Shown here piece by piece: positions 1 through 43,552 of a DNA stretch of 43,552 nt (the first letter of the stretch is position 1; each line of letters opens with the position of its first letter). Where the stretch lies: positions 1-43,552 of the IMG/VR virus record IMGVR_UViG_3300033153_016033. One strand, given 5' to 3'. The notes under the pieces were generated by a model. It was not told where the DNA came from. It was given only the letters and a program-made list of their open reading frames with translations, and did no database searches. A program made the position numbers and the translations under genes. Source of the stretch: a virus.

Positions 1-471
1 ATGTACAGAAAAAGAAGCCAAATAAATAAACAGGTAAAAGAGTTATTTAAACATAAGGATTGCTCTGGTTTAGATATGCTTGATATAGGATGCGGGCTAA
101 AAGCTAACGCTAAATATCTTAAAAAAAAAGGAGCGATGGTTATTACCGTTGATATTGATAGCGAAGTTAATCCTGATGTCTTAATGGATATTAGGGGTAT
201 TAATTTAGGCGGTAAATACGATATCATCCTCTGCCTCAATGTCCTCCAATTTTTAACTATAAATGAAATAAAAGAAGTATTGCCAAAGGTTTTAAGTATA
301 ATTAAAACTGGTGGTATAATTATGATACAGATGTTTGATAGTCCTGTGGTTGAATGGATAAATCAACAACTAGGAAATTTTAAAATAATAGATTATAGAC
401 ATTGGATTCAAACAGACCACAAACCATATAAACATACCCACTCAATGGTGAGTTGGATTTTAAGAAAATAA
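1..471 (+). CDS. SAM-dependent class I methyltransferase, small (possibly 5'-truncated)
   Basis: This 156-residue protein has the Rossmann-type methyltransferase core. Motif I (MLDIGCGLKAN, residues about 26-36) binds S-adenosylmethionine, an acidic strand end (VTVDID) follows, and a motif IV-like strand (YDIILCLNVLQF) precedes a GG turn. The substrate cannot be read from sequence. The family usually has 180-250 residues, so it is short. The first ATG is exactly the first base of the window, with no upstream sequence to judge it. The frame is open at the window edge and matches the incomplete reading frame at the right end, so the true start may lie further upstream if the genome is circular. 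It converges on the minus-strand gene at 513 and ends in a shared hairpin terminator. Confidence 0.8.
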   Translation: MYRKRSQINKQVKELFKHKDCSGLDMLDIGCGLKANAKYLKKKGAMVITVDIDSEVNPDVLMDIRGINLGGKYDIILCLNVLQFLTINEIKEVLPKVLSIIKTGGIIMIQMFDSPVVEWINQQLGNFKIIDYRHWIQTDHKPYKHTHSMVSWILRK

Positions 472-499
472 AACCAGCCTATATCTCAAGGCTGGTTTT
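470..499. terminator. Bidirectional intrinsic terminator between convergent genes
   Basis: A perfect 10-bp stem, AAAACCAGCC (470-479) with GGCTGGTTTT (490-499), closes a 10-base loop. The stem ends in four As on one side and four Ts on the other, so it can act as a terminator in both directions. It lies between the methyltransferase stop and the stop of the minus-strand gene at 513. Confidence 0.8.
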
Positions 500-512
500 G
501 AGTTTAAGGAAT

Positions 513-2168
513 TTAAGGTTGCGCATAATAAGTCCACCAAATACTATTTGCTTGGTTAATTAAGTCCAATAATTCTTCATCCTCTCCCCCATCCCACCAT
601 ATATCATGTGGAACTGACCCATCAGGATCTTCCAATTCTTCCCATCTAGCTTTAACTTTATTAATTATTGACTGAATAGCATTGCTATCATCCTTATCGT
701 CAATATTAGCTTTCATGTCATACATCCTAGATGATATACACCCTTCTTTTATATCTGGAGGATCAGGTAATGGGTCTGGATCAGGTGGAGGAGGGTCTGG
801 ATCAGGATCAGGGACAGTGGTACAAGTTGGCTGCGTGGTTGTCCATCCATCTGGGCAAGTTGTTCCATCAACTACAATAGTTCTTAATTCTTCCCCATAG
901 CAACTATAACAGGTTGTTTTAACTGGAGGATCTGGTTCAGGGTCAGGATCAGGGTCAGGATCAGGGTCTGGCGGCGGAGTCGGAGGTGTCGGCTTTTTCT
1001 CTGTTGGCTTATCATGTCCAGGCATTCCCCAGCTTAAATTAGGAACCCATGCGCCTGACTCAAGTTTTACTTTGTTTACTTTTTCTCCTGATAATATTCT
1101 GGATTCTAGGTCAGCCAAGTCTACAATATGCTGGTGCCACCCTCTCCTGTGTAATTCTCCATATAAATATGGATCTATGCCTTGAAACTTCTTTTTTTGC
1201 TCTTCTAGTTGAGTTGGGGTAAAGGTATCCAAAAACTCAGGACTTAAAGGAGTAGGGAAATGGGGGGCGGTACCTGCTTGAGCTTCACCAACTGAAATAA
1301 AGCGTTGAATTAAACCAGTAATAGGTTGTTGCTCTTCTTCTTGAATTTCTTCTATTTGTCCAACAGTTCCTCCTTTTCTAATAAGCTCAACCTCCAATTC
1401 TCCCTGTTTTATTCTTGACTGAACTTGGGTATTAATATCTTCCATTAGCTTTTTTTCAGTAGCTTTAATAACTGCAGCCGATATACCTCCAGCCAATAGA
1501 ACAGAGCCAATCCCTATAATAGGTGCGATAGTAGCTGCGCCTGCTTGTCCGACAGCTGAAGGGTCAGGGAGGGCTGGTTTGCCGATCCTTGATGCTTGTT
1601 CAGTTATCCGAGGGTCTGGTTTAATTCCTTTATTTAACATTTTAGCCAAAGCATTTGATTGTTCAGCTTTTGGTAAATGTTTAATTGACTGTAATATTTT
1701 ATCTGCAAAAGTTCCTCCAGAAGCTGGGGCTGACATAACTCCTTGGGTGAGACCTCCGATAGCTGGCAAGAGTCCAGGGGTTAGAGGTGGCACTTTGGGG
1801 GCTTCCAAAGCATCTTGCACCTTCTGAAATAATGAATCAATATCTAATATCTCTAATATTTTAGGTGATACCTGTTCAGCAGCTTTTTTAAATTCAGTCG
1901 CAAATCTCTTTACTTCAGGTGCTAATTTGACTGCTTTTTCTACCACACCAGATACTGGCTTACCAATAGCTTCAACGGCTCCTTTAGCCACATCTATTGG
2001 TTTGGCTTTAAGGAATCCCTTTTCTGATAATTGGGTGCGGAGTTGTTCGCTTAGAAAACTGCCAGCCTCTTTGAACGGGCGTAATGCTATTGAGGCAGGA
2101 TTTTGGCTAGGTTTAGGGCTAAAACCTTGGTTTTGGAGAAGTTGTAGGAGGCGTTGGGATAGAGGCAT
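513..2168 (-). CDS. Probable virion/ejection protein with Pro-Asp linkers and a Cys module
   Basis: A 551-residue protein of unrecognised family. The start is set at the ATG followed by CCTCTATCC (MPLSQRLLQ), which has the usual ATAT-ATG context; 39 further in-frame codons upstream look non-coding. It has helical N-terminal segments rich in Ala/Lys/Pro, a hydrophobic glycine-rich stretch at about 211-235 that could cross a membrane, an acidic Glu/Gln run, then two (Pro-Asp)n linkers (about 391-416 and 452-471). These flank a module with CYSC and CPDGW elements (about 418-449). The C-terminus is Trp-rich and acidic. It is the last gene of the minus-strand structural block, after two probable ejection proteins, which favours a virion role. 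Function is inferred only from position. Confidence 0.7.
   Translation of the reverse strand: MPLSQRLLQLLQNQGFSPKPSQNPASIALRPFKEAGSFLSEQLRTQLSEKGFLKAKPIDVAKGAVEAIGKPVSGVVEKAVKLAPEVKRFATEFKKAAEQVSPKILEILDIDSLFQKVQDALEAPKVPPLTPGLLPAIGGLTQGVMSAPASGGTFADKILQSIKHLPKAEQSNALAKMLNKGIKPDPRITEQASRIGKPALPDPSAVGQAGAATIAPIIGIGSVLLAGGISAAVIKATEKKLMEDINTQVQSRIKQGELEVELIRKGGTVGQIEEIQEEEQQPITGLIQRFISVGEAQAGTAPHFPTPLSPEFLDTFTPTQLEEQKKKFQGIDPYLYGELHRRGWHQHIVDLADLESRILSGEKVNKVKLESGAWVPNLSWGMPGHDKPTEKKPTPPTPPPDPDPDPDPDPEPDPPVKTTCYSCYGEELRTIVVDGTTCPDGWTTTQPTCTTVPDPDPDPPPPDPDPLPDPPDIKEGCISSRMYDMKANIDDKDDSNAIQSIINKVKARWEELEDPDGSVPHDIWWDGGEDEELLDLINQANSIWWTYYAQP
757..814. repeat. Low-complexity tandem repeat encoding Pro-Asp linker 2
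   Basis: Imperfect tandem copies of GGATCAGG/GGGTCTGG units encode, on the minus strand, the second Pro-Asp-rich linker of the protein at 513-2168. Length variation between related genomes would be expected here. Confidence 0.75.
924..976. repeat. Low-complexity tandem repeat encoding Pro-Asp linker 1
   Basis: GGATCAGGGTCA-type units repeat in tandem and encode the first Pro-Asp run of the protein at 513-2168. The similarity to the repeat at 757-814 suggests slippage or duplication around the intervening Cys module. Confidence 0.75.
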
Positions 2169-2183
2169 ATAATTATTAGTTAT

Positions 2184-2212
2184 TTGACAAAATGTATAAT
2201 ACATGCTAGTAT
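2184..2212 (+). promoter_or_regulatory. Sigma70-type promoter with extended -10, for the small RNA at 2219
   Basis: A consensus -35 TTGACA (2184-2189), a 17-bp spacer and -10 TAGTAT (2207-2212) preceded by TGC (an extended -10). The predicted start at about 2219 is the first base of a segment that pairs with the downstream terminator loop. It points away from the minus-strand gene at 513-2168 and lies just outside that gene's start. Confidence 0.65.
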
Positions 2213-2218
2213 TAATAT

Positions 2219-2311
2219 ACCTAACAAGTAACATTAAATTATGGATTTTTCGCAAGAATAATCTACAATTTAGTAAGAAACTCACCAGCTTGTTAGGTAG
2301 GTGGGTTTTTT
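2219..2311 (+). ncRNA. Candidate 93-nt small RNA, 5' end complementary to its terminator loop
   Basis: No reading frame of note lies here. The predicted transcript begins ACCTAACAAG (2219-2228). Near its end is a 7-bp terminator stem ACTCACC (2280-2286) with GGTGGGT (2300-2306, one T-G pair) followed by six Ts (2306-2311). The stem's loop contains CTTGTTAGGT (2289-2298), the perfect 10-base complement of the 5' end, so an H-type pseudoknot or a terminator/antiterminator competition is possible. Promoter, body and terminator fit end to end, which is why I call an independent RNA gene. It lies in a 352-bp gene-free stretch. Target and function are unknown; it is not a family I recognise. Confidence 0.55.
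2280..2311 (+). terminator. Intrinsic terminator of the small RNA
   Basis: A 7-bp stem with a 13-base loop and a six-T tail. No plus-strand coding sequence precedes it, so its only apparent client is the small RNA starting at about 2219. Confidence 0.65.
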
Positions 2312-2321
2312 ATTATGCAAA

Positions 2322-2377
2322 GGGGACTGAATTAAGGTAGTTAAAGTATGTTGCGTACAGCCCTAGCTTCAGTCTCC
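2322..2377. other. Intergenic hairpin between two plus-strand promoters
   Basis: GGGGACTGAA (2322-2331) pairs with TTCAGTCTCC (2368-2377), ten pairs with one wobble, around a 36-base loop that itself contains a weak GTATG-ttg-CGTAC hairpin. It sits between the small-RNA terminator and the next promoter. No coding frame is evident. It could act as DNA or in a read-through transcript. Confidence 0.45.
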
Positions 2378-2392
2378 ATTGGATAATAACGG

Positions 2393-2421
2393 TTGACAAA
2401 TTAGTTTATTAGGAGTATAAT
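2393..2421 (+). promoter_or_regulatory. Perfect consensus sigma70 promoter for the endonuclease at 2521
   Basis: TTGACA (2393-2398), a 17-bp spacer and TATAAT (2416-2421) match the bacterial consensus at every position. Predicted transcription start is about 2428, giving a leader of about 93 nt that contains the pseudoknot-forming element. It points into the plus-strand endonuclease-like gene, against the surrounding minus-strand operon. Confidence 0.8.
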
Positions 2422-2437
2422 GTAAGTAGATTAATTA

Positions 2438-2507
2438 AACCTGGGGCTAAAAGCGTAATATGTATTAAGTTTCCCCCAGGTTACTTAACATGTATTACGC
2501 TTTTAGC
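2438..2507 (+). promoter_or_regulatory. Pseudoknot-capable structured mRNA leader
   Basis: Two perfect helices interleave. AACCTGGGG (2438-2446) can pair with CCCCAGGTT (2474-2482). The 15-base segment 2446-2460 (starting GCTAAAAGCG) can pair with 2493-2507 (ending TTTTAGC). A third helix TTAAGT (2465-2470) with ACTTAA (2483-2488) extends the 15-bp stem inward, leaving the CCCCAGG strand in the loop. The result is a long hairpin whose loop can pair with the sequence just before the stem. It ends 13 bases before the start codon, so it could control translation of the endonuclease. There is no T-run, so it is not a terminator. Confidence 0.6.
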
Positions 2508-2520
2508 TTGTTAAAACTAT

Positions 2521-3159
2521 ATGATGGAAATAAAATGTAAGGAGTGTGGGGAGATGTTTGAGGTATATAACTATAGAAAAGATACTGCAAAATATTGTTC
2601 AAATAAATGTAGATTGATTGCACCAACTAATCTTTTATATAAAGGATGTATCTCATGGTGTAAAGGTAAAAAGAATTTGAAAATAACTGGTAATAAACAT
2701 CCGCTATACAAACACGGCATGAGATTTACTAGATTTTATAGAATATGGGCTGGAATAATAGATCGTACAAAAACTCAAAGGGGTAAATATTATATCGGAA
2801 TTAAAGTCTGTAAACGATGGCAGAAGTTCGAGAATTTCAGAGACGATATGTATTCATCTTACCTAGAACATGTGAAAGAATTTGGAGAAAAGGATACTAC
2901 TATTGATAGATTCCCTAATCAAAAGGGACATTACTCTATTAATAACACTCGTTGGGCTACACGAATAGAACAATCACGAAATAGGGGAGTAGTCAAATTA
3001 TTTACTGCTCATGGAAAAAGTATGACATTACCTGAGTGGGGGAAAAAATTAAACAAAAGACCAAAATTATTATGGCAAAGAATCTATATTGCTAAATGGC
3101 CATTAAAATATTGTTTATCAAGTAAAAATTATTTAAATAATTCACCAGTTAAAAAATAA
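2521..3159 (+). CDS. Mobile endonuclease-like protein (HNH-type, R-W-A-T family)
   Basis: A 212-residue protein with an N-terminal zinc-finger-like unit (CKEC at 6-9, CSNKC about 23-27). It also has the pattern common in phage-borne mobile genes: TRFYRIWAGI, GIKVCKRW, ENFRDDM, then TIDRFPNQKGHYSINNTRWATRIEQSRNR-like blocks. A similar protein occurs at 14624. Proteins of this pattern are often annotated as HNH homing endonucleases; I infer a DNA-binding or nicking role. It runs opposite to all neighbours, between the minus-strand genes at 513 and 3257, and has its own consensus promoter and structured leader. Two tandem ATGs (2521 and 2524) are possible starts. Confidence 0.7.
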   Translation: MMEIKCKECGEMFEVYNYRKDTAKYCSNKCRLIAPTNLLYKGCISWCKGKKNLKITGNKHPLYKHGMRFTRFYRIWAGIIDRTKTQRGKYYIGIKVCKRWQKFENFRDDMYSSYLEHVKEFGEKDTTIDRFPNQKGHYSINNTRWATRIEQSRNRGVVKLFTAHGKSMTLPEWGKKLNKRPKLLWQRIYIAKWPLKYCLSSKNYLNNSPVKK

Positions 3160-3163
3160 TTAT

Positions 3164-3268
3164 ATGACTAACCCACTACCATACATCTCAGATTTGTTCT
3201 GGGATCATTTCTGGACAATAGCTATCACAATCGCATTTATTGTGAGTGTATTTAATTTACTCTCTTAG
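3164..3268 (+). CDS. Small single-pass membrane protein, 34 residues
   Basis: A short frame starting four bases after the endonuclease stop, in the common TTATATG context. It encodes a Trp-containing head (DLFWDHFW) followed by one hydrophobic helix (TIAITIAFIVSVFNLL). Its last 12 bases overlap the 3' end of the minus-strand gene at 3257. Downstream placement suggests co-transcription with the endonuclease. The length, start context and clean hydrophobic helix favour a real gene, but chance cannot be excluded. Confidence 0.4.
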   Translation: MTNPLPYISDLFWDHFWTIAITIAFIVSVFNLLS

Positions 3269-4858
3269 TAATGCTTCCAATATTTCAATATCTCCAACAA
3301 ACTGTTGCTGAATTGACGGTTCTAATTTGTTTATTTCTTTTAGTAATCTGGATACGGCTTGTTTAGTCTTTGGACTTGCAATCAGTTTTCCGCCTTTGAA
3401 TATAAGTAGCCCTAAACCTCCAGCTATTAACGCTGGTGTTGCAAAAGTTGCAGCGGCCCCTAAACCTCCGATTCCTACGCCGGCTGCTATTACCTGAACT
3501 ATTTTAGACTTTGTACCTATAACCGCACCTAGTCTATCAAGAGACCTCAAGAAAGCAGTGTCAGCTTCAGCGGCTGCTTTTGGCACAACATTATCCATAG
3601 CTGTAAATAATGCTCTCTGATTTTGTAGCGATTCTTTTACCGCTACATTTTTTGTTTTCTCTTCCAATATATCATTCAATGTATTTCTAATTTCTCGATT
3701 AGCTATTGAAAAAGCATTTTCAGCAGAAGCGTCAAAGGCTTTAGGTTTTTGTAGTCTTACCCATGAATCATATTCTTTTCTGGCTTTTAGCACACCGCTA
3801 CCAGTCCCAGCATTCTGATTAATCAACTGTACCATCTTATTCATTAGTTTATCCGCTGTTTTTTCTGCGTCTCCTACAATAGTCGGGCTTTCAGATAGTA
3901 CAGTCTTAGCTTCGTTCAATCTAGATTTAACTTCTTTTTTAGAAATAATAAAATTATTGGCAGCTATTTGTTTTTTAAGACTTATGGCTGCTTTTTCATT
4001 TGCTACTTGGATGGCATTGTAATTTCTTTGCATTGATTTAGTTACTTGGAAATTAGGTATTCTCAATATAGCCTGTTCAGCTGCCAACTCTTGGGCGGTA
4101 GGTGCTATTTGGGTTTGTATAAATGCCCCCCGGCCAGTTTCTGTAGAGCGTGGTACTTGTAATTCTTTGACTTTTTTTGTCCTAATTGGACTAACTAATT
4201 CTCTGACTTCTGATTGTAGTTTTCCTGCTATTTGTTTTTCAGCTCTAGTTTCTAATCCAGCTCCTATTCTTGCTCCGATATCTTTTCTTCTAGCAGGGGC
4301 TTTTGCAAGCAAGGTAGTTTCTATTAAATTGGCTAAAGCTCCTAGGTTTCTTCTAACCCTTGGGTCTTGTGCTAATTCTACTAATCTATTAGCTTTTTCT
4401 GGAAATTGAGTCTTAAAAGCCTCAGCTGTATTTTTAGTGCTAGCAATTAATGGCTCTATACTTTCTTCCTTAATGCGCTTAACTCCTTCTTTCAATTTAC
4501 CTACGACTGGTTTTTCTATTATATCTGGAGTAATAGCTGATAACCCTTTTCCAGCACCCTTAATAAGAGTAAGAAGCACATCACCAAAAATATCTAAGCC
4601 TAAACCAGCGGCTTGACCTGTAACTTGGAGTGCCGTTTCATCAAGTGGTTGTTTCCCAGCACCAAAAGCATCAACCGCCTCTTCAAAGGTAGCAGTTCTT
4701 CTTCTTACACTTTCCCTAGCTCTTTCTAAGAACCCAGGAAATTTAACTGACGAAGTAGGTTGTTGCAGTGGTTGAACGCCAGCTGATCTGGCCGCTTCTT
4801 CCAAGCTTAATGGTTTTATCCCCGCTTGTTCAGCTGCTTGTTTTAAGTTTATAGGCAT
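3257..4858 (-). CDS. Probable internal virion / DNA-ejection protein
   Basis: A 533-residue, mostly helical, Ala/Lys/Glu-rich protein. The N-terminus holds two copies of a short repeat (QAAEQAGIKPL and EEAARSAGVQPL). Near the C-terminus is a long glycine/alanine-rich hydrophobic segment (about 455-490: AAGVGIGGLG, then FATPALIAGGLGLLIF) that could insert into a membrane. Helical proteins with late hydrophobic segments just downstream of a lytic-domain protein are typical of podovirus ejection cassettes, but no sequence family was recognised. The start is ATATATG. It follows the gene ending at 4868 by nine bases in the same operon. Confidence 0.65.
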   Translation of the reverse strand: MPINLKQAAEQAGIKPLSLEEAARSAGVQPLQQPTSSVKFPGFLERARESVRRRTATFEEAVDAFGAGKQPLDETALQVTGQAAGLGLDIFGDVLLTLIKGAGKGLSAITPDIIEKPVVGKLKEGVKRIKEESIEPLIASTKNTAEAFKTQFPEKANRLVELAQDPRVRRNLGALANLIETTLLAKAPARRKDIGARIGAGLETRAEKQIAGKLQSEVRELVSPIRTKKVKELQVPRSTETGRGAFIQTQIAPTAQELAAEQAILRIPNFQVTKSMQRNYNAIQVANEKAAISLKKQIAANNFIISKKEVKSRLNEAKTVLSESPTIVGDAEKTADKLMNKMVQLINQNAGTGSGVLKARKEYDSWVRLQKPKAFDASAENAFSIANREIRNTLNDILEEKTKNVAVKESLQNQRALFTAMDNVVPKAAAEADTAFLRSLDRLGAVIGTKSKIVQVIAAGVGIGGLGAAATFATPALIAGGLGLLIFKGGKLIASPKTKQAVSRLLKEINKLEPSIQQQFVGDIEILEALLRE

Positions 4859-4867
4859 ATATTTTTA

Positions 4868-6979
4868 TTATGCGAAGAAGCCCTCTTGAGTGGCGACTGC
4901 TTCAACTAATTTTTTAAAATTAACACTTTGAGTTCTAGCGTTTATGTCCACACCAAGTATTCTGGCTACTGAATTTGCCCAACTAATATCTTCCGCATAG
5001 ACCCTTCCTAACTCTCTGATAGTTGGATTAGCTGACAGAAATTTACTCTGACCACTTACTTTGGCTCTTAAGTCAGACTCTAGTCCTTTAAACCCAGCTT
5101 GACTATCAGCAAATACTAAGTGTCCTTGGTCATCAGTTTTAGGCGAACCATCAGGATTTTTAATAGCAAACTGGTCAGCTACCCCGCCACGCTTCACATT
5201 ACCTGGGTTTTTATTTCTTTGTGGCCTGTTTAAACTTACTGTGTCATTTTTTTTTTGGAGAGATTCGATAATTTGTTTCAATCCTTCTTCTCCATATATC
5301 TTTAGGGCTTCTTCGTATGATGTATCGAATCCAAGATCATTAAAACTTCTTTGTACATCAATACCAGATACTGCTTCTACTTCCCCTGTCAACTCCTCTG
5401 AAGTTTTAAATTCTTCTGCGACAAATCGACCATAATCTATTCCTTGAGATTCAGCTAAATTCCTTAATGGTTCTATCATATCCTCAAAGTTATTACGCCT
5501 TACATCGTATAATTCAAGTGCTGTTTTTCTCATTTGTTCTCTAGTCTCCTTCGGAAGTTTATCACCTTTTTGTAACCTATCTATCACAAATTGAGGGGCA
5601 ATTTTATTTAAGAAAGCACTAGCAGATTGGAGTAAGGTTACATCCTCACTTCTGACAGTTGCTCCAGGGTCGACCATACGTTGAAAAGCATTGATGGCGG
5701 CGATGTCACCAAATCCCGTATCTTGCGTTAGTCCATTCACAACACCTAATATCCCAGTTTCTATATCTAACATATCACGATATGCTGGGTTAGCAACGAC
5801 TTGAGCCGATAATCCTTTAGCTTGAGTAAACTGATCCTCACTTAATTCTCCATTATTCCTAGCGTTTAGGGCTTCTTGTTCTTTTATCAGCTCTAATTGT
5901 CCAGCCGATACTTCAGTTTGAAGTTTTTGGAAATCTAATACATCAATTTGTTCGCCTAATCTAGCTCTATCTGATAAGCCTTGGAAGACTGCCTCAAAAG
6001 ATCCTGGCACCATCCCCGCTGAACTTTCAAGCAATGCTATTTCTTGTGGTGGAATTTGAGATAATTGTACACCAGATTCTATTAATTGTTTGATATTATC
6101 TTGAGCAAGTGTTCTAATCTCTTCATCTACTTCTAACTGTTTAAGCCCTTTAAACGATTTACCACCAATTGTAAATGACTGATCAGATGGAAGTTGTCTG
6201 AGTTGAGTTAATAGTTTTATTTCTTGATCGGGATCTAGGGTTGGGAGGCCAAGTACGCCACCTTCTGCGCTAATTCCCCTTTTCTCTAACAGAGCCAATT
6301 CTGCCCCCAAGCGTTTTTCAGCTAATTCCGTCTGCCTTTCTATAAACTTCAACCTTATATCATCAATCCGAGTAGCTTGATCAAACTTCTCTGCATCAAT
6401 TAATTCTTGCTTTTGCTTCTCTATTAACTTAATACTTCTATCTAAGTCTTTTTGTATTCTATCAATCTCACCAATTGTGGAACTGTCTTTTGTAATAGCT
6501 GTTACGCCTACACCTCCAAATTGTTGGCCAGAAGCAGATACTTGTCCTTTCGCACTTTCGGCCGCCTCGCCTAACAATCCGACTTGTCTTTTCGCCTCAT
6601 CCCCGATTTCTTGCTTCCTCTCTCCTGTTCTTTGTATTTCTAGCCTTTCTCTCTCGGCTCTATCTCGCTCTGCTTGTTCAAATGCCCCTCTAGCTTCTCG
6701 ATTCAAAACTGAAAATTCAGAGTCTAGTCCAGAATCAGCCACTCCAGCCTCATTGAATAAACCCTTAAAATCATCTCGGTTCCCCGTAACATCCGCCCCC
6801 CCATCCCTAATGTCAGCTAAGGCAGAATCAATTGACTGAAACTGTTGAGATGAAAAAAATTGCCCCTCTTCACCACTGCCAATAGCCCCTATTCTTTGTG
6901 TAGGTTGAGAGGTTAAAATTTCCCCCGTGATTTTATCTCTTACTTGTTGTCCCGCTAATACGGAAAATTGATCTGCCAT
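4868..6979 (-). CDS. Large virion protein with C-terminal lytic-type domain
   Basis: A 703-residue protein, highly helical and rich in Glu, Gln and Arg. Coiled-coil-like stretches fill the first half (for example ERERLEIQRTGERKQ and KLIEKQKQELIDAEK). The last 120 residues change character: NKNPGNVKRGG, then HLVFADSQAGFKGLESDL and a helical end. The NPGN plus F-x-S-x-x-x-G arrangement recurs in phage virion proteins annotated as peptidoglycan-active (RNNNPGN-type) domains. I infer that this protein is ejected and helps DNA cross the cell wall. It sits between the LysM protein and the gene at 3257. No catalytic residue can be assigned with confidence. Confidence 0.65.
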   Translation of the reverse strand: MADQFSVLAGQQVRDKITGEILTSQPTQRIGAIGSGEEGQFFSSQQFQSIDSALADIRDGGADVTGNRDDFKGLFNEAGVADSGLDSEFSVLNREARGAFEQAERDRAERERLEIQRTGERKQEIGDEAKRQVGLLGEAAESAKGQVSASGQQFGGVGVTAITKDSSTIGEIDRIQKDLDRSIKLIEKQKQELIDAEKFDQATRIDDIRLKFIERQTELAEKRLGAELALLEKRGISAEGGVLGLPTLDPDQEIKLLTQLRQLPSDQSFTIGGKSFKGLKQLEVDEEIRTLAQDNIKQLIESGVQLSQIPPQEIALLESSAGMVPGSFEAVFQGLSDRARLGEQIDVLDFQKLQTEVSAGQLELIKEQEALNARNNGELSEDQFTQAKGLSAQVVANPAYRDMLDIETGILGVVNGLTQDTGFGDIAAINAFQRMVDPGATVRSEDVTLLQSASAFLNKIAPQFVIDRLQKGDKLPKETREQMRKTALELYDVRRNNFEDMIEPLRNLAESQGIDYGRFVAEEFKTSEELTGEVEAVSGIDVQRSFNDLGFDTSYEEALKIYGEEGLKQIIESLQKKNDTVSLNRPQRNKNPGNVKRGGVADQFAIKNPDGSPKTDDQGHLVFADSQAGFKGLESDLRAKVSGQSKFLSANPTIRELGRVYAEDISWANSVARILGVDINARTQSVNFKKLVEAVATQEGFFA

Positions 6980-7009
6980 ATTTTTAATAATTAATAAATA
7001 AGTTGTCTC

Positions 7010-7031
7010 ACCCCTCCTAACCAGAAGGGGT
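7010..7031. terminator. Intergenic hairpin between the 7039 and 4868 genes
   Basis: ACCCCT (7010-7015) pairs with AGGGGT (7026-7031) around a 10-base loop. On the plus strand it is followed by TTAAAAA, not a T-run. On the minus strand, the direction of transcription, no T-run follows, so partial termination or mRNA processing is more likely than full termination. Confidence 0.4.
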
Positions 7032-7038
7032 TTAAAAA

Positions 7039-8682
7039 TTATCTAATCAGTTCAACTAATATACCGCCAACAGTAAGTATGCTCTGTGCATCAGCTGCTC
7101 CCCAATCGGCTGTAACTGTCATAGTTAAATCGGTAGTACTATCTTCAGCTGATGCGAATGGATTGGCGTATGCAGCTGCTGCGTCAAACGCAGGGGAACC
7201 ATCAGAAATAGTAGCTAATGATAAAAACATATTTCCAAAACTTATCTGTTCCGCCGCAGAAGATGAAGCTGTCATAAAAGATTCTACTGTTCCTTTGTAA
7301 TTATCGATGGCTCCATCACATCCATTTCCAGTATCCATATCAGAAATAGTAGAATCATCATATTTTACTTTAATAGAAATTCCAGAACCGCCAGCAGATG
7401 AGCCTTCATAGTCAAAATCAGTAATTATTAAAGTTATCCGCAATGTATTATTAGTACCCATTAATCCGCCTGGAACATTAAAGGAATAAAGAGTAGTTTC
7501 ATCTGTTGTATTCTCAACAGTAACTGGTACAAAATTTCTATAAAGATACTTAGATCCAGCGGCGGTCTCGCATGTCCCACCATCAAAACATAATTCCCCA
7601 ACATCCATACTTCCTGTTGTAGTCGCATTTCCTGTAATATAAGTATCACCGATTATATTTAAAGTAGAAGTCGCATTTTCAAGCGATGAAGTTCCAATTA
7701 TTACTTTTCCAGTAGTAGTCGTTCTAGCAAATGTATGATCTCCTGTCCACACATAATCAGTAGTAGTAGCCACTGCTATCCCACCATCATTAGATGTCAG
7801 ACTATTATTAAGTTTAACTGATAATTGGTTGCTTCCATCCAAGTCAAATTCATTAGTAGAAGTTGCTAATTTCAATTCCCCTCCACTTAATGTCATTGGA
7901 TTAACAGTTGCAAATGTTGTCCCGCTATCATTAAACTGATAATCATCTGCTCCAATATTCCAACCCATCAAGTCAGTTGAGGTATTGCTCCATATTCCTT
8001 GTGTTCTGTCTCCATAGAATATTCTAGTAATTGAATCGGGAGAGGTGGTGGCGAAGAGCCATGCGCCAGTAATGGTTTCGGTTGAGTCTTTAGTGGGGTA
8101 TTGTTGCCTTAAATACAAATCTCCATTCGTGATAATCACTGACTCTCCTTGGGCATGTGCCTCAATATTAGCAGCCACACTTCTGTCCTCACCCGTAAAT
8201 ACCATTCCGAAAGTGCAACCTGTAAATTGTTTAGTAGCTACTGTTAATCCAGTACACTTCACTATTTCACTATTTGATCGACCTTGGGCTACTTTTAATA
8301 CTATTAAATCACCTAAAATAGCAGAAGATAAAACACTTCCATCTTTCAAGGTGATTGAATTTACCTTTAAGGTTGTACCTGAATGCCCTTCAGTAAAAGA
8401 TTGAGCAAGTGTAGTAGAATATTCATCAGGTCTAACAGGTGAATCTCCACCAAGTAGAATCTCATTGCCTCCTACCACTTCCACATACTCACCCACTATG
8501 TTCAAATCCTCTCCTTCGTATATTACATCAGGATTTACTATATTATTGTCTTCAGTAATCTTTTCGACTGTTGTATTATACTTGTCAGCAATCTTACTTA
8601 ACCAATCTTCTGGTTGCACTATATAGGCACAAACTGGAGTGGCTACAAGTATTGTTAGTAGTATTGTTATAAGTTTTCGCAT
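7039..8682 (-). CDS. Secreted LysM-domain protein with beta-rich fibre-like body
   Basis: A 547-residue protein with a classical signal peptide (MRKLITILLTILVATPVCAY). A LysM module follows (about 20-63: YIVQPEDWLSKIADKYNTTV, then NIVNPDVIYEGEDLNIV), which binds peptidoglycan or chitin-like glycans. The rest is Thr/Ser-rich beta sequence with TTTTGKVIIGTSSLENATSTLNII-like stretches similar to the protein at 17733. The C-terminal 150 residues form a compact beta domain. A signal peptide is odd for a phage structural protein and implies export to the host surface or envelope. The position between the tail hub and ejection genes could instead mean a tail component. Both readings are inference. 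Confidence 0.7.
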   Translation of the reverse strand: MRKLITILLTILVATPVCAYIVQPEDWLSKIADKYNTTVEKITEDNNIVNPDVIYEGEDLNIVGEYVEVVGGNEILLGGDSPVRPDEYSTTLAQSFTEGHSGTTLKVNSITLKDGSVLSSAILGDLIVLKVAQGRSNSEIVKCTGLTVATKQFTGCTFGMVFTGEDRSVAANIEAHAQGESVIITNGDLYLRQQYPTKDSTETITGAWLFATTSPDSITRIFYGDRTQGIWSNTSTDLMGWNIGADDYQFNDSGTTFATVNPMTLSGGELKLATSTNEFDLDGSNQLSVKLNNSLTSNDGGIAVATTTDYVWTGDHTFARTTTTGKVIIGTSSLENATSTLNIIGDTYITGNATTTGSMDVGELCFDGGTCETAAGSKYLYRNFVPVTVENTTDETTLYSFNVPGGLMGTNNTLRITLIITDFDYEGSSAGGSGISIKVKYDDSTISDMDTGNGCDGAIDNYKGTVESFMTASSSAAEQISFGNMFLSLATISDGSPAFDAAAAYANPFASAEDSTTDLTMTVTADWGAADAQSILTVGGILVELIR

Positions 8683-8705
8683 AGGCTTATTTTTTAATTA
8701 ATTAA

Positions 8706-10547
8706 TTATTTTTTAGGGTAGTTCACCATCTTCGCATCACTTACTTGCCACCCATATTCTGATATTACTACTTGTTGTCCTTCTCCATCACTCGAGAATA
8801 TTATTTGAACACCTTGAGTTTTGGCCGCTTGAGGCAATGGGTAATAAACTAGAAATGGATCAAGTTCATCAATGTTTTCTACTGTTCCGCCTAGCGGGTC
8901 TGTTCCTAAGCTATGAACACCAAGAGGGTTTGATACTGCCTCTGTTACATAAGCGCTGTCAGATTGTGCTAATGTCTTTTCATATAATGCGATAGCTCCA
9001 TTTTCTCCAAAGAGTATTTCTGTCTTTAACTCACTGCCAGCTGATATTCGTCCTTTCACCCATAATCCCTCAATATTCTTCCTAGTAAATGGACTTCCGA
9101 AATGTTCTAATTTAGTAGTATATATAAATTTATAGGCTGCGCCATTCTTAGTAAAACCATCAAATGCTTTAAATAGTTTACTGTCGCCAGAACTACCAAA
9201 GTACAATTGCTGGTCATAAACTGTCATGGCATTAACAAACCAATCCATTATCCCTCTATTCAATATAGCACTTCCTTTTTCATTCTGGCTGAATTGAAAA
9301 CTAACTACTTTATCATTGTTGCTTTGATCGCTATCAGATTTACCAGCTATCAATAATATGTTTTCCTTTTTCCAGTAAGTGATGGCAGCGTCATCCCATA
9401 CAAAATCTTTAATAGTTGGTCTAATTTGCAAGGCTAAATCTTCTGTTTGGAATAGGTTCTGTGCTTCTAGTCTTGATAACCTTCTTATTTGCCCTTCGGG
9501 AGATACATGAACATAATCATTACCCACTAATGCTAATGCCTTTATAGATGGAGCAATACCAGTATCTGATATAAGTTTCCTGGTAGAAGTTTTAGAAGTT
9601 GAGGTTGGGAAGGATAAAGCATATCCCCACACTACTTTTGATTTATATACAATAATCCAATTATCTATTGATCCCATGGCTATATTCTTACCGCCTTCAG
9701 GGAAATCAGCAAAGCCAGGGTCATCAGGATTAGTGGATGATGTAAAATTAGTGAAGTCTCCCACTTCTGAATATTTAACCAAAGTCTCTGCGCCTGATGT
9801 ACCTGTCCCCCATAGTCGGCCTTGAGCTGTTAATATAAAAGTAAACTTATCTAGTCCTGAATGAGTTGAAGTATCAACTGTTTGCGCTATCCCAGCTGTA
9901 TCTGCCATAGCAGTTACACCGGAACATCCAGTAAAGGTAGTAGCAGTTTTGCCAGAGTAAGTAATTGTTACAGTAGCTCCTGCGTCATCTTTGACCGTTA
10001 AAGAACCAGATGATGAGAAACCATCAGTAGCATTAGTTTTTGAATCACCTGTTATTTTTTTAACTGTTAAAGTCCCAGCCGCTGCCAAAACCGCTCCGTC
10101 CAATATACATATCCCTGGAAGCCATTTAGAAAAGTTATCAGCCCCATTACTCATTAATAGTTGGTCTGTTCCCTCGTCATTATACGGAGCAAAGCTCATT
10201 ACCTTACCTGTCGTAAAATTAGTAATTAAAGGTATTATCTCACCATCTTGTGAATTTCTAGTATCTCCTGGGTTTAAATATTCTAAAATGCTATTAGTAT
10301 CATTGTCTCTTATTTGAAGCAATGTCTCAAAACCTGAACTTCTCTCATAAGGAAATTGCTGGGTTATCTTATCAGACGCATTGGCTTGATTGGCAAATTG
10401 CGAATAACCTTTCATCGGAGATACTTGAGAAGATGAAGATAGGTCTGCATTTAAAGTCGCAGCCGCCTCAAAATCTCCTATCTCGTCTGAAGTACGGAGA
10501 GTATTTAATCCGAGGAATTTAGTTATATTTTTAATGGTTTTTGGCAT
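8706..10547 (-). CDS. Tail hub / tail-tube-B-like beta-propeller protein
   Basis: A 613-residue protein. The opening lines (FLGLNTLRTSDEIGDFEAAA, LNADLSSSSQVSPMKGYSQF) have the pattern of podovirus tail-tube or stabilisation proteins, in which an N-terminal segment lists defaults before a beta-propeller-like fold. The body shows repeated blade-like strands such as DNWIIVYKSKVVWGY, NDYVHVSPEGQIRRL and NILLIAGKSD. There is no signal peptide. It lies directly downstream of the adaptor-like gene at 10567, the order seen for adaptor and nozzle in podoviruses. Assignment rests on pattern and order, not on a confirmed family match. Confidence 0.6.
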   Translation of the reverse strand: MPKTIKNITKFLGLNTLRTSDEIGDFEAAATLNADLSSSSQVSPMKGYSQFANQANASDKITQQFPYERSSGFETLLQIRDNDTNSILEYLNPGDTRNSQDGEIIPLITNFTTGKVMSFAPYNDEGTDQLLMSNGADNFSKWLPGICILDGAVLAAAGTLTVKKITGDSKTNATDGFSSSGSLTVKDDAGATVTITYSGKTATTFTGCSGVTAMADTAGIAQTVDTSTHSGLDKFTFILTAQGRLWGTGTSGAETLVKYSEVGDFTNFTSSTNPDDPGFADFPEGGKNIAMGSIDNWIIVYKSKVVWGYALSFPTSTSKTSTRKLISDTGIAPSIKALALVGNDYVHVSPEGQIRRLSRLEAQNLFQTEDLALQIRPTIKDFVWDDAAITYWKKENILLIAGKSDSDQSNNDKVVSFQFSQNEKGSAILNRGIMDWFVNAMTVYDQQLYFGSSGDSKLFKAFDGFTKNGAAYKFIYTTKLEHFGSPFTRKNIEGLWVKGRISAGSELKTEILFGENGAIALYEKTLAQSDSAYVTEAVSNPLGVHSLGTDPLGGTVENIDELDPFLVYYPLPQAAKTQGVQIIFSSDGEGQQVVISEYGWQVSDAKMVNYPKK

Positions 10548-10566
10548 TCAATTAATTTAATTATTA

Positions 10567-11838
10567 TCAGCTCCATTGATGAAAATTTCTTCCCACCCGC
10601 TCTGTGCTGCTGCCTCTTGGCTCCAATGTCGCTACATTCCTAACTATCTGAATGCCTACATCATTCTTCATAGCCTTAAAGGCTTCAGTGCCTGCTAGTT
10701 CTTCTATTTGCCAACTAACAGACTCATCACTATCTTTCATCTGTCTGAATAATAATTCAGTTACTAGGTGCAGAAAACCATCTCTATGCCTGGTTGGTAG
10801 TAGTAATGTTTGAGTATTATCAATTGTATCTATGGAAAATTCTTTTTGTAAACCATCATCCTCATCATTTACCATATTATCTGAAAAATATACTATTTCC
10901 ATTTCCGTTGGTTGGAATACATTTAAATCATCCACTCTTACATTTGAAATATCAGTCATACCAGACGAATAATTAATTCTTATCTCAATGTATTGGCCAG
11001 TAACAGCGATTGTAGGTGTACCTGTTTGAGTAGCGTCTCTCCATGCCCATGATATTTTATTCCATTGATTTTTAAAGGAGCCTACATTAATAGGTCTTGC
11101 AACTGTCATCGCCCAATAGTTAGAGGTATCATCACCTACTCTTAATTCAATATTAGTGATTGTTTCTAGCTGAGCTTCTGTTGCTTGCTGAAAATCCAGC
11201 CACATTCTGAATGTTCCAATATTCTCATAATCAGTTAAGTCTTCAGCAGTCAAAGTTTCATTACTTATCTTGGCATAATTATTAGTTGACTGACTAACAT
11301 CTATATTAAATTTCAAAGAAGCTGACCCTTCTTTTTTTCTTTGAGTATCAACTGTTAATGTAGTTGCATCAGAGTTAGTAGTATCGCTTGACCATGTACC
11401 CTCACTAGTTAATGAATTAAATGCAGATAGTTGTTTCTTGGCAGTCGCATTCCTATATATCATTCTCAATACCTTATCGTTATCTCTTTTTTCAACTGTA
11501 AAAGAATTGACGATTCTACTTTCCCTGATATATCTATCCATCAAGCTATTGTCAATTTCAGAAAATCTTTCATAAGATTTATTCGGATCTCTTATTTCTC
11601 TTATATCCTTAACATCATCTAGCCCTAAATCATTCTCTAAACTATAATCAGATTCATCAAAATCTAAATACTCCCAGCCTTTTATACGCTGGGTAAAATC
11701 CCAATGAGACTTGGATTGCATGAATTGGATTATTTGATTCATCCCTTTTACTCTTTGAGTTTGAGTTAAAGGAGAATCGATGGTATTCACAAGCCTGTCT
11801 TGCAGGTAGCTATCACATTGTGCTAAACTTATAGACAT
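10567..11838 (-). CDS. Head-tail adaptor-like protein with an inserted beta-sandwich
   Basis: A 423-residue protein. The N-terminal helical region (residues 1-130; DSYLQDRLVN, QTQRVKGMNQIIQFMQSKSH) and the C-terminal helical region (about 340-423) resemble the two halves of short adaptor or neck proteins. Between them, at about residues 140-320, is a jelly-roll-like block: a W-S-S-D-T opening, KKEGSASLKF, then YENIGTFRMWLDF and RVDDLNVFQ. This matches the layout of carbohydrate-binding beta-sandwich domains inserted into phage structural proteins. It is upstream of the tail hub gene. The plus-strand endonuclease at 11865 begins 26 bases from this gene's start codon. Confidence 0.6.
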   Translation of the reverse strand: MSISLAQCDSYLQDRLVNTIDSPLTQTQRVKGMNQIIQFMQSKSHWDFTQRIKGWEYLDFDESDYSLENDLGLDDVKDIREIRDPNKSYERFSEIDNSLMDRYIRESRIVNSFTVEKRDNDKVLRMIYRNATAKKQLSAFNSLTSEGTWSSDTTNSDATTLTVDTQRKKEGSASLKFNIDVSQSTNNYAKISNETLTAEDLTDYENIGTFRMWLDFQQATEAQLETITNIELRVGDDTSNYWAMTVARPINVGSFKNQWNKISWAWRDATQTGTPTIAVTGQYIEIRINYSSGMTDISNVRVDDLNVFQPTEMEIVYFSDNMVNDEDDGLQKEFSIDTIDNTQTLLLPTRHRDGFLHLVTELLFRQMKDSDESVSWQIEELAGTEAFKAMKNDVGIQIVRNVATLEPRGSSTERVGRNFHQWS

Positions 11839-11864
11839 AAGCCTTAATAATTAATTAATAGTAT

Positions 11865-12440
11865 ATGATTGAAAAATGTATAATTTGTGATAAAGTTAAA
11901 AAACAAAATAAAACTGAAAATAATGTTGAATATGCTAAACGGAAATATTGTTCTCGCGAATGTTACTATAAAAGTAAGCGAACTGGTAAAACCATAAAAT
12001 GTGAAATATGCAATAAATCTTTCTATATATGGTTAAAGCAAATCGGTAAGCGGAAATACTGTTCTCCTAAATGCCAAGGTATTGGAAGTCGATTCAAACT
12101 TAATCGTAATTGTATCTTATGTAATAAAGTCTTTAAAGTTCGTTCTGATTATAAGGCTAAAAGATTTTGCTCTTTAAAATGCTGGTTATCATACAGACAT
12201 ATTTATAAACTGAATCATGGAAGTAATAATGCTCGCTGGAAAGGTGATGATGTCGGTTATGCTGGAATACATAAATGGATATATAAAGCATTAGGCCGAC
12301 CCCTACGATGTGAACATTGTGGTGATACTTATAAAAAACGAGTACTAAATTGGGCGAATAAATCTCATAAATACAAAAGGGATACAAGAGATTGGATGGC
12401 GCTTTGCTGTTCTTGCCACAGAAAATATGATTTAAGCTGA
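11865..12440 (+). CDS. HNH homing-endonuclease-like protein with zinc-finger array
   Basis: A 191-residue protein with three tandem zinc-finger-like units: CIICDK with CSREC, CEICNK with CSPKC, CILCNK with CSLKC. An HNH-type nuclease domain follows (NNARWKGDDVGYAGIHKWIY, CEHCGD, WANKSHKYKRDTRDWMALC, CSCHRKYD). This pattern is well known in phage HNH endonucleases: CEHCG and CCSCH bind structural zinc, and the N-x-S-H-x-Y block contributes catalytic residues. It is divergently placed against 10567-11838 and points into the 12460 gene. I see only a weak candidate promoter (TTGCAG, 18-bp spacer, TAAACT) inside the neighbouring gene, unlike the other two insertions. Confidence 0.85.
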   Translation: MIEKCIICDKVKKQNKTENNVEYAKRKYCSRECYYKSKRTGKTIKCEICNKSFYIWLKQIGKRKYCSPKCQGIGSRFKLNRNCILCNKVFKVRSDYKAKRFCSLKCWLSYRHIYKLNHGSNNARWKGDDVGYAGIHKWIYKALGRPLRCEHCGDTYKKRVLNWANKSHKYKRDTRDWMALCCSCHRKYDLS

Positions 12441-12459
12441 TAATGTTATAGACATATAT

Positions 12460-12660
12460 TTATATTAAATTTTTACTTCTTAATCTAGTTGTGAAGCTTT
12501 TCCTAGCTCTGGATTTTTGTCTAATCAAACTAACACCAGCAGTCCCAGTTGTTTTAAACTTATATTTAGCCCTGCTTTGGACTGCTTTATTTAGTATTTT
12601 TCGTTGGGCTTTTCTGGTTCTTCTTTTAGTCCCAATAAAGCCGAGTATTTTACTAGGCAT
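12460..12660 (-). CDS. Small, highly basic protein A
   Basis: A 66-residue protein with about one third Lys/Arg and no Asp or Glu that I can see. It begins MPSKILGFIGTKRRTRKAQR. Such a charge suggests nucleic-acid binding, for example an internal DNA-condensing or virion protein. The first residues resemble those of the neighbour at 12662 (MPRKIL), so the two may be paralogues. It ends 20 bases from the plus-strand endonuclease's stop. No family recognised. Confidence 0.6.
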   Translation of the reverse strand: MPSKILGFIGTKRRTRKAQRKILNKAVQSRAKYKFKTTGTAGVSLIRQKSRARKSFTTRLRSKNLI

Positions 12661-12661
12661 A

Positions 12662-12886
12662 TTATTTTCGTTTAATTGCTTTTTTTAATCTTCTTCTCTC
12701 TTTAATAAATTGGGATTGCATACCTTCTCTACCTCCTCTAGGGTATTTCTTTTTTACATGTTGCCTGGCTACACTGCTAATCATTCTATTCTTCTTGATT
12801 CTAGTCCTAATCCTGCTAACACCTTCAATAGTCTTAGCAAATGGACTAGCATATCTAGCTATTCTTTTTAATATTTTTCTAGGCAT
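12662..12886 (-). CDS. Small, highly basic protein B
   Basis: A 74-residue protein with a high density of Arg/Lys throughout, beginning MPRKILKRIARYASPFAK and ending RRRLKKAIKRK. It stops one base before the start of the gene at 12460, so translation is probably coupled. A DNA- or RNA-binding or membrane-active role is possible; the amphipathic basic helices also resemble antimicrobial-like peptides. Function unknown. Confidence 0.6.
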   Translation of the reverse strand: MPRKILKRIARYASPFAKTIEGVSRIRTRIKKNRMISSVARQHVKKKYPRGGREGMQSQFIKERRRLKKAIKRK

Positions 12887-12887
12887 A

Positions 12888-13094
12888 TTATGTTATTCTC
12901 CTTCCCTTTAACTCTCGAGTAGAACCTGCTTTAGCTGCTATACCAAACAAGGCGGCCAATAGCCCGTAAACTGCTATATTTTGATCAGCAGTAGTTATTA
13001 TCCAATCAAAAGCTATTGATACTGAATAGCCAGCAATACAAACAGCAAGCAAATAAGTTTTCTTCCCTTGCAAATATTCTATAAATTTTTGCAT
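12888..13094 (-). CDS. Holin-like membrane protein
   Basis: A 68-residue protein with a short basic-aromatic head (MQKFIEYLQGKKTYL) followed by two hydrophobic helices (LLAVCIAGYSVSIAFDWI and IAVYGLLAALFGIAAKAG) and a basic tail. The KGKKTY head followed by two helices recurs in small phage holin or lysis-associated membrane proteins. Holins form the inner-membrane lesion that times lysis. It lies next to a spanin-like gene and a cysteine-peptidase-like gene, so this part of the operon is a plausible lysis cassette. Confidence 0.65.
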   Translation of the reverse strand: MQKFIEYLQGKKTYLLAVCIAGYSVSIAFDWIITTADQNIAVYGLLAALFGIAAKAGSTRELKGRRIT

Positions 13095-13117
13095 ATATTT
13101 TTGTTATTACTTAATAA

Positions 13118-13468
13118 TTAATTACATAGTACATGGGACTTGTTTGATAGGCACACCACATCTAAAGCATCCTCGGCTATATTCCTCTCAATTGTAACCT
13201 TATACATTTTCTCCATCAGGGCTTCATTTTCTTTGCCAGCATTAGCATATTCTGTTTCAAAGGTTATACATTCTTCCATAATCGGAGGAGCAGGACACTC
13301 TGGCCAATCTGGGCAATAAGGACACTCAATCTGCTTAGGACATACCTTAGGTTTGGGACATTCAGTAATTATTACTTGTGGTTCAGTTGTAAGATTTAAA
13401 ATGCTTGTGACTATGACTCCGATAAAGAAAAGTATTACTAGAACAAATAAAGTAGGTACAAGTTTCAT
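13118..13468 (-). CDS. Membrane-anchored Cys/Pro-rich protein, possible spanin-like
   Basis: A 116-residue protein with one N-terminal transmembrane helix (VPTLFVLVILFFIGVIVTSI). A periplasm-type segment with about eight Cys and many Pro follows (TECPKPKVCPKQIECPYCPD), then a helical coil (NAGKENEALMEKMYKVTIER). The anchor plus coil layout is like inner-membrane spanins, while the Cys-Pro segment is unusual for them. The neighbouring holin-like gene supports a lysis role. No homologue was recognised. Confidence 0.55.
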   Translation of the reverse strand: MKLVPTLFVLVILFFIGVIVTSILNLTTEPQVIITECPKPKVCPKQIECPYCPDWPECPAPPIMEECITFETEYANAGKENEALMEKMYKVTIERNIAEDALDVVCLSNKSHVLCN

Positions 13469-13477
13469 ATAAAAAGA

Positions 13478-13597
13478 TTAATTTTTAAACTTCTTTGCAG
13501 GAATCCATCTAAACATTTGTTCAGATGTTAGCCACGCACCTTCTCTTGCAGTCTTACCATCTAAATAGCCAATTTTCTTTGTTTTAAAATACTTCAT
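13478..13597 (-). CDS. 39-residue protein, stand-alone copy of the 13607 protein's C-terminal module
   Basis: A short gene on the minus strand beginning MKYFKTKKIGYLDGKTAREG. Its GYLDGK...GAWL...QMFRWI pattern aligns with the C-terminal part of the upstream protein (GYIDGK...GSWI...DMFRWI). It follows that gene by nine bases and has an AT-rich start context (AATTTAATTTT before ATG). The conservation of spaced aromatic and Gly residues indicates a real small domain, perhaps a wall- or surface-binding module. Confidence 0.65.
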   Translation of the reverse strand: MKYFKTKKIGYLDGKTAREGAWLTSEQMFRWIPAKKFKN

Positions 13598-13606
13598 AAA
13601 ATTAAA

Positions 13607-14512
13607 TTAATTTTTAAACCAACCTCCTATTTGTTTAAATGGCCACCCATTCCAGTCTATCTTTTTAATCCACCTAAACATGTCCGTCCCATTTATCCAA
13701 CTCCCCCTTGGTACTGGTTTGCCATCTATATACCCATCTGCCTGTGTTTCATACACGGGTGGTTTTTTGCCTAAAAAGAATTTTTTAGAAAAACCAAAAT
13801 AATAATTCCAAGTTAATTTTTTTAATGTGCCATCATAAGTATCAAGTATTTTCCAATATTCATTTAATTTATACCCATAACACACGCACCAATGATTATC
13901 TCTTTCGTTGGAGTTCTTATAATATAGTCCCTTACTGTTTCTTTTCCAAGCTAACACCGAAATGCCAAGTGGTGAATATTTTAAAGCATCAATCATATTT
14001 TTCTTTTTTTGCTCCCAATTCAACCAACTAGGGAATGTCCACTCGTGTTGAAACATATACTTATTTTTCCATTCTTCGCCTACATTAAGATATTTTTTAG
14101 TCATTGGATTTGGGCTATAATATTCATCCCAAGTATTTATATCTTTAGAAAATGGTAGCAATTCTTCTGGTATCATCCCATGTTTTCTTATTGCTTCTGA
14201 AGCTGTATGTGCTGACCCACCTGATCCACGACTAATTTTAGTAATTACTCCCATGTATCTTTCAGCTTTGTCCTCTTCTGCTTCATATTTTCTTTTATGA
14301 ATTATTTTTAACGCATTTTCTGTTCCAAAGTTTGTGCAATTATAAGTTTCTAAACCATGCTGTCTTTGATATTCTTTTTCTGGTAAAAAATCGTCCCATT
14401 GCCCACTTTCTTGCAAAAGTTCCTGAAGCATTTTACTACTTCCAAATACATATTGGTCATCTGTTATTTCATCAGGTTGAAAACCATGATTTTGTATTGT
14501 ATCTTTTTTCAT
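13607..14512 (-). CDS. Papain-like (C1-type) cysteine peptidase, candidate endolysin or virion protease
   Basis: A 301-residue protein; the start is placed at the ATG in ATATATG (MKKDTIQNHG) rather than an ATG 11 codons upstream. A nucleophile-type block NCTNFGTENAL (about residues 58-68) and a later NHWCVCYGY block with ILDTYD 9-15 residues on reproduce the Cys, His and Asn/Asp order of papain-fold peptidases, with Asp where Asn is usual. There is no signal peptide. The last 45 residues (GYIDGKPVPRGSWI, MFRWIKK) are a separate small module that is duplicated as the gene at 13478. Position next to holin-like genes suggests cleavage of cell-wall peptides. Substrate unproven. Confidence 0.6.
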   Translation of the reverse strand: MKKDTIQNHGFQPDEITDDQYVFGSSKMLQELLQESGQWDDFLPEKEYQRQHGLETYNCTNFGTENALKIIHKRKYEAEEDKAERYMGVITKISRGSGGSAHTASEAIRKHGMIPEELLPFSKDINTWDEYYSPNPMTKKYLNVGEEWKNKYMFQHEWTFPSWLNWEQKKKNMIDALKYSPLGISVLAWKRNSKGLYYKNSNERDNHWCVCYGYKLNEYWKILDTYDGTLKKLTWNYYFGFSKKFFLGKKPPVYETQADGYIDGKPVPRGSWINGTDMFRWIKKIDWNGWPFKQIGGWFKN

Positions 14513-14533
14513 ATATGTTATAATTATTGTAGG

Positions 14534-14562
14534 TTGATAACGCAACCAAGAAATGTTATTAT
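14534..14562 (+). promoter_or_regulatory. Sigma70-type promoter for the endonuclease at 14624
   Basis: TTGATA (14534-14539), a 17-bp spacer and TATTAT (14557-14562) preceded by TGT (an extended -10). The predicted start is about 14569, the first base of the hairpin described next. An 8-bp inverted repeat, GATAACGC (14536-14543) and GCGTTATC (14585-14592), spans the promoter and could be a protein-binding site. Confidence 0.65.
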
Positions 14563-14568
14563 TTAATT

Positions 14569-14613
14569 GCCTCGTGGATTAGATGCGTTATCATCTATGA
14601 AACGAGGCTTTTT
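14569..14613 (+). terminator. Attenuator-like terminator hairpin at the 5' end of the endonuclease mRNA
   Basis: GCCTCGT (14569-14575) pairs with ACGAGGC (14602-14608), followed by five Ts (14609-14613). An inner hairpin TAGATG/CATCTA fills the loop. Because the predicted transcription start coincides with the first stem base, most transcripts would end after about 45 nt unless the hairpin is prevented. This would keep the endonuclease low or conditional. Confidence 0.55.
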
Positions 14614-14623
14614 GATTAATTAT

Positions 14624-15166
14624 ATGAGTAAACACAATTCTAAGGGGCAATTTGCTAAGGGGCATATTCCATGGCATAAAGGCAAGAAATTTCCTGAAAA
14701 GTCAGGGGGGAATAGTCATTTATTTAGACACGGTCTTCGTCATACTAAATTTTATTCTGTTTGGAATGAAATGAAACAACGGTGTTCAAATTCAAACGAT
14801 CCTAATTATCCTCATTATGGTGGTCGAGGAATCACTGTTTGCAAGAAATGGTTAGAATTCACGGGTTTTAGGGATGATATGTATAAAGACTACCTTAAGC
14901 ACAGAAAAAGTAATACTTATACTTCTATCGATAGAATTCATGGGGATAAGGGATACTGTAAATCTAATTGTAAATGGGCAGATTCTATTGAACAGAACAA
15001 TCATACTAGGCGAAATAGAATTATTATTTATAAAGATCGTTCACTAACTCTAGCACAATGGGAAAGGAAAGTTAAAATTCCAGCATACTTAATCAAACAG
15101 AGAATAGATCGTGATAACTGGTCAATAGAAAAGGCGTTAACTACCCAAATAAATAAAAGTATTTAA
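14624..15166 (+). CDS. Mobile endonuclease-like protein (same family as 2521)
   Basis: A 180-residue protein starting at the TATATG context (MSKHNSKGQFAKGHIPW), not at an ATG 19 codons upstream inside the terminator hairpin. The N-terminal GQFAKGHIPWHKGK block is a DNA-binding NUMOD-like motif. It is followed by TKFYSVWNEMKQRCSN, PHYGGRGITVCKKW, FRDDM, TSIDRIHGDKGYCKSNCKWA and SIEQNN. This is the family pattern of the 2521 protein but more complete. The C-terminal LAQWERKVKIPAYLIKQRI resembles a helix-turn-helix. It lies opposite to neighbouring genes and overlaps the stop of the minus gene at 15163 by four bases. Confidence 0.75.
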   Translation: MSKHNSKGQFAKGHIPWHKGKKFPEKSGGNSHLFRHGLRHTKFYSVWNEMKQRCSNSNDPNYPHYGGRGITVCKKWLEFTGFRDDMYKDYLKHRKSNTYTSIDRIHGDKGYCKSNCKWADSIEQNNHTRRNRIIIYKDRSLTLAQWERKVKIPAYLIKQRIDRDNWSIEKALTTQINKSI

Positions 15167-15300
15167 TCTTCCGTCTTATCCTCCGTCCTATCAATCGTAG
15201 GCAATACCTCGTCTAATGCCCTATCAATATCGGCTTCATCATCATCATCAAAATATACAAACTCTGGTTGCTTATTTTTGTTCTTATGTTTTTTGGACAT
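15163..15300 (-). CDS. Small acidic/basic two-part protein, 45 residues
   Basis: The N-terminus is basic (MSKKHKNKNKQ), followed by an aromatic patch and a strongly acidic tail with four consecutive Asp residues and a C-terminal TEDKTED. The start follows the usual AT-rich spacer (AATTAAATAATATG) and lies one base from the 15302 stop, so coupled translation is likely. Its stop converges with the plus-strand endonuclease with four bases shared. Function unknown. Confidence 0.6.
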   Translation of the reverse strand: MSKKHKNKNKQPEFVYFDDDDEADIDRALDEVLPTIDRTEDKTED

Positions 15301-15301
15301 A

Positions 15302-15565
15302 TTATTTAATTATTACTTGATAAATAAAAGCTAATAATACAGTAGTTAATATAGTCCCTACCATCCCATAAACAATTTTTTGAACAAGTCTAAACTCTGC
15401 TTTTGATGCAAATTTTTCATCTAAATGTTCTTTAAATGATTTAAAATCTGTCTTAAAATCATTCTTAAATTCCTTAAAGTCATTCTTAATTTCACTCACA
15501 TCTTTTTGAATATTAGTCATATTATTCTCTAAATCATTTATTTTTAAGTCGTTATTATCAGTCAT
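15302..15565 (-). CDS. XhlA-like coiled-coil membrane protein, possible holin partner
   Basis: An 87-residue protein. The first 60 residues are a coiled coil with repeating Lys-Asn-Asp-Phe-Lys units (EFKNDFKTDFKSFKEHL), followed by one transmembrane helix (IVYGMVGTILTTVLLAFIYQ). Coiled coil plus C-terminal helix is the layout of the haemolysin XhlA / holin-associated family. It is separated by five genes from the other holin-like gene at 12888. A tail-associated anchor is an alternative. Confidence 0.6.
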   Translation of the reverse strand: MTDNNDLKINDLENNMTNIQKDVSEIKNDFKEFKNDFKTDFKSFKEHLDEKFASKAEFRLVQKIVYGMVGTILTTVLLAFIYQVIIK

Positions 15566-15904
15566 CTATTCCACCTTAATTGGTACTTCTGGAAAACTAC
15601 AAGTGGCTTCGTCTAGTAATGAAGTCTTAGAGGAAATACCTCCTAGTCCATCATTATAGTCATCTCTAGCACTATTAAATCTGCTTAATATCTTTGTAAT
15701 ATCAGATTGGGAATCATTCATAGTGTCAATCTCATTTCCCATATTAATAACATCCGTTGAAGTAGCAGCTGGAACTAAATATTCCTTTTCAATAATCTTT
15801 ATAGTCTCATCATCTGCTGGAGTAGTATCAGTATAAGTAGCAGCGATTACTACTCCTGTACAAACCAGGGTTGTGATTAAAATAGTTAATAATGTTTTTT
15901 TCAT
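15566..15904 (-). CDS. Small secreted protein
   Basis: A 112-residue protein. The start is placed at MKKTLLTILITTLVCTGVVI, which gives a clean signal peptide; a longer in-frame form overlaps the 15922 gene. The mature part is Asp/Thr-rich with a helical middle (VINMGNEIDTMNDSQSDITK) and a single Cys near the end. It abuts the 15302 gene. It belongs to the block of exported proteins and has no recognised family. Confidence 0.6.
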   Translation of the reverse strand: MKKTLLTILITTLVCTGVVIAATYTDTTPADDETIKIIEKEYLVPAATSTDVINMGNEIDTMNDSQSDITKILSRFNSARDDYNDGLGGISSKTSLLDEATCSFPEVPIKVE

Positions 15905-15921
15905 ATTAGTTTTTTTAATTA

Positions 15922-17727
15922 TTAAGTCGCAGTCCAAAGTTTTATAAATGAACCTTGTTCTACATTAATTGGAGTTGATGTAGAATTTATTTTTTCTGCT
16001 GATAAGGTGGCTCCGTCAATTATATACAATGCACCATCACCTCTATTTAATAAATGTATCTCTCCTATAACATAGGTATCTGATGTTACATAGCAAGAAT
16101 CTTTTGAATCTATATACCAGTCGCCCGTTACTGGAGCAGTACAGGTATTACCTGCACTATGAACTACTACCAATTTAGGGTCTTTGGTCGTTCCAGCTTC
16201 TTCGGAAAAATAACAATTAAATTGAGACTGTTTGCTAGAAATATGAACTGGAGCTGAATTAGCAACATCATGGTTTGCATTTCTAGTCCCCATGTTAGCT
16301 ATACCATCATCAGCTAATTCAGATTCTAAATAAGTAATTCCAGCAGCATTTAAAACAAAGTCATTATAATCAGTAGTATCATAGTTAGCATAAGTAATGG
16401 CTGTGCTATAAGCTGTTATTCCAAAAGCGTCATAATCGTCAGTTGACATGGAGGTGTTACTGACAGGCGCAACAGAATAAACATTTACATCCGGTGTTGC
16501 GTCAAGATCATCTTTTTTATAATCTCCATAAAGTGATAAGGTGGCAGAATCAATTGTATCATCTCCAATACTTGATATATCAAATCCGAATAAACTTCTA
16601 CCTATTGTTCTCCAATTTGGAGAATTAGAATCAGACAACATCCACATAAATGAGAATGGATTTTCCTCTCCACCTGTTCCGCTCCCAGTTACATTATTCC
16701 TTAAAGTAGCCCAAGCTACACCTGAACCAGACCCATACTGATAAACCACCCATCCATCTTGCGATGATGATTGATCTGCGTCTGGATAAAAAGTTGAAGT
16801 AGTATCGGTATATACTGGATATGTTGCACTATCAAGGAACGATTTTGGTATTATTTTTATTAATTTATATTTGTTTAAATACAGATTTTGATACTCTATA
16901 TTAATTAATTGGTATTGTCTCTGGTCTCTTACCCCGCTATCCCAGATATAAAAATCCTGAAAACTGATTCCTCTTCTGCCAGTAGCTGTGGTGGGTTTAT
17001 GAGACAGTTTTCCTGTCGTAGTTAAAATCCCACTTTCACTCCATTCAATTCCGTCTTCTTTAACTATGCTGTTATCAGAATATGTTATTTCAAATTCATA
17101 TCTTAAATCGCTAGTTAATCTAGTTGGCTTACTATTAAATCGTATTATTTTCCTAAGCCGTGGAGACTCCCCATGGTGTACCCAATAAATTAAATCAGCG
17201 GATGGTCTTGAAAATGCATTCCTATATATTACATAATTAGTTTCTCCAAATCCCAAATCTCCAATTTCTAATTGCCCCCCAATTCTTCTTGCATTTAATG
17301 CTTTTATTGTTTGGATGAAATCATTATCTGTAATTTCTGTCTTATCAAATATATCCCATCTATTATTATTAATGAATTTGGCTTCGCCATTGGCATACTT
17401 CGGAACTTGTACTATAAATGGTGCGTCCTCAACTGTAAAAAATTCAGAGGTCTCTACAAAATCAGTATTAATTGATTGCCATGTTCCGTCATCTTCTAAA
17501 TAATTAACCCATCCAACTGCCAATACTGTTGCCTCATCTCCATTGGGCTGAATATATTTATTAGAGTTCCATGTTCTTTCAGTTTGAATTTCAGAACCTA
17601 GGCTAGCTCCTAATAATCCATCATACTTACCACTATATAAAGTCCTTACTTCATCGTCTGTGCATCCGGATAGTCCTATGCAGAATATTATCAAACCTAT
17701 ACAAATTGTAATTTTTTTTTTAATCAT
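15922..17727 (-). CDS. Large lipoprotein with beta-sandwich domain
   Basis: A 601-residue protein with a lipoprotein signal: basic start, hydrophobic core and an L-S-G-C lipobox with Cys22 as lipidation site. Residues 30-300 look beta-rich (NYLEDDGTWQSINTDF; WDIFDKTEITD). Residues about 310-520 have the strand pattern of carbohydrate-associated jelly-roll domains (STFYPDADQSSSQDGWVVY, SIGDDTIDSATLSLYGDY). The C-terminus has a short repeat-like beta tail. A lipoprotein of this size within a phage late operon is unusual and implies a host-surface location. It follows the fibre-like gene at 17733 by five bases. Confidence 0.7.
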   Translation of the reverse strand: MIKKKITICIGLIIFCIGLSGCTDDEVRTLYSGKYDGLLGASLGSEIQTERTWNSNKYIQPNGDEATVLAVGWVNYLEDDGTWQSINTDFVETSEFFTVEDAPFIVQVPKYANGEAKFINNNRWDIFDKTEITDNDFIQTIKALNARRIGGQLEIGDLGFGETNYVIYRNAFSRPSADLIYWVHHGESPRLRKIIRFNSKPTRLTSDLRYEFEITYSDNSIVKEDGIEWSESGILTTTGKLSHKPTTATGRRGISFQDFYIWDSGVRDQRQYQLINIEYQNLYLNKYKLIKIIPKSFLDSATYPVYTDTTSTFYPDADQSSSQDGWVVYQYGSGSGVAWATLRNNVTGSGTGGEENPFSFMWMLSDSNSPNWRTIGRSLFGFDISSIGDDTIDSATLSLYGDYKKDDLDATPDVNVYSVAPVSNTSMSTDDYDAFGITAYSTAITYANYDTTDYNDFVLNAAGITYLESELADDGIANMGTRNANHDVANSAPVHISSKQSQFNCYFSEEAGTTKDPKLVVVHSAGNTCTAPVTGDWYIDSKDSCYVTSDTYVIGEIHLLNRGDGALYIIDGATLSAEKINSTSTPINVEQGSFIKLWTAT

Positions 17728-17732
17728 ATAGT

Positions 17733-20720
17733 CTAAAAAAATTCTAAAGTAGTAGTGGTTTGACCAGGGATTATCCTCAATCCACCATCTACATCCCCTA
17801 TTACAAAAGTTTCAGTAGAGGTAGCTCTGCCATTCCATACTACACTGGCGGCCGTAGTTGTTGGAGTAATTGTATTGGCCTCAAATCCTGGGGTGGTGGT
17901 CGCTTCCCAAGATGCCCCATAATCTGTTCCACTTGGCCAAGTAGCAATACAATCATCTCCTGTTAAGCAGAATTGTAGGGCTTCTATATTATTTGATCCG
18001 ATAATGTCGTCTGGAAAGGTTGTAGTCGCATTAGCAGTATTCAAATCTATTGTCATGTCGCCATCACCAGCAACTGTAAAAGAAGCTACGCTATCCCAAT
18101 CATAACTTAACCTCAACTGTTCTGAAGTATCTTCAACTTGAAGTATAACATCAGGCGTGGATGTTCCAATACCGATATTGCCATTAGCTGTTATAAAGAA
18201 ATGGTCATTGCCTCCTGCTCTAAATATCATCGAGTCAGCAGTATGCAAATATCTAATTTGACCTATTCTGCTGTCTCCTCCAGTTGTTACAGCATCTCCG
18301 AAAAAAAGATTAGACTGGGTATTGCCAAGGATTGTCATACCCTTATTCGACAGTGAATCTCCAATCACAAGGTCGTCTGCGTCAGTTGATACATTTAAAC
18401 TTTTAACACTAAAACCTGCCCTGCCATCCCCTTGTACTATAAAATCTTGATTGCCAGCAGAATCTACGGTTACTATGGATGGTATTACACCATCTCCTTC
18501 TACTGCTAAAGTAGCGTAAGGTGAGGTAGTAGCTACACCTACCCTGCCTTGCCCTGTTACAGTTAATCCTTCTGCCATTGTCCCTTCTGTAAGTTGTGTT
18601 TTATTTGATGAGGCGGCTATGGTTAATAAACTAAAACTTCCAGTCGGGTCATTGGTTACTTGTATCCGAGAAGTATAAAAATTAGTTCCTCCATCCCATT
18701 TACCCTGTTCAAAGATAGGGACAGCTGACTTGTCATAGAACATATTTCTACCACCCCAGATAGCATTTGATTGGCCAACTATATCCAAGACCGCTAGCGG
18801 AGTAGTAGTACCTATGCCTATATTACCATTATCAGCAATAGTCAAAGCATCCCCAGCCACTTCTCCATGAAGACTTACATACCCGAAATTACTAGCTTCA
18901 TTGTATCCAAGAACTACCCCATCATTAGTCGCCAATCCAACTCCAACTGATATAAAGACCGCGTCATCAGGATCTGCGTTAACATTTAAAAAGTCAGCTA
19001 TCCTAACTTCTCCGTCAGTATCCACTTCCACTTGTAATTGCGTAGTAGGTGTTTGCGTCCCAATGCCGACATTTCCATCTTTGACATATAAAGTAGCGTC
19101 AGCAGAAAAGTGAGCAGTAGTCGTTGCGCTTGTTACTGTTAAATCTCCGTTAGAGCCTAAGATGGCATCATCAATCCATTCAGTAAGTTCTGTATGTTCA
19201 ACTGTATTTAAGTGAAAATACTGGTCTGCAGTTCCACCTTGCAACCCAGATAATTCATTATGAACTGATGCTCCGCTAGATGTGAACTGGGTATCATAGG
19301 CTGATTGCACATCATTAAAATTAGTCTCATCTTTTTGGATAAGTATTTTAGCTGCTAAAAATCCTAAATCTGCCACATGATCTGGCAAAGAAGATGGAGG
19401 TTGAGCCGCTTCTGCTTGCAACAAAGTATAATCTCCCTGTCCCATAACTACCATAATTATACCGTCTGTATCACCATCAATGTAAACCCAGTGAACACCC
19501 CATCTATTAGGTGTAAGCTCAACTGAACCTTCTGTTATATCATTATAATAAATATTAGTAACTGTACTAGAGGCAAACTCTTCCCAAGCTGACCCTGTAT
19601 AAATATAAGATTCATAAGTATCAGCGCCTGAAGTGTCTTGTGGATCAGTAGTTATTCTAGTTAATCCAGCCCAAAGTACACCAGCAGTAGATTCTAAATT
19701 ACGAGTTCCAGATTCGCTAATAACTGCTCCTGAAGCCCTAACAACTTCTCCAAACACTTGAGTAACATATCCTAAAGTATTTTTAGGCACTTCAGCAATA
19801 TTCATTCCAGCTGGAACCATGTGTAATGTATTTCCTTCTCTAAAAACTTTTCCTAACAATATTCCATTTCTATTATTAACTGTTGATTTATCTATGGTAG
19901 CGTGAATTGAAGGATCACCTCCATTGTAATCTACATGGATATAACTTGTTGATCCATCCACTAATTCTAAAGTAGTTGTGGCCGTCCAGTCCATCCACAT
20001 AGCAGAGCTAGTAGCTGTTGTACCTATTTTGATTATGCCCCTGCCCGCTGCTACTGTCATTTCACCATCTCCGTTACTTGAAAATTCTCCACCATCTATC
20101 TTGCCAGCTGATTGGGTGGTGTCGAACCAGTCCTGTAAAGAAGAGTAGGTTGTATCATTTATGGTTGCGAGGTTATCTAATTCGCCGGCTATATAGAATG
20201 AACCAGTAGTTGAGGCACTGCCTTGGAAATCGCCATCACCTATAAAAGTAAAATCTCCATCAATCGTACTAGAAGCATTAACAAATATCCCCGCTGAAGT
20301 ATTAGTTGGGGTTAAAACATTTATTGGTGATTCTTGCCAGTTAGAAGAAAAAGAAGCCGATCCACTACAAGCTGATCCAGTCGAAGTTAATAAACCATCA
20401 GCATCATATTGCGCACATCCTGATCCTTCGTCTATCATGGCGAACGAACCTTTTAATTCCAAGGTAGCATTAGTAGTAGTAGAAGTTGTGCCATCACCTA
20501 CTATAAGTGTTTGCAAAGTTGAGGTTAATGATCTTATCAATTTTTTATTTCTTTCATTCACCCATTCTCTTGTAGTACTTCTGGCTCCTAATATCTCATC
20601 CCCTTCCAACATTTCTTCATCTAATATAAGTCTAACAGGAATCTCAAGAGCCTTGACTGTACCTATCACAGTCATTAATGCTATGGATATTATCCCTAAT
20701 GTTAGCCAAAAACTCCTCAT
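17733..20720 (-). CDS. Signal-peptide-bearing tail-fibre-like protein with GIGT repeats
   Basis: A 995-residue protein with an N-terminal signal-like helix (FWLTLGIISIALMTVIGTVK). Phage-fibre hallmarks follow: LSGLQGGTADQYFHLNTVEH at about 490-509, and four NVGIGTQTP-like repeats near residues 550, 633, 727 and 848. Such repeats occur in fibre or spike proteins and, as I recall, in Parcubacteria surface proteins. The C-terminus has further Thr-rich beta strands. The mix of a signal peptide and fibre motifs leaves two readings: a true tail fibre with a hydrophobic N-terminal segment, or a surface protein exported by the infected host cell. Confidence 0.65.
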   Translation of the reverse strand: MRSFWLTLGIISIALMTVIGTVKALEIPVRLILDEEMLEGDEILGARSTTREWVNERNKKLIRSLTSTLQTLIVGDGTTSTTTNATLELKGSFAMIDEGSGCAQYDADGLLTSTGSACSGSASFSSNWQESPINVLTPTNTSAGIFVNASSTIDGDFTFIGDGDFQGSASTTGSFYIAGELDNLATINDTTYSSLQDWFDTTQSAGKIDGGEFSSNGDGEMTVAAGRGIIKIGTTATSSAMWMDWTATTTLELVDGSTSYIHVDYNGGDPSIHATIDKSTVNNRNGILLGKVFREGNTLHMVPAGMNIAEVPKNTLGYVTQVFGEVVRASGAVISESGTRNLESTAGVLWAGLTRITTDPQDTSGADTYESYIYTGSAWEEFASSTVTNIYYNDITEGSVELTPNRWGVHWVYIDGDTDGIIMVVMGQGDYTLLQAEAAQPPSSLPDHVADLGFLAAKILIQKDETNFNDVQSAYDTQFTSSGASVHNELSGLQGGTADQYFHLNTVEHTELTEWIDDAILGSNGDLTVTSATTTAHFSADATLYVKDGNVGIGTQTPTTQLQVEVDTDGEVRIADFLNVNADPDDAVFISVGVGLATNDGVVLGYNEASNFGYVSLHGEVAGDALTIADNGNIGIGTTTPLAVLDIVGQSNAIWGGRNMFYDKSAVPIFEQGKWDGGTNFYTSRIQVTNDPTGSFSLLTIAASSNKTQLTEGTMAEGLTVTGQGRVGVATTSPYATLAVEGDGVIPSIVTVDSAGNQDFIVQGDGRAGFSVKSLNVSTDADDLVIGDSLSNKGMTILGNTQSNLFFGDAVTTGGDSRIGQIRYLHTADSMIFRAGGNDHFFITANGNIGIGTSTPDVILQVEDTSEQLRLSYDWDSVASFTVAGDGDMTIDLNTANATTTFPDDIIGSNNIEALQFCLTGDDCIATWPSGTDYGASWEATTTPGFEANTITPTTTAASVVWNGRATSTETFVIGDVDGGLRIIPGQTTTTLEFF

Positions 20721-20722
20721 AT

Positions 20723-21709
20723 TTATTGATTCATTAATTTCATTGCCTCTGCAATATTTTTAACATTTACTTTGTCTATACTCTTTTGTAACACTTTCGC
20801 ATTTTGGTTCACAACCACTAGCAGAGCCTTAATCCTTTTCTTATCTTCTTTATTTAAGGCTTCTATCATCTTCTCTGTCATCTGCATGTTGCTAGCAAGT
20901 TGTCCCAGTTCATGTTGCAGATTAGCCGTTAGATTTAAAATATTATGCTGGTCAAGCGAGGCTAATTTTTTATTCATCTCGCTAATACTATTGGTCAGTA
21001 TCCCGAACTGGTCTATCGAGCTTAGCAGATTATCAAGTTTACTATTAACTGCTATATTCTCTTGATTACTATTTTTGATATTTCTATCTAAATCCTTTAT
21101 AGCTCCCATTACTTTTTTATTGGTGTTGCTATGCATACCAGTTAGGCCAGTCAACTTATCAGTTATCATTGATTTTAATTCTCTTGTATTTATTTTAGGT
21201 TCCGGAATTTCTAAGTCAGTCATCACCTTATCATTCTCAAAATTAAAATCAGACCGACTAGCCAATATTTTAGCTGCGGTCATATTATCACTTATAACTT
21301 TCTTCCAAACTTCCTCAGATACTTTTTTAGAGATATTATCAATATCTTTAGAACTAACTCCAGCTCCCCCTCCACCGCCTGCCATAATAGGATTACTATT
21401 AGGTATTCTCCTAACTTTCAATACTTCACTCTCACCTGATATGCTTTCAGACTTTGGTGTACCAGCCGTTCTGTCAGCAGCTGATTCATAAATATCATAA
21501 ACTATTTCAAATTCACCCTCGTTAGCTGGTGTATGATCTCCCTCATAAACATAACCAATAGTAGTATTGGCATCTAGATCTATTGTATCTACTACATCAC
21601 CATCAACATCAAGAACTCTGGCTTGTGGAAATAACCCAGTTGTCTGATATGGATCTGTCCATCTAATTGATTGTAATACTCCTGCCTCCCCCCATCTAAA
21701 ATTAGACAT
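20723..21709 (-). CDS. Baseplate/fibre-connector-like protein with coiled-coil C-terminus
   Basis: A 328-residue protein without a signal peptide. The first 105 residues form a compact beta domain (RWGEAGVLQSIRWTDPYQTT, EGEFEIVYDIYES). A flexible Gly-rich hinge (MAGGGGGAGVSS) leads into about 210 residues of amphipathic helix (KKVMGAIKDLDRNIKNSNQ; KKRIKALLVVVNQNAKVLQK), predicted to form a long coiled coil. A globular head on a stalk fits a fibre base or linker. Its stop lies two bases from the start of the 17733 gene. Confidence 0.6.
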   Translation of the reverse strand: MSNFRWGEAGVLQSIRWTDPYQTTGLFPQARVLDVDGDVVDTIDLDANTTIGYVYEGDHTPANEGEFEIVYDIYESAADRTAGTPKSESISGESEVLKVRRIPNSNPIMAGGGGGAGVSSKDIDNISKKVSEEVWKKVISDNMTAAKILASRSDFNFENDKVMTDLEIPEPKINTRELKSMITDKLTGLTGMHSNTNKKVMGAIKDLDRNIKNSNQENIAVNSKLDNLLSSIDQFGILTNSISEMNKKLASLDQHNILNLTANLQHELGQLASNMQMTEKMIEALNKEDKKRIKALLVVVNQNAKVLQKSIDKVNVKNIAEAMKLMNQ

Positions 21710-21732
21710 AAATTAAATAATTAATTTCCATA

Positions 21733-21761
21733 TCCCAGCCCCTATAAAGGGACTAGGGATG
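21733..21761. other. Intergenic hairpin between 21775 and 20723 genes
   Basis: On the minus strand TCCC-t-AGTCCC pairs with GGGGCT-GGGA around a six-base loop: about ten pairs with one bulge and one wobble. No T-run follows. It may mark mRNA processing or protect the 3' end. Confidence 0.4.
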
Positions 21762-21774
21762 AAAACCATTGAGG

Positions 21775-22470
21775 TTATCTAGTGTGGCAGTTCGCATATA
21801 CAGCACCGACCATAGAAGAATAGCAAGTAGAAGATGCACTGTCTCCAACCCCACCAATAGTAGGATTGTCAAATGCACCTAAAAGATATTCGTCAGTCTT
21901 CCATAACCAACTATCTTGGGTATTAGTACCAGTATTGTCTGTATCATTCCATAAAGCTGTAGTAGTCGTAGGCAAAGTAGAAGAAGCAATTATAGCACCT
22001 CCACTCGCTGACCATGCGGTAGCAGAAGTAGATGTTCCTACATTAAATTGCATTCCGCAAGAATTCCCTGACGAATTAGTATTTACTTCCAATTCAAGTC
22101 CTTGGCAAATTCTATCTTCACCAGTATTTTGAATTGCGAATAATCCACCAGGAGTAGTAGTCGCACCAGCTGTTACAGTCAAAGATGCACTTGATTCACT
22201 CCCGTAAGTTATTATTCCTAAGGTAGCAATTTCATCAACGACTAAGTCATTGGTAATATGCACATCAGTAAAAGTAGTTGGAGAAGCAATATAAGCACCT
22301 AATTGCCCAATAGCGTCAGACACTACTGGGGCAGGAGCTTCAATATAGTCTCCTTCCACAACAACTTTCGGAGCTTCTTGCCCGAGGTAAGCCTTAATAT
22401 TGCCGATATTAGTACCGACAATAGCTATAGCCATGATAACCACCAATGCAATTATATTTCGTTTGTTCAT
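21775..22470 (-). CDS. Secreted or membrane-anchored Thr/Ser-rich protein
   Basis: A 231-residue protein with an N-terminal helix (IIALVVIMAIAIVGTNIG) that is either a signal peptide or an anchor. The mature part is rich in Thr/Ser with TTTPGG and TSTSAT motifs and four to five Cys (ICQGL, SCGM, TCYSS, NCHTR). This composition resembles exported proteins of Parcubacteria as I remember them. It lies directly downstream of the capsid-region coiled-coil gene. No catalytic motif was seen. Confidence 0.6.
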   Translation of the reverse strand: MNKRNIIALVVIMAIAIVGTNIGNIKAYLGQEAPKVVVEGDYIEAPAPVVSDAIGQLGAYIASPTTFTDVHITNDLVVDEIATLGIITYGSESSASLTVTAGATTTPGGLFAIQNTGEDRICQGLELEVNTNSSGNSCGMQFNVGTSTSATAWSASGGAIIASSTLPTTTTALWNDTDNTGTNTQDSWLWKTDEYLLGAFDNPTIGGVGDSASSTCYSSMVGAVYANCHTR

Positions 22471-22472
22471 AT

Positions 22473-22961
22473 TTACTTTTCTTTAGTTTTTACAGATGGT
22501 TTCTTGATGGTTTCCTTGGCCTTTTCGACTTTTACCTCTTCAGTGGCCTTTTCTTCCACCTTTTTAACATTGGGCTTTTTCTCAGATTCCACTAATTCTT
22601 CATATCTTTTATTTTCTTTCTTTTCTTCCTTTTCAGCTTTCTTCTCTTTAGCCTTTGCATTAATCTTTTTCTTTTCTTCAGACCTCTTTGCCTCTTCTTC
22701 AGCTTCCTCTGCTTTTTTCTTAGCAATTTCAGCATCCAGTTTCTTCTTAGCTTCCTCTTCTTTTCGCTTCGCCATAACTTGAGCCTTGTATTCCTCTTCG
22801 GTAGCAGGTGCTACTTCTAGGCAATGCATCATGTTATATAGCTTTCTAGCATCCTTTTCTTCTACAACCACATACTTCTGATGAGCAATAGTTACCGTAT
22901 TACCACTAATAGATAAATTAACCTCTTTGACTTCTGGATTATAAACTTTTGCATAGTCCAT
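22473..22961 (-). CDS. Lys/Glu-rich coiled-coil protein near capsid genes
   Basis: A 162-residue protein. Residues 1-55 form a small beta domain (VNLSISGNTVTIAHQKYVVV). The remainder is almost entirely Lys, Glu and Ala and is predicted to form a single long charged helix (KRKEEEAKKKLDAEIAKKKA). Position directly after the major capsid gene suggests a capsid-associated or assembly factor; composition alone cannot decide. Confidence 0.6.
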   Translation of the reverse strand: MDYAKVYNPEVKEVNLSISGNTVTIAHQKYVVVEEKDARKLYNMMHCLEVAPATEEEYKAQVMAKRKEEEAKKKLDAEIAKKKAEEAEEEAKRSEEKKKINAKAKEKKAEKEEKKENKRYEELVESEKKPNVKKVEEKATEEVKVEKAKETIKKPSVKTKEK

Positions 22962-22983
22962 AAAAATTCAAATTAGTTAATAA

Positions 22984-23967
22984 TTAGCTAGTATAGCTTT
23001 GACCATCGCCCTTAGTTGCCCATGTACCTCTCCAATCGGAGTGTCCAGCAGCCATTCTAAAGTCGATCGAGAAGACCCTATTCTGGGTTTTACTGTCAAT
23101 TGAGGTATTAAATTCTGGCTCTTGACGAAGATACACTTTCAATTTAGAGAAAGCATTATCCACTAGATACCAAGCAGTAGCTGAACCGCCATTGGTTGAG
23201 TTCAACCATCTGGAAGTTACAACATCAATGCGCCCTTCATAGAAGTTCACATCGTTGTTAGCTGTAGTTGGTCTAAGCGGAGTATTCGCAAATATTACTG
23301 CGTCTTTTTCCAAATCATCAGGTACGACCAATGTTGCTTTCCCCATAAACTCCATTGGCAAACCTCTATCAGTCAACTGTTTGACCAAAGCCAAACGACC
23401 TGTTTCAAGGTTTAATTCTGTCAAAGTGATACCTGTACCAGAGGCATTACTTTGGGCTGTACCCCCATCTTTTCTAGGATGAGAGACTGAGAACAACGCT
23501 TTCGTATCATTCATACGATACAGCGTATAGTTGTTATTCGTAACAGCAGTCGTAAAACCACCATTAAGAATATTCATTGAGTACTTAGCTTTGGTCATTC
23601 TAGCTGTAATAGCAGCTAAACGAAAACTGTCCAACTCTTTTTGATAATCAGTATCTCTAAGCCTATTTTTAGTAACCTCAATAGTCTTCGTTAAATCTTT
23701 GATTGTATAGACTGTTTCATAAGTTACTAAATTAGAGTCCTGATCATAAGCATCGCCTTCATTCGTTTCATTATACAAACCAAGACCAGCTGTCCCAATA
23801 TCTCTAATGATAGAATCATTTGTGCTAATCACATTCATAACTCTACCGACTGGTTCCATACTATCGTATAGTTCCAATGATTGATCAAACACATCAGCAA
23901 ACTTAGCAATCGCTCCTCTTTGGGCTAAATCACCAAATACTGCTCGTGTTTCAACTAATTGTTGCAT
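22984..23967 (-). CDS. Major capsid protein, HK97-fold type
   Basis: A 327-residue protein beginning MQQLVETRAVFGDLAQRGA. It has a long helix with TVYTIKDLTKTIEVTKNRLR, the SMNILNGGF and SHPRKDGG loops, PDDLEKDAVIFAN and the C-terminal RVFSIDFRMAAGHSDWRG block. This pattern, the size, and the position after scaffold-like and decoration-like genes fit Mu gpT-like / HK97-fold capsid proteins. There is no obvious long N-terminal delta domain, so the separate scaffold at 24563 would serve assembly. Confidence 0.8.
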   Translation of the reverse strand: MQQLVETRAVFGDLAQRGAIAKFADVFDQSLELYDSMEPVGRVMNVISTNDSIIRDIGTAGLGLYNETNEGDAYDQDSNLVTYETVYTIKDLTKTIEVTKNRLRDTDYQKELDSFRLAAITARMTKAKYSMNILNGGFTTAVTNNNYTLYRMNDTKALFSVSHPRKDGGTAQSNASGTGITLTELNLETGRLALVKQLTDRGLPMEFMGKATLVVPDDLEKDAVIFANTPLRPTTANNDVNFYEGRIDVVTSRWLNSTNGGSATAWYLVDNAFSKLKVYLRQEPEFNTSIDSKTQNRVFSIDFRMAAGHSDWRGTWATKGDGQSYTS

Positions 23968-23998
23968 ACATTTATAGTATTAATTGATAATTAGCTTA

Positions 23999-24544
23999 TT
24001 AAGAGTAAGCGGCTCCTGCACTTAATTCTGATTCCAGAATAGAGACTAAAAGTCTAGTACTATCTGCGGGGTCAGTTCCCCATCCGTACAATTGCGCTTG
24101 ACCATTTCTAACAGATGAAGTTTCGTCAATAGTAGATTCACTATCTACATTAAATGCAGCTCCAACTTTTTCAGATGAGTTAGTAGTACCAATAGTACCA
24201 GTAACATCACCAGAATAGATTGATTCTTGCGAAACATCTACTTGAACAGAAATTTTATCAACTGTTTCATTGTCAGAAGCAACGGTTACAACACCACTAG
24301 CAATTGTAGCTGAACCTTGGGTAGCCTTGGTTGTCAATTGAGGAGTAAGTGAATTACCATACTTATCAACAACGGAATGAACTACACCAAAAATGGCTAC
24401 ACCTGCAGATAGTTTTTCAGCATTACCAGCATTAAAAACTTTGACCATATCACCTATTGCGATATCATCATCATTGTCAATTATAACAGTCTTCAAAACT
24501 GGAGCTGAATTTCCACGCAATGTTTTAGCATAACTAAAAGACAT
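23999..24544 (-). CDS. Capsid decoration-like protein
   Basis: A 181-residue protein, beta-rich and without a signal peptide. It has an early DDDIAIGDMVKVFNAGNAEK block and AIFGVVHSVVDKYGNSLTPQ, which resemble the beta-barrel of capsid decoration or head-stabilising proteins. The gene order of scaffold-like, decoration-like and capsid supports this. The C-terminus is LLVSILESELSAGAAYS. Confidence 0.6.
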   Translation of the reverse strand: MSFSYAKTLRGNSAPVLKTVIIDNDDDIAIGDMVKVFNAGNAEKLSAGVAIFGVVHSVVDKYGNSLTPQLTTKATQGSATIASGVVTVASDNETVDKISVQVDVSQESIYSGDVTGTIGTTNSSEKVGAAFNVDSESTIDETSSVRNGQAQLYGWGTDPADSTRLLVSILESELSAGAAYS

Positions 24545-24562
24545 AATCGTGCGTATTAACTA

Positions 24563-25330
24563 TTAAATGTCATAGCCCTTTTCACGCAACACTTTTATCC
24601 TATCGGGATTAATTCCACTAGCATTTGCTATGGATTTATCCTCGTCAGTAGTTGTGTTAGGTTGGGCTAAAGGTTTACGAATAGTTCTCGTAGAACCTAT
24701 ATCAGCCGGAACCCCAACTTCTTGAGTATCGTCTACTTCGGGTTGTTGTTGTTTTGACTTAAAGTCAATAAATTCCAACCCGTCTTTGACCATCTCATGG
24801 ATAGACTTGCGAGCAATATACTTATTCTTATTCATTGATTCTTTGAGCAAAGAGCTTTCAGAAGCCTTTATATGCTTCTGAAACGACTCAAACTGTTCAT
24901 CATCGAGGCTTTTAATCCTCTCATCATAATCAGCTAAAGCGTCAGCTCTTTTAGATTTGTAATCGGTTTTAATGTTATCAGCGTCATCGCCAACATCATC
25001 GCCATCATTATAAATATCATTCACAGAAGTATCATCTCCTATGTCTGATAATGATTTCATCCGATTACTATCCTTCAATCTCTTTAAATCTTCTTGAGCA
25101 ATCTTTTTATCCATCTCTGCTTGCTTTGCTTGCTCTTCAAGTTCTATCTCTCGTTGAGTTTTCTCTGGCTGTTCTTCTTTGCCTGTGTCTGTTTCAGGGT
25201 TAGGATTCGACTTGTCTTCCTCCTTAACAGGTTGTACAGGCTCAGGTTTTTTATCGTCAGCAGGAACTTGCTCTGACTTCTCAACCTTGGGTTGAGTATT
25301 AGATTCCTCTTTTTTGTCCTCGTTTGTCAT
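24563..25330 (-). CDS. Probable capsid scaffolding protein
   Basis: A 255-residue, highly charged helical protein. The start is MTNEDKKEES at the ATG preceded by CTAT; a longer form adds 15 codons that overlap the structured leader side. The N-terminal third is disordered and rich in Glu, Lys and Pro (QVPADDKKPEPVQPVKEE). The middle is helical with acidic patches (GDDVGDDAD), and the C-terminus is a Lys-rich helical tail. This matches phage scaffolds in layout and position between portal and capsid. The bistable RNA element at 25380-25496 lies directly upstream. Confidence 0.7.
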   Translation of the reverse strand: MTNEDKKEESNTQPKVEKSEQVPADDKKPEPVQPVKEEDKSNPNPETDTGKEEQPEKTQREIELEEQAKQAEMDKKIAQEDLKRLKDSNRMKSLSDIGDDTSVNDIYNDGDDVGDDADNIKTDYKSKRADALADYDERIKSLDDEQFESFQKHIKASESSLLKESMNKNKYIARKSIHEMVKDGLEFIDFKSKQQQPEVDDTQEVGVPADIGSTRTIRKPLAQPNTTTDEDKSIANASGINPDRIKVLREKGYDI

Positions 25331-25379
25331 ATAGTTCTTATTAGAGTCTTTATAAGTGAGACCAAACTTCACCAAGACC

Positions 25380-25496
25380 TATAAACACAAACAGGAGCGT
25401 CATTTAAGACGCTCCTATCTGGAACATTTAGCCCACGGGGAGTGAGACTTAATGAACCAGATAGGAACACCCTATCTGACTCCCCGTGTGTTTATA
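25380..25496 (-). promoter_or_regulatory. Bistable structured RNA element ahead of the scaffold gene
   Basis: Closing stem TATAAACACA (25380-25389) with TGTGTTTATA (25487-25496). Inside are hairpin AGGAGCGTC (25393-25401) with GACGCTCCT (25408-25416), and stem CACGGGGAGT (25434-25443) with ACTCCCCGTG (25479-25488). The strand at 25457-25465 (CCAGATAGG, plus sense) can pair either with CCTATCTG at 25471-25478 (8 bp, nested) or with CCTATCTGG at 25414-25422 (9 bp, crossing the 25434 stem). The two pairings exclude each other, as in riboswitches. On the coding strand it lies about 50-165 nt ahead of the 25330 start codon. No known riboswitch consensus was recognised. Confidence 0.6.
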
Positions 25497-25513
25497 TTAA
25501 TTTGTAAAATGTA

Positions 25514-25960
25514 CTACCTAGTAAAACTGGTATGCTTATTAGAAAATCTATACTTTTGATAGAAATTATCCTTGTATTCTATCCACTCCTTATCCTCACC
25601 TTGCACTACTTCTAACAACCAATTCCTTGTCTTTATACCTTCTTGAATATGTTCTTCATTGCCATAAGTCTTATATAGATGTTCTGCATGCTCTTCATTT
25701 AAATCTTTCTTCTCTTTGTTGAATTGAGCTGATCCTTTACCAAATGCTTTAACTTGCCCTGGCTTGATAGATACCTCATATTTTTCAGACTTATCTTTTT
25801 CGTTAAAACCTCGAGCTTTAAGATTATCTATTCTTCCAAATTCATCAGTTGGCAAATCTATCCATTCTTTAGTATTCGTAATTGGATGTTCTGTCATCTG
25901 AGTTTCTAGCGTTGATCCTCCTCCATGTTCAACATCTGAACAATTCTTTAAATAAATCAT
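25514..25960 (-). CDS. Hypothetical phage protein, 148 residues
   Basis: A hydrophilic mixed alpha/beta protein, with EWIDLPTDEFGRIDNLKARG and NWLLEVVQGEDKEWIEYKD as distinctive blocks. It contains 'GQVKAFGKGSAQFNKEKKDL', a loop rich in Lys/Gly. It overlaps the preceding gene's stop by four bases (ATGA type), so it is translationally coupled to 25957. No family recognised; a head-assembly role is suggested by position only. Confidence 0.6.
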   Translation of the reverse strand: MIYLKNCSDVEHGGGSTLETQMTEHPITNTKEWIDLPTDEFGRIDNLKARGFNEKDKSEKYEVSIKPGQVKAFGKGSAQFNKEKKDLNEEHAEHLYKTYGNEEHIQEGIKTRNWLLEVVQGEDKEWIEYKDNFYQKYRFSNKHTSFTR

Positions 25961-26262
25961 TTATTTTGTTTTTTAATTTGTTTAATCTTGTCAGACGCAG
26001 TCTCCATTATCATCAATTGTCTTTGCGTCCTTACAATCATTCCTTTGCGAAGAAGCCGACCATTTATATCATCCTCTTTGATTTTATAATAATAATTCTT
26101 ATCAAAATTAATAGTAGCTTTGAATAAATCCTTAGCTCTATCAACCTTGTTTATCTCATTATATATCAACAATTCTTCTAGCCCATCAATCTCTTCTTGC
26201 TTAGTTGGTATCAGATAATCTATTAACTTCTCAATTATATAAAACTTTATTTTCTTTATCAT
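25957..26262 (-). CDS. Hypothetical protein, 101 residues
   Basis: A basic, helical protein with an N-terminal amphipathic stretch (MIKKIKFYIIEKLIDYLIP) and a Lys-rich end (SDKIKQIKKQNK). Its start overlaps the portal stop by four bases and its own stop overlaps the next start, so it belongs to a coupled trio with the portal. No domain recognised. Confidence 0.6.
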   Translation of the reverse strand: MIKKIKFYIIEKLIDYLIPTKQEEIDGLEELLIYNEINKVDRAKDLFKATINFDKNYYYKIKEDDINGRLLRKGMIVRTQRQLMIMETASDKIKQIKKQNK

Positions 26263-28208
26263 ATTAATTCTTTAAGGCTCTTGTCTCCCTCTAACGCTCT
26301 AACTGCATCTTGTGGAGTCTCTTGCCCTCCTGCTCCTTGTTGTCCTCCAAGTATCTGTTCTATACCCATCTCCCCACCCCCTTCAACTGAAGCCTCTTGC
26401 TGTGGAGCTTTTATCCTCTTGATGTCTTTATCTCTAAACTTCATTACCAAGTCTTGGAACATAGCTTCTTTGTTGGCTAGATCAGGATAAAGAGCAAACA
26501 CCATCTTCTGGAATTGTACTTCTTTGTTAATTGCTTCAGATTCTAAAGTGGCAAGACTAGACTTAGGGGTGATAACTATATTAGCTTTTGTATCTCTAAG
26601 AAACGCATTAGTAATTTGTATCTTAGATATATTGCCTGGTGTCTCTTTGGCTTCTTGCTCTACTTCATTTTGATTCACCTTATTAACAAACGAAATTTCT
26701 TGTGTACCAATCGTACCATCAGACAATAATTCATCTCTTAACTCTATCACTTTAAACCTACCTCTCTTATCTTTTTTATTCGATGGCAATGTATAGAACT
26801 GATACATATTATACAGTCGTAAGTTATACTTATCTCTTTGGCCAAATTCCATTAATTTGACGAATAGTGAAACTAACTGCAATGCTCCCTCTCTTTCGAT
26901 TGATACTTCAGTAGCAGTCTTAGCTTTACCAGCTGACGCTCCTAGCTGTTCAGGGTCAATAGATGATTGATTTATCCTGGCTTGTAATATCTGAAGCATA
27001 TTGTATGAACCAGTGCCAGGTTCACCAAGATCAAGTCTAGTAGCCTTTCCTCCTTCTTCGTCCATTTCTATTACATTGTCAGGCTCTAGGTATGTTTCAG
27101 TTAAAGATGTATGAGTACCTTGAATTACTATTGGAGCTTTCAATGCCATATACAACCTATCAAGGATATTGTTAAACAACTTATCTTCTGTGTCTATATC
27201 ACTTATCATCTTATCTGCAATAGATTTACCAAGAATAAACTTAGAGTCTAGTATCTCGAACTTGGCTAACCAAAATGGTAACCGCTTGTGATTCCAAGGC
27301 AAAGGGGATACTACATCATCTTTCATTGGATTAATCCAAATGCCATTAGCTATCATTATATATTCATCAGTTTTTTGATTAAAATATCTAATAATCTCTA
27401 TCTCATCCTCTTTGATATCTTCTGACCTCTGATAGAATATTGTCTTCTCTTCATTGATAGTTAGGGTTAAATTACCAGGGATAACAAGATCAGCATCAGT
27501 GTAACTTCCAAACTCACTTTTAAAATTATCCTCTTTTAAGATTGTTCTCCATGCTATATCATCCATGTCCTGTACATCATTCACAAACCAATCACCAAAG
27601 TAGATATCTTCTACTGGCACAATCTCACCATAAACATCATTCCATTTATCTATCTCTTCTTCTTTAGACTTTATTTCTCCTGTCTCTGGATCTTCATCAA
27701 TTACTATTCTTTGTATTCTTCTATCTCGCTTCCAACCTTCAAAGCCTATAACTGTACCCTTAGCCATTGCCTCATACATCTCAAGAATAAACTGTCTGTC
27801 TTCTCTGCCTTTAATAAGAGAATCTTTTAAAATAGCATTAGATACTTGCTCTTTTTTTCTATTAACCAAATTAACTCCGCCTTCTATCTGGGTAGTCGGC
27901 ATCATGTAATTAGCGGCTAATTTAGATAATATACCAATTAGTTTATTCCTAGGAGTAGGACTAGCAAGGTTAGACTGCCACCATTTCTTCCATGCTGGCT
28001 TCTCTCTAAATTGAGATACTCTCATAACTGAATCTTCAAAGTATTCTAATGGGGTACGATTACGGATAAATTCAAACTTCTGACTTCTTAATGTTCTTAA
28101 ATCATAAAACCTAGCAATGGTCTTGCTTGCTATGTCTCGTCTTTCATCAGATTGCATTCGTTCCTGCACCTCATTAGCTGACTCATTGTATTCTTCTATT
28201 TTTGGCAT
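26259..28208 (-). CDS. Portal protein
   Basis: A 649-residue protein. N-terminal clamp-like helices are followed by a central region with LPWNHKRLPFWLAKFEILD and FILGKSIADKMISDIDTEDK. A long stem-like helix carries ASAGKAKTATEVSIEREGAL, a motif typical of phage portal proteins ahead of the channel helix. The C-terminus is Gly/Gln-rich with acidic patches (GGGEMGIEQILGGQQGAGG). Size, the T-A-T-E block and the location between terminase and capsid support a portal ring that forms the DNA entry channel. It starts four bases after the glycosyltransferase-like gene stop. Confidence 0.8.
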   Translation of the reverse strand: MPKIEEYNESANEVQERMQSDERRDIASKTIARFYDLRTLRSQKFEFIRNRTPLEYFEDSVMRVSQFREKPAWKKWWQSNLASPTPRNKLIGILSKLAANYMMPTTQIEGGVNLVNRKKEQVSNAILKDSLIKGREDRQFILEMYEAMAKGTVIGFEGWKRDRRIQRIVIDEDPETGEIKSKEEEIDKWNDVYGEIVPVEDIYFGDWFVNDVQDMDDIAWRTILKEDNFKSEFGSYTDADLVIPGNLTLTINEEKTIFYQRSEDIKEDEIEIIRYFNQKTDEYIMIANGIWINPMKDDVVSPLPWNHKRLPFWLAKFEILDSKFILGKSIADKMISDIDTEDKLFNNILDRLYMALKAPIVIQGTHTSLTETYLEPDNVIEMDEEGGKATRLDLGEPGTGSYNMLQILQARINQSSIDPEQLGASAGKAKTATEVSIEREGALQLVSLFVKLMEFGQRDKYNLRLYNMYQFYTLPSNKKDKRGRFKVIELRDELLSDGTIGTQEISFVNKVNQNEVEQEAKETPGNISKIQITNAFLRDTKANIVITPKSSLATLESEAINKEVQFQKMVFALYPDLANKEAMFQDLVMKFRDKDIKRIKAPQQEASVEGGGEMGIEQILGGQQGAGGQETPQDAVRALEGDKSLKELI

Positions 28209-28212
28209 AATG

Positions 28213-28800
28213 TTATTTTAAATTTGAAAACACTCCATAATGATCACCTACTATATCTGAATCCACATAGACCCTGAACCCTGCTTTTCTTATAGCCTCA
28301 CAGAACTGCCAATCACCGTCTTGCTCTCCATTTTGTGGTCTGAAGTACGGGTACTCTAGTTTCTCGAATACTTCTCTTTTAATAACACTCATACCCATAC
28401 AGAATATATCCACTTCATTCAATCCATCTTGCAATATACCAGGAGTTTTACCGCTTGCGTCCTTAATGCATATCATCCTTTGCATATCATCCTTTGCATA
28501 ATACAACCCACTAATAGCGTCCTTATCCTGTATTATGAGCTTCTTAATAGCATCAGGCGGAGGTACTACATCCCAGTCAACAAAGACTAGATGGGTGGCG
28601 TCAGTCTCCTTAATGGCTGTACTTGCCAACTTATTTCTCTGATTAGCCGTTGAATCGCTAGTACCAGTAGTTGAGGCTTCAGGTGCTAAGTAATATTTAA
28701 ATGATCTATTCAACGCTTCACCTACTAACCACTTATGATGTCCTGTGTATATCCAAGGCATTCCACATATTTCTAAGTATATTGGTTTTATTACTTGCAT
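28213..28800 (-). CDS. GT-A-fold glycosyltransferase-like protein
   Basis: A 195-residue protein with a nucleotide-sugar-binding style core. It has LASTAIKETDATHLVFVDWD, in which DWD is the DxD metal site, followed by VPPPDAIKKLI, GLYYAKDD, VDIFCMGMSVIKREVFEKL and a C-terminal GEQDGDWQFCEAIRKAGFRV with VDSDIVGDHYG. The ED/DW-x-FC-x-x-x-x-x-G block is typical of family 2-type transferases. It may modify capsid or host-surface glycans; target unknown. Its start lies inside the preceding frame (28733), a 68-base overlap. Confidence 0.7.
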   Translation of the reverse strand: MQVIKPIYLEICGMPWIYTGHHKWLVGEALNRSFKYYLAPEASTTGTSDSTANQRNKLASTAIKETDATHLVFVDWDVVPPPDAIKKLIIQDKDAISGLYYAKDDMQRMICIKDASGKTPGILQDGLNEVDIFCMGMSVIKREVFEKLEYPYFRPQNGEQDGDWQFCEAIRKAGFRVYVDSDIVGDHYGVFSNLK

Positions 28801-28987
28801 ATTTTGATTTTAACCTACTAATTGAACCGTTAGTATAAATCCAGTTACCATATTTATGATCACACCAACTAACCCATAATCCTCTTGCTGATAAATCAAC
28901 AAAGAAAACTTTGCCTAGTTTAATCTTAACCCCCCAATATCCAAAACTATTCTTTTCAAATGTCAAAAACTTTAAATCTATAAACAT
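28733..28987 (-). CDS. Hypothetical protein, 84 residues, overlapping the next gene
   Basis: An aromatic-rich small protein (GYWGVKIKLGKVFFVDLSAR, GLWVSWCDHKYGNWIY) with a clean beta-like pattern up to the point where it runs into the glycosyltransferase start. The last 22 codons overlap that gene in another frame and look like filler. It starts four bases after the 28992 stop in an ATATG context. It could be a genuine short protein, or an N-terminal piece joined to the transferase by a frameshift. Confidence 0.5.
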   Translation of the reverse strand: MFIDLKFLTFEKNSFGYWGVKIKLGKVFFVDLSARGLWVSWCDHKYGNWIYTNGSISRLKSKYASNKTNILRNMWNALDIHRTS

Positions 28988-28991
28988 ATAG

Positions 28992-29528
28992 TTATCTTGA
29001 TATTTCTTGCACGCTTACCCATTTAGCCCAAAGACTACCAGCACCATCAAGAGTTTTACAGGATACTTTTGCGTACTTTGACCCTTCTACAAAATCAAAC
29101 ACAATAGTAGTGGTTGCTTCATTAAGAGTATCAATTGCGTATAAATATTCTTTTGGCCAATTATCAATTGTAGTTGTAGGGATACTATAATTCTGCGCTC
29201 CCTCTTCATACCAATATGTTCTATCTTCATCCCAAGCATACTCTACCTTGCAAACTAAGGTTGAATCGATAGATGTGCCTCTATAGCCTACAAAAGCTGT
29301 TGCACTTTTAAGTCCTTCAATCCTTTGAGGAGTTGATGAGGCTGTACCTCCACCAGTGTATCCACCAGCCATAGTCTGATAAGAATCAGCACTACCAAGC
29401 AAGTCAATTCCTGCTTGAGGTCTAAAGGCTGAACCAATACCTTTATTATTATTTAGTTCATAAGTTAATAACCCAGCTAAAGCTACGACTATAATAACTA
29501 TTGGGATAACAATCACTTTATGTTTCAT
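28992..29528 (-). CDS. N-terminally anchored secreted protein
   Basis: A 178-residue protein with a 20-residue N-terminal membrane helix (VIVIPIVIIVVALAGLLTYE). An Ala/Gly/Thr-rich beta domain follows (DSYQTMAGGYTGGGTASSTP, LVCKVEYAWDEDRTYWYEEG), with a late KVSCKTLDGAGSLWAKWVSV. The composition resembles the other exported proteins at 21775 and 17733. Unusually, it sits between terminase and portal. No family recognised. Confidence 0.6.
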   Translation of the reverse strand: MKHKVIVIPIVIIVVALAGLLTYELNNNKGIGSAFRPQAGIDLLGSADSYQTMAGGYTGGGTASSTPQRIEGLKSATAFVGYRGTSIDSTLVCKVEYAWDEDRTYWYEEGAQNYSIPTTTIDNWPKEYLYAIDTLNEATTTIVFDFVEGSKYAKVSCKTLDGAGSLWAKWVSVQEISR

Positions 29529-29549
29529 AGTGTTCTTATTAATTAATAT

Positions 29550-31226
29550 CTATGCTCCAGACATCCCAGTCTCAAAGACTGGTCTGACTGACTGCGAAAC
29601 CTTACGGTCTCTTTTATCTTTTAGTTCCTCAATATAGGTCTCTGCCTTTTGAGGACTTTTAATGTAGTTGGCAAAGTATTTGAACTGATCACAACAATGT
29701 GAGTTTATATCGTGTACTGGCTCCTGTTTAAACTCTTGTGTCTTTTCATCGTATTTGTAGTGGTAAGCCGTTATTCTGTCTAATGCTATCCCCATAGAGC
29801 CACTAGAGTCCATCCAGAGACTCTTAAATATCCTCTTAGCCTCTGATATAGCCTCTAGCTTGCCTATTCGTCTTACAAAGACATTATCAAATCCATTCTC
29901 TCTTAATATACTCTTCAACGATTTATTAAGCTTAGAAGACCTAGCATCTGCTTCATTCGGATCAGGTATCACTATCATATCTTTCCAGCCTGGCACATAG
30001 TTGGATTTACCTGGTTCCATATCATCATGTATCATATTCCAAGGTCTCTCAATCGCTTTCACCCATTCTATGTAATGATAGATGTCTTCATTTTGATTCT
30101 CATAATAATCAAACCATCTTATCTCTTCTGAATAACCTAACACCTGATAGAAACCATTAGCCCATGTATCACCTATGCCTGGGTCAAACGCCCAATAGAC
30201 TGGATGACCCTTGAGGTGATCTATTTTTGTTATTCTTCTCTCTATTCTCATCTGTGCCACTTCCTCATGGAATACTGATGAGAGGGCTGTACCCGAGTAT
30301 GAGATGTCTAACTCTTGAGCTATAACATCTGGGTTATCTCTTTCTTTTTGTTTTTCGTACCAAGGACTTGTCCACTTATCCTTACTATCCTTTTTCAACC
30401 CTGTTGCTTTCACTGGATGTTCTGACCAGTGCATGGTTATGTTATATATTCTTTCTTTCTTTAGAACAAAGAACCTGTTGTTTTTAAATAATGGAGTTGA
30501 TAAAGCTATCCTACATGGTGTGGCCTGCATAGCTGAAGTCCAGGCTGATGAGTCTGTGTATTCCCATTTAGAATATTCATCGAACAGAATTGCATTACGC
30601 CTGCCACCTGTCCCGAAGTTTGCGTTGTTGGACTCACCTGACACTGTGCCGTTAGTCTCTGGGTTCTGTATCTTCATAAACCCAGAATGTACATCCATGT
30701 TAAACCCTTTAGGTAGTAACCACTTGGGTTGTGAGTCTAGTAAATATCTCATCTTTGGCAGTAACATATCCAAGTTACCGAGTGTATCCACATAACTCTC
30801 TTTCCTTGAACCTACAAGGAATGTCATATCGTGGAATTGCCAAAGATAAGTAAAGACTAACATCATTGACCAAGAAGCTCCCATGTCTCGAGACTTCTCT
30901 ATTCTCAAGTCTTCACCCTTTTCAATGTGTTCTATTGTTTTGTCAATTAATCTCTTCTGGAAGTCTGCTCCCTCATGATCTGGGAACATCTCATGCCAAT
31001 GACAGAATGGGATTGACCTAGGCTTTGGTCTAGGCTCATATAGCCATGCCCAGTTCTGTAACCAGTAATGTACATCTGCCTTGCACATCTGTTTATCTAA
31101 ATCTTGTTTTTTTAAAACGGCAACTTTCGTCCCCGTTAAAATGTTATTCATCCTTAGTACCCTCCTGTCTATTTCTACATTCTGTATTTCTTCTAATTTT
31201 TTTAATTTGTCTTCGTACTCTGGCAT
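29550..31226 (-). CDS. terL: Terminase large subunit (ATPase-nuclease)
   Basis: The 558-residue DNA-packaging motor. The N-terminal ATPase carries a Walker A-like loop (residues 110-120, EKSRDMGASWS) and Walker B with the catalytic Glu (212-219, AILFDEYS), followed by a coupling S-T-P motif (about 243-245). The RNase H-fold nuclease begins with the acidic AFDPGIGDTW strand (Asp348). Further acidic positions include HDDMEP and a C-terminal DQFKY. Complete at both ends and of usual length. It follows a small-subunit-like gene, as expected. Confidence 0.9.
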   Translation of the reverse strand: MPEYEDKLKKLEEIQNVEIDRRVLRMNNILTGTKVAVLKKQDLDKQMCKADVHYWLQNWAWLYEPRPKPRSIPFCHWHEMFPDHEGADFQKRLIDKTIEHIEKGEDLRIEKSRDMGASWSMMLVFTYLWQFHDMTFLVGSRKESYVDTLGNLDMLLPKMRYLLDSQPKWLLPKGFNMDVHSGFMKIQNPETNGTVSGESNNANFGTGGRRNAILFDEYSKWEYTDSSAWTSAMQATPCRIALSTPLFKNNRFFVLKKERIYNITMHWSEHPVKATGLKKDSKDKWTSPWYEKQKERDNPDVIAQELDISYSGTALSSVFHEEVAQMRIERRITKIDHLKGHPVYWAFDPGIGDTWANGFYQVLGYSEEIRWFDYYENQNEDIYHYIEWVKAIERPWNMIHDDMEPGKSNYVPGWKDMIVIPDPNEADARSSKLNKSLKSILRENGFDNVFVRRIGKLEAISEAKRIFKSLWMDSSGSMGIALDRITAYHYKYDEKTQEFKQEPVHDINSHCCDQFKYFANYIKSPQKAETYIEELKDKRDRKVSQSVRPVFETGMSGA

Positions 31227-31489
31227 AGTTTATATTTAACTGCTTCCCAAAGAGCATCGCAAGGATTTTCGCAAACCTTATAGTTATCTTTTAATTCTAC
31301 TCTCCATCCATAATCCCATTTTATTAACTGTTTAAAATCATCCTTCAAGAACTCTAACATCTGGCCGATGGAGGGTAGTTCAGCTTTTGATAATCCGCCC
31401 CAGCTCGCCCTATAAAATAATAACATCCACTCTTTTTTCTTTTTATTTTCCAATTCATCCCATTGCTCTTTTGTTATAAGTTGTTTCAT
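31202..31489 (-). CDS. Hypothetical protein, 95 residues
   Basis: A Trp/Lys-rich small protein (KKEWMLLFYRASWGGLSKAE; DDFKQLIKWDYGWRVELKDN) with two Cys near the end (CENPCDALW). Its 3' end overlaps the terminase large-subunit start by 25 bases. A GGGGAG sits three bases before the start ATG, too close to be ideal. No family recognised. Confidence 0.6.
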   Translation of the reverse strand: MKQLITKEQWDELENKKKKEWMLLFYRASWGGLSKAELPSIGQMLEFLKDDFKQLIKWDYGWRVELKDNYKVCENPCDALWEAVKYKLCQSTKTN

Positions 31490-31499
31490 ATTCTCCCCG

Positions 31500-31745
31500 T
31501 TAATTATTAACTGCTAAATACTCTTTTATTATCTCATCTTTTAATTTCTCCCAAAGACTCTTGTCTTGAAACCAATTCTGTATCCTTGGATATTTAGAAT
31601 TTAAAAACTCTACTACATTATCTCCACCAAATTCTTCAAAGTCTTCTACTAGATAATTATCAACATTCTGGATGGTAATATGATCGCCAAACCATTTGTA
31701 GAAATTATTATCTTGGGCTAGGAATTTTTTAAATTGGTCTAGCAT
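31500..31745 (-). CDS. Hypothetical protein, 81 residues
   Basis: A small acidic, aromatic-rich alpha protein with repeated FKKFLAQDNNFYKWFGDHI-like and WFQDKSLWEKLKDEIIKEYL stretches. It overlaps the stop of the 31739 gene by seven bases. No domain recognised. It belongs to the gene cluster between the two terminase subunits. Confidence 0.6.
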   Translation of the reverse strand: MLDQFKKFLAQDNNFYKWFGDHITIQNVDNYLVEDFEEFGGDNVVEFLNSKYPRIQNWFQDKSLWEKLKDEIIKEYLAVNN

Positions 31746-31900
31746 ACTATTTCTTTAATTGTTTTAATAACTGCCTCTGCCATTTGTCTTATAGTCTTCT
31801 CTCTATAACTGCTACTAAAATCTTCAAGGTCAAAAGTTTTAAAATATTCTTCATCTTCTTTCTTGCTCGACAGGGTCATTGTAACTTTATAGTCTGTCAT
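31739..31900 (-). CDS. Small helical protein, 53 residues
   Basis: A short frame (MTDYKVTMTLSSKKEDEEYF) with a beta-strand start followed by amphipathic helix (REKTIRQMAEAVIKTIKEIV). It begins two bases after the small-terminase stop in an ATATG context and overlaps the next start. The pattern resembles short regulatory or packaging accessory proteins. Function unknown. Confidence 0.6.
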   Translation of the reverse strand: MTDYKVTMTLSSKKEDEEYFKTFDLEDFSSSYREKTIRQMAEAVIKTIKEIVC

Positions 31901-31902
31901 AT

Positions 31903-32346
31903 TTATTCTTTTAATTCTCCAGACTTGGCGAAATCTAATTTTTGTCTTTCTTCTAGAATATTGATGTCGACTTTATTCTCTAGCTTCTCACCCTTCGATG
32001 TTACATCTATCTTTTTAACTATTCTTTGCTTTAATGTGTTGGCTTCTTTAACTGCCCCGAGCTTAGTTTTATAGTCCTCATGTTGTGTCATCAAAAACCC
32101 AAGTTGCTTGTCTATAAACTCATCATTTAAGGCCGAAGTTTCCAATAATTCATTGATTTTATCGCATATCTTAACACTACGCAACATCCTTGACGATGTT
32201 GACATTGCTGTCTTATACCAATTAACTTTAGACTCATCTGGGTTGTATGCCTCTATGTATGATTGCACACCATTCGCAAAAAATTCTTTATCACTTGCAT
32301 AAAGTTGGCAGAACTTTTCTTGCTTTGGATTTAATTTTAGTGCCAT
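31903..32346 (-). CDS. terS: Terminase small subunit
   Basis: A 147-residue protein. The start MALKLNPKQEKFCQLY is used because the longer form overlaps the 32354 gene and that ATG lies after a GTATG context. Residues 3-40 (LNPKQEKFCQLYASD, then SYIEAYNP) match the N-terminal helix-turn-helix of Terminase_2-type small subunits. An oligomerisation-type helix and acidic C-terminal segments (NKVDINILEERQKLDFAKSG) follow. It recognises the packaging site and loads the large subunit. Confidence 0.8.
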   Translation of the reverse strand: MALKLNPKQEKFCQLYASDKEFFANGVQSYIEAYNPDESKVNWYKTAMSTSSRMLRSVKICDKINELLETSALNDEFIDKQLGFLMTQHEDYKTKLGAVKEANTLKQRIVKKIDVTSKGEKLENKVDINILEERQKLDFAKSGELKE

Positions 32347-32353
32347 ACATAAT

Positions 32354-32587
32354 TTATTCTTTAAACAGACTATTCGCAAATCTCTCAAGTGTATCTTCAG
32401 CCTTAGCTAAATATTCTTGCTTATATTCTAAGTCTGTTATTAATTTATATTCTGTCTTCTCAAATTCTAATCTTTTTCTACCAATCTCTAAATCTAATAA
32501 TTTTAATTTATATTTTTTTGCTCTTATCTCATCCTCCAATTCTGCCAATCTTTCAAACTCATTCTTATATTTTTTTAGTGATAACAT
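32354..32587 (-). CDS. Coiled-coil small protein
   Basis: A 77-residue protein. The start is the MLSLKKYKNEF codon because a GGGGAG Shine-Dalgarno lies eight bases upstream; an ATG eight codons earlier lacks one. It is almost entirely one amphipathic coiled coil (ELEDEIRAKKYKLKLLDLEI). It overlaps the end of the 32565 gene by 23 bases. Function unknown. Confidence 0.65.
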   Translation of the reverse strand: MLSLKKYKNEFERLAELEDEIRAKKYKLKLLDLEIGRKRLEFEKTEYKLITDLEYKQEYLAKAEDTLERFANSLFKE

Positions 32588-32774
32588 TTTGCTTACTCCC
32601 CGTGTCCTCAAAATATAACTGTGCTTCGCACATAATTCTATCAGGACGCTCTTTAATTAATAATGGGATGTTGACTACTTTAACTTTAACTCCGTGTATC
32701 ATCTCCCACTTTATCAACAACTCGTTATATTTCTTCTGGTCTTCTTTTTCTTTTTCAAATTTTTTATCAATCAT
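32565..32774 (-). CDS. Hypothetical protein, 69 residues
   Basis: A small protein with a helical, Lys/Glu-rich start (FEKEKEDQKKYNELLIKWEM) and a beta-like end (IMCEAQLYFEDTGSKQNVIT). GAGGAG lies nine bases before its start, one of the better ribosome sites here. It overlaps the 32771 stop by four bases (ATGA), so it is translationally coupled. No family recognised. Confidence 0.6.
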   Translation of the reverse strand: MIDKKFEKEKEDQKKYNELLIKWEMIHGVKVKVVNIPLLIKERPDRIMCEAQLYFEDTGSKQNVITKKI

Positions 32775-33076
32775 ATAAATTTACTCCTCTCTGCATCTAA
32801 AACTTTAAAAGGCAAATCCCTGTCCAGCAATCCTTTTTCTTTTAATAAATTTATTTTACGCTCTCTTGATTTTGGATCATTTGGTTGCATCGCCCATTCT
32901 AAATTAATTCTATTCATATCACTCTTAGCCTTAACTGCCTGCCACATCTTCTTTAACTCTACTGTCTGCTTATCTTTTTCATTAGCCGTAAACTCGTGTG
33001 CCTTAGCATGAGCTGATCCTATCTTGTGTGCCTCCCTCTCTGCTTTACTAAAATATAAATCTGGGTTGTTGGCCAT
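32771..33076 (-). CDS. Hypothetical protein, 101 residues, first gene after the structured region
   Basis: A charged helical protein (MANNPDLYFSKAEREAHKIG; KDKQTVELKKMWQAVKAKSD) with an Asn/Asp/Arg-rich middle (EWAMQPNDPKSRERKINLLK). The start is set at the ATATG after the AATTAAAAATT spacer; an upstream ATG 33 codons earlier lies within the hairpin-rich region. It heads the packaging genes and may be part of the packaging machinery, but no domain was recognised. Confidence 0.6.
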   Translation of the reverse strand: MANNPDLYFSKAEREAHKIGSAHAKAHEFTANEKDKQTVELKKMWQAVKAKSDMNRINLEWAMQPNDPKSRERKINLLKEKGLLDRDLPFKVLDAERSKFI

Positions 33077-33099
33077 ATAATTTTTAATTTCTATCCTCT

Positions 33100-33117
33100 C
33101 CGGCACTTGCATGCCGG
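33100..33117 (-). promoter_or_regulatory. Leader hairpin before 33076
   Basis: CCGGCA (33100-33105) pairs with TGCCGG (33112-33117) around a six-base loop. On the minus strand it is directly followed by GGAGAGG, then an AT-rich spacer and the start codon of the 33076 gene. It may limit ribosome access to that purine-rich stretch. Confidence 0.45.
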
Positions 33118-33145
33118 CTACAGGCAAGAGAAATCTATGCATCGG

Positions 33146-33175
33146 ATTATATACTCTTGTCCACGATTTGTGCAA
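33146..33175 (-). promoter_or_regulatory. Candidate late promoter for the packaging operon
   Basis: On the minus strand TTGCAC (33170-33175), an 18-bp spacer and TATAAT (33146-33151). The predicted start is near 33139, giving a leader of about 60 nt that contains the CCGGCA hairpin. It is the only consensus -10 in this position and could drive the packaging and head genes below. Confidence 0.55.
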
Positions 33176-33351
33176 TCAAGCACTGGAGAAGATAAAATTA
33201 TTATCTCTCCACGACCGACCCGTGATGGTCATCACAGTTATTGCCAGTCGCAGAGCGACTATCCTGTAACAATGACAGGTCAGTTGATAGCTGTACCATA
33301 CTATCGCACACATCTAGTTTAGCTATCCTCATGAGCCGACAGTTGGATAGC
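33170..33351. other. Array of seven intergenic hairpins
   Basis: In order: GTGC/GCAC (33170-33183), GGAGA-a-GATAA/TTATC-TCTCC (33185-33210), GTGAT/ATCAC (33222-33235), AGTCGC/GCGACT (33246-33260), CCTGT/ACAGG (33263-33279), GATAG/CTATC (33286-33305), GCTATCC/GGATAGC (33322-33351). All stems are perfect apart from one bulge, and loops are short. CTATC and GATAG recur, so alternative pairings exist. The region is less AT-rich than its surroundings and has no convincing reading frame. It could be a packaging or replication site or a structured RNA. Confidence 0.55.
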
Positions 33352-33373
33352 GTAAGGATGTAGCATTTTATTA

Positions 33374-33437
33374 ATCTGCTAGGTTCGCATTGTGAAGAGG
33401 CGTGGCAGATGTTACTTAAACAAAAAAAACGAACCTA
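33374..33437 (-). other. H-type pseudoknot-capable element
   Basis: ATCTGC (33374-33379) can pair with GCAGAT (33405-33410), and TAGGTTCG (33380-33387) with CGAACCTA (33430-33437). The strands interleave, and the first strands of both helices abut, which would allow coaxial stacking. On the minus strand an eight-T run follows TAGGTTCG, in the interior of the element. It is next to the hairpin array and downstream of a minus-strand promoter. Confidence 0.5.
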
Positions 33438-33628
33438 AAAATAGCTTCGATCTGTCTCTTCAATTACAAAATAATTAAACATAGTAACGAGCTTAATTGT
33501 TTTATCCACAGTTCAACTCCACTATATCACATTCTTCAATATCGATCAACTCCCCTTATCCCCCCACAAAAAAATCACAACCCAACTTGCTACAAATAAT
33601 AATTCTAGGAATAGAACTGTTAGACCGG
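33438..33628. other. Remainder of the 552-bp gene-free region
   Basis: Between the pseudoknot element and the stop of the cytosine methylase gene lies AT-rich sequence. It contains one candidate minus-strand promoter (33521-33549), a pyrimidine-rich stretch with CCCCTTATCCCCCCAC, and a plus-strand A-run. I see no reading frame with coding character. Confidence 0.5.
33521..33549 (-). promoter_or_regulatory. Minus-strand promoter upstream of the hairpin region
   Basis: On the minus strand TTGATC (33544-33549), a 17-bp spacer and TATAGT (33521-33526) preceded by TGA (an extended -10). The predicted start near 33514 would transcribe the pseudoknot and the hairpin array as an untranslated leader or separate RNA before the packaging genes. 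Confidence 0.5.
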
Positions 33629-34276
33629 TCATAATAAAGTCCTCTGCTTATTTCTCCCTAACGCACAGTCTAGAATGTGTTTGCCTAGTTCGGGTTTTAC
33701 ACAGTTTCTTAGTAGTAATCTTTTACCTTTAACTTCATATTTAGATAAATCAAATCCATGAAACTCCTCTAATGATTTCAAATTCTCTTCTGGTGTTTTT
33801 CTCGTTGATGCTCTCATATTCGCAATATTAAACTCTGTTTTAATTTTCATATTACTAATATAAAAATTACTCCAAAAGAAATGTCTGCCTGATTCATAAT
33901 GTTGTATCATTGGTTTATAAAAACTTCTGACATTCTCAACTACCCATATACCCTTAAACCAGTGCTTTAAAAATATTATCTCTTGCCATAACTCCATAGC
34001 TGGATACCTTACCACCCCTTGAGCATGTAAAAAATTATTACAAACAGAATGCGTCGGACACGGCGGACTAGACCATATAAAATCAAACTCTTTGTAGTGA
34101 TCCAAAAGATATTGATGAGCGTCTGCCACCACAACCTTATCCTTTGGGAAAAAATCACTATATATATCTGCTATCTCTTGCTTGTATTCCACGGCAGTTA
34201 TATCATGTTCATCTCCCTTTGGAGTCCACAACTTCCTATTGCCCCCCAAACCACAATAACAGTTCAGCACTTTCAT
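33629..34276 (-). CDS. C5-cytosine DNA methyltransferase-like protein, short
   Basis: A 215-residue protein. The start is the second of two nearby ATGs because AAAGGAGG lies eight bases upstream of it and only two bases from the first. Motif I (NCYCGLGGNRKLW), the catalytic SSPPCPTHS loop with the nucleophilic Cys (about residue 72), and WVVENVRSF (motif VI, Glu-Asn-Val) identify the family. It lacks a clear target-recognition region and is shorter than the usual 300-400 residues. It could methylate phage DNA against restriction or be a minimal or decayed enzyme. It overlaps the upstream HNH gene's stop by four bases. Confidence 0.75.
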   Translation of the reverse strand: MKVLNCYCGLGGNRKLWTPKGDEHDITAVEYKQEIADIYSDFFPKDKVVVADAHQYLLDHYKEFDFIWSSPPCPTHSVCNNFLHAQGVVRYPAMELWQEIIFLKHWFKGIWVVENVRSFYKPMIQHYESGRHFFWSNFYISNMKIKTEFNIANMRASTRKTPEENLKSLEEFHGFDLSKYEVKGKRLLLRNCVKPELGKHILDCALGRNKQRTLL

Positions 34277-34854
34277 AAACATTTCCTCCTTTCACTATTT
34301 CTTTTCATGTTTTCTCTTTGTCTATCTCTATATTTTTTATCATTATGCCATTTATATTTTTGTTTTTGTAAAATTTCTTCTTTATGCAATTTATAATAAT
34401 TTTTTACATATATTTTTCTTTTTGCTTTATATTCTTCAGTGTTTCTTTCTTTGAATAAAATCTTACTACACTCAATACAATGATTTGACGGTGTTAATCC
34501 TTTTCTTTGATAAAAATTATTAAGTGGTAATAGTTTTTTACAATCCTTGCAAGGTTTCTTTGTCCATTCTCCGTTTTCTCTTTTCCACCCAGCATGTATT
34601 TTGAAGTGGTCTGATTGATTAACTAATTCTAAATTTTCAATATCATAGTTTTTCTTATTAAAATCCTTGTGATGTAGTTGCATTCCTTTCGGCTTTTCTC
34701 CGTTTTCTTTTTCCCAAATATAAACATGAAGTTTAATAGACTTATTATTTATCCAAATGGTGGGATAACCTTTTTTATCATACCAAATACCAAAACCATT
34801 ATAAGCATTGCCATTACTACCTTTAACAAATTGTCCTTTTTTATTTCGTTCCAT
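34273..34854 (-). CDS. HNH endonuclease with zinc-binding C-terminal region
   Basis: A 193-residue protein. It starts with a NUMOD-type block (MERNKKGQFVKGSNGNAYNG), then a short AP2-like strand set (GYPTIWINNKSIKLHVYIWE). An HNH-type motif follows (MQLHHKDFNKKNYDIENLEL, with VNQSDH). A C-terminal CKDCKKLLPLNNFYQRKG plus CIEC zinc unit comes next, then a very basic tail. This composition is typical of phage-borne homing nucleases. Unlike the plus-strand copies it lies in the operon direction, and it has a consensus promoter six bases before its ATG. Confidence 0.8.
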   Translation of the reverse strand: MERNKKGQFVKGSNGNAYNGFGIWYDKKGYPTIWINNKSIKLHVYIWEKENGEKPKGMQLHHKDFNKKNYDIENLELVNQSDHFKIHAGWKRENGEWTKKPCKDCKKLLPLNNFYQRKGLTPSNHCIECSKILFKERNTEEYKAKRKIYVKNYYKLHKEEILQKQKYKWHNDKKYRDRQRENMKRNSERRKCL

Positions 34855-34860
34855 GATTAA

Positions 34861-34889
34861 ATTATATCAAATCTATACAGTGTTGTCAA
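34861..34889 (-). promoter_or_regulatory. Perfect consensus promoter for a leaderless HNH mRNA
   Basis: On the minus strand TTGACA (34884-34889), a 17-bp spacer and TATAAT (34861-34866), then six bases and the ATG of the HNH gene. Transcription from the normal distance would begin at or beside the A of the start codon, so the mRNA would have no leader. No Shine-Dalgarno could exist on this transcript. Confidence 0.7.
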
Positions 34890-34919
34890 ATAGCATAAAG
34901 GTTTAATGTCTTCATAAAA

Positions 34920-35159
34920 TTATATCTTTAATCTCCCCTGCTCCCCCTCCCTCATATACCTCACACACTCAATTAAAAATTTCTCCTTGTACCGCATCTC
35001 CTCACAATGAACAGTCCAATCATCAGTCGTCATATTCCCTGCTTTATCCCAAAAGTCATAAACTAACCAATGAGACACATAAGCTAGTTTTGAGGCTATG
35101 TCTTCAGGGGTATGAGATTTGACATATTCTTGTATTTTGTGAGGGTCTGGGTTTTTCAT
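34920..35159 (-). CDS. Hypothetical protein, 79 residues
   Basis: A small alpha protein with PDPHKIQEYVKSHTPEDIAS, WLVYDFWDKAGNMTTDDW and CEEMRYKEKFLIECVRYMRE. Regular spacing of Trp and charged residues suggests a compact helical bundle. It is preceded by a promoter-like sequence (35192-35220). No family recognised. Confidence 0.6.
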   Translation of the reverse strand: MKNPDPHKIQEYVKSHTPEDIASKLAYVSHWLVYDFWDKAGNMTTDDWTVHCEEMRYKEKFLIECVRYMREGEQGRLKI

Positions 35160-35191
35160 ATATTATACCATAAACTTGACAAGATAACCAA

Positions 35192-35220
35192 ATAATAGTG
35201 CTTTTGTCCAGAGTGTCCAA
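35192..35220 (-). promoter_or_regulatory. Sigma70-type promoter for the 35159 gene
   Basis: On the minus strand TTGGAC (35215-35220), a 17-bp spacer and TATTAT (35192-35197). This leaves a leader of about 25-30 nt. A second TATAAT next to the start codon is too close to serve (see rejected items). Confidence 0.45.
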
Positions 35221-35308
35221 CCTATTTACTTACTATCGTAATAAAAAGTAAAATATATATATAGAGAAACACTTGTTATCAAATACCCTGGACGCCCTAG
35301 GTAAAGCA

Positions 35309-36673
35309 TTAGTCATTTTGCTGGATAATTCTAGCCCCAGAATAGCAGTGAGGACGGCCAACTTCGTTGGATCTATAATTTCTCAAATACGGAGCATATT
35401 TAAAAATATCTTTATAGAATTTATCATCAGTATCTCGACCCAATCCTTTTTTAGCACAGAAATCACAATATGCCTGATACATTATATCTTTTCTTACATG
35501 GACGAAATCATCTTGATGTGCGGGAGATAGGCAGTTATACACAAAATTAGCTATTGGGTTACTGTTTTGTAACATTTCCTGCTTAATTTCATCTGAACTT
35601 TTATCATAACTAAACCATTTTTGTCTTATTAATCTCTTCAACCCAGTCAAAGCGAAGTTAAACAATCCACTTATTTCAGTAGGAGTACACAGTTTTTCCA
35701 CAAGGAAAGGATCAATATTCTCCTTAGTTATAACATTCTTGAAATTTATTAGCACCCACCTATCAAAATAAGCATCATCATCAATATCATTAACGGCTGG
35801 TATCTTATTACAGATAAAGATTAATTTAGCATAATTCACAAATGGGAACCTCTCACCATACTTATATTCACCGAATATAGGACTTTGGCCAGTAACCATC
35901 TTGAATTTACCTGTGCTTGTAATATCATCGGCACTCATATCATCATAAATATTAGCATACTTATTATATAAATCAGCCAAAGCAAAATGCCTATTCCCTA
36001 ATTCTTGAAGAGATACCCCAGAAATATTAGGAGAACCAAGCATATTGGATAATAATTTAATCAATGTAGTCTTGCTAGTATTTTTTTCTCCACTCAATAT
36101 AAAAGCCTTTTTAATAAAATATTGCCTATATAGGCAAAAACCAAACATCTCTTGCACTAAATCAATATCAGTTGGAGATAATACACTAGCCATAAACTTA
36201 GATACTTCAGGACAATCAGTCTCACCGTCAAAAATTACCGGTATTTTATTGAAGAAATAATATTTATCAGGCTGGTGATCCATCATCTCTAGCGTCTCAA
36301 TATTCAATATCCCATTCTCCATATTAATCAAATCCTTATTTTGAACATCTATCTCCTCCCTATCCTTAGTGCATCTGTTTTTAACCTGCTCTATTATCTC
36401 TGAATAAAAACCATTACAATATATATCCTCTAAAATACCTTGCACATATTCCTTAATGAAATTAGTAGCTTTCTGGTATACCCCATCCTTATAGATAAAT
36501 ATGTCCCTCTTAAAATCTCCAAGAGCAAGACAATCAAACTCTTCTGTAATATATTTAGCCACCTCAAAAATGCCTTTCTTGGTTTGGGGTTTTAGAACTT
36601 TGCCGTTGCTCCCCTTTTTAACCAAGAAATAATCTTTTAGCTGCCCATGTTGCACTCTAGTGTCTAGCTCCAT
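35309..36673 (-). CDS. D5-type SF3 helicase (primase-helicase C-terminal part)
   Basis: A 454-residue protein; the start MELDTRVQHGQ is chosen for its ATATATG context, and another ATG lies seven codons upstream. A D5_N-like region (about 90-190) precedes the SF3 ATPase. Walker A is FILSGEKNTSKTTLIKLL at about 191-208, with Ser where Gly normally precedes Lys. Walker B-like YANIYDDMS is at about 239-247, and the sensor/motif C KLIFICNKIPAVNDIDDDAY at about 284-303, followed by FDRW. There is no N-terminal primase domain. It likely unwinds phage DNA at replication; the rest of the replisome would be host-supplied. Confidence 0.85.
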   Translation of the reverse strand: MELDTRVQHGQLKDYFLVKKGSNGKVLKPQTKKGIFEVAKYITEEFDCLALGDFKRDIFIYKDGVYQKATNFIKEYVQGILEDIYCNGFYSEIIEQVKNRCTKDREEIDVQNKDLINMENGILNIETLEMMDHQPDKYYFFNKIPVIFDGETDCPEVSKFMASVLSPTDIDLVQEMFGFCLYRQYFIKKAFILSGEKNTSKTTLIKLLSNMLGSPNISGVSLQELGNRHFALADLYNKYANIYDDMSADDITSTGKFKMVTGQSPIFGEYKYGERFPFVNYAKLIFICNKIPAVNDIDDDAYFDRWVLINFKNVITKENIDPFLVEKLCTPTEISGLFNFALTGLKRLIRQKWFSYDKSSDEIKQEMLQNSNPIANFVYNCLSPAHQDDFVHVRKDIMYQAYCDFCAKKGLGRDTDDKFYKDIFKYAPYLRNYRSNEVGRPHCYSGARIIQQND

Positions 36674-36869
36674 ATATTTTATATTCAGCTTCAATGGCTT
36701 CTAATTGCTTCTCAATATATTCTTTTTCAGTAAATAATTCCTTATATTCTTTCACTAACTTTTCCCTTTTCCTAGCCACAAATGGCAAATTATACCATTC
36801 CTGATTGAGTTTAGCTTCTAAGTCTTTGTGTTGATATTCTCTTTTCTTTATTTCGTCTTTATAATTCAT
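36657..36869 (-). CDS. Small coiled-coil protein
   Basis: A 70-residue charged helical protein (MNYKDEIKKREYQHKDLEAK, EKEYIEKQLEAIEAEYKIYG). It overlaps the HNH gene stop upstream by four bases and the helicase start downstream by 17 bases, so all three are coupled. Function unknown; it may be a helicase-associated factor. Confidence 0.6.
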   Translation of the reverse strand: MNYKDEIKKREYQHKDLEAKLNQEWYNLPFVARKREKLVKEYKELFTEKEYIEKQLEAIEAEYKIYGARH

Positions 36870-37369
36870 TTATTTGATTTACCGCTATTACACTCAAAAC
36901 ATAATGTTTGTAAATTATCTTTAATTGTTTTACCTCCCTTACTGATTGGTACGATATGATCTACGACTAATTTTGCGTCGCTTCCGCTTCTTCCACATAA
37001 ATGACAAGCAAATTCATCTTGTCTCATAATTTCATATCTTAATCCGTTCGTTATTTTATTTCGCTCTATGCTTCCTTTTCTTTTCTTTTTGTCTTCATCT
37101 TCGGTTATATCATTGACATAATTATGACTTTCTAACGCTATTTCACTACCATCTATACAAGAAGCGGCGGCGAAATATATTACTTGAGTTAATGGCACTG
37201 CAAAATTAATAAAACATGATTTTTCATCTTTTTTAATAAACAATATCATCCCATCTTGTATTTCTACTAGATCAGCATAAAGATAAATTTCTTCATCTCT
37301 TGCCCAAGGTAATTTATTTTTAAATCTAATCACCCAATAATATTGTCCATATTGATTTGGTTTGCTCAT
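36866..37369 (-). CDS. HNH endonuclease with N-terminal beta domain
   Basis: A 167-residue protein. Residues 1-95 form a beta-rich domain (YYWVIRFKNKLPWARDEEIY, LFIKKDEKSCFINFAVPL) not typical of homing enzymes. Residues about 105-167 are a classical HNH nuclease: RYEIMRQDEFACHLCGRSG, then VVDHIVPISKGGKTIKDNLQ, then CFECNSGKSNK. The His of VDH and the two CxxC pairs are intact. It is encoded in the replication segment and coupled to the next gene, so a resident phage role such as packaging or replication is as likely as homing. Confidence 0.8.
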   Translation of the reverse strand: MSKPNQYGQYYWVIRFKNKLPWARDEEIYLYADLVEIQDGMILFIKKDEKSCFINFAVPLTQVIYFAAASCIDGSEIALESHNYVNDITEDEDKKKRKGSIERNKITNGLRYEIMRQDEFACHLCGRSGSDAKLVVDHIVPISKGGKTIKDNLQTLCFECNSGKSNK

Positions 37370-37399
37370 AATTCTTTATATTTTTATTTAATAATATTA

Positions 37400-37555
37400 T
37401 TATTTTCCTGTAAAAAATATCTGTATTTCTTCTTTAACTTGATCAATAGTTGGAACAACTATTTTATAACTTTCCTCGGTGAAAAAGTTAAAATGTATAA
37501 TATAGCCATTATCAGCTTTATCAATCAAAATATCTTGTGGTGAAAAATTTGTCAT
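37400..37555 (-). CDS. Small hypothetical protein, 51 residues
   Basis: A short protein (MTNFSPQDILIDKADNGYII, then HFNFFTEESYKIVVPTIDQV) of beta-alpha character with a regular fold-like pattern. The start has the typical AAATTTAAATATATG context. It is the first gene downstream of the candidate small RNA at 37608-37735, which ends in a terminator about 50 bases upstream. Function unknown. Confidence 0.6.
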   Translation of the reverse strand: MTNFSPQDILIDKADNGYIIHFNFFTEESYKIVVPTIDQVKEEIQIFFTGK

Positions 37556-37607
37556 ATATTTAAATTTTTAATTATTAACTAACGACCTTGAAAATCATAT
37601 TAAATAC

Positions 37608-37671
37608 AAAAAACCCATAACTGCCGAGGTTCTATACCGCAAAGTATGCCACCTCTAACAATTATGGGGTT
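37608..37671 (-). terminator. Intrinsic terminator ending the structured RNA
   Basis: The AACCCCATAA/TTATGGGTT stem (one bulged base) with an inner GAGGT/ACCTC helix is followed on the minus strand by six Ts (37613-37608). Confidence 0.6.
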
Positions 37672-37735
37672 CCTGATTTTAATATGATTTTGCGGTATAG
37701 TATTTGGCATAGGTTGTTGATAACTTTAATTCACT
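37608..37735 (-). ncRNA. Candidate 128-nt small RNA or attenuator
   Basis: On the minus strand a promoter at 37742-37770 leads into a highly structured segment ending in six Ts. The terminator stem pairs 37662-37671 with 37612-37620 (CCCATAA core), with an inner GAGGT/ACCTC stem (37651-37655 with 37626-37630). The loop holds TTTGCGGTATAG (37632-37643), perfectly complementary over 12 bases to upstream CTATACCGCAAA (37689-37700). TGGCATA (37645-37651) also matches upstream TATGCCA (37705-37711). Upstream pairing would cross the terminator helix. A further 14-bp pair (37591-37604 with 37678-37691) encloses the terminator. It may be an independent RNA or a conditional terminator before the 37555 gene. 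Confidence 0.6.
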
Positions 37736-37741
37736 AATTTA

Positions 37742-37770
37742 ATTATACACCCCTCCCCCCTCAATATCAA
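37742..37770 (-). promoter_or_regulatory. Sigma70-type promoter embedded in a repeated hairpin
   Basis: On the minus strand TTGATA (37765-37770), a 17-bp spacer and TATAAT (37742-37747). The -35 lies in the loop of the C6/G6 hairpin that is repeated on the other side of the adenine methylase gene. If the hairpin extruded or was bound, the promoter would be affected. Predicted start about 37735. Confidence 0.6.
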
Positions 37771-37776
37771 GGGGGG
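37752..37776. repeat. 25-bp hairpin repeat, copy 1
   Basis: Six Cs, the spacer TCAATATCAA and six Gs form a strong hairpin; the 25 bases including flanking CCT are identical to copy 2 at 38228-38252. It lies five bases past the stop of the adenine methylase gene. It also contains the -35 of the promoter for the structured RNA. Confidence 0.85.
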
Positions 37777-37781
37777 CAAAC

Positions 37782-38210
37782 TTATCTATAAATAACTATC
37801 ATACTAGGAAAAGGAGCAGAATTTTTACTGTTACTAAATTTTAACCTTCCCTTTAAAAATCTAATTTCTACATTTTTCTTTTTATAAATATAATCATGAA
37901 ACCATTTAGTATCTGTTCTAGCTGGGAGAAGTGCTACTGTCGTTTGTTGATCCCTTTTAGCGTGCATATATGCTTTTCTAACCCATATTCCTATATCTCG
38001 TCCATAAGGAGGATTCATCCAGTTGACTTCACCCCAATCATTAGTAAGTCCACTTATTGTTTTTGACCAAAAATTATCTCCACATTTACTATTTTCTTTT
38101 GTAGCACAAACATCCCATGTAAAATTAAATTCTTCATTTAACTCATCAAATAATAACTGCGGAGTTTCCCATTCTTCTGAGTTAGATGTAAATAGTGATT
38201 TATTAATCAT
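37782..38210 (-). CDS. Phage DNA N6-adenine methyltransferase (Dam-like)
   Basis: A 142-residue protein of the compact phage Dam family. The N-terminus has the family's EEWETPQLLFDELNEEFNFT with WDVCATKENSKC. The catalytic motif is NPPYGRDIG (Asn-Pro-Pro-Tyr, about residues 65-73). The C-terminus has PARTDTKWFHDYI and FLKGRLKFSNSKNSAPFPSM. It methylates adenine in DNA, probably to evade host restriction. It is flanked on both sides by the same 25-bp hairpin repeat. Confidence 0.88.
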   Translation of the reverse strand: MINKSLFTSNSEEWETPQLLFDELNEEFNFTWDVCATKENSKCGDNFWSKTISGLTNDWGEVNWMNPPYGRDIGIWVRKAYMHAKRDQQTTVALLPARTDTKWFHDYIYKKKNVEIRFLKGRLKFSNSKNSAPFPSMIVIYR

Positions 38211-38227
38211 AATTTTTTTTAATTATT

Positions 38228-38252
38228 CCTCCCCCCTCAATATCAAGGGGGG
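38228..38252. repeat. 25-bp hairpin repeat, copy 2
   Basis: Identical to copy 1 at 37752-37776, 476 bp apart in the same orientation. It lies just upstream of the adenine methylase start on the minus strand. No well-placed -10 follows, so unlike copy 1 it does not make a convincing promoter. Confidence 0.85.
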
Positions 38253-38282
38253 ATAACCTCCCCTAAATATATAGTTCTCAAA

Positions 38283-38414
38283 TTAATTATTACGATCTTC
38301 ATTTTCTTCAGAAGCATCAAGCTCATCAAAATACTCCTGTTTCTGTTGACTCCAACTCTTAACTTGTGGTACAATAACATCGTTTTCGAATACACTTTGT
38401 TCTTCGCCGGGCAT
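38283..38414 (-). CDS. Small acidic protein, 43 residues
   Basis: A short protein (MPGEEQSVFENDVIVPQVKS, then a Gln/Glu-rich helix and an acidic tail). The start follows a hairpin at 38431-38456. Function unknown; small acidic phage proteins of this kind often bind host factors, but nothing here proves it. Confidence 0.55.
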   Translation of the reverse strand: MPGEEQSVFENDVIVPQVKSWSQQKQEYFDELDASEENEDRNN

Positions 38415-38430
38415 AGTGTTGCCTATTTAG

Positions 38431-38456
38431 AACTACCAGACTGTAATCTGGTGGTT
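38431..38456. terminator. Intergenic hairpin, terminator-like
   Basis: AACTACCAGA (38431-38440) pairs with TCTGGTGGTT (38447-38456), ten pairs with one wobble, around a six-base loop. On the plus strand it is followed by CTTTAATTTATT. On the minus strand, between the genes at 38467 and 38283, it lacks a T-run. Confidence 0.5.
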
Positions 38457-38466
38457 CTTTAATTTA

Positions 38467-38736
38467 TTAATAATTACAATCAATTAACTTATCAATTTTA
38501 TTTTCCAATATATTTATTTCTGTACTTGGTAAGCACATTTCTATTTCAGGACAGTTCTCTTTACCTCTCTTATACCCCTTATCATACATTGTAAGTCCTG
38601 GCTGAACTTCCTCCCAAGAAGGAAAAGTATCTTCGGCGCACTCCTCCTGTATAGCCATATTAGTTACAAAACCCCAAAGAAAACAAACAGATGCTATTAG
38701 CAATAAAAAAGCGACTGTAAGTATTTTATCTTTCAT
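38467..38736 (-). CDS. Small exported or membrane-anchored protein
   Basis: An 89-residue protein with an N-terminal hydrophobic helix (ILTVAFLLLIASVCFLWGFV). It is followed by a Cys-containing hydrophilic domain (IQEECAEDTFPSWEEVQPGL, then CPEIEMC and a final CNY). Four Cys lie after the helix, so disulphides outside the membrane are plausible. A superinfection-exclusion or lysis-control role is possible but unsupported. Confidence 0.6.
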   Translation of the reverse strand: MKDKILTVAFLLLIASVCFLWGFVTNMAIQEECAEDTFPSWEEVQPGLTMYDKGYKRGKENCPEIEMCLPSTEINILENKIDKLIDCNY

Positions 38737-38751
38737 AAAAACATATTTTAA

Positions 38752-38958
38752 TTAATAACTCCCCCTCAACTGCCTCTTCAAATAAATAATATCCCCGATC
38801 ACGGCATCTAACTTATTAACATAAGTATTGTAGCGTACATTCCTAATCCTCATATGATAATCCGGACAAATACTCCTCTGCCATCTGGTAATGATGGCAG
38901 TCAATGTTCTAACATTTTCCATTTTCCTTTTTAGTATTTGGTGGATTGAGAGGGGCAT
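38752..38958 (-). CDS. Small basic helical protein
   Basis: A 68-residue protein rich in Arg and Ile (MENVRTLTAIITRWQRSICP, RNVRYNTYVNKLDAVIGDII). The first ATG is kept, but an alternative start 12 codons later has an AAAAAGGAAA purine stretch just before it. No family recognised; possibly nucleic-acid binding. Confidence 0.5.
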   Translation of the reverse strand: MPLSIHQILKRKMENVRTLTAIITRWQRSICPDYHMRIRNVRYNTYVNKLDAVIGDIIYLKRQLRGSY

Positions 38959-38997
38959 GGGGATTTATTAGTTAGTTACCTTAAAAAATTATCCATT

Positions 38998-39019
38998 CTA
39001 GGGCGATATTTGCCCCTAG
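38998..39019. other. Hairpin in the 38959-39084 spacer
   Basis: CTAGGG pairs with CCCTAG (38998-39003 with 39014-39019), extended by one pair with a bulge. Nearby, AGGCTT is repeated twice on the plus strand (about 39059-39075). No coding frame is evident in this 126-bp spacer. Confidence 0.4.
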
Positions 39020-39084
39020 GAGGGATTTAAATTCATTTTGGGGTATAAGGGTCGTTATAGGCTTCTGGAGGCTTGTAGGGGCGA

Positions 39085-39327
39085 TTATTCAAACCTAATA
39101 ATATACTTCTTATCCTCCCCATATACCCTCTCCCACCCCTTGATCCATTTACCCTTACGGAGCATATCCAGAAACTCTTTGATGGACATATTACTTGAAT
39201 AAGTTATTGTTGGTTTGACTAGATTATCTAATCTATTATTTAATTCTTTATTTTCTTTATCCTGTCGCTCTATATCCTTAGGGGCAAACGATTTTCCGTA
39301 AAAATTATTGTTATTTTTTTTGGTCAT
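39085..39327 (-). CDS. Hypothetical protein, 80 residues
   Basis: A hydrophilic protein with an Asn-rich start (MTKKNNNNFYGKSFAPKDIE), a charged helix (RQDKENKELNNRLDNLVKPT) and a compact end (KGWERVYGEDKKYIIRFE). Its start overlaps the 39311 gene by 17 bases. No domain recognised. Confidence 0.6.
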   Translation of the reverse strand: MTKKNNNNFYGKSFAPKDIERQDKENKELNNRLDNLVKPTITYSSNMSIKEFLDMLRKGKWIKGWERVYGEDKKYIIRFE

Positions 39328-39475
39328 ATAAACTATATTTTAACCATTCCCTAAAACTTTTATAACATTTTGCACAAATAGTTACCTTTTCAGGCATTAT
39401 CGGGAAAGTATCTATAAATTCATAAAATTTAAATATTTTAGCTTTACATCTGTGGCATTGTTTATCTTTGGTCAT
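39311..39475 (-). CDS. Zinc-ribbon mini-protein, 54 residues
   Basis: A short protein with two CxxC pairs (CHRC at residues 7-10 and CAKC at 34-37) separated by a beta-rich stretch, the signature of a zinc ribbon. The start is in a TTATATGACC context and its stop runs into the next gene. Zinc-ribbon mini-proteins often bind DNA or RNA polymerase; the role here is unknown. Confidence 0.65.
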   Translation of the reverse strand: MTKDKQCHRCKAKIFKFYEFIDTFPIMPEKVTICAKCYKSFREWLKYSLYDQKK

Positions 39476-39487
39476 ATAATTCACAAA

Positions 39488-39805
39488 TTAATTAATTATC
39501 TTCTCCACCTCCTCCAAACTTTTAACAACATAATATTTACCACCTACATGCTTAATTTTTCCTTCAGCTTCTAGTTGTGATGGAGACTGTTTGCCATTTT
39601 TTATCTTTACTTCCAGCCCTATGAACTTCCCATCAACACAGCATACAATATCTGGGACTCCAGCTTTAGAAAATCTCATATATCCGCCCTTCTCAAGTCT
39701 AACAGCTCCAGCGTGTACTCTAAAGCAATAACATTTAAAGGCCTTTTCCTTATAGCCGAGGTAATCCAAAATTACTTTTTGGAGTTGATTCTCTGTTTGT
39801 TTCAT
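39488..39805 (-). CDS. VRR-NUC domain nuclease
   Basis: A 105-residue protein matching the minimal VRR-NUC fold of the PD-(D/E)xK superfamily. It has a QLQKVILDYLGYKEK start, then FRVHAGAVRLEKGGYMRFSK, the catalytic AGVPDIVCCVDGKFIGLEVK (Asp of PDI, Glu and Lys of EVK) and GKQSPSQLEAEGKIKHVGGK. Stand-alone VRR-NUC proteins are common phage nucleases thought to resolve branched DNA. It is divergent from the XRE-like regulator and has its own promoter. Confidence 0.88.
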   Translation of the reverse strand: MKQTENQLQKVILDYLGYKEKAFKCYCFRVHAGAVRLEKGGYMRFSKAGVPDIVCCVDGKFIGLEVKIKNGKQSPSQLEAEGKIKHVGGKYYVVKSLEEVEKIIN

Positions 39806-39835
39806 AGGGGTGGATAAGTTAATTGGTATGATTGT

Positions 39836-39864
39836 AGTGTATCATTATATTCGTAGGTATGCAA
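39836..39864 (-). promoter_or_regulatory. Promoter of the minus-strand replication genes
   Basis: On the minus strand TTGCAT (39859-39864), a 17-bp spacer and TACACT (39836-39841) preceded by TGA. The -35 overlaps the first copy of a 12-base repeat (39852-39863), so a repressor bound there would block it. Confidence 0.5.
39852..39863. promoter_or_regulatory. Candidate operator, copy 1
   Basis: CGTAGGTATGCA overlaps the -35 of the minus-strand promoter. A near copy (10 of 12 bases) lies at 39914-39925. An inverted TATGCA/TGCATA pair (39858-39863 and 39876-39881) also starts here. Confidence 0.4.
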
Positions 39865-39913
39865 ATGCGTATCTGTGCATAAGTATTTTAAATCAATGTT
39901 TATAGGGTCGTTG

Positions 39914-39925
39914 CGTAGGCTTGCA
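39914..39925. promoter_or_regulatory. Candidate operator, copy 2
   Basis: CGTAGGCTTGCA overlaps the -35 of the plus-strand promoter, in the same orientation as copy 1 and 62 bases away. The arrangement suggests that the XRE-like protein or a host factor could control both directions. Confidence 0.4.
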
Positions 39926-39949
39926 TATATTTTCCAGATATGTTACAAT
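39921..39949 (+). promoter_or_regulatory. Early plus-strand promoter
   Basis: TTGCAT (39921-39926), a 17-bp spacer and TACAAT (39944-39949) preceded by TGT (an extended -10). The predicted start near 39956 gives a short AT-rich leader before the regulator's ATG at 39973. It is the likely promoter of the plus-strand operon running to the right edge. Confidence 0.65.
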
Positions 39950-39972
39950 ATAATTACAATTAAAAATAATAT

Positions 39973-40224
39973 ATGCACCCATTAGAAAAGTTAAAACAAA
40001 TGAGCGGTAAAGGTCTAGTTGATTTTTGTAAGAATCTAGATATCCATCACGAAACTTATCGTAAAATTATTACAGGTAATGTCCTCAATATGAGTCTTAA
40101 TGCTTTTATTAAAATTGAAAAAAATACTGGTTTGAGTTTTGAGAAGTTAGTTGATGTTAGAAAAATATTTAAAATAATTCAAGAAGATAAGACTAAAAAA
40201 GAAGAGTTTAAAATTAAAAATTAA
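39973..40224 (+). CDS. XRE-like helix-turn-helix regulator
   Basis: An 83-residue protein. Residues about 12-60 (GKGLVDFCKNLDIHHETYRK, then NMSLNAFIKIEKNTGLSFEK) fit a Cro/CI-type helix-turn-helix, with the recognition helix around HHETYRKII. A Lys-rich tail follows. It is the first gene of the plus-strand operon and is flanked by divergent promoters with repeated sites, so it probably regulates the early/late choice. There is no integrase, so a lysogeny role is not implied. Confidence 0.75.
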   Translation: MHPLEKLKQMSGKGLVDFCKNLDIHHETYRKIITGNVLNMSLNAFIKIEKNTGLSFEKLVDVRKIFKIIQEDKTKKEEFKIKN

Positions 40225-40229
40225 ATAAA

Positions 40230-40299
40230 CATCTTTTCCCATCCGTCCTATGATCTGCTTATCTCGTCAGCTGTCATATCCGGGCGGTGGGAAAGGATG
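40230..40299 (+). other. Long near-perfect hairpin after the regulator gene
   Basis: Bases 40230-40248 pair with 40282-40299: 18 pairs, one bulged T and two wobbles. TATGA (40249-40253) then pairs with TCATA (40274-40278). The 5' arm reads CATCTTTTCCCATCCGTCC. There is no T-run after it (ATATTTGAAAA follows), so it may be a processing or stability element rather than a strong terminator. Confidence 0.6.
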
Positions 40300-40313
40300 A
40301 TATTTGAAAATAT

Positions 40314-40430
40314 ATGAAATATCAAAAAGGTTATTCAACAATTAATAAAATTCAAACTCCTAAGCTATATTTCATTGCGATTGTCACTGTTGTGGCGATT
40401 CAAGGGTTTTTAATGAGTATATATAACTAA
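40314..40430 (+). CDS. Small single-pass membrane protein, 38 residues
   Basis: A short frame in the TATATG context, with a basic/polar head (MKYQKGYSTINKIQTPKL) and one hydrophobic helix (YFIAIVTVVAIQGFLMSIY). It lies between the long hairpin and the HNH-AP2 gene, one base before the latter's start. Early membrane mini-proteins of phages often affect host envelope functions; this is only a suggestion. Confidence 0.55.
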   Translation: MKYQKGYSTINKIQTPKLYFIAIVTVVAIQGFLMSIYN

Positions 40431-40431
40431 T

Positions 40432-41025
40432 ATGAGAATATGTAAAGTTAAAAATTGTGAAGTTAAGAATTATAGCAATGGATATTGCAGTAAACATTAT
40501 GCTCAAAAAAGAACACATGGAAAAATATTGAAACGAACTATTTTTGATAAAAATGAAATAATTTGTAAAGGGAACATCTGTGAGATCGTTTTATATAAAG
40601 GGCGATCAACTCCGATGGAAACAGCGAGAGCCATTATCAATAATGATAAAAAAATATTAAATAAAATCAAAAAATATAAATGGCATTTAGGTAATCACGG
40701 ATACGCTATTTATAATAATAATAAAATATTATTACTACATCATTTAATCTTGCCGAAGAGAAGTAAACTAACAGTAGACCATATTGATACTAATAAATTA
40801 AATAATTGTAAATCTAATTTACGATATGCAACTAAAACAGAAAACTTAAGAAATAGAAAAGCGAAAGGCTACTGCTGGAATAAAAAAGATAAAAGATGGC
40901 AACCTTATATTAGGGTAAAATATAAACAAATTAATTTAGGAAGTTTTATTAACGAAGAAGACGCTATCAAAGCCCGCAAACAAGCTGAGATTAAATATTT
41001 TAAAGAGTTTAGATATAAAGGATAA
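40432..41025 (+). CDS. HNH-AP2 homing-type endonuclease
   Basis: A 197-residue protein with a CKVKNCEVKNYSNGYCSKHY zinc-type start and an HNH core (KLTVDHIDTNKLNNCKSNLR, then YATKTENLRNRK) preceded by HHLILPKRS. A complete AP2 DNA-binding domain ends it (GYCWNKKDKRWQPYIRVKYK, then INLGSFINEEDAIKARKQAE). HNH plus AP2 is the standard layout of free-standing phage homing endonucleases. It lies in the direction of the early operon. Confidence 0.9.
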   Translation: MRICKVKNCEVKNYSNGYCSKHYAQKRTHGKILKRTIFDKNEIICKGNICEIVLYKGRSTPMETARAIINNDKKILNKIKKYKWHLGNHGYAIYNNNKILLLHHLILPKRSKLTVDHIDTNKLNNCKSNLRYATKTENLRNRKAKGYCWNKKDKRWQPYIRVKYKQINLGSFINEEDAIKARKQAEIKYFKEFRYKG

Positions 41026-41029
41026 TTCT

Positions 41030-41164
41030 ATGTTAAAAGGATTTACAATTAGAGAAGTCCAAGATGGACTACCCTCAGAACTAACCCGATTATTCAGATT
41101 TGATTGGTTTAGCTATTGTTTGGGGCTATTTACTTTTGTATTTATCTATCTATTAACTATATGA
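41030..41164 (+). CDS. Small membrane protein, 44 residues
   Basis: Starts four bases after the endonuclease stop with an AAGGA site eight bases ahead. It has an amphipathic head (MLKGFTIREVQDGLPSELTR) and one hydrophobic helix (YCLGLFTFVFIYLLTI). Its TGA overlaps the next ATG. Function unknown. Confidence 0.55.
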   Translation: MLKGFTIREVQDGLPSELTRLFRFDWFSYCLGLFTFVFIYLLTI

Positions 41165-41304
41165 ACGATTATTTTTCACATTTTTGGATTGTAGGCATGA
41201 TATTAATGGCGTGTGGTAATACTTCTGGATGGAGAATTACAGGAGGATTAGTAATATTGTGTTATTTTGTATTCTCTATATTATATTTCTTTTTTGTTAA
41301 TTAA
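41161..41304 (+). CDS. Small two-helix membrane protein, 47 residues
   Basis: Begins at the ATGA overlap with the previous stop (MNDYFSHFWIVGMILMACGN). Two hydrophobic helices flank a short polar turn (TSGWRI). The layout is holin-like, but it sits in the early operon, so a pinholin, anti-holin or envelope-modifying role cannot be told apart. Confidence 0.55.
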   Translation: MNDYFSHFWIVGMILMACGNTSGWRITGGLVILCYFVFSILYFFFVN

Positions 41305-41305
41305 T

Positions 41306-41392
41306 ATGAAACCTCTAATTACAATTCCTTGGTGGCTCTGGCGTCTAAGAAAATGGTTCAAGCGATTATTCTTTTATGAGTTCTATATATGA
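41306..41392 (+). CDS. Very small basic, Trp-rich protein, 28 residues
   Basis: MKPLITIPWWLWRLRKWFKR and a short aromatic end. The Trp/Arg pattern would make a membrane-interface helix. It starts one base after the previous stop and its TGA overlaps the next ATG, so it is kept in a coupled chain. Small size limits confidence. Confidence 0.45.
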   Translation: MKPLITIPWWLWRLRKWFKRLFFYEFYI

Positions 41393-41520
41393 AGAGAAAA
41401 AAGAAAATTAAACCAATAGAAGTAGAGAAGCCAGTAGTATGGGAAACAAATCGTAACCGCTGGCAAAGATTCTTATTCGATAATGTAGAAATGAAAATTA
41501 AAAAATTAAGAAAAATATGA
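41389..41520 (+). CDS. Small basic protein, 43 residues
   Basis: A Lys/Arg-rich protein (MKRKKKIKPIEVEKPVVWET, NRNRWQRFLF, then a basic tail) in an ATGA-coupled position between two other mini-genes. Possibly nucleic-acid binding. No family. Confidence 0.5.
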   Translation: MKRKKKIKPIEVEKPVVWETNRNRWQRFLFDNVEMKIKKLRKI

Positions 41521-41723
41521 ACACCAATAAATACCAACAACATAATATTGATTTGTTAAAGAAGAAAGACCCTGATACTTTCGGGTATTGTTACTCGAAT
41601 TGTGTAGGGTTTAAATGTGTTTTGGCAGGTTGTGAGATCAGCCCTGGGCTGGTTAAGCCAGGGTTTAATCCTAAAACTATTCTCTGTTATAATTGTAAAA
41701 AAGATTTAAAAATTATTAAGTAA
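41517..41723 (+). CDS. Cys-rich small protein, 68 residues
   Basis: Starts at an ATGA overlap. Contains CYSNCVGFKCVLAGCEISPG and a later CYNC pair, so six Cys in total and a probable structural zinc site. It precedes the ssDNA-binding-like gene by 11 bases. No family recognised. Confidence 0.6.
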   Translation: MNTNKYQQHNIDLLKKKDPDTFGYCYSNCVGFKCVLAGCEISPGLVKPGFNPKTILCYNCKKDLKIIK

Positions 41724-41734
41724 ATAGAAAAAAT

Positions 41735-42268
41735 ATGCCAAAAGAATTTTCGTTCACAGACACCTACGAAACTGCCAAGAAAGAATATAATCTTGGTGAA
41801 GGTACAGACAGATTCAAGCCAGAAGAAGGAGAGAATAAATTTAGATTGGTAAGTGTATGCTTGCCTCATGCCGGAGTATATAAGGATAAACCAACCTTTA
41901 AATGGTTATGCCATATCCTAGACAGAAAAGATGGCAAGGTAAAGCCATACTTTATGCCAGTTACTGTGTATAAGGGAATAGAGGCCTTACAGCTGAATGA
42001 TGATTATAAGTTTGACAATGTGCCTATGCCTTATGATATTAACCTCAAGGCTGATGGAGCAGGTACTAAAGAAGTTAAATATACTGTTATGCCTAGCAAA
42101 GAAAAAGCATTGACAAAAGAAGAATTAAAAATGATAGAAGACGCACCGGATATACAGGAAATTCAAGATAAAATTAAGGAGAAGCAAGGGGAAGCCGAAA
42201 CTCCACCTACCCCAGCCGAACCTACTGGCGCGGTAACGGATCAAGATGTTTCAGATATACCGCTTTAA
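41735..42268 (+). CDS. ssDNA-binding-like protein with acidic tail
   Basis: A 177-residue protein. Residues 25-125 follow a pattern seen in phage ssDNA-binding proteins: RFKPEEGENKFRLVSVCLPH, then KWLCHILDRKDGKVKPYFMP, VYKGIEALQLN, PYDINLKADGAGTKEVKYTV and MPSKEK. The C-terminal 50 residues are Glu/Pro/Thr-rich and end in DQDVSDIPL, the acidic tip with hydrophobic end typical of SSB partner-binding tails. It likely coats single strands exposed by the SF3 helicase. Confidence 0.75.
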   Translation: MPKEFSFTDTYETAKKEYNLGEGTDRFKPEEGENKFRLVSVCLPHAGVYKDKPTFKWLCHILDRKDGKVKPYFMPVTVYKGIEALQLNDDYKFDNVPMPYDINLKADGAGTKEVKYTVMPSKEKALTKEELKMIEDAPDIQEIQDKIKEKQGEAETPPTPAEPTGAVTDQDVSDIPL

Positions 42269-42275
42269 TTCCTCC

Positions 42276-42358
42276 CTCGGCTAGAGTTATGCGTGCTGGT
42301 GAAGTCCGTCCCCTTAATAGGGCTGTAGGCTTCATTACAGCTAGATAAACTGGCCGAG
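42276..42358 (+). ncRNA. Structured spacer RNA after the SSB-like gene
   Basis: Closing stem CTCGGCT (42276-42282) with GGCCGAG (42352-42358, one wobble), possibly extended by AGTTAT/ATAAACT. Inside are CCCT/AGGG (42311-42314 with 42319-42322) and GCTGTA/TACAGC (42322-42327 with 42336-42341). The loop of the latter contains CTTCA (42330-42334), complementary to TGAAG (42300-42304). This is a multi-branch fold with a loop contact. There is no T-run, so it is transcribed with the operon. Class unknown. Confidence 0.5.
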
Positions 42359-42390
42359 ATGAGAAGTTAATTAAACCAAAAGGTGCTATT

Positions 42391-42501
42391 ATGGAAGACT
42401 TTTTTAAAGGCTTAGCAATGATAATCGTTATCATTATCGTTTCACTATTAGGCTTTAGAATAGGGCATGATTCTAGCAAACCTCCTAAGGGAGAAAAATA
42501 A
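42391..42501 (+). CDS. Small membrane protein, 36 residues
   Basis: MEDFFKGLAMIIVIIIVSLL, then a basic hydrophilic tail (GFRIGHDSSKPPKGEK). One clear transmembrane helix. A GGTG lies seven bases before the ATG. The next gene's GGGAG site is inside its last codons. Confidence 0.5.
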   Translation: MEDFFKGLAMIIVIIIVSLLGFRIGHDSSKPPKGEK

Positions 42502-42502
42502 A

Positions 42503-42661
42503 ATGGAATTAAAAGTGCAGTGCTGTTCAGTTTGCGATTGGTACAGAGTAAACAAAACTTGGATAAGTCCAAGAAACTTTAAACAACAGCTTATAGTTGA
42601 AAATAATAAAATCAACTATCTGCAATTCATGTGCTATAAAATCAGAGGAGGATTAATTTAA
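42503..42661 (+). CDS. Cys-rich small protein, 52 residues
   Basis: MELKVQCCSVCDWYRVNKTW with a CxxC motif, then a basic, aromatic tail with a lone later Cys (MCYKIRGGLI). GGGAG lies nine bases before the ATG. An in-frame ATG 12 codons upstream lies within the previous gene and lacks such a site. Possibly zinc-binding. Confidence 0.55.
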   Translation: MELKVQCCSVCDWYRVNKTWISPRNFKQQLIVENNKINYLQFMCYKIRGGLI

Positions 42662-42765
42662 TCTTCCTCTAAACCCCCAACAACAAACCCACACATTTAT
42701 CCCCCAATCCTAGCCAAAATTAGACTGCGCATTATTACATGTAAATTATTATTGAGAAGAAATAT

Positions 42766-42966
42766 ATGGAAAAAGAAAAACTAACTAGATGTGGTGCTTG
42801 TGGAGCATGGCAACAAGACCCTAAGAGTTACACTAAAAAAGAACAAGATGGTTGTGAGCTTGTACATTGTGGTTGTGAGCAAGAAGAAGAAAGAGAACAA
42901 AGATATGTTACTAGGGACATGGCTATTGACGCTGGAGATTTATCATTAGAAGGAAGTCAATATTAA
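42766..42966 (+). CDS. Zinc-binding-type small protein, 66 residues
   Basis: Begins MEKEKLTRCGACGAWQQDPK; a CGAC pair is followed by CELVHCGC, giving a zinc-ribbon-like four-Cys set. The C-terminal half is Glu/Asp-rich (EQEEEREQRYVTRDMAIDAG). Function unknown. Confidence 0.6.
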   Translation: MEKEKLTRCGACGAWQQDPKSYTKKEQDGCELVHCGCEQEEEREQRYVTRDMAIDAGDLSLEGSQY

Positions 42967-42970
42967 CCAC

Positions 42971-42989
42971 CCCCCAGAAGATTTGGGGA
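42971..42989. repeat. 19-bp hairpin repeat, copy 1
   Basis: CCCCCAGAAGATTTGGGGA forms a CCCC/GGGG hairpin. It lies ten bases before the ATG at 42999, and its GGGGA could serve as a ribosome site. It is identical to copy 2 exactly 200 bases downstream. Confidence 0.8.
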
Positions 42990-42998
42990 ATTAAATAT

Positions 42999-43205
42999 AT
43001 GGTAGGACTAAATATATATCAAGATAATCCATATATAGGAATTTGGTTAGAGCAATACTATTATTCCTTGCCTTTATGGCGTAGATTATTAAGTAAATTA
43101 CCATTTGAAAAACATAAAATTAGCCAAAAAGAATTTGAAACTTGGTTAAGAAATAAGAATAACCAACTAACCCCCAGAAGATTTGGGGAGATTAAATATA
43201 TCTAG
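42999..43205 (+). CDS. Hypothetical protein, 68 residues, 3' end runs into a repeat
   Basis: An aromatic-rich protein (MVGLNIYQDNPYIGIWLEQY, LPLWRRLLSKLPFEKHKISQ). The last dozen codons (LTPRRFGEIKYI) are translated from the second copy of the hairpin repeat that also precedes this gene. It probably extended into a duplicated intergenic segment. No family recognised. Confidence 0.55.
   Translation: MVGLNIYQDNPYIGIWLEQYYYSLPLWRRLLSKLPFEKHKISQKEFETWLRNKNNQLTPRRFGEIKYI
43171..43189. repeat. 19-bp hairpin repeat, copy 2
   Basis: Identical to copy 1 and followed by GATTAAATATA, against ATTAAATATA after copy 1. Where copy 1 leads to ATATATG, copy 2 leads to ATATATC, so it looks like a duplicated gene start that lost its ATG. 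Confidence 0.8.
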
Positions 43206-43283
43206 TTTACTGTCGCCTGCTCACTTGCTAAGTGGCCACACTTCCTAAAAGAGTTCTGATTAGTCGGAGCAGGCGAGAGTAAA
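43206..43283 (+). other. Structured spacer with competing hairpins
   Basis: TTTACT (43206-43211) and TCGCCTGCTC (43213-43222) pair with GAGCAGGCGA (43267-43276) and AGTAAA (43278-43283): 16 pairs with one mismatch. Inside, AAGTG (43230-43234) can pair with CACTT on either side (43222-43226 or 43239-43243). The two choices exclude each other. It directly follows the stop of the 42999 gene. There is no T-run. Confidence 0.55.
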
Positions 43284-43299
43284 TTTAAAGATAAATAAT

Positions 43300-43446
43300 A
43301 TGAAATTATGTAATTGTAAACATCCCCAACCCCTCCCCTATTCCGCCAAAGGAACTACCTATTTTTATCGTTGTAAAGTTTGTTTAAAGCCTGTTAGGGA
43401 TAGGGATAATAAGGAGTTGAAGAATTTAAAGGTTAAAGATAAATAA
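43300..43446 (+). CDS. Cys-containing small protein, 48 residues
   Basis: MKLCNCKHPQPLPYSAKGTT with a CNC start and a later CKVC pair, a probable zinc site, then a basic helical tail. The start has the AATAATATG context and the stop is one base from the next start. Confidence 0.55.
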   Translation: MKLCNCKHPQPLPYSAKGTTYFYRCKVCLKPVRDRDNKELKNLKVKDK

Positions 43447-43447
43447 T

Positions 43448-43552
43448 ATGAAACAATTTTATTTAATAACAGAACTAAAAGAGATAAGAGAATTAACTAG
43501 CTTAAATGATGACGCTATTTGGAAAGCTGGAGTGTGCCTTGATGATTGGGAT
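43448..43552 (+). CDS. Incomplete gene at the right edge
   Basis: A frame starting in the TAATATG context (MKQFYLITELKEIRELTSLN) is open to the last base, 35 codons, ending CLDDWD. It reaches the edge in phase zero. If the molecule is circular it continues directly into the methyltransferase frame at position 1, giving 191 codons. Otherwise the product is unknown. Confidence 0.5.
   Translation, partial: MKQFYLITELKEIRELTSLNDDAIWKAGVCLDDWD

Follow-up and report, generated by a model that had tools for sequence, protein, structure and literature searches.

A non-coding segment on the minus strand of a virus genome, ending in a hairpin and a run of six T residues, is tentatively read as a cis-acting transcription attenuator, that is, a leader in which a terminator and an antiterminator would compete; a probability of about 0.45 is given to this reading. 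The window analyzed was the whole IMG/VR virus record (43,552 bases, listed as linear, 35.6% G+C). Genes of the terminase, capsid and tail types are present, mostly on the minus strand. Close relatives of the record were not found among 50,697 phage records; in the same set, the primase was matched at about 32% identity or less and a 649-aa protein gave zero matches.

Gene neighbourhood

The element (37608-37770) sits in a 226-base gap between the gene for a Dam-type N6-adenine methyltransferase (37782-38210; PF05869, 3.4e-25) and a 51-aa gene (37400-37555), whose product has no family match. On the minus strand the order is methyltransferase, element, 51-aa gene, HNH endonuclease gene (36866-37369; PF01844, 3.2e-14) and, in the same gene run, a D5-type primase-helicase gene (35309-36694), assigned from D5_N/DUF5906 domain matches. 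This position favors an attenuator: the element is flanked by two genes of the same direction, and between the T6 tract and the 51-aa gene no promoter reaches 11/12 of the consensus.

The HNH protein was also considered as an IscB-like RNA-guided nuclease and rejected, the IscB model having matched over the HNH part only, with 38 bits against a cut-off of 175 bits. The closest relatives of the primase in genome contigs come mostly from archaeal assemblies (Bathyarchaeota, Thermoplasmata; about 38% identity), despite which perfect sigma-70-type promoters occur in the window. The 51-aa gene starts in the context TTAATAATTAA..ATATG, which is common in this phage. Throughout the window Shine-Dalgarno sequences are almost absent from the genes, and an AT-rich start context like TTAATTAA is found about 10-20 nt before ATATG; together, these two traits hint at an unusual host.

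Promoter-like site and 22-nt repeat

A TTGATA-17-TATAAT promoter had been proposed on the minus strand, and the site is there (37742-37770): TTGATA at 37770-37765, a 17-nt spacer and TATAAT at 37747-37742. With 11/12 consensus matches, it is one of three sites in the window that reach at least that score. Its -35 hexamer is contained in a 22-nt hairpin repeat, CCCCCCTTGATATTGAGGGGGG (37755-37776, minus strand; -14.8 kcal/mol), located right behind the methyltransferase stop. A second, identical copy (38231-38252, minus strand) lies upstream of the methyltransferase start without a suitably spaced -10 box, which makes the promoter more doubtful than its 11/12 score would imply. Zero such matches are expected by chance. 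The copies stand on either side of the methyltransferase gene, which gives it the look of a cassette; the repeat was not found in viral contigs.

Terminator hairpin and loop complement

Downstream of the promoter-like site runs the 128-nt minus-strand segment, which is non-coding and ends, as originally predicted, in a hairpin followed by T6 (37608-37613). The terminator hairpin (37614-37668, computed fold) is formed by CCCATAATTG/CAGTTATGGG and an inner GAGGT/ACCTC stem. The 12-base loop complement can be read directly in the sequence and is perfect: segment X, CTATACCGCAAA (37700-37689), against the loop segment X', TTTGCGGTATAG (37643-37632). A complement of at least 12 bases within 128 nt was obtained in 1 of 2000 first-order shuffles.

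The further crossing helix of the original prediction, between TATGCCA (37711-37705) and TGGCATA (37651-37645), fared less well. Both motifs are present, and the helix itself is unconvincing, being near chance level (estimated at about 2%). The 5' segment that contains TATGCCA has another partner in the 3' arm of the terminator (37625-37622 and 37617-37612); the minimum free energy (MFE) fold pairs this antiterminator segment, AACCTATGCC (37706-37715), with the arm at 37612-37625. The competing structure needs no crossing helix, since it is nested, with the 12-bp helix enclosed by the pairing between the 5' segment and the 3' arm of the terminator. A pseudoknot at the element is sterically possible.

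Competing folds

Folding was computed for the RNA ending at T6 and for the growing chain. At the T6 end, the antiterminator (-28.1 kcal/mol) and the terminator (-27.5 kcal/mol) are mutually exclusive and lie within 0.6 kcal/mol of each other. In the growing chain, 37689-37700 and 37632-37643 form their 12-bp helix as soon as the loop has been made (-18.6); the 3' arm of the terminator then supplies GGCA and UGGGUU as partners for 37706-37715, at -22.9 and, at the T6 end, -28.1. On the assumption that RNA polymerase hides the last 12-14 nt, pairing through X leads by about 8.5 kcal/mol at the decision point. A hairpin with a T-tract lies between the promoter-like site and the 51-aa gene, together with an exclusive antiterminator of similar stability, as is generic for attenuators that use an intrinsic terminator.

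A plain terminator closing the methyltransferase unit, with complementarity due to chance and no switching, is quite improbable. The joint fold gained 10.0, as compared to 1.2 +/- 1.8 when the upstream part was shuffled, and only 4 of 1000 shuffles were as good; the rarity of a perfect 12-base complement and the recurrence of the design at two other places in the window (described below) also speak against it. In its favor, the invasion energy falls inside the range of other terminator-like sites: calculated uniformly, it is 6.7 here and at least 7 in 453 of 1751 sites from other loci, which places the element only in the upper third of a control set that is unproven and often of higher G+C. 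Since the element is unexceptional among these sites, energy alone is no proof of a switch.

Outer stem and strand asymmetry

The hairpin runs past the T6 tract, a feature missed in the original prediction: a perfect 14-bp outer stem joins 37678-37691 with 37591-37604, so that the extended hairpin (37591-37691, minus strand) has 33-nt arms (37591-37623/37659-37691). Most of the fold signal is carried by this stem; the z-score is -1.7 for the 128 nt to T6, -6.2 for 37585-37735 and -5.5 to the ATG. After the outer arm has been made, the long hairpin (-49.7, to the ATG) is preferred over the antiterminator form (-32.8).

These values are the basis of the main rival to the attenuator, in which the long hairpin, with T6 buried in its 3' arm, is itself functional in mRNA processing, stabilization or insulation, for instance as an RNase III site between the methyltransferase and 51-aa genes, and the loop complement is secondary. 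We consider this somewhat unlikely. It agrees with the rise in z-score once the outer stem is included and with the final fold; a second such hairpin with a loop-complementary flank is found at 2438-2507, just upstream of an HNH-type gene starting at 2521, and seg43 of Aeromonas phage 25 has a hairpin of high stability that does not cover the ribosome site (PMC2988022). It leaves unexplained the 12-base perfect loop complement and the position of T6 right behind a GC-rich stem.

The outer stem also bears on the choice, left open in the original prediction, between an attenuator and a free RNA. The attenuator is preferred on the strength of the computed two-state folding and the position, and a free RNA is less favored because the hairpin extends beyond T6. 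As a free small RNA, the segment would be a self-contained unit of about 128 nt, delimited by the 11/12 site and T6 as its own promoter and terminator and with the 5' part anchored to the terminator loop, much as element A of this window (see below) resembles such a unit and is followed by a gene with its own 12/12 promoter at 2393. This reading is improbable here, given that the other copy of the repeat holding the -35 is no promoter and that neither an Rfam match nor relatives were found.

The minus-strand RNA folds better (-46.8, z -6.2) than the plus-strand RNA (-38.5, z -3.8), because several mismatches of the DNA palindrome become G-U pairs in the minus-strand RNA only. As this is the direction of the operon, a role as RNA on the transcribed strand is favored. 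A very improbable DNA-level alternative would make the inverted repeats, about 1 kb upstream of the D5-type primase gene, a replication origin, cruciform or operator; besides the strand asymmetry, the loop motif is not clustered as iterons would be and the cumulative GC-skew minimum of the window (39757) lies away from the element, and the iteron or origin idea was dropped on these two grounds. Separately, a divergent region at 39806-39972, flanked by the early genes of the minus strand and by a small gene on the plus strand (39973-40224; helix-turn-helix-like by eye, no Pfam match), is a possible control region or origin.

Recurrence of the design

The design, in which the loop of a hairpin with a terminal T run is complementary to a 5' segment, had been likened to that at 2219-2311, and the likeness holds at the level of topology. 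Scans of the window recovered two plus-strand sites, element A (2218-2311), upstream of an HNH-type gene (2521-3159), and element B (14535-14613), directly upstream of another (14624-15166); the element at 37608-37770 was recovered only when more G-U pairs were allowed. Shuffled sequences gave about 0.09 sites per window, under a stricter stem rule. The two folds of A are close to balanced (-25.0 vs. -26.3) and those of B are not (-16.1 vs. -24.9). The joint-fold test for B showed no excess over chance (261 of 1000 shuffles). Because X of element B is itself part of a small 5' hairpin, a loop-loop kiss is a possible form of the contact.

The genes at 2521 and 14624 are homologous (37% identical) and have homologues in Pseudomonas phage D3, Twort and other phages. 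Elements A and B directly precede these homologues of phage HNH proteins; at 37608-37770, the 51-aa gene comes first and an HNH gene of a different family second. That A, B and the present element form a phage-specific class of leader switches, three sequence-unrelated copies in which a 5' segment invades the terminator loop and HNH endonuclease genes are throttled, is unlikely on present evidence; if true, it would amount to a shared throttle on potentially harmful nucleases.

The plus-strand hairpin within 2438-2507, whose 25-nt-arm structure occupies 2446-2507 and which lies behind the 12/12 promoter at 2393, carries a loop (CCCCAGGTT) complementary to its 5' flank (AACCTGGGG). Two other RNA-like stretches were observed on the minus strand. 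Between two structural-region genes, a 110-nt element (25378-25498) has a perfect closing stem, TATAAACACA/TGTGTTTATA, with competing internal pairs; its fold (MFE -59.9 kcal/mol, z -10.1) is stronger than that of the element at 37608-37770, it is identical in two sister contigs and it has no Rfam match. About 450 nt at 33176-33628 appear to be non-coding and contain many hairpins (z -3.1 for 33180-33500), including a crossing of TGAAGAG/CTCTTCA with TAGGTTCG/CGAACCTA around a T8 run.

Searches for relatives

No relatives of the element were found by blastn against phages, plasmids and all fetched loci, in viral contigs queried with the 51-aa protein, the 22-nt repeat, the HNH protein, the primase, the terminase and the methyltransferase, or in genome contigs through the primase alignment. 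The sister contigs of the same phage end short of this stretch. At the Rfam gathering score there was no match in the window, and 37500-37800 gave only sub-threshold eukaryotic miRNA and snoRNA noise; no known RNA family or ribozyme was matched. In 1.79 Mb around relatives of the HNH and primase genes, 20 sites of the design (some of them duplicates) were found, against about 9 expected, and none of the 20 has a 12-base complement. No loop-complement leader was seen at phage HNH relatives in 50 HNH loci and six annotated phage regions.

Discussion

The attenuator reading draws on the rare 12-base complement, two folds of nearly equal energy, the joint-fold excess, the minus-strand asymmetry and the recurrence of the design. 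Against it, the fold signal is strongest in the outer stem, a part that a plain attenuator could dispense with; the invasion energy is unexceptional; and no homologue was found from which covariation could be read. In the proposed mechanism, the leader would control the share of transcription, whether arriving from the methyltransferase side of the operon or started at the internal promoter, that continues into the 51-aa, HNH and primase genes. When the polymerase is at the U-tract, 37706-37715 and 37689-37700 would already be paired with the loop and would go on to pair with the 3' arm of the terminator, blocking terminator formation. If these 5' segments were occupied, the hairpin at 37614-37668 would form and transcription would end at T6. 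The read-through RNA would refold into the long hairpin with its 14-bp outer stem, and the start of the 51-aa gene would stay largely accessible. We infer transcription and termination here, as well as a factor that sets the balance (an RNA in trans, a protein or the speed of the polymerase); alternatively, the leader may fix one constant read-through fraction. No leader peptide, strong antisense promoter or ligand motif was found at the element.

Attenuators with exclusive folds are already well known. In pT181 and pIP501, the ON fold and the terminator of an untranslated leader exclude each other, and the terminator forms once a 5' segment is occupied (PMC3753616). Exclusive leader folds, and termination upon 5'-segment occupation, would be common to the element and these plasmids, but most of the pairing of its 5' segment is with the terminator loop and neither an antisense transcript nor a strong promoter was found across it: near the element there are only weak 9/12 plus-strand sites, and the one at 37717-37746 reads away from it.

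In phage P4, pairing of short complementary leader segments (CI RNA with seqA and seqC) decides premature termination in an operon that leads to replication genes (PMC4825925). A P4-type primase lies downstream of the element too, a parallel that is our own inference. Pairing in P4 causes termination and the processed RNA acts in antisense, whereas pairing in the element is predicted to prevent termination. The element has a single complementary segment and no sequence similarity to P4 was found; a search for a P4-like third segment returned one perfect complement, upstream, plus scattered one-mismatch matches.

Phage homing endonuclease genes (T4 mobE, segF and I-TevI; seg43 of Aeromonas phage 25) are kept in check by an intrinsic terminator at the 5' end or by a stable hairpin ahead of the start (PMC2988022). 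The element, too, may act as a terminator or stable hairpin ahead of endonuclease genes; a loop-complementary 5' segment is not described for those leaders (PMC2988022), and here the 51-aa gene separates the element from the HNH gene. T-box, PyrR and other leader attenuators fold to a terminator or an antiterminator (PMC7430163), as is computed for the element, which differs in scoring below every Rfam gathering score and in that no ligand, tRNA or protein-binding features were identified. The element appears to resemble attenuators, the P4 leader and homing-endonuclease leaders in part and by sequence belongs to none of them, and its own sequence is without a found relative. The predicted leader is plausible as a regulator of an ordinary kind.

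At present the structure is well supported and the function is predicted. If the reading is true, the element would provide a compact, ligand-free way of setting read-through within a phage operon, ahead of endonuclease genes. The mechanism would then operate in a phage lineage without a cultured relative, and it would be recognizable elsewhere by its topology, not by its sequence.
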